This document shows positions 1 to 33,479 of a stretch of 33,479 nucleotides of DNA, piece by piece. The stretch spans positions 1 through 33,479 of the IMG/VR virus record IMGVR_UViG_3300035034_000122, one strand, 5' to 3'. The notes beneath the pieces are model-generated. The model made no database searches and was not told the DNA's origin. It saw only the letters and a program-made list of their open reading frames with translations. The translations under genes were made by a program, and so were the position numbers. The stretch is from a virus. The number at the start of each line of letters is the position of its first letter. Position 1 is the first letter of the stretch.

Positions 1-2109
1 AATATGACTGATGCACAAATTGACCACAAGATTAGAGTTGTCGAATATAACGAGAGAAGAAGCCAGTTCACCAGAGCCAACGCGGCTAAACCTGATGATG
101 GTGCAACTGCACCTAGTAGTAGCGGCGGCGGGGCTGCTGAGTCAGGAAAGGATGCAGCATCGTCATACATCAGTGGGTTTAGGTCAGAAATGGAGCGCCG
201 CCGTAAGGATGTTATTGACAGCATCCTTGACCAATTTGACGAAGCAACGGACAAGATGATTGAGGGTATAGAAGAACAGCGTGATGCTGAGGTCGAAGCG
301 ATTGATGACAGAATTGAGGCAATCAATAAATACCTAGAGAAGCAGCAGGAAATTGAAGAAGCCATGCAGGACCAGATTGACCTGTCTGTGGCCCTTGCAA
401 CTGGCGACCGTGCCGGTGCTGCACAGATTCAGAACTCAATGCGCTTTGGAAACATTGAAGATGCGGCTAAAGAGACTATAGACTCTCTTGAAGAAGAGCA
501 AGATAAGATAGAAGAAAACCATGACCTCCGTGTTGAGAAAGAACAAGAAGCCAGAGAAGAGATGCGTGTTACCCTTGAAGAACAACTTAAACTAACAGAG
601 AAAATCTTCATTGGCACTGAGGCTGGTTGGCAGAAGTTCTTGAATGAAGTAGGGGCAACTGCTAAAAAGTTTGACACGTCTGTTAATGAGAACTTGATGA
701 ACGGCTTTAATGACGCAATGGACACCATTGTGGATGAGGCTAGAATTGACCACCTATGGGACGAAGCAGACTTTACTACGCTTCGTGACAGACTTGCCCG
801 CTACGTAAAGGAAGGAATTGAGAACGGGGCGGGTGAAGCCGACCTTGACCCTCTTGGCCCCGAAACAAAGAAAGCGGTCCACGACGGTTTAGGTTCGGCC
901 ACCAGTCCTGAAAATATGAAGCGCCATATAAGTCAGTCTAAGATGGACGAGTACATGGAAGATGCTTATGAAAAAGGGTTTATAAACTTAAGCACCTATA
1001 CTGCATATAACGTAAAGGAGGGTGTTGGTAAAGGTCTTAAACCTGTAAATGTAAATAGGATGTTCGCAACAGGAATGGGAGGGCTGCCTCCATACATTAG
1101 AGACCCTGTCCAGCAGGGACTTGAAGAGGGTACAGTAAGGGGTATTATGAGTGTAAAGGCTGCCTTGGAAAACGCAGCCCAAGCCCGAGCAGATTGGGGT
1201 GCATTTGATAGGGACAATAACAGTACGGTTTCAGGAAGCACTTGGTCTGGTGCACTTAGTGGAGGTATGTCCGTCATGCACAGTGGGGGCGCTGTCGCAG
1301 GTGGGCCGAAGAGGGACGTTCCTGCGGTACTACAGACAGGAGAGTATGTAATTCAGCGAGGTGCAGTTGAGTCACTTGGCACTGGTTACCTAGACCAACT
1401 AAACAGTTACCACACTGGAGGAGAGGTAAAACTTCCAAATAACCCATTTGAAAGGATTGGTTCAATGTTCGGAAGTCAACTTGCTGGAAAAATTGACCCA
1501 GAACTCATTAGTGGTGGCGGTCGTGGAATGGGCGGTGGTTTGTCTGGTGAAGATGGAGACGCAACGTGGCGTTATGACAACTGGAAGGTAAATATGAAAT
1601 CCCACGTTATTGACAAGTTCAGTCAGGCTCTAGCCCAACTACAAGGCAGGCAGGTTATTACCAGTGCATTCAGGTCGATTGCAGAAAACAGGCGAGTCGG
1701 TGGTGCGCCCAACAGCGACCACACCAAGGGTCAAGGAGTAGACTTCAAGTCGGGGTCTAACAACAGTCTTTCCGCACTTAACGCAATGGGTAGTTTCTTC
1801 CAAGGTAAACCCGGTGTTCGCTGGGTGGGTATGCCTAAGACTGACCCAAGCGGAGGACACAACGACCACGTTCACGTATCCTACTACCACAATGGAGGAC
1901 TTGTGGGTAAGGGCGGGGGCAAGAATGTACAGGTACCCAAGGTAGCAGCACCTTCCAGCGGTTCATTGCAAATGAACCAGTCAGGTGTTACCATTCAGAT
2001 TGGTGACTTCCACGGTACTGATGAAAATATTGACAGGCTCGCAGCGAAGGTAGGCGACGCCCTAAACCGACACAATCGTAAAATCAACCCACAAAGGAGT
2101 TTTAGTTAA
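1..2109 (+). CDS. Tape measure protein, C-terminal part, with M15-type peptidase domain (5' partial)
   Basis: The frame is open to the left edge. The ATG at 4 has only three bases before it, so the gene probably starts outside the window; residue numbers count from that ATG. Residues about 60-210 are highly charged heptad-like helix, a coiled coil as expected of a tape measure. Residues about 425-475 carry the Gly-rich HSGGAVAGGPKRDVPAVL and TGEYVIQRGAVESLG motifs common near the end of actinophage-type tape measures. Residues about 545-630 hold SDH(x6)D (H573, D580) and HNDHVH (H622, H624), the zinc-ligand pattern of M15 D-Ala-D-Ala carboxypeptidase-like enzymes. By family knowledge the protein sets tail length, and the peptidase would cut cell-wall cross-links during DNA entry. 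It is followed by a 1-base overlap with the next tail gene. Confidence 0.85.
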   Translation, partial: NMTDAQIDHKIRVVEYNERRSQFTRANAAKPDDGATAPSSSGGGAAESGKDAASSYISGFRSEMERRRKDVIDSILDQFDEATDKMIEGIEEQRDAEVEAIDDRIEAINKYLEKQQEIEEAMQDQIDLSVALATGDRAGAAQIQNSMRFGNIEDAAKETIDSLEEEQDKIEENHDLRVEKEQEAREEMRVTLEEQLKLTEKIFIGTEAGWQKFLNEVGATAKKFDTSVNENLMNGFNDAMDTIVDEARIDHLWDEADFTTLRDRLARYVKEGIENGAGEADLDPLGPETKKAVHDGLGSATSPENMKRHISQSKMDEYMEDAYEKGFINLSTYTAYNVKEGVGKGLKPVNVNRMFATGMGGLPPYIRDPVQQGLEEGTVRGIMSVKAALENAAQARADWGAFDRDNNSTVSGSTWSGALSGGMSVMHSGGAVAGGPKRDVPAVLQTGEYVIQRGAVESLGTGYLDQLNSYHTGGEVKLPNNPFERIGSMFGSQLAGKIDPELISGGGRGMGGGLSGEDGDATWRYDNWKVNMKSHVIDKFSQALAQLQGRQVITSAFRSIAENRRVGGAPNSDHTKGQGVDFKSGSNNSLSALNAMGSFFQGKPGVRWVGMPKTDPSGGHNDHVHVSYYHNGGLVGKGGGKNVQVPKVAAPSSGSLQMNQSGVTIQIGDFHGTDENIDRLAAKVGDALNRHNRKINPQRSFS

Positions 2110-2540
2110 TGGTCTACCAAATAAGCACTACGACTTACGGCAAACTACTCAAGATTGTTGAGGGGGCTAATACGTACGTACTGTCAGACCACAACAGGGC
2201 ACCCGTGAGTATGTCTCCTGAGCGCATAGAGCAGAGCAGGCGCACCGCTAATGGTACACGACGCAGGTATTTCATTGCCGACAAGCGCACGTTCAACGTG
2301 GACTGGACGGACCTGCCACACAACTCTACCCAGACTGTAGATGCCGGTGTTGGTGCAGAAGACCTTTCAGCACTATACTACGACCTAGATAACGTGGGTA
2401 TAGTTCAGTTAGAAGTAGCCCTGCGCGCGGGCGGTGTTGAAAGTGTTGATGTGCATATTACTAACTTTACTAGTACACTCTCTAAGAGGTTCACCAATGG
2501 ACACTACTACGATGTGTCTATGGAATTTGAGGAGGTATAA
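2109..2540 (+). CDS. Small tail protein (distal-tail or baseplate-type, putative)
   Basis: This 143-aa protein starts with ATG overlapping the tape-measure stop (TAATG), with AAAGGAG at 2093-2099. It has no signal peptide or membrane segment. It looks beta-rich and ends in alternating strands (DVHITNFTSTLSKRF, YYDVSMEFEEV), the style of the small tail-tip adaptor found between the tape measure and the large baseplate gene in siphoviruses. Gene order (tape measure, this, Tal-like protein) supports a distal-tail or minor tail role at the tail tip. I see no catalytic motif, and the assignment rests on position and general look. Confidence 0.55.
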   Translation: MVYQISTTTYGKLLKIVEGANTYVLSDHNRAPVSMSPERIEQSRRTANGTRRRYFIADKRTFNVDWTDLPHNSTQTVDAGVGAEDLSALYYDLDNVGIVQLEVALRAGGVESVDVHITNFTSTLSKRFTNGHYYDVSMEFEEV

Positions 2541-5500
2541 TGTTAGCGACTACAGCACAGTTTGATACGGCTGCCGATGCGAACACTACAGAGGTTGACT
2601 GCAAGGTAGAAATTGAACGTGAATACAATGCTATTGCAGACACTATTACTGTGTCCGCAGACCACGCACCGGCTGACCCTAGATTCCACAAGGAAAATGT
2701 TGTAAAGATTCGTAATCCTCAACGCAATGGTATTGCTTATGGACCAATAAAAGAATTTTTTACTTCTGACAACCCACTGAGAGGGTTTAGACTTATTGAC
2801 GACCCCGACTTTGATAAGGACCGGGGGGCGGCCTACTACATACCAGTCGCCACCGGTGGTACTGAAAAAGCAGACGTTACTGTTGACTACACCGAGAACT
2901 ATAAGATGAACTGTATTGAAGTACGATACGAGAATACTAGAACTTCTTCAACGTACTACAACAATGCCATTGAGATTAGAACCACCCCCAACGGCGGAGG
3001 TGAGTCAGTCATACACAATGGCACTATGAATACTACTGGAGTCACTAGAATCTACTGGAATGGTTCTAGTTGGTCTACGTCTAGGGCAGGTATTGACTCT
3101 GACGGCGTGGACGTTAGGTCCGTTAGGCTCAGGGTGCTTGCTGGTAGTTGGACCCACCAGCCTAGGATAATGTACTTGGGTGGCATACACCTGCTAGACG
3201 TAAGCGACGACATTATAGACGTTACTGTAAATAAGACTGAGTTTGAACAGTCCGCATACTTGCCAACAGGAGAGCCGTCTGGTAATACTTGTGATATTAC
3301 TTTAGACAACACGGGAAAGCGATATAGTTTTGGCACGGCTGTTGGTGAAAATTATTTCTTAAAAAAACAGAAAATTACAGTGCAGTTTGGAGTTAACACG
3401 AAATATGGTGCGGGTGCCGACGCATTTGAATATGTTCCGGCTGGCACGTTCTACGTTGACTCATATGGTTATAACGAAAAAGATATGACAGCAAACATCA
3501 GCGGTCAAGACTTCAGTAACATTCTACAAGAAACCTTTTGTGGCAACTACCTATGGGTGGATAAGTCACTTAAGTTTATCATCCATGACGTATTGGCTAG
3601 GTCTGGCATAACTCCTAACGGAGTTGTCTTTGATTTTGGTGTGGCTCGTAATGCCAATGAAGCCAATAAAAGAAATTATGTCTGGTCCACTGATGAACAA
3701 ACAGTCTGGGATTTTCTTAGTGATATAGTTAAGTCAGAACTTGGGACTGTGTTCTACGATGAAGAAGAAAACTTAGTAGTAACCGACCGTCTTGATATTG
3801 ACACCAAGTTCAACGCAGGGGCGCAGTACTCTTTTGACGCCAGTATAAACCTTGAATCAATTGACGAACAGTTTGAGGTGGGTGCTAACAACGTTAAGGT
3901 ATCGTATGAAGAACTGAAACTTAACAGTACTCCAGTAAACTTGCAGTTAGTCACGGATAGTAATAATCAGTTTAGTTACGAACCCGGCCCTGAATTGATG
4001 AAAAATTCAGTTTTGTGGCAGCCAGACGGTGAGAAAAGTTATCTAGGTAGCGCAACTCTTATGAGGACTTTAACCCCGAACGATACCTATATATGGGTGA
4101 CTCCGCATACTTCATTGCAGATAACAAGGGACGAAGGGGAAGTCTTAATTGGTGATGAATTTATTCGCTATGGCAGCGTTGATGTTCTAGGTAATAGTGG
4201 AACTAGACTCAAAATAACAAAGAGAGACGCTCGTGGTACGGTGTTTAATGGAGTTATTCCGGTACACAAAGGAGTATATAGTAACTACAACCTAAGAACA
4301 CACGTAAAATTTGACAGAACTCACTTCCCTCAAAACCTAAAGAGGGCGGTACGTAAAATAACTGGAGACGGTTTCAGGCAGTACTTACACACAAAAAATA
4401 CTCAGCACTGGCTGGCTATAGAATGTACTGAATTTGAATCAAGTCAAATTAACTATAATTCAAATTATAGGATTTACGGGGCAAGGTTCAGGTTCAATGA
4501 AATCCCCGCAGGTAACCACCAAGCCCAAGCCGCCGGTATATACATGAATATGATTTCAGAGGCTGGCAGAGGCATTTTCTTTGAGATTAGTAATCCAGAC
4601 ATGGCAGAAATAGTTCGTAACGAGGCTAAGGGAAATGCTCGTGCATATAAAACTAGTAACTGGCTGAACAGAGTTCCGATGCCTCCAGACCCTAAACAGA
4701 ATGCTGATGAATTTGGAAAAACGTTTCTTTTTGCTGAGGCTTCAACGGGTCCAGCAGGTAATGATGGTACGTATATTGACCTAACTGTAATAGAAGAAGA
4801 ACTAGTGGGGCCAGATAAAATCAGTTGGTATGTTAATGGTGAGTTTATGGGGTCTTTCTTCACTGAATACTCGATGGGTGAACTATCGGCTCTGGGGTTC
4901 ACTACTAATGAACAAATAGTAGGTAACACTCCAACTCAAAAAGGAAGGTTCGGCTTTTTCACTAGGGGTGGCACTGATGCCACACTAGATTTCATTTATG
5001 CTAGTAACGATTCAAGGATTGGTCCTGATGAATTACTACAGTCTAGGGGTTTTAGGAAGTATTTTGACTCGCACACAAATTCATGGAACGTAAAGAATGA
5101 CTACCTATACGACAGACCATATTATGTAGAATTTGGTGCGCCGGTCCACGAGGTAGTTGAATTTGAGGTAGACCATGATACATACCCAAATATCTATGCT
5201 AGGATTATGAACACTGACGAAGAATCTGTAAGTGTTTTCAAGGCCAGCCATGACCCCTTTAGTAGTAAAATAATAGTTGGGAATACATCTAGAATTGGTA
5301 TTGATTTGAATAACACTGTATACTATCCCGACGGAAGTGAATTAGACCATAGTTTTATAGTTTATGGAGTTGGGGTGATTCAGTCTGAAGCAGATACAAT
5401 AACAACAACAAATAGTGCTGCTATTCGTCGCTATGGAGTTCAGGAAGTTGAAATGGAAAACCCGTGGGTAAATACCAAATCACAGGCTATCGAATTGGCT

Positions 5501-5758
5501 ACACACATAAGAAAGTACTGGTCAACACCTCAGCAGTTCTTTGACCTTGAGGTTATGCCGAATCCAGCACTACAGGTAAGAGACAGAGTCGCTGTGTCCT
5601 ATGTAGACAAAGGTTTCACCAGCGGCACTTGGTTTGTTAATGGTATAAGTATCAAGTATGATGGCGGCCTGTCGTCTACTGTTAAGTTAAAGCGCTATGA
5701 AACCTATCCGACAGGAGATTTGGATTATAGAGAAAAGGGAGGTATCATCATAACATGA
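2540..5758 (+). CDS. Large minor tail / Tal-like baseplate protein
   Basis: This 1072-aa protein starts at an ATG in a TAATG overlap, with GAGGAGGT just upstream. The last 80 residues (NPALQVRDRVAVSY near 1008, then a strand ending TVKLKRY) match the C-terminal beta domain seen in siphovirus tail-tip proteins of the Tal/gp27-like type. The region near 230-480 is also typical of those proteins (VNKTEFEQSAYLPTGEPSG, then a helical segment with VWDFLSDIVKSELG). A beta-rich insert at about 590-830 could be a concanavalin-like carbohydrate-binding or structural domain; this is inferred from composition only. It is expected at the tail tip, linking tail tube and fibres. It ends in an ATGA overlap with the 101-aa gene, so the two are translationally coupled. 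Confidence 0.75.
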   Translation: MLATTAQFDTAADANTTEVDCKVEIEREYNAIADTITVSADHAPADPRFHKENVVKIRNPQRNGIAYGPIKEFFTSDNPLRGFRLIDDPDFDKDRGAAYYIPVATGGTEKADVTVDYTENYKMNCIEVRYENTRTSSTYYNNAIEIRTTPNGGGESVIHNGTMNTTGVTRIYWNGSSWSTSRAGIDSDGVDVRSVRLRVLAGSWTHQPRIMYLGGIHLLDVSDDIIDVTVNKTEFEQSAYLPTGEPSGNTCDITLDNTGKRYSFGTAVGENYFLKKQKITVQFGVNTKYGAGADAFEYVPAGTFYVDSYGYNEKDMTANISGQDFSNILQETFCGNYLWVDKSLKFIIHDVLARSGITPNGVVFDFGVARNANEANKRNYVWSTDEQTVWDFLSDIVKSELGTVFYDEEENLVVTDRLDIDTKFNAGAQYSFDASINLESIDEQFEVGANNVKVSYEELKLNSTPVNLQLVTDSNNQFSYEPGPELMKNSVLWQPDGEKSYLGSATLMRTLTPNDTYIWVTPHTSLQITRDEGEVLIGDEFIRYGSVDVLGNSGTRLKITKRDARGTVFNGVIPVHKGVYSNYNLRTHVKFDRTHFPQNLKRAVRKITGDGFRQYLHTKNTQHWLAIECTEFESSQINYNSNYRIYGARFRFNEIPAGNHQAQAAGIYMNMISEAGRGIFFEISNPDMAEIVRNEAKGNARAYKTSNWLNRVPMPPDPKQNADEFGKTFLFAEASTGPAGNDGTYIDLTVIEEELVGPDKISWYVNGEFMGSFFTEYSMGELSALGFTTNEQIVGNTPTQKGRFGFFTRGGTDATLDFIYASNDSRIGPDELLQSRGFRKYFDSHTNSWNVKNDYLYDRPYYVEFGAPVHEVVEFEVDHDTYPNIYARIMNTDEESVSVFKASHDPFSSKIIVGNTSRIGIDLNNTVYYPDGSELDHSFIVYGVGVIQSEADTITTTNSAAIRRYGVQEVEMENPWVNTKSQAIELATHIRKYWSTPQQFFDLEVMPNPALQVRDRVAVSYVDKGFTSGTWFVNGISIKYDGGLSSTVKLKRYETYPTGDLDYREKGGIIIT

Positions 5759-6060
5759 CTAAAAAGAGAAAACAATCCTTAACTGACGCACAAATCATTA
5801 AGCGAGGAGGAGACGATAAGTTTGGCGCTGCCGGGGCGCCAAACATGGAAGGTTTTTCTTACAGAACAGACTTAGGTTCGGGTCTAGGAGACGGCGATAT
5901 TAGCGAGCCGGTTCTAACTCTAGAGGCCCCAAGGAATTTAGCGGTGGTCAGTAAGGTGCTTAGTTTTGCCCCAGATGGAAGTCAAATTGTTACTGTCGTT
6001 ATTGAGTTTGATGAAGTTGAGGGTGCTGAGGGATATGAGTCAAGGGTGTCCGTAATATGA
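5755..6060 (+). CDS. Small tail protein carrying the first half of a split FN3 domain
   Basis: This 101-aa protein starts in an ATGA overlap with GGGAGG about 12 bases upstream. The N-terminus is basic and then Gly-rich. From about residue 57 it reads as the beginning of a fibronectin type III domain: APRNLAVVSK (strand A), IVTVVIEFDEVEGAEGY (strands B-C), ESRVSVI (strand C), and then a stop. The rest of the fold (strands E-G) is missing here but appears at the start of the 1155-aa fibre gene, one gene downstream and in the same frame. It is either one half of a split tail-fibre domain or the remnant left when the 273-aa gene was inserted. Function is otherwise unknown; by position it is a virion component. 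Confidence 0.65.
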   Translation: MTKKRKQSLTDAQIIKRGGDDKFGAAGAPNMEGFSYRTDLGSGLGDGDISEPVLTLEAPRNLAVVSKVLSFAPDGSQIVTVVIEFDEVEGAEGYESRVSVI

Positions 6061-6878
6061 TAACTAACAAAGGAAAGGAATTACTGTCTAGGTACCTAGC
6101 AGGGTATTCTGGTGTCTGGGCTGGTGCATTAGAATTTGGTGTGGGGGAGACGACAGTAGATGCTACGAATGAGTCATTAGACTTTCCTTTTGTGCGAGTT
6201 CCTGTTCAATATATTGACTACGACCCCAACACATATGTTATTACAGTACGTGCTGTTATTCCCGCTACAGTCAGTGGTGTGTTCTACGAAGTGGGAGTCT
6301 TTAGCAGTGAAGATTTTCCTAGCGGAGAGCAGGGCCACCAATTAATACTTGACTACAGCGGTGTAGACACCGTGTATAGCGCTGTGAACGCCGCTACGAC
6401 GCTTGACAATGCTCGGGTGGGGTCCACAGCCTATAAATTAACTGCGCCCGCTGCGGGCACTGCAACGCTTCGCGGTTTCATACCGGGTAATGACTTGAGT
6501 TCTTATACTGGAAACGATGTATTTAATACTGCTTACTTCTATACAGCGACAGGCGGTGCTCCGTCCGTTAACATGAGATTTGAGTCTACGCCAACAGACT
6601 ACTTTAGTTATTCTTTCACACCCACAGCAGGCTACAACATTGAAACGGTAGCCCGTGGTACGCTGGGACAGACAGGAACTCCAAACTGGTCGACTGTAAA
6701 CGCAGTTTACGTAGAACTAGATGACTTAGGAGAACTAACGCTTGACGGCCTTATGCTAGAAGACACAATTAATATAGGAACATATGGAATGATAGCGCGA
6801 GAAATCATAACACCGGAACTTGTAAAGGCTGGTAACGTCGAAACTGACGCTATCTTCCAGATTACATTAGGATTCTAA
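6057..6878 (+). CDS. Baseplate/tail-fibre protein with C-terminal carbohydrate-binding-like region
   Basis: This 273-aa protein starts in an ATGA overlap with AAGGGTG about 10 bases upstream. Its opening (ITNKGKELLSRYLAG, then a VGETT segment, FVRVPV, and YEVGVFSSED) is the pattern of a widespread phage tail family that begins ITNxGKE and builds a baseplate- or fibre-attachment domain. Residues about 110-240 alternate short strands with LTAPAAGTATLRGF and LTLDGLMLED, resembling the beta-sandwich of carbohydrate-binding modules; this part is inferred. It sits precisely between the two halves of an FN3 domain encoded by the flanking genes. A role in receptor binding or fibre attachment is likely. 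Confidence 0.65.
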   Translation: MITNKGKELLSRYLAGYSGVWAGALEFGVGETTVDATNESLDFPFVRVPVQYIDYDPNTYVITVRAVIPATVSGVFYEVGVFSSEDFPSGEQGHQLILDYSGVDTVYSAVNAATTLDNARVGSTAYKLTAPAAGTATLRGFIPGNDLSSYTGNDVFNTAYFYTATGGAPSVNMRFESTPTDYFSYSFTPTAGYNIETVARGTLGQTGTPNWSTVNAVYVELDDLGELTLDGLMLEDTINIGTYGMIAREIITPELVKAGNVETDAIFQITLGF

Positions 6879-6879
6879 C

Positions 6880-9800
6880 ATGGCTAGAAAAAGACTTGAA
6901 CTAAAAAACTTAACGGCGGGCAAGCAGTATGCAGTGCAGGTCCGTGCGCTCGGGGGCGACGGTCCGCCGAGCAGTTGGTCCCTGTCATTAAACTTTACTG
7001 CTGATGCGGACACTACTGCTCCCGGCGCACCTACCAACTTAAATGTTGTTGTTTCGGGTGATTCATTTGTTGGTACGTGGACAAGGCCGACGATAAACGC
7101 TGACGGAAGCGACCTTAAAGACTTCAAGGACTTTGAAATAACCGTTAGGAACATGCTAAACAACGACACGGCTGTTTTTTACACACAGGAGCCGCGCTTT
7201 GACTTAAGTTATTCTAGAAACGTGGGTGTTTTTGGCTTGCGTTCCAGCGGAGTTCCACTAGTCGGCGGTTTCGCTACTGGAGAGATTGAATATTCAGTGA
7301 AGGCCAGAGACACCTCTCTTAACGTTTCAAGCGCGGCTGTAGACAGTGCTATAAATGGACCTCCGGGGCCGTTTACACTTACCGATGGTGGTTCAGACGC
7401 CCCCATGACAATAAATATAACTTGGACAGAACCATCTGGTAATGACATCCTCACTTATCGTATTAGACGAGGGGCTGCTACGGGGGTTTATAGTTTTGCT
7501 GACGTAACTGGGGAACTAACATATACTAACTATGACCTACAGAGAGGTCTGTATTACTACTTGGTCGAGGCATATGATAAGTTTGGTAATGTTACTAATA
7601 GTGATGAAATTGAAGTGCTTTCTAAAGGTTTCTGGGAGGCAGACTTTTCTGTTCCTGACGCTCCTACCGTTAGTAACGTAGCAAGTGGATTTACTAGTGG
7701 AGCAGACACTGCAGAAATTACATTCGATGTAACTGGACCCGCAACTGCAACTCTTGATGGGGGGGTGGAGACAGTGGCATACGACTATCATAGTTATTAT
7801 GTAGTTCGTTGGTCAACCGTTGCTACTGGGCCTTTTCAATACCAGACAATAAATGAGTTAGATAACACTATTGCTCATGGTGTTTCAATTCAGGGCTTGT
7901 TGCCGAGTACTACTTACTACTATGAAGTAAAGTCGGTCAGTGAATATGGACAGTCTGGGCTGTGGGCTACTGGCTCCACACTTAGCGCAATAGACGTAAC
8001 GCCACCTGACGCACCAATAGGAGTTAGTGCGTCTGGTTCTCTTCAAAATATCACTGTTTCGTGGACCGCCAATATAGAAACGGACCTTGCTGTATATATT
8101 TTGTACGGAAGCCAAACAGGAGGATTTACTCCCGGCGGCGGTAATAAGATTTATGAAGGTAATGGTAATGGCTATTCGCACACCAATAATGGAACAATGG
8201 GCGATGGAGAAACTTGGTACTACCGAGTTGCCGCCGTAGACAGGTCTGAAAATGTTAGTACTATTTCGGCAGAAGTCAGCGCAACCAGCACCAGCGCGCT
8301 AGGAGACACCGAACCGCCAGACCCTATAACGTGGCCCACAGACCCATTAGTGCCCGTTACATACTATCACGGCTCAAGTGAGCGCTCATACGTTGATGTT
8401 AAGTGGGTGGCTAGTACTAGTACTGATGTTAGTTCTTATGTTGTTAGTTATCAAGAATCTGGTTCTGTGGGCTGGTTAGACTTAGTTACAAGTGGTGATA
8501 ATACTACCTATAGGATAGGCGACCTAATACCGGGTACGATAATTAATGTTAGAGTTAGGGCAGAAGACGCGGCCGGGAATTTTAGTGGCTGGTCTACTAC
8601 TAAAACAGTTGAGGTTATTGGAGTTAACGGGGCAATTGTCCAGCCTGTCGATATTATTAACAATGGTGCTATTCAGTCTGGTAACTTTGACTCATCGGCA
8701 CCTACAGGATTTAGACTAGACACTAACAGTCTGGAAATCTATGGAGATGGTTCCGACGCAACAAGTGTCATCCTTGGGTCCACAGGGCTTAACCTGAACA
8801 CACTTAGCGACCAAATTTGGTTCGGTGCGAGCGCTTTTGCAAATGCTAAGTGGCGAGTAGGAAGTAGCGGAGCCATGCGTTTGGGCAGCGACAACGTTGC
8901 TCCAGAATTCAACTTCTATGCCGATGGAGTAGGTAACATATGGTCAGGTAACGCTGAAAGAACTCTAGCCCCTTGGTTTATTACAAATACCGGTGCTGCT
9001 AAGTTTGATGACATTAGTATAACTGCTGATGCAGCAGGGACAACCGACAAAATTGTTCTAAACGTTGATAATGACTTTTTGATTAGGGGGAATCGAAGTG
9101 CGTCTCCCTATACAGTAGAAATGGCTGGCAGTATGGCAATGACTGGAAGTCTGTTTGTAAATAGCGGTAGTATTACTATCAACGGTGGAGACATGAATGT
9201 TACTAATGGTAACGTTCAGTCTAGTCCTTCGTGGACGCCGGGTTCAGGAACAGGCTTTAGACTACAGGGGTGGAACGGAACTCTCTACGCCACTAACGCA
9301 CGAATTTCAGGTACGTTGGACGTAACGGGTACCTCTAACTTTGGGGCCAATATAACAGTTAGTAACGGTTCTGGAATATCTAGTGCAGTGTCAGGTTGGA
9401 GTATTGCGGGCAGCGGGGCTGCTATATTTTCTAATGTAACCATTACCGGAGGAACACTTAACATCGGTAATGACTTCCAAGTTACGCAAAGCGGTGTCCT
9501 TAAGGCGGTGGGTGCTCAGATTTCTGGTACAATTACTACCGGGGGCCTTATCGGCGGAACAATTACAGGTACTACAATTAGGACATCGTCTGGCAACCAA
9601 AGATTAGAACTTTCACAAAGTCCAAACAGCAGGATGTCGTTCTATAATTCTTCAAATCAAATCCGTGGCTACGTAGGATACGACCCTTCCGCCAACGCTA
9701 ATGGAGGATTCCCTGCCTTAGTAATTGACACAGCGACTACTACTTCAGCAATTGATGTTGTTTTAGACGCACAGGAGTCTGTTATTATACGAGGCAAGGC

Positions 9801-10347
9801 TGGAGTTTACATAAATGCTACTAGCCTGGGTAGTAGTTATCCATTTAATGTTGAGGTAATGAGTGGTGGGGGTGCGTTAAGATATAATGACCCCGGCAAC
9901 CAGTGGGAAATGCTAGTATACGGCAACAAAGAATTAATTTTAGGTTCTCAGGGCTTTCTTGTTCCTAACGTTTATCAAACACTTGAGACAAGTAATGTTT
10001 TTAATGTTGCAACTCTCGCCTCCGGTCGTTTGGTTAGAAACACTTCAACTCGTAGAAGGAAGCAAAACATTGAAGACGTATCTAGTACTGGAATTCTAAA
10101 CGTAAAACCTAAGTATTATAATGCTATGTCAGGAGATATAAGAACCCCAGAAAGCCAAATAGCTAGTAACAGCAAGAGTCTTGGTCTTATAGCCGAAGAC
10201 GTTGTTGATGCCATTCCAGAAGCCGGAATATACGAAGAAGATGGTTTGGTTGGTGACTATGACTTGCGAGCGGTTGTTGCCGCTATGTTAATAGAAATAA
10301 CTGAAAATCGCGCTAGGATAGAAACGCTAGAAGCACGGCTCGCTTGA
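6880..10347 (+). CDS. FN3-repeat tail fibre with C-terminal S74 intramolecular chaperone
   Basis: This 1155-aa protein has AGGA about 8 bases before its ATG. Residues 1-40 are only the second half of an FN3 domain (RKRLELKNL, then AGKQYAVQVRALGGDG and SSWS). Complete FN3-like domains follow, starting near residues 45, 157, 257, 375 and 477. Residues about 590-1040 form a Gly/Ser/Thr/Asn-rich repetitive stalk with many short strands, consistent with a trimeric beta-structured fibre. The last 100 residues are a Peptidase_S74 chaperone: S1056 and K1061 (TSTRRRKQNIED) have the five-residue spacing of the Ser/Lys self-cleavage dyad, followed by LGLIAEDV and a terminal coiled coil (ENRARIETLEARLA). 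In this family the chaperone drives trimerisation and is then released. Likely the main host-recognition fibre. Confidence 0.85.
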   Translation: MARKRLELKNLTAGKQYAVQVRALGGDGPPSSWSLSLNFTADADTTAPGAPTNLNVVVSGDSFVGTWTRPTINADGSDLKDFKDFEITVRNMLNNDTAVFYTQEPRFDLSYSRNVGVFGLRSSGVPLVGGFATGEIEYSVKARDTSLNVSSAAVDSAINGPPGPFTLTDGGSDAPMTINITWTEPSGNDILTYRIRRGAATGVYSFADVTGELTYTNYDLQRGLYYYLVEAYDKFGNVTNSDEIEVLSKGFWEADFSVPDAPTVSNVASGFTSGADTAEITFDVTGPATATLDGGVETVAYDYHSYYVVRWSTVATGPFQYQTINELDNTIAHGVSIQGLLPSTTYYYEVKSVSEYGQSGLWATGSTLSAIDVTPPDAPIGVSASGSLQNITVSWTANIETDLAVYILYGSQTGGFTPGGGNKIYEGNGNGYSHTNNGTMGDGETWYYRVAAVDRSENVSTISAEVSATSTSALGDTEPPDPITWPTDPLVPVTYYHGSSERSYVDVKWVASTSTDVSSYVVSYQESGSVGWLDLVTSGDNTTYRIGDLIPGTIINVRVRAEDAAGNFSGWSTTKTVEVIGVNGAIVQPVDIINNGAIQSGNFDSSAPTGFRLDTNSLEIYGDGSDATSVILGSTGLNLNTLSDQIWFGASAFANAKWRVGSSGAMRLGSDNVAPEFNFYADGVGNIWSGNAERTLAPWFITNTGAAKFDDISITADAAGTTDKIVLNVDNDFLIRGNRSASPYTVEMAGSMAMTGSLFVNSGSITINGGDMNVTNGNVQSSPSWTPGSGTGFRLQGWNGTLYATNARISGTLDVTGTSNFGANITVSNGSGISSAVSGWSIAGSGAAIFSNVTITGGTLNIGNDFQVTQSGVLKAVGAQISGTITTGGLIGGTITGTTIRTSSGNQRLELSQSPNSRMSFYNSSNQIRGYVGYDPSANANGGFPALVIDTATTTSAIDVVLDAQESVIIRGKAGVYINATSLGSSYPFNVEVMSGGGALRYNDPGNQWEMLVYGNKELILGSQGFLVPNVYQTLETSNVFNVATLASGRLVRNTSTRRRKQNIEDVSSTGILNVKPKYYNAMSGDIRTPESQIASNSKSLGLIAEDVVDAIPEAGIYEEDGLVGDYDLRAVVAAMLIEITENRARIETLEARLA

Positions 10348-10372
10348 TATTGAAATCGCGGTATGATACACT
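10344..10372 (+). promoter_or_regulatory. Sigma70-like promoter P1
   Basis: TTGATA (10344-10349), a 17-bp spacer and TACACT (10367-10372). The -35 box overlaps the stop codon of the fibre gene. It would drive the 74-aa gene at 10394. The TGATACACT around the -10 box is shared with P2, and ATGATACACT recurs at P4. Confidence 0.7.
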
Positions 10373-10393
10373 TACGAAAGGAAAGGAATACAC

Positions 10394-10618
10394 ATGAATA
10401 ACGAAAAAGAAGGCGTAACAGCAGAAGAATACAAGGTTAGGCAACTCAAGATGAACATGGCGACTCGGTTCGCTGACTACGAGGACGTAGTTGCCTCGTT
10501 GCAGACACAGGTTGCTATGCTACAGCAGCAGGTTGAGTCCTTAGAGGCCAACGGTGGACCTGAGATGCCCGGTGACGAGTTAGACGCACCTGTCGCACCA
10601 TCCGTACCCCCCGAATAA
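10394..10618 (+). CDS. Small coiled-coil protein of unknown function
   Basis: This 74-aa protein begins at an ATG preceded by AAAGGAAAGGA and lies about 20 bases downstream of P1. Residues about 10-52 form an amphipathic helix with heptads (VVASLQTQVAMLQQQVESLE), a probable coiled coil. The tail is acidic and proline-rich (PGDELDAPVAPSVPPE). There is no membrane segment. It follows the fibre gene but has its own promoter, so it may be needed at a different time or level from the tail operon. I do not recognise a family; a small structural or oligomerising protein is the safest description. Confidence 0.65.
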   Translation: MNNEKEGVTAEEYKVRQLKMNMATRFADYEDVVASLQTQVAMLQQQVESLEANGGPEMPGDELDAPVAPSVPPE

Positions 10619-10675
10619 CTAAGCGCTTACAGCGCGACTGAGGGCGTCGAGGCACCGCGTTAATAAAAATGCGAC

Positions 10676-10704
10676 TTGACAGCGTTTTTTAGCGTTGATA
10701 CACT
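10676..10704 (+). promoter_or_regulatory. Sigma70-like promoter P2
   Basis: Perfect -35 TTGACA (10676-10681), a 17-bp spacer containing a T6 run, and -10 TACACT (10699-10704). It lies in the 113-bp gap between the 74-aa gene and the GTG-start gene at 10732. Upstream is a small GCGC...GCGC inverted repeat (10623-10634) without a T-run. This is the best-looking promoter in the window. Confidence 0.8.
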
Positions 10705-10731
10705 GCTCTTGGTTAGTAGAAAGGAAATAGA

Positions 10732-11145
10732 GTGTTTGGTCTAATACGGAAACAGAATAACAAAGGTAATAAAGGATATAGAGGTAAAATAGAATATCCT
10801 TCTGGTTGTGCCGTCGAAGACGGCACCAATACTTACCTAATAAAGACCAAAGGCTTTTATCGCTTTGGTTCTAACCGGGCTTACCAGTCGTGGTACCTAT
10901 TGGCAGGCGAGTGCCTTCCCGAGAACATAGCACACCTAAAAGAACTGGGGGTGCTGGGATTCAGGGAAGGTTCTTTGCTTTCTAAGTATAGTGACGGTAC
11001 TCTACACCTAGTGTCTAATAACAAAACCAGACACATCGTTGACCCAGACGCACTCGACAAGTACAGCCTGCTAGGCCGGTACATTTGGGTAGTGTCTGAC
11101 AGTGAATTTAATTTGCATGATGTAGGAGATGAATTAAGTGGCTAA
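10732..11145 (+). CDS. Protein of unknown function, probably virion-associated
   Basis: This 137-aa protein uses a GTG start behind AGAAAGGAAA, 27 bases after the P2 -10 box. The first 20 residues are Lys/Asn/Gly-rich. The body alternates strands (CAVEDGTNTYLIKTKGFYRF, WYLLAG, TLHLVSNNKTRHIVD, YIWVVSDSEFNL) with no signal peptide or membrane segment. The repeated pattern of a hydrophobic strand, a charged turn and a Trp/Tyr strand suggests a small beta-structured protein. It overlaps the next gene by 8 bases, so the two are probably coupled. I do not recognise a family. Confidence 0.6.
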   Translation: MFGLIRKQNNKGNKGYRGKIEYPSGCAVEDGTNTYLIKTKGFYRFGSNRAYQSWYLLAGECLPENIAHLKELGVLGFREGSLLSKYSDGTLHLVSNNKTRHIVDPDALDKYSLLGRYIWVVSDSEFNLHDVGDELSG

Positions 11146-11611
11146 TAACTTTGACCCGACCGTAGGCTGGACAGATGATGAACTTGGCGCTACCGCTAAG
11201 TTGAATCAGATGGTGGAGAATGACAATGTTCTTTACAATCTGGTTCCTCACTTTTTGTACAGACAAGGAGAAACCGGAATACTAGACTTTAATGACAGCC
11301 AGTCCAGAGTCTTAAAGCCGACAATTTTCGCTGGTCGTGTACGTTTTATGATTAGTGGTAGGCACGGCCAAACCAGAGCAATAATTTTCCCTAGCGGAAC
11401 GTTTGCTCCCGGCAGCGCACCATCGGTACTGGCTATACCATCAGCAGGACACACGCACGAACGTTACGTTACGTGTACTATTTCATCTTTACAGGGTACC
11501 AGAATTGTTGGTAATGATGGCTTTAGAGTTAATGTCTATCATCGTGATGGACAAATTTTCGAGTCTAACATATCCATTCACTACATGGCATTTGGCTGGC
11601 AGGAGGCATGA
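11138..11611 (+). CDS. Putative tail/receptor-binding protein
   Basis: This 157-aa protein has a GTG start with TAGGAGAT 8 bases upstream. The N-terminus (GWTDDELGATAKLNQMVENDNVL) matches the short helix motif, typically DxxLxxxKLNxM, that opens many phage tail and fibre proteins. The remainder is beta-rich (GRVRFMISG, TRAIIFPSGTFAPG, RYVTCTISS, RVNVYHRDG) and ends in a strand reading SIHYMAFGW, like small lectin-type or knob domains at fibre tips. I infer a minor tail or receptor-binding role. It has a 4-bp ATGA overlap with the next gene. Confidence 0.55.
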   Translation: MANNFDPTVGWTDDELGATAKLNQMVENDNVLYNLVPHFLYRQGETGILDFNDSQSRVLKPTIFAGRVRFMISGRHGQTRAIIFPSGTFAPGSAPSVLAIPSAGHTHERYVTCTISSLQGTRIVGNDGFRVNVYHRDGQIFESNISIHYMAFGWQEA

Positions 11612-11895
11612 TGTTTAAAAACAATAATGAAGAAAAAGTACCGGCAGAATTTGATGAAGCGCCGGTAGAAGGTGAAGTCAACGCTGAGTTTGAGTATCAG
11701 AGCGATGACGAACCACAAAGAGGTAAGGTTAAGCCTGAAAGCGAACAAGTTACTTTCACAGTACATAGACCATTCAAGTGGGACGGAACAGAACTAGTCC
11801 CCGGCGAATATACATGGATTGAAGAAGACTATAACGCCATGGCCTATGACATTAACCTCCGAACAGACAGGGTCCGTTTTATTAGTAGGGCTTAA
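11608..11895 (+). CDS. Acidic small protein of unknown function
   Basis: This 95-aa protein has AGGAGG 2-7 bases before a double ATG (11608 and 11611). The second ATG has the better spacing and would not overlap the upstream stop. Residues 1-50 are Glu/Asp-rich and likely disordered. Residues 52-95 form a compact module (VTFTVHRPFKWDG, ELVPGEYTWIEED, DRVRFISRA). It closes the transcript that begins at P2. No family is recognised; its place behind a tail-like gene suggests a tail accessory or assembly role, but this is a guess. Confidence 0.55.
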   Translation: MMFKNNNEEKVPAEFDEAPVEGEVNAEFEYQSDDEPQRGKVKPESEQVTFTVHRPFKWDGTELVPGEYTWIEEDYNAMAYDINLRTDRVRFISRA

Positions 11896-11897
11896 GT

Positions 11898-12158
11898 TTG
11901 GTACAGGTTGACTGGTCCTGTCGTGCGAAAGAACATGATAGAGGCTATGTCAAAGTCTGGTGTCCAGAACATCCCCGTTCATTCGGAGGCGGCTGGGTCT
12001 ATGAACACAGACTAGTAGCAGAAGCCAAGTTAGGTCGGTTCCTACGTCCCAATGAAACAGTTCACCATATACTAGAAAAGGACGACAACCGTCCAGAAGC
12101 CCTGTTAGTGTGCGACAGACAGGAGCACACCCGCATCCACCGCCACGCGACGACTTGA
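11898..12158 (+). CDS. HNH endonuclease (free-standing, HNH_3-like)
   Basis: This 86-aa protein probably starts at TTG 11898 with TAGGG about 8 bases upstream. The frame is open further left, so the start is uncertain. Residues 35-82 match the HNH_3 pattern: EHRLV, LGRFLRPNETVHHI (H56, H57), DDNRPEALLVC (N64) and EHTRIHRH (H77, H81). It would bind one metal ion and cut DNA. It is not beside the terminase, where packaging HNH proteins are usually found, and it sits between unrelated transcripts, as expected of a free-standing homing endonuclease. It is one of three homing-type nuclease modules here, with the two inteins. Its stop codon overlaps the -35 box of P3. Confidence 0.8.
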   Translation: MVQVDWSCRAKEHDRGYVKVWCPEHPRSFGGGWVYEHRLVAEAKLGRFLRPNETVHHILEKDDNRPEALLVCDRQEHTRIHRHATT

Positions 12159-12183
12159 CGACAATTCGCGGACCGAGTACTGT
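12155..12183 (+). promoter_or_regulatory. Sigma70-like promoter P3
   Basis: TTGACG (12155-12160), a 17-bp spacer and TACTGT (12178-12183), just before AAAGGAG and the ATG at 12202. The -35 box overlaps the HNH stop codon. The -10 box is weaker than those of P1, P2 and P4. Confidence 0.55.
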
Positions 12184-12201
12184 GGTGAGAAAGGAGTTCC
12201 G

Positions 12202-12648
12202 ATGGTAAACATATCTAAACGCGTCTTCGATATTGACACAATTATTGCAAGCGCGGCGATTGCTGACGAGTTTCTGGCAAACGCGGAATATTATAGTTAT
12301 AGTGACCACCCAGCGCGAAGAACAATTGTTGAATTGCGCGCTAAGGTGCTTTCGTCAGACCCCGTTGTTATTGAGGCGACCGCGACGGCAGAGGCTGAGA
12401 CAGTAACCGGAGTCTGGAACGCTGTTTGTTTTTACTGGTTTAGACCTGTTGTTGCGTGGTTGTACTACCACCAGCCGCGGCTGTGGCTTTTCCAACTGCT
12501 GCTATGGACTAAGGACCATGCTGTCTACATAGAACAAGAAGCAATTGCCACTGCGTCTGTCCGACGTAATATCTGCCCCCACATTCGTATACCCGGTACA
12601 GACAAGCACGTTGCGTTTTTGACGTACGGGCCAGATGAAAGGGAATAA
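12202..12648 (+). CDS. Protein of unknown function with an aromatic hydrophobic segment
   Basis: This 148-aa protein has AAAGGAG 5 bases before its ATG and promoter P3 just upstream. Residues 1-65 look helical and soluble. Residues about 69-100 are very rich in Trp, Tyr, Phe and Leu (VWNAVCFYWFRPVVAWLYY, LWLFQLLLW), interrupted by a short polar turn. The C-terminus has ICPHIRIPGTDKHVAFLTYGP. The central segment could be one or two short membrane-inserting helices, but charged and polar residues within it leave this open. Holin is possible but not supported by size, charge pattern or a neighbouring lysin. No family is recognised. Confidence 0.55.
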   Translation: MVNISKRVFDIDTIIASAAIADEFLANAEYYSYSDHPARRTIVELRAKVLSSDPVVIEATATAEAETVTGVWNAVCFYWFRPVVAWLYYHQPRLWLFQLLLWTKDHAVYIEQEAIATASVRRNICPHIRIPGTDKHVAFLTYGPDERE

Positions 12649-12649
12649 A

Positions 12650-12703
12650 GTGACTGATAAGAAGTATAACGACACAGAAGAAAGGTACGGTGGTTCGATA
12701 TGA
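12650..12703 (+). CDS. Possible 17-aa micro-ORF
   Basis: A GTG at 12650 follows GAAAGGG with 6-base spacing and opens a 17-codon frame (MTDKKYNDTEERYGGSI) that ends 13 bases before the phosphoesterase start. It might only couple translation of the poorly preceded GTG of the next gene. There is no evidence beyond the ribosome binding site and position. Confidence 0.25.
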   Translation: MTDKKYNDTEERYGGSI

Positions 12704-12716
12704 GTAGCGACAAAAA

Positions 12717-14417
12717 GTGGCTACTTGGTTAGGTAGTGATTTTCACATACCATACCAAGACCGCAGAGCAATGGACGTTTGGTTCCGCACTATTCGTATG
12801 TGGAAGCCTGACGTAATTGATATCGTTGGCGACCTAGACGATATGGCGTGTGTTTCTAGATTCAATGAAGGAACCGCTGATGAAGTTATGGGTGCCCTAG
12901 GTACTTATGCTGGCGAAGTTCGTTCATTCTTTATGGCTATGCGCGCTATCGTACCGGATGCTGAAATTGTATTTCACGGTGGAAACCACGAATGTTTGAG
13001 TCATGGACATAGGGTTGTCACCAGCGAAGGTTTCAAGCCTGTAGAAGAACTGTCGGTGGGTCAGCAGGTGCTGTCTACTGATGATGAAGGTAATACTGTG
13101 TGGGTTCCGGTCCAACAGATAAACAAGTATGACGGGTTGCATTGTGTCAACAGGCTGGCTGGTGCTGACGTTGCAGGTGAGTTCACTGATAATCACAGGA
13201 TGTGGATAAAGCCTAATTACGACGCTGAATATCGGTTTGAAGAAATGGAACAAACCGCACAGCGCGCAACGCGGGTGTTTCAAGTGGCCGGTCATAACCC
13301 TCGTGCCGACCACCCAGTGCTGGACGACGAAATCAAATTGCTGGCGTGGTGCCTTACTGATTCCTACTACGCCGAAGAGCGGGGCCACTGGACGTTTTAT
13401 CAGTCTGAACCCAAGCACACCCGAATTGAAAAGATATTGTCCAACCTAGGAATAGACTATACTGCTAGGCGCAGGACTAGAAACATAACTGAAATTGATG
13501 GTACTAAACTCAAGTCAAAGCCCAAGCCGCAGTGGGAATACAAGGTAAAGGCTGGCATTGACCTGCAAGACAAGTCTCGCATTCCCGACGAAGTGTTTGA
13601 GTTTTCTACCAGACAGTTCTTGCTGCTGCTAGATGAATGGCAGTATACCGACGGGACTGCGGCAACAGGTGGTGTTAAGTCTAGAGTTATATACTGTTCT
13701 GACAAAGCAAAACGCCATCAACTTATGACATTGTGCTATATGAATGGTTGTTCTGCGTCTGAAACAGAATATAGGCCCGGACACTGGCGCATAAACATTG
13801 TTACAGACAGGACCGACTCCAAATTTGACTTGTCTTCTCGTCCAGTCCAGCAAGACATAGTGGACGGCGTATGGTGTATAACAGTGCCAACCGGCAGGTT
13901 CTTTACTGAATTTAACGGCAAGGTACATGTTACTGGCAACAGTAGAGTTTGGAAGTACATTTCTAGCAAGGCACCAGCCCTAACTGGACTCATAACACCC
14001 GAATCATTGTGGGGTCTTGACACTATGGGTGTGCAGTACCACCGATACACCCGCCCACCAGTACATCGCTATGGAGACATATTTGTCCACCACGGCCTTT
14101 ATGCCGTTAGTAAGAATCCTGACAGTGTTCGAAAAGTAATGGACAACTTCCATATCAGTGCGATTGTGGGACATTCACACAGACAGGGTGCCACAGCCCA
14201 GTCCTACCCGCTAGCACAACAGCAAGACCTGCGGGGTTATGAATTAGGCCATATGGCTGACATTGATAGCGAGGGCATGGAATATGACTGGCAACACGAC
14301 TGGCAGCAAGGTTTTGCGACCGCGCGAATTGACAGCACGGGGCACCCTCATGTAAACTTGGTATCAATCAACCGCGACTATCGCGCGTACGTAGAAGGGA
14401 ATTTGGTGGAAGGATGA
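12717..14417 (+). CDS. Calcineurin-like metallophosphoesterase interrupted by an intein
   Basis: The precursor is 566 aa; removing the intein (residues 93-408) leaves 250 aa. The GTG start at 12717 is fixed by an in-frame TAG at 12705 and by the motif that must follow. Metal-binding motifs run in order: SDFHIPYQD (DxH, residues 8-16), VGDLDDM (GDxxD), HGGNHE just before the intein, then after it HHGLY and VGHSHRQG. These are the five motifs of the Mre11/calcineurin phosphoesterase superfamily, which hydrolyses phosphodiester or phosphomonoester bonds with two metal ions. In phages such enzymes are usually unassigned; a nuclease or nucleotide phosphatase role is possible. The intein splits the GNHE motif from its following Ser-Arg, so activity requires splicing. 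No good ribosome binding site is seen. Confidence 0.85.
   Translation: MATWLGSDFHIPYQDRRAMDVWFRTIRMWKPDVIDIVGDLDDMACVSRFNEGTADEVMGALGTYAGEVRSFFMAMRAIVPDAEIVFHGGNHECLSHGHRVVTSEGFKPVEELSVGQQVLSTDDEGNTVWVPVQQINKYDGLHCVNRLAGADVAGEFTDNHRMWIKPNYDAEYRFEEMEQTAQRATRVFQVAGHNPRADHPVLDDEIKLLAWCLTDSYYAEERGHWTFYQSEPKHTRIEKILSNLGIDYTARRRTRNITEIDGTKLKSKPKPQWEYKVKAGIDLQDKSRIPDEVFEFSTRQFLLLLDEWQYTDGTAATGGVKSRVIYCSDKAKRHQLMTLCYMNGCSASETEYRPGHWRINIVTDRTDSKFDLSSRPVQQDIVDGVWCITVPTGRFFTEFNGKVHVTGNSRVWKYISSKAPALTGLITPESLWGLDTMGVQYHRYTRPPVHRYGDIFVHHGLYAVSKNPDSVRKVMDNFHISAIVGHSHRQGATAQSYPLAQQQDLRGYELGHMADIDSEGMEYDWQHDWQQGFATARIDSTGHPHVNLVSINRDYRAYVEGNLVEG
12993..13940 (+). mobile_element. Intein in the metallophosphoesterase (with degenerate DOD endonuclease)
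   Basis: This 316-residue intein runs from C93 (CLSHGHRVVTSEGFKPVEEL, block A) to N408 (NGKVHVTGN, block G), with Ser409 as the +1 nucleophile. Block B is GEFTDNHRMW; block F is VWCITVPTGRFFTEF. The penultimate residue is Gly rather than His, a form known from other inteins ending TGN. A central LAGLIDADG-type endonuclease is suggested by LLAWCLTDSYY and LLLLDEWQYTDGTA. The first motif has Asp-Ser in place of Asp-Gly, so homing activity may be reduced or lost. Splicing residues look intact. Confidence 0.85.
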
Positions 14418-14602
14418 GTACTGTAAAGTGGAAGCCGGTGATACAGACCACTGCAAGTGGATGGAGGTGGGGTGCCGTAAGGTACGGGACAGAAGTTCTA
14501 TCCGACAGGTCTACTTACTTTAGGCGGTGGGCAGAGTTCAGAGCCAAAAGGGCAGCGGAACGCTTTGAGCAATCTTCTCCACACAATAGGAAGTCGGTAT
14601 GA
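14414..14602 (+). CDS. Small basic protein of unknown function
   Basis: This 62-aa protein is coupled to the phosphoesterase by an ATGA overlap. It is Trp- and Arg-rich: TTASGWRWGAVRYGTEVLSD, then an amphipathic basic helix (FRRWAEFRAKRAAERF). The strand-turn-strand followed by a helix loosely recalls the YegP/DUF1508 repeat, but this is only an impression. Its basic helix could bind nucleic acid. It overlaps the next gene by 4 bases. Confidence 0.5.
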   Translation: MSTVKWKPVIQTTASGWRWGAVRYGTEVLSDRSTYFRRWAEFRAKRAAERFEQSSPHNRKSV

Positions 14603-14889
14603 ATTGCAAAAAGTGTACAGGCAGAGTATGGGTGGAAACAGAACGCCCCGACGATAAGCATTATGACGTAGTGTGTATTAACTGCGGCTGGAGAAAAGTT
14701 GTAGACACATTTACGAATCCGTTCGGTCAGTGGTTGCGCAAGCAAGTCCTATACAAAGACAGCGGTATTATCTATATCATAGACAGACCGCACATAGGAC
14801 GACGAACTGTACTAGAACAGAAAGGTAAAAGGTGGAGAATTGTCCGAGAGTATAATATTTCTGATGGACGGAAGGCTGTGGAGGCTTGA
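14599..14889 (+). CDS. Small zinc-ribbon protein
   Basis: This 96-aa protein starts in an ATGA overlap. It has two CxxC knuckles, C3/C6 (CKKC) and C26/C29 (CINC), spaced as in a zinc ribbon. Residues 40-90 include two strands with many basic residues (IIYIIDRPHIGRRTVLEQ, KRWRIVREYNI), suggesting nucleic-acid or protein binding. The function is not known. It overlaps the next reading frame by at least 26 bases. Confidence 0.6.
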   Translation: MNCKKCTGRVWVETERPDDKHYDVVCINCGWRKVVDTFTNPFGQWLRKQVLYKDSGIIYIIDRPHIGRRTVLEQKGKRWRIVREYNISDGRKAVEA

Positions 14890-15343
14890 GGATAAATCTG
14901 AACATCGCGGTGAGGTAATCATACGTGATGCAGAAACCAAAGAGCGAAGAATCTACAGCACCGCTAAATATCACCGCGACAGACGAGAAGTCTGGACCCT
15001 CGGTCAACTTAGCGACATGTTCAACATGCACAAGAAATCAATGAGCCGCTGGCTTAGTTATCTCGACTATCCTTATTATGAAATAGTCTACCACGAAGGG
15101 GTAAACAATCCAATATCTTCTAAGATGTTTACTAAGTACTACAGTAGGGAGCAGATAATCAGCCTTTACGACATGATAGTTCGTATAAGACGCGCTGGAT
15201 ACCCTGCAAAAGACAGGTTCAAAGAACCGAAGTATAACCTACCCACTAAAGCCGAACTACTTGGTATGTTAAATGAAAGTGAATTATACTACATCAAGAA
15301 GGACGGAAAATTCGTGCCTGTATTCAGGCCGGAATGGACATAA
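14864..15343 (+). CDS. HTH-containing protein, putative DNA-binding
   Basis: I place the start at ATG 14864 (159 aa). A TTG at 14840 is in frame but has GGTGGAG only 2 bases away; neither start has an ideal ribosome binding site. Residues about 43-64 (WTLGQLSDMFNMHKKSMSRW) look like a MerR-type helix-turn-helix in which a short helix, a turn and a recognition helix are followed by a wing-like LDYPYYEIVYHEG. A second helical region (YYSREQIISLYDMIVRIRRAG) follows. A transcription factor or accessory protein for replication is possible. It sits just upstream of the helicase cluster. Confidence 0.55.
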   Translation: MDGRLWRLEDKSEHRGEVIIRDAETKERRIYSTAKYHRDRREVWTLGQLSDMFNMHKKSMSRWLSYLDYPYYEIVYHEGVNNPISSKMFTKYYSREQIISLYDMIVRIRRAGYPAKDRFKEPKYNLPTKAELLGMLNESELYYIKKDGKFVPVFRPEWT

Positions 15344-15344
15344 A

Positions 15345-15551
15345 TTGACTCAAGACGAATTAGACGATGGGTTGCGTATTCGCTTCCTATACGCAATTGA
15401 TGACGCCCACAAGTACGCTAACGAGCAGCGAGACATTGAGGCGCTGGGGCAACTAGCACAGTTGATTGGAACGTGTATCGACTGGGACAAGGGAGAAGAC
15501 AGTGGCCCAGTAATGGGGTTTAAGCACACAAAGGAGACAGAAAATGAGTGA
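15345..15551 (+). CDS. Small acidic helical protein of unknown function
   Basis: I choose TTG 15345, one base after the upstream stop codon, giving 68 aa; longer versions in this frame would overlap the previous gene by 71 bases. It begins MTQDELDDGLRIRFLYAI and is mostly helical and acidic (AHKYANEQRDIEALGQLAQLIG). It overlaps the next gene by 8 bases. No family is recognised. Confidence 0.45.
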   Translation: MTQDELDDGLRIRFLYAIDDAHKYANEQRDIEALGQLAQLIGTCIDWDKGEDSGPVMGFKHTKETENE

Positions 15552-15765
15552 ACTAAAAGAAAAGAAAGACGTAGGCAGAATACGAGTATCTATGGGGTTC
15601 ACGAAGAACCTTGGAGACTTCAACAGTCTTCGCTTTGACCTGTCGGTAGAAGAAAACGTACGACCGGGCGAGGACTGGAAAGACGCCATCGACCGCGAAT
15701 ACAGTGAACTTGAAGCCAAGTTCATCCAGAAGATTCGTGAACTGGAGCGTGAGGTGGAGGGCTGA
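15544..15765 (+). CDS. Small protein of unknown function (conserved-looking phage type)
   Basis: This 73-aa protein has AAAGGAGA upstream of its ATG. Strands reading IRVSMGFTKNLGDFNSLRFDLSVEE are followed by a charged helix (WKDAIDREYSELEAKFIQKI). Small phage proteins with this N-L-G-x-x-x-S-L-R pattern occur near replication genes in other phages, to my knowledge without a known role. Its stop overlaps the next start by one base. Confidence 0.55.
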   Translation: MSELKEKKDVGRIRVSMGFTKNLGDFNSLRFDLSVEENVRPGEDWKDAIDREYSELEAKFIQKIRELEREVEG

Positions 15766-16085
15766 TGGCTGATATACAAAAGGCACTCCAGTTAATGAAG
15801 TTGTTCAACTCCTACTATAAGTCCAAGTATGGACAGGAGTTCAAGGGCAACTCGCACGCCGACAAGTGGGGTTTCGTGGATATGATTGACGACCTAACAT
15901 TTGGCGGTGCTGTGGATGTTATCGAATACTACTTTAAGACTAAGCCGAGGAGCGGCCACAGTCGTCAGCACCTTTCCTACCACTACCACGAATATGCGCA
16001 GGCTCTTGAAGCACAGGAAAAAGAAAGAGCACACAAGCGCCAGATTTTAAGAAGAATGAAGGAGCAGTATGAAAGCGGAGATTGA
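15765..16085 (+). CDS. Unknown helical protein directly upstream of the helicase (possible helicase loader)
   Basis: This 106-aa protein starts at an ATG overlapping the previous stop. It is all-helical in appearance with many aromatic and His residues (KLFNSYYKSKYGQEF, WGFVDMIDDLTFGG, HLSYHYHEYAQALEAQEKE) and ends in a basic coiled helix. It overlaps the DnaB-like gene by 17 bases, so the two proteins are likely made together. Small helical proteins in this position are helicase loaders or helicase-associated factors in several phages. That is a context-based guess, with no motif behind it. Confidence 0.5.
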   Translation: MADIQKALQLMKLFNSYYKSKYGQEFKGNSHADKWGFVDMIDDLTFGGAVDVIEYYFKTKPRSGHSRQHLSYHYHEYAQALEAQEKERAHKRQILRRMKEQYESGD

Positions 16086-17316
16086 ACTTTTCAATGCTGT
16101 ATGCAAAAACAAGGACATACAGGTAATCATCGGGTCAGACATTGAGCGTATGATTTCGTCCAAGGACGTATACAACACAATTATCGCCTACTACCACAGG
16201 TACGGCAAGGTTCCAGACTTTACCATTGTACAGGACAAGCACCGCGACCTACCGGACATTGCAACAAGCGGAGACACGAAGTACTACGTTGACGAAATGC
16301 GTAACCAGTATATCAGAAACGAGATGCGTAACATCATCGCAAAGAACGGTTCGCGCGGTGATGAATTAGCCCCAGTAGACATCCTTGACAAGATTACAGC
16401 AGAACTAACAGTACTAGCCCGAGAGTCGGGTGTGGTGCGTGACGTTAACATCACTAACATTGATGACGCTGTACAGGAATTCAAGGAGCGCAAGCGCCTG
16501 TCAGACGAACGCGGTGGACTGCCGGGTATCAGTACAGGTATTCCCTACATGGACAGAGCGTACTCTACTGGGCTAATGGGGGGACACCTAATCGTGGTTA
16601 TCGGTTGGAGTGGGCACGGCAAGTCCTTATTCAGCACGTACCTAGCGTGTAAGGCATGGGAACAGGGCTTTAAGCCCATGATTGTCAGCCTAGAAATGTC
16701 CCCAGAACAGGTTCGTGACCGAGTGTACACAATGCTTGGCACAGGTCAGTTCAGCAACAAGGCAATGGGCCGTGGAGACATTGACCTTGACAGTTTTGAG
16801 GCTTGGGGTTCTAAGAACCTTGAAGACAAGCACGACTTCATTATTGTTAGTAGTGAAGGCCAGCAAGCCGTTACTCCACTGATGGTGCAGTCAAAGATTG
16901 ACCAGTACAAGCCCGATTTGGTTATTATGGACTACCAGCAGTTGTTTGACGCTTCCGAAGGTACGATGAACGAGACAGTAAAGAACAAGTCCATCAGCCG
17001 AGACTTCAAGCGCATGGCAATCAGCAACAACATTCCTATCATTAACTTGTCACAGGCTACACAGTCCGACACGAGCGACCTAGACGAAGCACCGCTCATT
17101 GAGCAGGTCGCATGGTCGAAGTCAATTCAGCACGACGCTGACCTCGCTATCGCTGTACACAAGCCGCCGAACGTTGACACGATGGAAGTTATTGCTCGTA
17201 AGTCTCGTCACGGAGAACTGTTCTGGTTCTACATTGATATGGATATTGACAAGGGTGTTTGGACGCCAACGCTAGAAGAAGGCTGGGGCGACGAAGACGA
17301 TGATGATGTTTTCTAA
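16069..17316 (+). CDS. dnaB-like: DnaB-like replicative DNA helicase
   Basis: This 415-aa protein has AAGGAG upstream of its ATG. Residues 1-140 are helical and differ from the usual DnaB N-terminal domain. Residues 150-400 are a RecA-fold motor: Walker A GWSGHGKS (179-186), a catalytic Glu in IVSLEMSPEQ, Walker B LVIMDYQQL (about 284-292), INLSQATQS with its sensor Gln, and VIARKSRHGELFWF, which contains the KxRxG-like arginine-finger region of DnaB. It is shorter than bacterial DnaB. It would unwind DNA 5' to 3' as a hexamer and recruit the primase encoded two genes downstream. The C-terminus is very acidic (GDEDDDDVF), a likely contact site. Confidence 0.9.
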   Translation: MKAEIELFNAVCKNKDIQVIIGSDIERMISSKDVYNTIIAYYHRYGKVPDFTIVQDKHRDLPDIATSGDTKYYVDEMRNQYIRNEMRNIIAKNGSRGDELAPVDILDKITAELTVLARESGVVRDVNITNIDDAVQEFKERKRLSDERGGLPGISTGIPYMDRAYSTGLMGGHLIVVIGWSGHGKSLFSTYLACKAWEQGFKPMIVSLEMSPEQVRDRVYTMLGTGQFSNKAMGRGDIDLDSFEAWGSKNLEDKHDFIIVSSEGQQAVTPLMVQSKIDQYKPDLVIMDYQQLFDASEGTMNETVKNKSISRDFKRMAISNNIPIINLSQATQSDTSDLDEAPLIEQVAWSKSIQHDADLAIAVHKPPNVDTMEVIARKSRHGELFWFYIDMDIDKGVWTPTLEEGWGDEDDDDVF

Positions 17317-17331
17317 CAGAAAGGTAAACTG

Positions 17332-17634
17332 ATGCTTGGAGGAACTAGAATGTTCACGTTCACGGGTGTGTCCCTTAAAGACCGAACCTATGAATCAATT
17401 GAGAGGAATCTAGAAGAATACTACCATAGACTTAGGAATAAGGGGTACGTGCCGGTGTTTGGGTCTGAAGATATAATATTAGGTAGCGAAAGCGACCTTT
17501 CAGTTGAGTGGAAGATGAACATAATCGGTAAAGAATGTGACGCCCCGTGGGACGTTCGCGGTGTAACGCAAGAAGGAGATATCGAATGGTTCACTACCCT
17601 AAAGGACATATCAAGAGCATACTCAACAGCCTAG
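17332..17634 (+). CDS. Protein of unknown function between helicase and primase
   Basis: This 100-aa protein starts at ATG 17332 after AGAAAGG. An internal ATG at 17350 is the alternative and would begin MFTFTGVS. It has a helical segment (ESIERNLEEYYHRLRNKGY) and beta segments (PVFGSEDIILG, LSVEWKMNIIG). Its last 49 bases overlap the primase start in another frame. No domain is recognised; position suggests a minor replication role. Confidence 0.5.
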   Translation: MLGGTRMFTFTGVSLKDRTYESIERNLEEYYHRLRNKGYVPVFGSEDIILGSESDLSVEWKMNIIGKECDAPWDVRGVTQEGDIEWFTTLKDISRAYSTA

Positions 17635-18566
17635 GAGTAGAAATAGTCCAAGAAACGGCTAACCAGTACAACTGCCTGTGCCCCTTTCATCGTAACACTG
17701 CTAGCCCTGCATTCAGTATCAATAGGGCTAGGGGGCTGTGGATTTGTTTCAACGAGTCCTGTGCGAAGACTGGCAACCTAGAACATCTAGTAATGGAGTT
17801 GTCTGGCCGTACTGAAATGGAAGCAATGCGTTACATAGGCTCGAAAGAGCCTGACAACAGCGAGTCACTTGCTGACTTGCTAGGTGAAGCATTCGCGCCA
17901 ACACCAGAATGGCCTGTGTTCCCGCAGCAGGTAGTCGCCCAGTTAGTAGAAAACTTCTGGACGGTGCCCGCAGCATACGAATATATGCAGGGGAGAGGAT
18001 TTAATGATGACACGCTCAGGTACTTTGAACTTGGATACTCACGGAAAAAGGGAGGGCAAGTTACGTATCCCGTTCACACACCTAGCGGTGACCTGTGTGT
18101 TGGGGTGGTCGGTAGAGGCGTGGCCTCAAAGTTCTTTGACAACTCGCAACACCTACCTAAGAAGAGGATACTTTACAATCTACACAACGCTAGACGAAAG
18201 TCTAACGCCGTCGTGGTGGTGGAATCTGGCTTTGACGCTCAACGAATACATCAAGCCGGATTCCCAAACGTAGTGGCAACACTAGGTTCAAGTGTGAGCG
18301 AGGAACAAGTTGCGCTCATGGCAAGAAACTTCACGGAAATACTAGTATTTTCAGACAATGACGATGCTGGTATGGCTATGAGGAAGTACATAAATAACAC
18401 AGCAAATTCCGCCGCCGTGTTGCACTGCGCGTGGGATTATGATACACTGTACCCGATGGAAGGTATTGAGCCGACGCCTCCGAAAGACGCCGGTGACCTT
18501 TCAATCGAACAGATAAAACACATGGTAAACAACCCTTTAACGTCGTATGATGTTGGGTTGCCATAA
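17586..18566 (+). CDS. dnaG-like: DnaG-like DNA primase (CHC2 zinc finger plus TOPRIM)
   Basis: I choose ATG 17586 because GAAGGAG lies 8-14 bases upstream; an earlier in-frame start at 17547 has no such site. The product is 326 aa. The N-terminal CHC2-type zinc finger has C32, H35, C54 and C59 (CPFHRN, then LWICFNESC). The TOPRIM domain has VVVVESGFDAQRIHQAG (E213) and FSDNDDAG (D257, D259), the metal-binding acids for RNA primer synthesis. The C-terminal helicase-binding domain of bacterial DnaG is absent or much reduced, usual for phage versions. It works with the DnaB-like helicase at the fork. Promoter P4 lies within its 3' end. Confidence 0.9.
   Translation: MVHYPKGHIKSILNSLGVEIVQETANQYNCLCPFHRNTASPAFSINRARGLWICFNESCAKTGNLEHLVMELSGRTEMEAMRYIGSKEPDNSESLADLLGEAFAPTPEWPVFPQQVVAQLVENFWTVPAAYEYMQGRGFNDDTLRYFELGYSRKKGGQVTYPVHTPSGDLCVGVVGRGVASKFFDNSQHLPKKRILYNLHNARRKSNAVVVVESGFDAQRIHQAGFPNVVATLGSSVSEEQVALMARNFTEILVFSDNDDAGMAMRKYINNTANSAAVLHCAWDYDTLYPMEGIEPTPPKDAGDLSIEQIKHMVNNPLTSYDVGLP
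18420..18448 (+). promoter_or_regulatory. Intragenic sigma70-like promoter P4
   Basis: TTGCAC (18420-18425), a 17-bp spacer and TACACT (18443-18448) inside the primase gene, 130 bases before the ssDNA-binding protein gene. The sequence ATGATACACT around the -10 box is identical to that of P1. It would boost the ssDNA-binding protein and polymerase above the primase level. Confidence 0.6.
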
Positions 18567-18577
18567 GGAGAAATCAA

Positions 18578-19195
18578 ATGAGTTTAGCATCACTAATCAA
18601 GCAAGGACCAGCAGCATTCGAAGAGGCTCTGGCAAGTAAGACCCGTACCAACTATTTCAGTATGAAGGACGGCGAAAGTGTTACCCTTCGCTTCTTGCAG
18701 GAGTTGGACCCCGAGTCCGAGCACGCAAGTAAGGAAGCAGGAACAGCGATTCTCGCAACTATCGTGTCGCCTCCAACTGAGGAAGGTTGGAAGTACCGTT
18801 ACGTAGTGCCTGAAGAACTGTTGTCAGAGGTTGCAGATTGGGACTTCAAGACACGGCTCCTAGTTAACGTGCTCGTATTGAAAGACGCGGCTAACGATGA
18901 GTGGGAAGTACAGTTCTGGGACACTTCGAAGGCGAATGCCCGTCAGTTGCTGGAGTTCAACAACGAAGACGGCTCAATTACTGACAAGATGTTCAAGGTT
19001 CGTCGTAGCGGTTCGTCAACGGACACAACGTATATCTTGATGCCTAAGCAGTCTGATGGCGGTATTTCTGTAGACAAGTACGTAGAGTCTATGATGCAGC
19101 CGGAAGACTACTTGACGGAACTTACCAAGCAGGCAATTGAGCGTCACACTGGTCCCGAGGACAAGTCTGACACCGCCGCTGGGGACTGGACCTGA
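18578..19195 (+). CDS. Probable single-stranded DNA-binding protein
   Basis: This 205-aa protein has TAAGGAGA before its ATG. Strands in residues 25-125 (NYFSMKDGESVTLRFLQEL, AILATIVSPP, WKYRYVVP, RLLVNVLVL, WEVQFWDTS) look like an OB fold, and the C-terminus is acidic with terminal Trp-Thr (EDKSDTAAGDWT), a tail type common in SSBs. It lies between primase and polymerase, where many phages encode their SSB, and has its own promoter, P4, fitting a protein needed in large amounts. No zinc ligands like those of T4 gp32 are present. The identity comes from fold impression and context. Confidence 0.6.
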   Translation: MSLASLIKQGPAAFEEALASKTRTNYFSMKDGESVTLRFLQELDPESEHASKEAGTAILATIVSPPTEEGWKYRYVVPEELLSEVADWDFKTRLLVNVLVLKDAANDEWEVQFWDTSKANARQLLEFNNEDGSITDKMFKVRRSGSSTDTTYILMPKQSDGGISVDKYVESMMQPEDYLTELTKQAIERHTGPEDKSDTAAGDWT

Positions 19196-19196
19196 A

Positions 19197-19373
19197 ATGA
19201 AGATTTATGACAGATGTCGGTATGCCTTCAAGATACGTGGGAGTTGCAATAACCAGAACTTTGGTAATGAATACTGTTACTACCACATTAAGGTGCTTGG
19301 CGGACTAATCGTACCGGAATCAACGGTCGTAACTCTTTCAAGTCTCCCGTCGTATTCAAATATAGGTGACTGA
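19197..19373 (+). CDS. 58-aa Cys/His zinc-finger-like protein
   Basis: I place the start at ATG 19197, just after the previous stop; the longer frame would overlap the SSB gene for no reason. C7, C17, C27 and H30 (CRYAFKIRGSC, EYCYYH) form a CCCH arrangement likely to bind zinc. The rest is a hydrophobic strand and a Ser-rich tail. The ribosome binding site is weak. Function is unknown. Confidence 0.5.
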   Translation: MKIYDRCRYAFKIRGSCNNQNFGNEYCYYHIKVLGGLIVPESTVVTLSSLPSYSNIGD

Positions 19374-19481
19374 CCGGTAGGGGTGTCGCAGTAAAACGCA
19401 GCGGTACTTAAATGAGGCGGCTTAATAGTCCGCCCTGCCCAGTCAACACATGACTACACTCCACGTCGAATAGGAGAAAGA
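19374..19481 (+). other. Non-coding gap before the polymerase gene
   Basis: This 108-bp gap holds a 5-bp inverted repeat (GGCGG at 19416-19420, CCGCC at 19430-19434) and a short repeat of CGCAG. There is no T-run, so terminator function is not supported. TAGGAGAAAG at its right end is the polymerase ribosome binding site. I see no clear promoter. Confidence 0.4.
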
Positions 19482-22400
19482 ATGACATTCACGCACCTAC
19501 ACGTTCACAGTCACTACAGTCTGATGGACGGAATTGACAGCCCCACAGAACTAGTAAAAGCCGCAAAGGCCGCAGGCCAGCCCGGTATAGCAATCACAGA
19601 CCATGGTGTCCTTTCTGGTCACCGGGAACTGTACAGAGCCTGCAAAGAATACGGTATTAAGCCGGTGTTCGGAGTAGAGGCATATATCAGCCCAACAGAC
19701 CGTTTCGACAAGCGCGGTAAGGCTGACCGTAAAGACGGTACCGACGTGTTCAACCATATCATCCTGTTAGCCAAGAACCAACAGGGTTATGAAAACATCA
19801 ACCGTATGTCAGAAATAGGGTGGGAAGAAGGCTTTTACTACAAGCCGCGCATCGACACTGACCTGCTGGTAGAAAACAGTGAAGGCGTCATGGTGCTTAC
19901 TGGATGCCTTAATGGTATTCCTGCCAAGGCAATCGAAGCAGGAAACCTGCGCGGTGCCTATGAATGGCTTAGCCGTATGAAAACCACCTTTGATGACGAC
20001 TTGTATGTAGAAGTTCAGGCACACAATCCTGACTATATCAACAACTGGCTGTCAGCACTGGCGAGTGACCTAGGAATTAAGGTCGTTGCTACTAGCGACT
20101 GCCACAGGGCACATGAGCGCGACAAGGACTTGCAGGACGCATTCCTTATCATGTCCACGTATCCTAAAAAGGCTAAGGGCGCTAACTATAACAACATTAA
20201 GGATATGGACTTGATGGAGGGTCTAGACAGACTGTACCCAGACAGAACTATGACGTTCAAGAACTGGAACCTGTATATTCAGACACGTGAAGAACTGGAA
20301 GCAGACTTCGACGGTTTTGGCGGTAGTGCAATCTTTGACAACAGTCTTGAAGTTCTAGACAAGGTAGAAGACTATGAGTACTATGAAGCACTAGACTTGT
20401 TGCCAGAAGTAGTTGACGACCCCGGCGATGAGTTAGAAACACTGTGCTTGAAGGGCATGGTTAAGATGGGCTTGCGCAGCAAGGAATACCACGAGCGCCT
20501 TAACGAAGAACTAGCCGTAATCAAGGGTAAGAACTTTAGTAAGTACTTTTTAGTGCTGGCTGACGTAGTTGATTACTGCAACCGCGAAGATATTCTAGTA
20601 GGACCGGGCCGTGGGTCGGCTGTTGGTTCGCTCGTATGCTACCTACTCGGTGTCACAAAGGCTGACCCCCTCAAATACGACTTGCTGTTCGCTAGGTTCT
20701 TGAACGCAGAACGTAATGACTATCCAGACGTTGACCTCGACTTCCCCAAGCACAAGCGCTGGATGGTAAAGGAATACGTTAAGGAAAAGTACGGCTACAC
20801 AGCCAACATTATCACGTACGGTCACTTTTCAGACAAGTCTGCGTTACAGGCTGCTGGCCGGGTGTTGTGTATTTCCCCTAACAGAGTGAACAAGGTCACA
20901 AAGAAGATTGAAACCTTTGAGGACTACGAGCAGTCTAAGGATGACTACATCGCTAAGTTCCGTAGGTCATACCCCCACGTACTGCCACTGGCTAGGCGGC
21001 TGCACGGTCGTATCAGTCAGTCAGGAATGCACGCTGGCGGTGTTGTTATTTCTAGTGAGCCTATCAGTAAGTTTGCTCCTATGGAAACCAAGGACGACCC
21101 AGACGGCGACGGTAGGGTACAGGTAGTGGCTCTGGACATGAAGGAACTAGAATCCATTGGGCTTATCAAGTTCGACTTTTTAGCCAACAAGTCACTAGAC
21201 GTTATTGAACTAGCAGCGAAGAAGGTTGGAATGTCGTTCGAAGACATCTATAATATTCCACTGGAAGACGAAGAATGCTTGAAACAGTTTGACGAAGCCC
21301 ACACCACCGGTGTGTTCCAGTGCGACACTAATCCATACAGGAAGGTGCTACAGCAGTACCCAATTGAAAAGTTCATTGACGTTGCTATCAGTAACGCCCT
21401 TGTGCGACCGGGAGCGATGAACACGGTGGGTAAGGACTACATTGAGCGTGCGAACGGTAGGCAACCTGTCACCTATGTACACCCAATCCTCAAGGACTAC
21501 ACTGAATACACCCTTGGTGAAATTATCACGCAGGAGCAGGTGATGCTTACTGCTGTTAGGCTGGGTGGCATGTCGTGGTCAGACGCAGACCGCCTCCGTG
21601 AAATTATTGGTAAGAAGAAAGACCCTGCTGAGTTCGCCAAGTACAAGCAGTCATTTATGGACGGGGCTACAAAGAACGTAACGACTGCTGTAGCGAATAG
21701 GTTGTGGACTGACTTTGAGGCCCATGCGGGCTATTCATTTAATTTAAGTCACTCTGTAGCATACAGTATGATTAGTATGTGGACGATGTGGTTCAGAGTG
21801 AATTACCCGCAACAGTACATGGCTTCGCTACTCAATGTGGAAGACGATAAGAATGAAGTCACGAAACTACTGGTGTCGTGCGACAGGCTAAACATCGCTG
21901 TATATCTACCAGACATCAATAAGTCAGGTAAATCGTTCACAGAATACGAGGACGGAGTTCGTTTCGGTCTGTGTGACGTGAAGTACATCGCGGACAAGTC
22001 ATTTGCCAACATCGACCGCTACCGTCCTTATGCAGATATGGATGAACTAATGAAGGTTAAGAAAACCAAGTACAGTGGCGTGGGTGTACGTCAGGTAGAA
22101 GCACTAGAGTGGACTGGAGCATTGAAGTCGCTCGGTGGACCTGACGCCGAAGAGTCTAAGATGTATGAATACCTTGGATTGCCTACGTTCGACGTACCGG
22201 AACTGGCTAACGATGACTACATTTCGGATGCTGTTGACTTTGACGAGGACGGTGCTTACCTATTGGCCGGTATGGTTCAAGACGTAAAGCGCAACAAGAA
22301 CTGGACGTTGATTGATATGATTGACGACACAGGCAACGTAGGGTTCTTCGACAACCGTGACGGCGGGAACAGTCCTGTGCAGAAAGGTGAATACTACTAC

Positions 22401-22730
22401 TTCATTATCGCTAACAACAATGTAGCGAAGATGTACACGCCAGAAGAACTAATAGATGAGCCGTCTGCGTTGACGAACTACCTGACTTGTGATATACTGG
22501 AGTTGCTTGGAAACAGGTCTAGGTACGTCGTAAACATCAATAAGTCACGTACTAGGGGTGGCAAGCCAAAGGCCGAAATCATCACTGCATCTGCCGACGG
22601 ACTAGAACGTTATATGGTCTACAGCAAAGGCTACAACAGACTGATGATGATTATTCAAGAAGGTCAAGCCCACGACTTTAAGGTGTCCACAACCGACTGG
22701 GGCGCTACAGTTATTAACAATGCACGATGA
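19482..22730 (+). CDS. dnaE-like: DNA polymerase III alpha subunit-like (C-family) replicative polymerase
   Basis: This 1082-aa protein is close to full DnaE length. The N-terminal PHP domain has HLHVHSHYSLMDG (residues 5-17) and ITDHGVLSG, and the metal-binding His and Asp look intact, so it may retain phosphoesterase or proofreading activity. Nucleotide-binding GPGRGSAVGS lies near residue 375. The palm carboxylates are in PDVDLDF (D418, D420) and IKFDFLAN (D565). A helix-hairpin-helix region (SGVGVRQVEAL) and an OB domain (AGMVQDVKRNKNWTLIDMID) follow. It extends the primer on the leading and lagging strands. No clamp or clamp loader gene is in the window, so host factors may be used. There is no intein. 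Promoter P5 lies in its 3' end. Confidence 0.93.
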   Translation: MTFTHLHVHSHYSLMDGIDSPTELVKAAKAAGQPGIAITDHGVLSGHRELYRACKEYGIKPVFGVEAYISPTDRFDKRGKADRKDGTDVFNHIILLAKNQQGYENINRMSEIGWEEGFYYKPRIDTDLLVENSEGVMVLTGCLNGIPAKAIEAGNLRGAYEWLSRMKTTFDDDLYVEVQAHNPDYINNWLSALASDLGIKVVATSDCHRAHERDKDLQDAFLIMSTYPKKAKGANYNNIKDMDLMEGLDRLYPDRTMTFKNWNLYIQTREELEADFDGFGGSAIFDNSLEVLDKVEDYEYYEALDLLPEVVDDPGDELETLCLKGMVKMGLRSKEYHERLNEELAVIKGKNFSKYFLVLADVVDYCNREDILVGPGRGSAVGSLVCYLLGVTKADPLKYDLLFARFLNAERNDYPDVDLDFPKHKRWMVKEYVKEKYGYTANIITYGHFSDKSALQAAGRVLCISPNRVNKVTKKIETFEDYEQSKDDYIAKFRRSYPHVLPLARRLHGRISQSGMHAGGVVISSEPISKFAPMETKDDPDGDGRVQVVALDMKELESIGLIKFDFLANKSLDVIELAAKKVGMSFEDIYNIPLEDEECLKQFDEAHTTGVFQCDTNPYRKVLQQYPIEKFIDVAISNALVRPGAMNTVGKDYIERANGRQPVTYVHPILKDYTEYTLGEIITQEQVMLTAVRLGGMSWSDADRLREIIGKKKDPAEFAKYKQSFMDGATKNVTTAVANRLWTDFEAHAGYSFNLSHSVAYSMISMWTMWFRVNYPQQYMASLLNVEDDKNEVTKLLVSCDRLNIAVYLPDINKSGKSFTEYEDGVRFGLCDVKYIADKSFANIDRYRPYADMDELMKVKKTKYSGVGVRQVEALEWTGALKSLGGPDAEESKMYEYLGLPTFDVPELANDDYISDAVDFDEDGAYLLAGMVQDVKRNKNWTLIDMIDDTGNVGFFDNRDGGNSPVQKGEYYYFIIANNNVAKMYTPEELIDEPSALTNYLTCDILELLGNRSRYVVNINKSRTRGGKPKAEIITASADGLERYMVYSKGYNRLMMIIQEGQAHDFKVSTTDWGATVINNAR
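22470..22498 (+). promoter_or_regulatory. Intragenic sigma70-like promoter P5
   Basis: TTGACG (22470-22475), a 17-bp spacer and TATACT (22493-22498), with TGTGA directly before the -10 box. It is inside the polymerase gene, 240 bases upstream of the MazG gene, and could start a separate transcript for the recombination cluster. Confidence 0.6.
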
Positions 22731-22740
22731 AAGGAACACC

Positions 22741-23073
22741 ATGTCACTGACATTCGAAGACTATCAGGCAGAATCAGCAACAACTGCTATCTATCCTGAG
22801 CAGTACCAATTACTCTACCCAGCCCTAGGTCTGGCTTCAGAAGCAGGTGAAGTTGCCGGAAAGGTAAAGAAGATTATGCGAGACAAGGATGGAGATGTTA
22901 CTACGAGTGATGCCGAAGAAATTGGCAAAGAACTTGGTGACGTGTTGTGGTACATATCCGCTATCTGTCACGACCTAGGTGTTGACCTAAGCAGCGTGGC
23001 ACAGTTCAACTTAGACAAGTTGAGCCATAGGAAGCAGCGTGGCGTGCTGGGAGGCAGCGGTGACAATCGTTGA
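22741..23073 (+). CDS. mazG-like: MazG-like nucleoside triphosphate pyrophosphohydrolase
   Basis: I choose ATG 22741, preceded by AAAGGA; the product is 110 aa. The MazG helical motif is complete: EAGE (E34, E37) and ELGD (E64, D67), the ExxE...ExxD metal site, followed by VLWYISAICHDLGVDL. Enzymes of this family hydrolyse NTPs or dNTPs to monophosphates and pyrophosphate. In phages they are proposed to adjust nucleotide pools or alarmone levels during infection. It lies directly after the polymerase, in line with a nucleotide-pool role, and overlaps the next gene by 14 bases. Confidence 0.85.
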   Translation: MSLTFEDYQAESATTAIYPEQYQLLYPALGLASEAGEVAGKVKKIMRDKDGDVTTSDAEEIGKELGDVLWYISAICHDLGVDLSSVAQFNLDKLSHRKQRGVLGGSGDNR

Positions 23074-23233
23074 AGCCTATGTACTAAAGTCGTCCAGTGG
23101 TAAGACCGTACTGGTCATAGAGTCACTGGACGACTACTACATTAGGAAGATTTTAAAGAAACTGCAAGGACTGAGAGAAAAAGACCTAAAGGAATTGTTT
23201 AGGCAACTGGAGGATTACATTGACGAAGATTGA
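23060..23233 (+). CDS. 57-aa protein of unknown function
   Basis: I choose GTG 23060 because GGGAGG is 5 bases upstream. A strand pair (VEAYVLKSSSGKTVLVIESL) is followed by a long charged helix (LKKLQGLREKDLKELFRQLE). It overlaps MazG by 14 bases and the RecA gene by 14 bases, so it is translated in the same coupled string. No family is recognised. Confidence 0.5.
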   Translation: MTIVEAYVLKSSSGKTVLVIESLDDYYIRKILKKLQGLREKDLKELFRQLEDYIDED

Positions 23234-24200
23234 AGACGTACTGGCAAATATAGACAGTAAACTTAGAAAGCACCTAACAACTGGTGAAAACATGCGCTCC
23301 GAGCGACTAGAACTGCCTAGCCTAGGACTTACAAAGGCGCTCGGCGGTGGCTTAGGGTACGGAAGAATAGCAACCGTCCACGGCAGTAAGTCAGCGGGTA
23401 AGTCCAGTTCGATGCTACAGGCCATAGGTATGGCGCAGAAGCAAGGTAAAGTATGTGCTTGGGTTGATGCTGAAAAAGCATTTGATTCAGACTGGGCAGA
23501 ACGGCTGGGTGTAGACACATCAAAAAAAATAGTAAGCAAGGCGGCGGACATGCACCGCGCGGGAGATGAATGCGTGGCGTTAATTAATGCCGGTGCTGAC
23601 GTTATCGTGGTAGACAGCATTAGCGCCTTAATTCAACCTTCATTCATGGACAGGGACGGTGGACTGGCAGGCATGGATAGCACTAGGAAGTTGGGTAGTT
23701 TCTCGTCAGGCATCAAGGCTCTAATTAGGTCAATTAACTTTGTCAACGACAATACACTTGTTGTCTTTATCAGTCAGCAGACTACATACATTGGTCAGTC
23801 GTATACAAAGCAGGTGCCCGAAGGCGGCAATGCAATTGAGTACTATAGCAGTCAAGTTGTAAAACTTAACAGTACTCCCTCAAAGACTATTAGTAAGCAG
23901 GTTAACGTAGGTAACAAGATTTTTGATGGCGTTGTTGGCCGTGAAGTTGAATGGACGGTCCAGTTTAATAAGTTAGGTCACGATGGGGAAACAGGCAAGT
24001 ACGAGTTTTATCATACTGGCGACAGCGTAGGGATAGACCAGCGACTAGAACTAGTGTCACTGGCCCTAGAAGCCTCTGTGTTCGAAAGGAGCGGTGCTTG
24101 GTACAAGTACGGCGACGAGAAATTTCACGGCGCTCCTGCGGCGATTGAGTGGCTTTCCGACGATGCAAACTTTAAGGAAGTAAAGGGGAAGGTACTATGA
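23220..24200 (+). CDS. recA-like: RecA-like recombinase
   Basis: This 326-aa protein starts at TTG 23220 with GGAGG about 8 bases upstream. Walker A is GSKSAGKSS (residues 55-63). RecA landmarks follow in order: VDAEKAFDSDWAERLGVD, VIVVDSISAL (Walker B), FISQQTTYIG (Gln switch), and GGNAIEYYSSQVVKL, equivalent to the RecA GGxALKFYAS element. The C-terminal domain is short. It would form filaments on ssDNA and promote strand exchange. It is closer to RecA than to Sak4-type proteins because of the GGNA and DAEK motifs. It is the centre of a recombination cluster with Cas4-like and RuvC-like nucleases. Confidence 0.9.
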   Translation: MTKIEDVLANIDSKLRKHLTTGENMRSERLELPSLGLTKALGGGLGYGRIATVHGSKSAGKSSSMLQAIGMAQKQGKVCAWVDAEKAFDSDWAERLGVDTSKKIVSKAADMHRAGDECVALINAGADVIVVDSISALIQPSFMDRDGGLAGMDSTRKLGSFSSGIKALIRSINFVNDNTLVVFISQQTTYIGQSYTKQVPEGGNAIEYYSSQVVKLNSTPSKTISKQVNVGNKIFDGVVGREVEWTVQFNKLGHDGETGKYEFYHTGDSVGIDQRLELVSLALEASVFERSGAWYKYGDEKFHGAPAAIEWLSDDANFKEVKGKVL

Positions 24201-24394
24201 GCATGAAAGACTTTCGCAACAGCAAGCCACCGGTGCCAGAAGGTTGGTCTGCTTTAGAAGGAATATGGCAGTGTACTGAATGTGAAAACATAACCGATGC
24301 AGCACTGTACAATTCTGAAAGTGGTATGGTTAGTAACATATGCGAAGACCATAGAGACGCAGAAATATACATAGGCAGGGGGCGCGGTGAGTGA
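24197..24394 (+). CDS. 65-aa zinc-binding-like protein
   Basis: It starts in an ATGA overlap with the recA-like gene, with AAGGGGAAGG upstream. C26/C29 (CTEC) and C49/H52 (CEDH) form a CCCH zinc knuckle pair with a 19-residue loop. The rest is polar. Function is unknown; translation is coupled to RecA. Confidence 0.5.
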   Translation: MSMKDFRNSKPPVPEGWSALEGIWQCTECENITDAALYNSESGMVSNICEDHRDAEIYIGRGRGE

Positions 24395-24686
24395 AGCAAC
24401 GCACGCCAAAAAAGACGGTGCCGAACTACAGCGCAACAGCGGTAGAGGGTCGCACGCTAAGGGTGATGCCAGACTAGACACTGTTACCGGTCTATACGTT
24501 ATTGACTACAAAGAATATGGTAAGTCGTACGGCATAAGTAAAGACAACTGGGCTAAGATTTGCAGTGACGCACTACAGGTTGATTTTAATTCCGAGCCGG
24601 TGCTAAAACTTGTGCTGGGTGGCGTTACCGAGGTCGCTGTGCTAGACTGGTCTTGGTTCCTCGCACTCGCTAACAAGGAGGCATAA
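24387..24686 (+). CDS. PD-(D/E)XK nuclease-like protein (Holliday-junction-resolvase-like)
   Basis: This 99-aa protein uses a GTG start within the previous gene (8-base overlap). The arrangement E13 in GAELQRN, NSGRGSHAKGDARLD with D27/D31, then YVIDYKE with D40 and K42, then a helix (SKDNWAKICSDAL) and VLKLVLGG, fits the core of small PD-(D/E)XK nucleases found in phages. Some of these cut Holliday junctions or branched DNA. The second motif is D-Y-K rather than the more usual E-x-K. A RuvC-like protein is also encoded, so this would be a second structure-specific nuclease. Confidence 0.6.
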   Translation: MSEATHAKKDGAELQRNSGRGSHAKGDARLDTVTGLYVIDYKEYGKSYGISKDNWAKICSDALQVDFNSEPVLKLVLGGVTEVAVLDWSWFLALANKEA

Positions 24687-24760
24687 TGAATAATACTAAG
24701 TATAGTAAATGGATTCATAGTGGAGTACGTGCTGAATACCCCGGTGGTGGGTTTGTATGA
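24686..24760 (+). CDS. 24-aa mini-ORF with strong ribosome binding site
   Basis: ATG 24686 overlaps the previous stop (TAATG) and follows AAGGAGG with good spacing. The 24-codon frame ends in an ATGA overlap with the next gene. It is either a real micropeptide (starting MNNTKYSKWIHSGVRAEY) or a translational bridge to the zinc protein downstream. Confidence 0.4.
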   Translation: MNNTKYSKWIHSGVRAEYPGGGFV

Positions 24761-24984
24761 TGTACACCTATTGCACACAATGTGACGCACGGGGCCGGGG
24801 GCTTTCGTTTGGCTACAAGACGGCTTGTGTTTTCTGTAGCGGCGTTGGCTGGGAAGAGATATATGATTATGACTGGAGGTTTACTAATGAAAGTACGAGT
24901 AGCAACAGACAAGGTTTTCGAGGTTTTGCACGATTCACAACAAAACTACAACGACCACAGGCTTGGGGAATTGGCACGTTATGA
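24757..24984 (+). CDS. DnaJ-type zinc-knuckle small protein
   Basis: This 75-aa protein starts in an ATGA overlap. Its first 32 residues hold CTQCDARGRG (C6, C9) and CVFCSGVGW (C24, C27), like the CxxCxGxG knuckles of DnaJ-type zinc fingers. The C-terminal 32 residues overlap the next gene by 98 bases in a different frame and look low in constraint. The functional part is probably the knuckle. Partner unknown. Confidence 0.5.
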   Translation: MMYTYCTQCDARGRGLSFGYKTACVFCSGVGWEEIYDYDWRFTNESTSSNRQGFRGFARFTTKLQRPQAWGIGTL

Positions 24985-25144
24985 AGAAGCAATGAAAATA
25001 TCGCAGGTTACTATAGACTTACCGCCGCCAGACCTAACTAGTACTTTTGACCTATACATAAAGATGTTGTCTGCACACGATGGTGACTACGTAATGCTGG
25101 ATGCCAAAGAATATGCGCTGATTTTTGAAGGGAGAATACTTTGA
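24887..25144 (+). CDS. 85-aa protein of unknown function
   Basis: I choose ATG 24887 because TGGAGGT lies about 8 bases upstream; the frame extends left without a good start signal. The product begins MKVRVATDKVFEVLHD, has a helical middle (RLGELARYEEAMKISQ) and ends with strand/helix elements. It overlaps the zinc protein upstream by 98 bases and the next gene by 4 bases. No family is recognised. Confidence 0.55.
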   Translation: MKVRVATDKVFEVLHDSQQNYNDHRLGELARYEEAMKISQVTIDLPPPDLTSTFDLYIKMLSAHDGDYVMLDAKEYALIFEGRIL

Positions 25145-25476
25145 AAAAGTTCGAACCAATTGACCACGCAACAGCACTAAGCCTAATCGAAGACATTAAG
25201 GAGTTCAACACGACGAATGATGTTATGGAGGACGAAGATGTTACGGCGGTGCTTGCTTACGTAGTTAGGCTGATTAGGTCACCAGACGTAGGGCAGTTGC
25301 AGGCACCACTGCTTGTGACACAGTTAGAAGCCCTGTCGGCTAAGTTTGCTATTCTTTCTACGTACTACACCAGTATAGACACTGGCAAGCAGAACCGTGG
25401 TAAAAAGAATATGTACTACACTCTGAAAGAAAAGACCAAGGACTTGGCTGATGCAGTCAAGTACATAGCGAGGTAA
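25141..25476 (+). CDS. 111-aa helical protein of unknown function
   Basis: It starts at TTG 25141 in a TTGA overlap, with GAAGGGAG upstream. It appears all-helical (ALSLIEDIKEFNTT, VTAVLAYVVRLIRS, VTQLEALSAKFAILSTYY, YTLKEKTKDLADAVKYIA). Its place before the Cas4-like exonuclease suggests a recombination accessory, but no motif supports this. Confidence 0.55.
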   Translation: MKKFEPIDHATALSLIEDIKEFNTTNDVMEDEDVTAVLAYVVRLIRSPDVGQLQAPLLVTQLEALSAKFAILSTYYTSIDTGKQNRGKKNMYYTLKEKTKDLADAVKYIAR

Positions 25477-25478
25477 AC

Positions 25479-25655
25479 ATGAAAATTAGAATTGATAAAG
25501 ATGACTACTACCCCTACTACGAGTTGACCAGCGGAGTAAAATACGGTGTCCCTGTAGACATCACAGAAGAAGAAATAGAATGGATTGAGTCAGTAACTGA
25601 TGAATTTCTACAGGTACAAATGTTCTTAAAGTACAAGTTTGAAGGAGAAGAATGA
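25479..25655 (+). CDS. 58-aa acidic protein of unknown function
   Basis: ATG 25479 lies just after the previous stop with GAGG about 6 bases upstream, and the 58-codon frame ends in an ATGA overlap with the Cas4-like gene. It is Tyr-, Asp- and Glu-rich (IDKDDYYPYYELTSGVKYGV, DITEEEIEWIESVTDEFLQ). The tight fit between neighbours and the ribosome binding site make it a likely real gene. It could be a small DNA-mimic or binding partner because of its charge; that is speculation. Confidence 0.6.
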   Translation: MKIRIDKDDYYPYYELTSGVKYGVPVDITEEEIEWIESVTDEFLQVQMFLKYKFEGEE

Positions 25656-26425
25656 AATCGCTACTACAGTCAATGACCGACTTTGATGTAATTGATTCAG
25701 CGTCGAGGTTGGTGCGAGAACTTAACCGCATCGACAAGGAAACTATTAGCAGGTCAGGGTTAATAAAGAAAACAACCTTTGCTCCGTCTAAGATTGGAGC
25801 CTACGAAGGTGCCTGCTCACGCTACTGGTATTACGCTTTTCAAGGTACAGAAGGCAAAGATGAACCGGGTTACCAAGGTAAGCGCTATATGGAGGCGGGT
25901 ACGGACAGGCACGCTCGGTTCGAAGAACTACTGCAAAGATTCGACAAAGATTCAGTAACAGAAGAAGAGTTCTGGTCAGAAGACCCACCTGTTCACGGTT
26001 TTATTGACGGTCAGGCTAACTGGGAAAACGTAGACTGGATTATAGAGTTCAAGGGTACTGGTGCCGGTAAGTTCAAGCGTATTAGAACTAGCGGCAAGCC
26101 ACCGCCCTACCACTTGATACAGATGGGTCTGTATATGTACATTAAGGGTTACTCGTATGGAATGTTAATTTACGAGTGCCGAGATACATTCCAATTGTTT
26201 GCCGTACCAGTTAAAATGCACCACCAATTTGACAAATACATACGTTATGTGGTAGAGTGGCTTAACACAGTCTACAAGGAAGTTAATGAAGACCAACTAC
26301 TTCCCCCGAGGTGCTTTTCACAGAAGTCTTGGCAGTGTAAAGGTTGTCCCTTTACGGAGACATGCTGGAGCGATGAACGCGAACCTCAGACCGATATTGG
26401 TAAACTTAAGGAGTTTAAGTATTGA
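25652..26425 (+). CDS. Cas4/RecB-like PD-(D/E)XK exonuclease with Fe-S cluster
   Basis: This 257-aa protein starts in an ATGA overlap, with AAGGAGAAG upstream. The nuclease core has H87 (TDRHARFEE), D119 (HGFIDGQ), E132 and K134 (IIEFKG) and Q157 (HLIQMGLYMY), the RecB-family set. Cysteines C55, C229, C232 and C238 (WQCKGCPFTETCW) match the split 4Fe-4S site of Cas4 and AddB-type nucleases. It would resect DNA ends to make ssDNA for the RecA-like protein. No CRISPR genes are near, so a recombination role is more likely than CRISPR adaptation. Confidence 0.88.
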   Translation: MKSLLQSMTDFDVIDSASRLVRELNRIDKETISRSGLIKKTTFAPSKIGAYEGACSRYWYYAFQGTEGKDEPGYQGKRYMEAGTDRHARFEELLQRFDKDSVTEEEFWSEDPPVHGFIDGQANWENVDWIIEFKGTGAGKFKRIRTSGKPPPYHLIQMGLYMYIKGYSYGMLIYECRDTFQLFAVPVKMHHQFDKYIRYVVEWLNTVYKEVNEDQLLPPRCFSQKSWQCKGCPFTETCWSDEREPQTDIGKLKEFKY

Positions 26426-26700
26426 GAACCTGCGCCAACCCAAACTGTAGTATTAGTTTTCGACCGAAGTCGCACAATCAGAAGTATCATAATTCTGAGT
26501 GCTGCCGCGTTGTGACTAATAAACGAATCATGGAAAAGTACTATGAAGAAAAAGAAATCCGTGATGGGAAAGAGCGCGCGTGTTCAAACGCTGGGTGTGA
26601 GGTCGTACTGACAAGGTATAACCTCACACCCACTTGTTTTTCTTGTGACAGAAAGAAAGGCTTGCGTGGTAGGTCACTACTCGATAGATTAGAAATATGA
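26422..26700 (+). CDS. Double zinc-finger protein, putative DNA-binding
   Basis: This 92-aa protein starts at TTG 26422 in a TTGA overlap, with TAAGGAG upstream. The first finger is C4, C9, H23 and C27 (TCANPNCSISF, YHNSEC), like short MYM/FLZ-type fingers. The second is C55, C60, C73 and C76 (CSNAGC, CFSC). Basic residues surround both. It lies between the Cas4-like and RuvC-like genes, so it may bind recombination intermediates; this is inferred. Confidence 0.55.
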   Translation: MRTCANPNCSISFRPKSHNQKYHNSECCRVVTNKRIMEKYYEEKEIRDGKERACSNAGCEVVLTRYNLTPTCFSCDRKKGLRGRSLLDRLEI

Positions 26701-27269
26701 AACTTCACCAACTAGCCGGGACTATAAAAGCCAGTAGAGTCTTAGGTATTGACGGCAGCACCAAGTCTTTTGCTTGGTGCCTTATTGAAGACGGCAAGGT
26801 TATTGAATACGGCGAAGAAGAATTTGATGGTGACAGTCTATACGAAAAGACAAAGTCCGCCCAGATTGCTGCCGCTAAACTAGCAGCGATGAAGCCTGAG
26901 TACTGCGCCTTTGAGCAGGTTGTATTCGTTAACAACCGCGCGGTGACTGTTAAACTAGCCTACTTCGCCGGTATCATCATTGGGGCTATGGTAGACAAAG
27001 ACATAGTATATGACGACGTTAGTCCTATGACGTGGATGAACTATATAGGCAACGGTAGGTTCACCAAGGCAGAAAGCATGGCCCTGAAGAAAGACAACCC
27101 CGGCAAGACAAAGACGTGGCACAAGAGCAATAGGCGCACAGTCCGCAAACAGCGTACTAAGGACTGGGTGAAGAAACAATACGGATTCGAACCAGAGAAT
27201 GATAACATTGCAGACGCAGTAGGTATAGCATATTACGCAGATGAGGAACTAACCAATGGCGAAGATTAA
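26697..27269 (+). CDS. ruvC-like: RuvC-like Holliday junction resolvase
   Basis: This 190-aa protein starts in an ATGA overlap. It shows the RNase H fold acids of RuvC: D19 in VLGIDGSTKS, E73 in CAFEQVVF, and D169/D173 in DNIADAVGIAYY. A basic insertion at about residues 120-158 (KTKTWHKSNRRTVRKQRTK) differs from bacterial RuvC and may contact DNA. It would cut four-way junctions to resolve recombination or branched concatemers before packaging. It overlaps the next small gene by 14 bases. Confidence 0.87.
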   Translation: MKLHQLAGTIKASRVLGIDGSTKSFAWCLIEDGKVIEYGEEEFDGDSLYEKTKSAQIAAAKLAAMKPEYCAFEQVVFVNNRAVTVKLAYFAGIIIGAMVDKDIVYDDVSPMTWMNYIGNGRFTKAESMALKKDNPGKTKTWHKSNRRTVRKQRTKDWVKKQYGFEPENDNIADAVGIAYYADEELTNGED

Positions 27270-27402
27270 GAAGTATGAATCAAGAACGTGGTTGAAGCGC
27301 AGACTCCATGTTGACAGACTAACAATAGACGAGATTGCAGAAAAATGCGGTGTAAGTCACATGACCATACGACGAGCGATGGAAAGGTTTGGACTAAAAT
27401 GA
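27256..27402 (+). CDS. 48-aa helix-turn-helix protein
   Basis: ATG 27256 has GAGGA about 8 bases upstream; the 48-codon frame overlaps ruvC by 14 bases and ends in an ATGA overlap with the next gene. Residues 22-47 (LTIDEIAEKCGVSHMTIRR, then AMERFGL) are a textbook helix-turn-helix, preceded by a basic arm (KIKKYESRTWLKRRL). It is a likely DNA-binding regulator of very small size. Confidence 0.65.
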   Translation: MAKIKKYESRTWLKRRLHVDRLTIDEIAEKCGVSHMTIRRAMERFGLK

Positions 27403-27944
27403 AAATAGGATTTGCAGGCTCATCAGGGCAGGGCAAGACTACTACAGCAGAAGCACTACTAAACGTTCCGGGATTCATGCACTTTGATTTTGTAAAGTCA
27501 AACATACGAGCAGCACGAGACGCCGGGTATATGCTTAATGAAGAAGCAACAAGATTGAGTCAATTACTAATCCTAACAGACAAGATAGGCAGGGAGTCTT
27601 TACACGCCAACCATAGTTTTGTTGCGGACAGGACTCCCATTGATTTCTATGCACACCTTAACATAGTTAATAAGAACTGGGACAAATACTACTATGAAGT
27701 TTACCAGAACCTAGTTATTGGAGGGATGGAGCAGTACACGCACGTATTTTACTTTCCCCTAGTATTTGATGTAGAACAAAGTAAGTATCATTCGAAAGAC
27801 GATAAATTTCATAAGAAAGTTGATGTAGAAATAAAGGCACTACTGAATGAGTTTGATATTAACTACACAACTATGCCAACAGGTACAGTAGAGGAAAGGG
27901 TAGACTTTATTAGATTCAGTCTGTGGAAGGAAAAGTACAAGTGA
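27399..27944 (+). CDS. P-loop nucleotide kinase / AAA_28-like ATPase
   Basis: I start at ATG 27399 (ATGA overlap; 181 aa) because the Walker A, GSSGQGKTT (residues 7-15), then sits at the normal distance from the N-terminus. VADRTPIDFYAHL resembles the DRxxxD motif of deoxynucleoside kinases and NadR/AAA_28-type proteins. The rest is helical with a C-terminal basic segment. It probably phosphorylates a nucleoside, nucleotide or similar small molecule; the substrate cannot be told from the sequence. Confidence 0.7.
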   Translation: MKIGFAGSSGQGKTTTAEALLNVPGFMHFDFVKSNIRAARDAGYMLNEEATRLSQLLILTDKIGRESLHANHSFVADRTPIDFYAHLNIVNKNWDKYYYEVYQNLVIGGMEQYTHVFYFPLVFDVEQSKYHSKDDKFHKKVDVEIKALLNEFDINYTTMPTGTVEERVDFIRFSLWKEKYK

Positions 27945-28111
27945 AAAGGATATATGAATGGAAGTGTCGTAGGTGTGAACGTATTACTTCGTCAAAGAAA
28001 AGTTTTGAAGACAGGAACATAAAATCGGCATGCAGCCGGTGCTTGTCAACAGATACATTTAGAGTGTTCGGAAGAGGAGTTAACGTATGGCAACCAACAA
28101 AACAGCAATAA
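27941..28111 (+). CDS. 56-aa zinc-ribbon protein
   Basis: GTG 27941 overlaps the kinase stop (GTGA) with AAGGAAAAG upstream. C9/C12 (CRRC) and C31/C34 (CSRC) form a zinc ribbon; the ends are basic. It overlaps the small terminase gene by 25 bases. Function unknown. Confidence 0.55.
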   Translation: MKRIYEWKCRRCERITSSKKSFEDRNIKSACSRCLSTDTFRVFGRGVNVWQPTKQQ

Positions 28112-28632
28112 CAATAACAAGGATTGATGGAGACATTGACACTATCATTGAGGTAGGTAAGGCTTTTGCCAAAGGTAGAAGCCCTAAGGCCGTTGTTGCA
28201 GAACTAGGCTTGTCATCAGTCCAAGAAGCAAAGAAAATGTACGAGCAGTACAAGCAGTTGGCTATTCAGTCAGCAAAAGGCGGTGACCTAGGAGACAGAC
28301 TTGCTCTGGCCCTAGAAGAATCCTTGCAGCACTTTGAGATACTGCTAGAAGAAGCGTGGGAAAACAAGGAAGACGCTACCGCTAACCTTGAGTTCAGTAC
28401 AGTCAATACCAGTCTCCGTCTAATTAAGGACATAACTGAGTCTAGGTTCAAGATGCTACAGTCAATGGTCGACGGCCAAGACATAGAAATGCTTGAGGAA
28501 CTTGAGTACATGGAAGGCCGTCAAGAAAAACTACTTAGTATCCTGAAAGAACTAAAGGAACAGTTCCCCGACGCAGCCAAGTTCATAGGAAAGAAGTTGC
28601 AAGAAGTAGAAGGTGTTGAAATTGTTGGATGA
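28087..28632 (+). CDS. Probable terminase small subunit
   Basis: This 181-aa protein has AGAGGAG upstream of its ATG. Residues 20-60 (VGKAFAKGRSPKAVVAELGL, then SSVQEAKKMYEQY) look like the N-terminal helix-turn-helix of small terminases that recognises packaging sites. Residues 75-160 are long helices (LALALEESLQHFEILLEEAW, LRLIKDITESRFKMLQ) as in the central oligomerisation domain. It overlaps the large terminase by about 20 bases. The identification depends on position and this architecture. Confidence 0.65.
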   Translation: MATNKTAITITRIDGDIDTIIEVGKAFAKGRSPKAVVAELGLSSVQEAKKMYEQYKQLAIQSAKGGDLGDRLALALEESLQHFEILLEEAWENKEDATANLEFSTVNTSLRLIKDITESRFKMLQSMVDGQDIEMLEELEYMEGRQEKLLSILKELKEQFPDAAKFIGKKLQEVEGVEIVG

Positions 28633-31438
28633 ATTCTACGAAGCCCTTAAGGACGACACGTTTGATGAAGAGCCTGTCGACCTTAAGACCTTTGTGGAAG
28701 ACTCGCACTACATGGGGCTGCCACCAATGTCTGAAAAACAAATGCACCTGCTAGAAGCCATGACCCAGATTTATAAGCCAGAAACGATTGACGAACTTTA
28801 CGCGGACGACCCAAAGCGGGCGTACTACCTTAAGTCATTGAAGATTAAAGAACTAATAGCAATGATTGGTAAGGGCTGTGTAACAGGTGACTCTAAGGTC
28901 TTGACGCATGAAGGCTGGCGTCGAGCAGCAGATGTTAAGCGTACTAAACTGCATACAGGTGATGGCTTTGAAGAGTCTTCTGGTGCGCTGCTGTCCGGCG
29001 TAGAAGACTGTGTGAATATAAAGACGTATCACGGATACAGTTTATGCTCGCATAAGCACCATAAGATTAAAACCAAGCACGGGTGGTTGTCTGTTGACAA
29101 ACTGAAGCCGGGTCATCAAGTTGCTATCAACGCAGTCCAATTAGACACGCCGGGACTAGACATGTCTGACGATGAAGCGTGGTGGCTAGGGGCTTTGTTC
29201 GGTGATGGCTCCTTCCCTAGTAGTAAGCCCCGGTCAAGAGCGCCTAGGTTTACTAATGTCACCCCGGAAGTAAGTGAAAAATGGATTGAGATTTCTGAAG
29301 GCATAGACAATATAGAAATCAAGAACGAGGTTTCTGGATATGGTGCTAGCAGGTATCTTGCAACAGGCAGCGCGGGCAGGGGGCGCAACTATTGGATTGA
29401 TTTTTGTAGGCGCTGGGGTCTGGAAGGTTCTAAGTCTTGGAATGATGAATTGCTAAACATGTCAGTTAAACAGACTGCTGAGTTCGCCAACGGCCTTATC
29501 GCCACGGACGGAAGTATAAATAAGTACGGCGGTGTAGACATAGGTCTTTCCAATGAAGAAGTCATGCGAGGTTTCCAGCAGTTATTACTGAACATAGGTG
29601 TTGTTTCTAGGCTCACTGTTAGGGGGCTTGAGAACCCGCTCCATTCAGACAATTGGAGAATGTATATTCCTGCTAGTCAAGCCGCAAAGATATGGAAGAT
29701 AAGTGGCAAGTGTGTGGGCAAAGAAGAGCGCTGTACTGACAAGGTTTCGTCCGTTCCTCTAATCTACAGCGAGGTTACTAGTATAGAGGATGCAGGACAG
29801 CAGGAAATCTATGACTTCATAGTAAGCCCCAGTGAGCAGTATCTTGCCAATGGCTTCATCAATCATAACGGTGGTAAAAACCACACCACTATCACGGCGG
29901 TATGTAGAGTTGTATACCTACTGCTATGCTTAAAGTCTCCGTCGGCATACTACGGTAAGCCAAAGAATGACCCTATTCACATCCTTAACGTAGCGGTTAA
30001 CGCCACGCAGGCAAAGAACACATTCTTCAAACCCCTTCGACAACGTATTGATGCTAGTCCTTGGTTCCAAGGCAAGTATGACGCCGGACGCAGTGGTGAA
30101 ATCAAGTTCGACAAGCACGTTACAGCATATTCTGGACACTCCCAGCGTGAAGCGTGGGAAGGATACAACCTAATCTTCGTCGTGCTGGACGAAATCGCGG
30201 CGTTCAAAACCAGCAGTGAATCAACTGGTATGTCTAGCCGTGCTGACACGGCTCCAGAAATCTATAAGATGTACAAGGCAAGTATCACCAGTCGTTTCCC
30301 TAACGTGGGCAAACTATGTCTGCTGTCATTCCCCCGTTTCGCAGGAGACTATATCACAGAACGATTCAATGAGGCGTCACTAGAAACAGAAATATATAAC
30401 TACCAAAAAGATTTCCTAATCAACCCTGACCTTGGTGACATACCGGGTAACACAATGGAAGTACAGTGGTTCGAAGAACAGGTAATAACCTACAGAGAGC
30501 CTTATGTACTAGGAGTTCGTTACCCGTCGTGGGAGTTCAACCCTCAAATGAACATGGAAGACTACGTAGGAGAATTCCACAGGAACATGAAGGATGCTCT
30601 TTCAAGATTTGCGTGCAACCCCCCGGAAGCAATTGACGCATTTTTCACTGACAAGGAAAAGGTAGAAGCAGCGTTTAAAGAAGCACGACACCCGTTCACT
30701 GACAACTGGCAGTTCCTGCCTAGGTTTGTCGGTGACAGTTCCCAACGCTACTACATGCATGTAGACTTAGCACAGAAGTCAGACCGAGCGGCGGTGTCCA
30801 TAGCCCATGTAGACAGGTGGGTTAGAATAGGTAGTGGAGCCTATGAGTCAGTTGAACCTATGATAACTATTGATGCTGTCCGCTGGTGGACGCCGACGGC
30901 AGGCAAGAACGTAGACTTTACTGACATTAAGGACTACATCATGGCGATTAAGCGCCGCGGATTTAACTTAAAGAAAGTCACCTTCGACCGCTGGGCTGGC
31001 AGTATCGGCTTGCAGCATGAACTGGCTAGGGAAGGAATTGAAGTAGAAACTCTGTCTGTGGGTAGGGCGGAATACAATGATTTCCAGTTGGCTATCTATG
31101 ACGAAAGACTCTACGGTTACCAACTACCACTACTGGTAGACGAAATTCTCGGACTTAAAGTTGACCATAAAGGCAAGGTAGACCACTCGTCTACTGGGTC
31201 TAATGACCTTGCTGACGCAGTAGCAGGGTCCGCACACTTGTGCATGAAGTATGAAGAGCGACCCTATGCAGAAGAAATTGAGGTCCACGTATTTGGCGGT
31301 GACGATGACGAACCAGAAGAAACACTTGTCAGCGCCCTGCTGCCTAAGAAACAGGCGGAAGAACGCGCTAGGATTCGTCAAGTACCTATGATACCACCAG
31401 AAGTAGAACTTTACCTGAAAGACGAATACGTCCTGTAA
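28613..31438 (+). CDS. terL: Terminase large subunit interrupted by an intein in Walker A
   Basis: The precursor is 941 aa; removing residues 89-419 leaves 610 aa, a normal TerL length. The start is GTG 28613, or TTG 28622 or 28625 downstream. The P-loop is split: IGKG before the intein, GGKNHTT after. Walker B is FVVLDEIAAF (D526, E527). The C-terminal RNase H-like nuclease has HVDLAQ (D718) and SNDLADAVAG (D865, D868). The protein pumps DNA into the prohead and cuts concatemers. The intein must leave for ATPase activity, yet its +1 residue is Gly rather than Cys, Ser or Thr. A GC-rich hairpin follows the stop. Confidence 0.92.
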   Translation: MLKLLDEFYEALKDDTFDEEPVDLKTFVEDSHYMGLPPMSEKQMHLLEAMTQIYKPETIDELYADDPKRAYYLKSLKIKELIAMIGKGCVTGDSKVLTHEGWRRAADVKRTKLHTGDGFEESSGALLSGVEDCVNIKTYHGYSLCSHKHHKIKTKHGWLSVDKLKPGHQVAINAVQLDTPGLDMSDDEAWWLGALFGDGSFPSSKPRSRAPRFTNVTPEVSEKWIEISEGIDNIEIKNEVSGYGASRYLATGSAGRGRNYWIDFCRRWGLEGSKSWNDELLNMSVKQTAEFANGLIATDGSINKYGGVDIGLSNEEVMRGFQQLLLNIGVVSRLTVRGLENPLHSDNWRMYIPASQAAKIWKISGKCVGKEERCTDKVSSVPLIYSEVTSIEDAGQQEIYDFIVSPSEQYLANGFINHNGGKNHTTITAVCRVVYLLLCLKSPSAYYGKPKNDPIHILNVAVNATQAKNTFFKPLRQRIDASPWFQGKYDAGRSGEIKFDKHVTAYSGHSQREAWEGYNLIFVVLDEIAAFKTSSESTGMSSRADTAPEIYKMYKASITSRFPNVGKLCLLSFPRFAGDYITERFNEASLETEIYNYQKDFLINPDLGDIPGNTMEVQWFEEQVITYREPYVLGVRYPSWEFNPQMNMEDYVGEFHRNMKDALSRFACNPPEAIDAFFTDKEKVEAAFKEARHPFTDNWQFLPRFVGDSSQRYYMHVDLAQKSDRAAVSIAHVDRWVRIGSGAYESVEPMITIDAVRWWTPTAGKNVDFTDIKDYIMAIKRRGFNLKKVTFDRWAGSIGLQHELAREGIEVETLSVGRAEYNDFQLAIYDERLYGYQLPLLVDEILGLKVDHKGKVDHSSTGSNDLADAVAGSAHLCMKYEERPYAEEIEVHVFGGDDDEPEETLVSALLPKKQAEERARIRQVPMIPPEVELYLKDEYVL
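28877..29869 (+). mobile_element. Intein in terminase large subunit (intact DOD endonuclease, +1 glycine)
   Basis: This 331-residue intein runs from C89 (CVTGDSKVLTHEGWRRAADV, block A) to N419 (YLANGFINHN, blocks F/G). Block B is LCSHKHHKIKT. The LAGLIDADG endonuclease motifs are well kept: WWLGALFGDGSF and FANGLIATDGSI. The terminal His-Asn pair is present. The residue after Asn419 is Gly420 (codons AAC GGT GGT AAA), lacking the usual +1 nucleophile. The endonuclease therefore looks active while standard splicing chemistry looks compromised. Confidence 0.88.
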
Positions 31439-31440
31439 TT

Positions 31441-31463
31441 AGCGGCGCGCTTGCGCGCCCGCT
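31441..31463 (+). terminator. GC-rich hairpin after terL (possible terminator, no T-run)
   Basis: AGCGGCGCGC (31441-31450), a TT loop, and GCGCGCCCGCT (31453-31463) pair into a 10-bp stem with one bulged C. It begins 3 bases after the terL stop. No T-run follows, so it may instead stabilise the terL mRNA end. The -35 box of P6 lies in its loop and right arm. Confidence 0.5.
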
Positions 31464-31479
31464 CGCCGTGTGGTAAAAT
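31451..31479 (+). promoter_or_regulatory. Sigma70-like promoter P6
   Basis: TTGCGC (31451-31456), a 17-bp spacer and TAAAAT (31474-31479) in the 88-bp gap before the gene at 31527. Between promoter and start there is a second small inverted repeat, CTACC/GGTAG. The -35 box is weak and overlaps the terL hairpin. Confidence 0.55.
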
Positions 31480-31526
31480 AGTTTGTGTGGGTTGCGCGCT
31501 ACCGTGTTTACAGGTAGATTGGCCCT

Positions 31527-32057
31527 ATGGAAATGAAAGTAGACGTTAGCATTTCCCTTGACGGCAAGCGAGTTACAGGAAGTGTTACCCTAGACCACTA
31601 TGATTGGCAGGCTGACCCGTTTCAGGCTGTCCTTACTTCGCTCAACTCACAGCACAATCTAGACCTTTCTAGGTTCTATAATGACAAAGATGTCAAGATT
31701 GAGTGTGGCGAAGTTGTTGGGAGATTTGATATGGACCTTACTGAAACATTAGGTGAAGAGCCTTTGAAGGCTGCTTGTGGCTGGATGGCGGTGGATATTT
31801 CAAAAAGCGGTGAAGTTACTATAAGTGATTCGGAAGAAATTATAAAACTTATGAAGGTACTAAGACACCACTTTCCGGCACTAGACACGTATCGTCACTG
31901 CCATGAGTGTAGTCCCTTTGAACCGGACCACACTGAATCACTGTCGTCGCTCGTACAGCACTTCAATGACTTCCACCAGTGGACCGTTGAAGAAATTGCG
32001 GACTGGTTGGAAACCCTAGACTTAGACATAGGAGTCAAGCATGAAGTTAACGTATAA
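31527..32057 (+). CDS. Protein with C-terminal Cys/His HxND-W-IA-WLE module (paralogue of the next gene)
   Basis: This 176-aa protein begins at ATG 31527 (or 31533) with no convincing ribosome binding site. The N-terminal two thirds is beta-rich (VDVSISLDGKRVTGSVTLDH). Residues about 110-170 carry LRHHFPA, CHEC, then LVQHFNDFHQW and IADWLETLDLDI. This last pattern occurs in small phage proteins of unknown role to my knowledge. The same module ends the next protein, so the genes are probably related by duplication. It overlaps the next gene by 17 bases. Confidence 0.6.
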   Translation: MEMKVDVSISLDGKRVTGSVTLDHYDWQADPFQAVLTSLNSQHNLDLSRFYNDKDVKIECGEVVGRFDMDLTETLGEEPLKAACGWMAVDISKSGEVTISDSEEIIKLMKVLRHHFPALDTYRHCHECSPFEPDHTESLSSLVQHFNDFHQWTVEEIADWLETLDLDIGVKHEVNV

Positions 32058-32784
32058 CAGAGACGACGAGGGCAATCATACCTGTAGTATTAACTACCGA
32101 CTTACATACCATTGGTCCTATGTAATTCATGGTGTCGCGACTGGCTCTAAAGAATATAAGGGCGACCCCGAGTCGCTGTTCAGGAAGGGACTAATGAGCC
32201 TTCCGATTTCAGACCAGTCCTCGCGAGATTTTACGGTGCTTGCTTGGCAACAAGGCATAAAGCCGTATGATTTAAGTATTTTGAATCCCATTAGCGGTGT
32301 TGACAAGTTTGTTCAGGCGGAAAGCCTAGTCGAGTCGGACTTCGCCCCCTTGTCATTGCGCATAAGAGTCAGTTGGTGGACTCCTGTCACGGTCAAGCAT
32401 GAGTCGATAGGATTATTGGCGGGTGACGCAAACTACTATGCACAAAAAGACTGTGGACTTGAAGTTCCTGCCCTAGCGTACGAAATTCCGTCAGACGTTG
32501 CCAAGATTCTAACCGAGTATAGTGACATAGGGTCTGGTTCAGTAACAAGCAACGGTCAACACGAAGTGCTGCGAACACTAGGGAAGCACTTTGATTTAGA
32601 ACAAAAACTACTATGTCATAAAAATTGCGGTTCCACGGCTCACCCGTTGGGCGACAAAGTAACACTTAAAACCTATGTCATTCATCTTAATGACCTGCAG
32701 GGGTGGGACATCAATAAGATTGCAGAACATCTTGAAGAATTGCCCATTAACATACAAATGAACGAAAATGCGGTAAACGCCTAA
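32041..32784 (+). CDS. Second protein with the HxND-W-IA-x-LE module
   Basis: This 247-aa protein has TAGGAG upstream of ATG 32041. Residues 1-170 are mainly beta (HTCSINYRLTYHWSYVIHGV, LRIRVSWWTPVTVKHESIG). The C-terminal 80 residues repeat the module of the previous gene: LGKHF, CHKNC, YVIHLNDLQGW and IAEHLEELPINI. The CHEC pair of the first gene becomes CHKNC here. Function is unknown; being after terL and before an enzyme-like gene it could belong to the head module or to an accessory region. Confidence 0.6.
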   Translation: MKLTYNRDDEGNHTCSINYRLTYHWSYVIHGVATGSKEYKGDPESLFRKGLMSLPISDQSSRDFTVLAWQQGIKPYDLSILNPISGVDKFVQAESLVESDFAPLSLRIRVSWWTPVTVKHESIGLLAGDANYYAQKDCGLEVPALAYEIPSDVAKILTEYSDIGSGSVTSNGQHEVLRTLGKHFDLEQKLLCHKNCGSTAHPLGDKVTLKTYVIHLNDLQGWDINKIAEHLEELPINIQMNENAVNA

Positions 32785-32817
32785 ATTTGCGGTGAAACAC
32801 AAATTGCGGTCACCCGC
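32765..32817 (+). repeat. Three short direct repeats (AAAT/TGCGGT) with nested inverted repeat
   Basis: TGCGGT occurs at 32769-32774, 32788-32793 and 32805-32810, each preceded by an A-rich AAA(A)T stretch, with spacings of 19 and 17 bases. GCGGTGA (32789-32795) can also pair with TCACCCGC (32810-32817) with one bulge. It sits directly before the AAAGGAG of the gene at 32832 and may be an operator or a folded leader. No promoter was recognised. Confidence 0.35.
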
Positions 32818-32831
32818 CAAAGGAGCACATA

Positions 32832-33050
32832 ATGAACACACTAATCGAAGTACCGGGATACGAACTACTCAAGGAAGACCTAGCCAAGATTGAGGAAAAG
32901 GTAGTGCTAGGTTACACGCTGGCAGACGCTATGCGTGAAGGAGCGCGACACACAAACCAAGCGTCTAGGACGTTTATCAATTCTGAAGAAAATGAGGTTT
33001 GCGCTCTAGCCGCAGCAGGTCTAGCAATGAAGGCTCGATTCGATGCCTAA
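32832..33050 (+). CDS. 72-aa helical protein of unknown function
   Basis: It has AAAGGAGC upstream of ATG 32832. It appears fully helical (YELLKEDLAKIEEKVVLGYT, LADAMREGARHTN, NEVCALAAAGLAMKARF). The middle and end loosely resemble small antitoxin-like or capsid-decoration helices, but I do not recognise a family. It overlaps the next gene by 8 bases. Confidence 0.55.
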   Translation: MNTLIEVPGYELLKEDLAKIEEKVVLGYTLADAMREGARHTNQASRTFINSEENEVCALAAAGLAMKARFDA

Positions 33051-33479
33051 TGCATGGGTCAGTGGGGAAGGTCCATTGGTTGATGAACGTCAGTTCACAC
33101 CTTGGGCCGAACCCGGCTGGTTGTCTTGGAACGCATACAGTCCAGAACAACGCTTCTGTGAGGCCGCAGCAGAATTAGCACGCACGGTTGACGGTGCGGT
33201 AATTGAGACTGGGGCAGGACAGGGCTACGTTACAAGACGTGTGGCTAAAACCGCCAGTCCTTACTTTGTATATGAGTCGGACCCTAGACTTAGAGCAACG
33301 ATTCCTGACGAGTATACAGTTATTGACGAGCCAACCCCCGACGAAGGTGAATTGAAAATCTGCGAACTGCTTATTGTTGATTCGGGTATAAACTTCCGCA
33401 GGCAGGAAATCTCACTGTGGCTAGAGTATGCTCCTGAAAACAGTCTGTTGCTAATGCATGACGCTGGCAACGGACATGA
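33043..33479 (+). CDS. SAM-dependent methyltransferase-like protein (3' partial)
   Basis: ATG 33043 opens a frame that runs past the right edge; at least 145 codons are present. AVIETGAGQGYVTRRVAK (near residue 52) matches the SAM-binding ExGxGxG loop of class I methyltransferases. FVYESDPRLRATI supplies the acidic residue that would hold the ribose, and ELLIVDSGINFR followed by SLLLMHDAGNGH are the next strands. The substrate is unknown; small-molecule, sugar or protein methylation are all possible. It overlaps the previous gene by 8 bases. Confidence 0.65.
   Translation, partial: MPNAWVSGEGPLVDERQFTPWAEPGWLSWNAYSPEQRFCEAAAELARTVDGAVIETGAGQGYVTRRVAKTASPYFVYESDPRLRATIPDEYTVIDEPTPDEGELKICELLIVDSGINFRRQEISLWLEYAPENSLLLMHDAGNGH

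Follow-up and report, generated by a model that had tools for sequence, protein, structure and literature searches.

The stretch of viral DNA analysed here, hereafter the window (33,479 nucleotides; positions 1 to 33,479 of IMG/VR record IMGVR_UViG_3300035034_000122), carries on its plus strand a run of tail genes that, according to the ORF list, occupies 2109-2540, 2540-5758, 5755-6060, 6057-6878 and 6880-10347. The genes and domain halves that concern us are the following:

2540..5758, plus strand: upstream tail-tip protein, 1072 aa (phrog_10359 minor tail protein, E 2.1e-58)
5755..6060, plus strand: small gene, putative adaptor, 101 aa (ORF; phrog_11696, E 2.1e-6 over residues 54-98)
5923..6057, plus strand: predicted N-terminal half of a split FN3, strands A, B and C; small-protein residues 57-101
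6057..6878, plus strand: middle tail gene, 273 aa (phrog_9983 tail protein, E 2.5e-34)
6880..10347, plus strand: tail fibre / minor tail protein, 1155 aa (phrog_11445, E 5.4e-41)
6880..7011, plus strand: C-terminal half of the split FN3, strands E, F and G; fibre residues 1-44

The ORFs and coordinates of the 101-, 273- and 1155-aa genes agree with the initial annotation, and its statement that the 273-aa gene fills the space between the two halves holds in the window and in every relative inspected. The start of the middle gene overlaps the stop of the small gene (ATGA), and the fibre gene begins one base past the middle-gene stop. The small gene and the fibre, both in frame 1, are separate ORFs with their own starts, while the middle gene is in frame 3; SD-like sequences are found at each gene in the window, with GGGAGG lying 12 nt 5' of the small gene. 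In several loci (L030, L031, L037 and L070), a TATAATT-like motif is located a few bases 5' of the small-gene start and is possibly a promoter inside the tail operon. The three families phrog_11696, phrog_9983 and phrog_11445, the first of which is listed as function unknown in PHROGs, are all found in the window in the Stanwilliamsviridae-type order. This gene order matches that of Tomas, Jay2Jay and others, and the position of the upstream tail-tip gene is likewise the same in relatives. Elsewhere in the window, a Metallophosphoesterase-like ORF at 12717-14417 contains an intein-like insert (NHECLSHGHRVVTSEGFKP ... VHVTGNS), and a Terminase large subunit-like ORF at 28613-31438 contains a second one (GKGCVTGDSKVLTHEGWRRA ... 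NGFINHNGGKNHTT).

The fibre consists of an FN3 array, then the fibre proper, then a C-terminal Peptidase_S74-like chaperone (Pfam: fn3, with Peptidase_S74 weak). Its best intact fn3 lies at residues 501-572, in keeping with the earlier reading of an intact FN3 at about residues 500-580. The match to Peptidase_S74 (endosialidase chaperone) covers residues 1056-1116, window about 10045-10227, at E 1.6e-3, which is below the curated cut-off. The fibre N-terminus is MARKRLELKNLTAGKQYAVQVRALGGDGPPSSWS, and its first ~44 residues read as strands E-F-G. On its own, this half scores 20.3 bits against Pfam fn3, and comparison with 20 intact FN3s of these fibres by hhalign gives a probability of 91 (P 1e-6). 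Its invariant residues are Gly14, Gln20, Arg22, Ser31, Trp33 and Ser34. By sequence, the fibre half is clearly FN3. Furthermore, the phrog_11445 match to the fibre begins at model position 2; hence, the family itself begins at this fibre start.

The C-terminus of the 101-aa protein is APRNLAVVSKVLSFAPDGSQIVTVVIEFDEVEGAEGYESRVSVI, and its last ~45 residues (APRNLAVV...GYESRVSVI) read as strands A-B-C, with P59, G75 and R97 conserved. The small half alone has no match to Pfam fn3; against intact FN3s it is placed in the correct register by hhalign, with a probability of 0.8 (P 0.07). The small half of locus L070 reaches 8.2 bits by itself against the FN3 model. In an HMM test with 100 shuffles, the real joined score was reached by none for L070, by 2 for Circinus and by 3 for L047; in the other relatives, the small half adds little to the joined score over the shuffled controls. 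By sequence, the A-C half is therefore only marginally FN3, and its identity depends on the structural model together with the conservation of the arrangement. Ahead of the half-domain, the small proteins of Stanwilliamsviridae have a conserved FFLPPxVVD-like motif in an N-terminal arm and then a linker, which is acidic in most relatives.

When the window halves are joined, they match Pfam fn3 (PF00041) in one stretch that runs over the joint (17-80 of 84; E 9.4e-5), with a score of 23.0 bits that falls just under the Pfam cut-off of 25 bits and comes mostly from the fibre half. The joined halves of 11 of 12 relatives match fn3 at E<=1, and a profile of the joined halves aligns through the joint with solved FN3s, e.g. 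that of the Tie2 receptor (E 7.7e-8). The divergence of the EFG half correlates more closely with that of the small-protein ABC half (r 0.87) than with that of the next domain in its own chain (r 0.74), although such correlated divergence also mirrors common ancestry. It had been noted that one FN3 is spread over two genes; we consider the observation of two halves encoded by two genes confirmed, with strands E-G well supported and strands A-C marginal.

A structural model was obtained with AF2 from positions 5755-7359, translated with the stops replaced by glycine, which is possible because both halves are in one frame in the window. The input thus began with the small protein, continued through about 270 residues of meaningless linker and ended with fibre residues 1-160; it was run with an alignment of the relatives' halves, mostly unpaired. 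In blocks of ten, small-protein residues 51-100 have pLDDT values of 90, 96, 89, 96 and 96; the fibre half has 94-98, and the linker is below 50. The strands predicted are 63-71, 77-86 and 93-101 (A, B and C) in the small half, and 378-387, 391-399 and 412-415 in read-through numbering (E, F and G) in the fibre half. A canonical FN3 has seven strands, namely A, B, C, C', E, F and G; here six are predicted, with C' absent at the break, and our claim is accordingly one of an FN3-like split sandwich rather than of a canonical FN3. A control run used only the small protein and its relatives; there, the same blocks have pLDDT values of 60, 80, 88, 77 and 69, pTM is 0.32, and strand C is not formed. 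In the FN3 fold, the partner of strand C is F and that of strand E is B. The appearance of strand C in the joint model only is thus as expected from pairing of the halves. It should also be noted that the artificial linker joins the chains and forces their local concentration; the contact between the halves is inferred from AF2 confidence and strand assignment. Foldseek matches of the joint model in PDB and BFVD are FN3 tandems, which are no proof of pairing, as the second FN3 of the fibre alone would match likewise.

Twelve annotated phages, nine of Streptomyces and three of Rhodococcus, were inspected (Tomas, Circinus, LilMartin, Jay2Jay, Annadreamy, Coruscant, Moab, Mandalore, Byblos, Francesca, NiceHouse and Trina), and the triad with the same break point is present in all twelve. 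Their small proteins measure 111-139 aa, their middle proteins 264-298 aa and their fibres about 1100 to 2000 aa. The small proteins stop at strand C, ending in EYDIRVTKA, EYDIRVTKN, YEIRITQ or IQVDVRMTKA directly before the stop codon, and the fibres begin at strand E (MTRILVKDLEPGRTHYIQARV, MAEIQLQGLQPGQQCFVQVRT) with the consensus M-x-R-I-L-L-R-D-L-x-P-G-x-x-Y-x-I-Q-x-R. Pairwise identity in these parts falls to 17-29%. In these phages' records, as examined, the genes are named hypothetical protein, (minor) tail protein or major tail protein, with no mention of a split FN3. Relatives with the same gene order and flanks lacking FN3 similarity were looked for, and none was found.

The arrangement extends to larger collections. 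With the middle protein, tblastn retrieves 125 Streptomyces phage records. The fibre N-terminus of a Rhodococcus phage retrieves 135 records, and in 132 the alignment spans 80% or more of the query; 127 records are from Streptomyces and 5 from Rhodococcus, and among the matches listed for these two groups, all alignments begin at query residue 1 or 3. The matches in Escherichia phage TR2 and Rhizobium phage RHph_Y1_11 were taken to be of the ordinary FN3 type and left out. In IMG/VR, a profile scan shows the same arrangement in 30 of 30 loci, and additional scans with small-protein, fibre and middle-protein profiles contribute four more contigs, bringing the number that hold all three genes to 34 of 34. 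Some of these contigs are GenBank isolates (e.g. Jay2Jay and Trina), so that the counts of 12 phages and 34 contigs overlap. One locus, L098, with a tail-tip protein of another kind, was likewise left out as an ordinary FN3-type match. The window fibre N-terminus alone finds no relative among the viral contigs, the relatives having been reached through the middle gene and multi-phage alignments, and no relative is found in the GTDB genomes.

How the split arose is a separate matter. The initial annotation read the locus as the insertion of a complete gene into what had been a longer fibre gene, pointing to the common frame of the halves. That frame is indeed common in the window and in Trina; across relatives, however, the distance from the small-gene stop to the fibre start is 0, 1 or 2 modulo 3, so the common frame in the window is a coincidence and carries no weight. 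No uninterrupted gene with a full FN3 is found in related phages, the search having covered 50,697 phage records and the IMG/VR and GTDB scans, and a recent insertion is rejected on this ground. Since the arrangement is common to Stanwilliamsviridae, the Rhodococcus phages and this virus, the split is most simply dated before the divergence of all lineages inspected. As its origin, insertion, fission and gene rearrangement fit these findings alike. Thus, of the earlier interpretation, the likely assembly of FN3 halves from two genes stands, while a recognisable insertion origin does not.

We propose that the natural split FN3 is probably a coupling in the tail tip, in which the small protein, as an adaptor, would complete the first FN3 of the fibre. 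The adaptor would consist of an N-terminal arm, a flexible linker and a C-terminal half-domain, its last ~45 residues supplying strands A-B-C that are unable to finish folding alone. The fibre chain would open with strands E-F-G of the same domain. Once the chains meet, the half-sandwiches would fold into one FN3 without C', much like a snap-fastener, fixing one adaptor to one fibre chain; the 1:1 stoichiometry and virion binding are part of the model. The arm, with its FFLPPxVVD-like motif and acidic linker, appears suited to docking on a tail-tip protein, and the 1072-aa product of the upstream gene is the candidate partner. The middle gene may have some role in assembly order. Refolding of an engineered FN3 that was split in the corresponding loop (PMC11666773) makes the chemistry of a natural split plausible. 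That the halves likely assemble, as had been suggested, is further in line with the arrangement kept in all relatives inspected and with the joint AF2 model when set against the small-protein control.

The halves could instead be relics of an FN3 broken by insertion or fission, whose fragments now act separately, with, for example, the EFG strands pairing with other fibre chains and the small-protein tail binding elsewhere. The drift of the A-C half from FN3 in sequence would fit this reading. We nevertheless regard it as unlikely, given that the exact break point is retained in every relative with neither half lost, that conservation extends to the hydrophobic strand patterns as well as to P59, G75, R97 and L-x-P-G...Q-x-R...S-x-W-S, and that AF2 forms strand C only with the fibre half present. 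It could also be argued that the small-protein tail is not FN3, its resemblance being due to chance and AF2 fitting any compatible beta strands into the gap. The correct hhalign register, the L070 half (8.2 bits alone, with 0 of 100 shuffles reaching its joined score), the conserved adjacency and the correlated divergence render this quite improbable, even though by sequence the A-C half is of marginal significance and AF2 may complete half-domains opportunistically.

The remaining alternative is that the two genes yield one polypeptide, the middle gene being passed over by RNA splicing, by ribosome bypassing or by a frameshift; it draws on the frame shared by the halves in the window and Trina. 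For intron splicing there is also a precedent among other actinophages, in the tail genes of Cluster J mycobacteriophages (PMC3706429). We judge such a route to be highly improbable, because the frame relation varies among relatives (0, 1 or 2 modulo 3) and an Rfam search of the region matches no intron family. The middle gene is, moreover, a conserved structural gene, and each window gene has its own start and SD-like sequence. The Rfam matches that the search did give, SCARNA7 among them, do not reach gathering scores and were put down to chance.

A coupling by half-domains may extend beyond actinophages. The loci of a distant freshwater virus group (L002-L029) have a homologous middle gene (phrog_9983, E 1.6e-15). 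In the complete loci, this gene is flanked upstream by a 172-258 aa protein with a strand-like C-terminal end, and downstream by one of 148-259 aa that carries an EFG-like stretch close to its N-terminus, this short gene standing in place of the long fibre. Against the actinophage EFG profile, the downstream stretch gives a weak match (P 2.3e-4), and the upstream stretch has no significant match to the actinophage profile. The similar split signature of these loci is suggestive only; with it, the half-domain principle may predate the actinophages and reach beyond them. Whether separately encoded half-domains are a general principle of phage-tail attachment, with adaptor and fibre held by FN3 fold complementation, is a tentative proposal that we rate as somewhat more doubtful than probable.

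In pilin donor-strand complementation, a neighbouring subunit completes an incomplete beta-sandwich to build the assembly. Pilins donate one strand, whereas each phage chain would give three, i.e. a half-domain. A natural FN3 formed by two polypeptides is FnIII-2 of the insulin receptor. This domain, of alpha and beta chains with an insert domain, differs in deriving from one gene, being cut by a protease and held by disulfides, while the phage halves are separately encoded; the receptor's domain layout is given in PMC6200814. A close likeness is the engineered split monobody from the tenth FN3 of fibronectin, also one FN3 in two chains, cut after strand C and refolding together. Split at Asn45/Ser46 in the CD loop, its two peptides refold and bind the target, with a Tm of about 45 versus 78 C for the intact domain (PMC11666773; for FN3 fragment complementation, see also Dutta et al. 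2005, as cited there). That cut is man-made and within one sequence, in contrast to the phage split, which involves two conserved viral genes, lacks C' and has another gene in between. The phrog_11696, phrog_9983 and phrog_11445 genes of Stanwilliamsviridae and Trinavirus share the same order and break point, and the window is a distant member of this group. A natural two-gene FN3 is not reported in the literature searched, which takes in few subscription papers; a paper on phage 0305phi8-36 mentions split genes and no split FN3.

Taken together, our results provide a testable function for phrog_11696, a family of unknown function, and the split FN3 explains why these fibres begin mid-domain. 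They also caution that a gene starting mid-domain need not be misannotated. A split FN3 pair already optimised by nature could find use as a coupling tool, since splitting the engineered monobody lowers its stability relative to the intact domain. The split-domain arrangement spans a whole lineage of phages of soil bacteria, and natural two-gene FN3 complementation, if true, would be a new way to build a virion joint.
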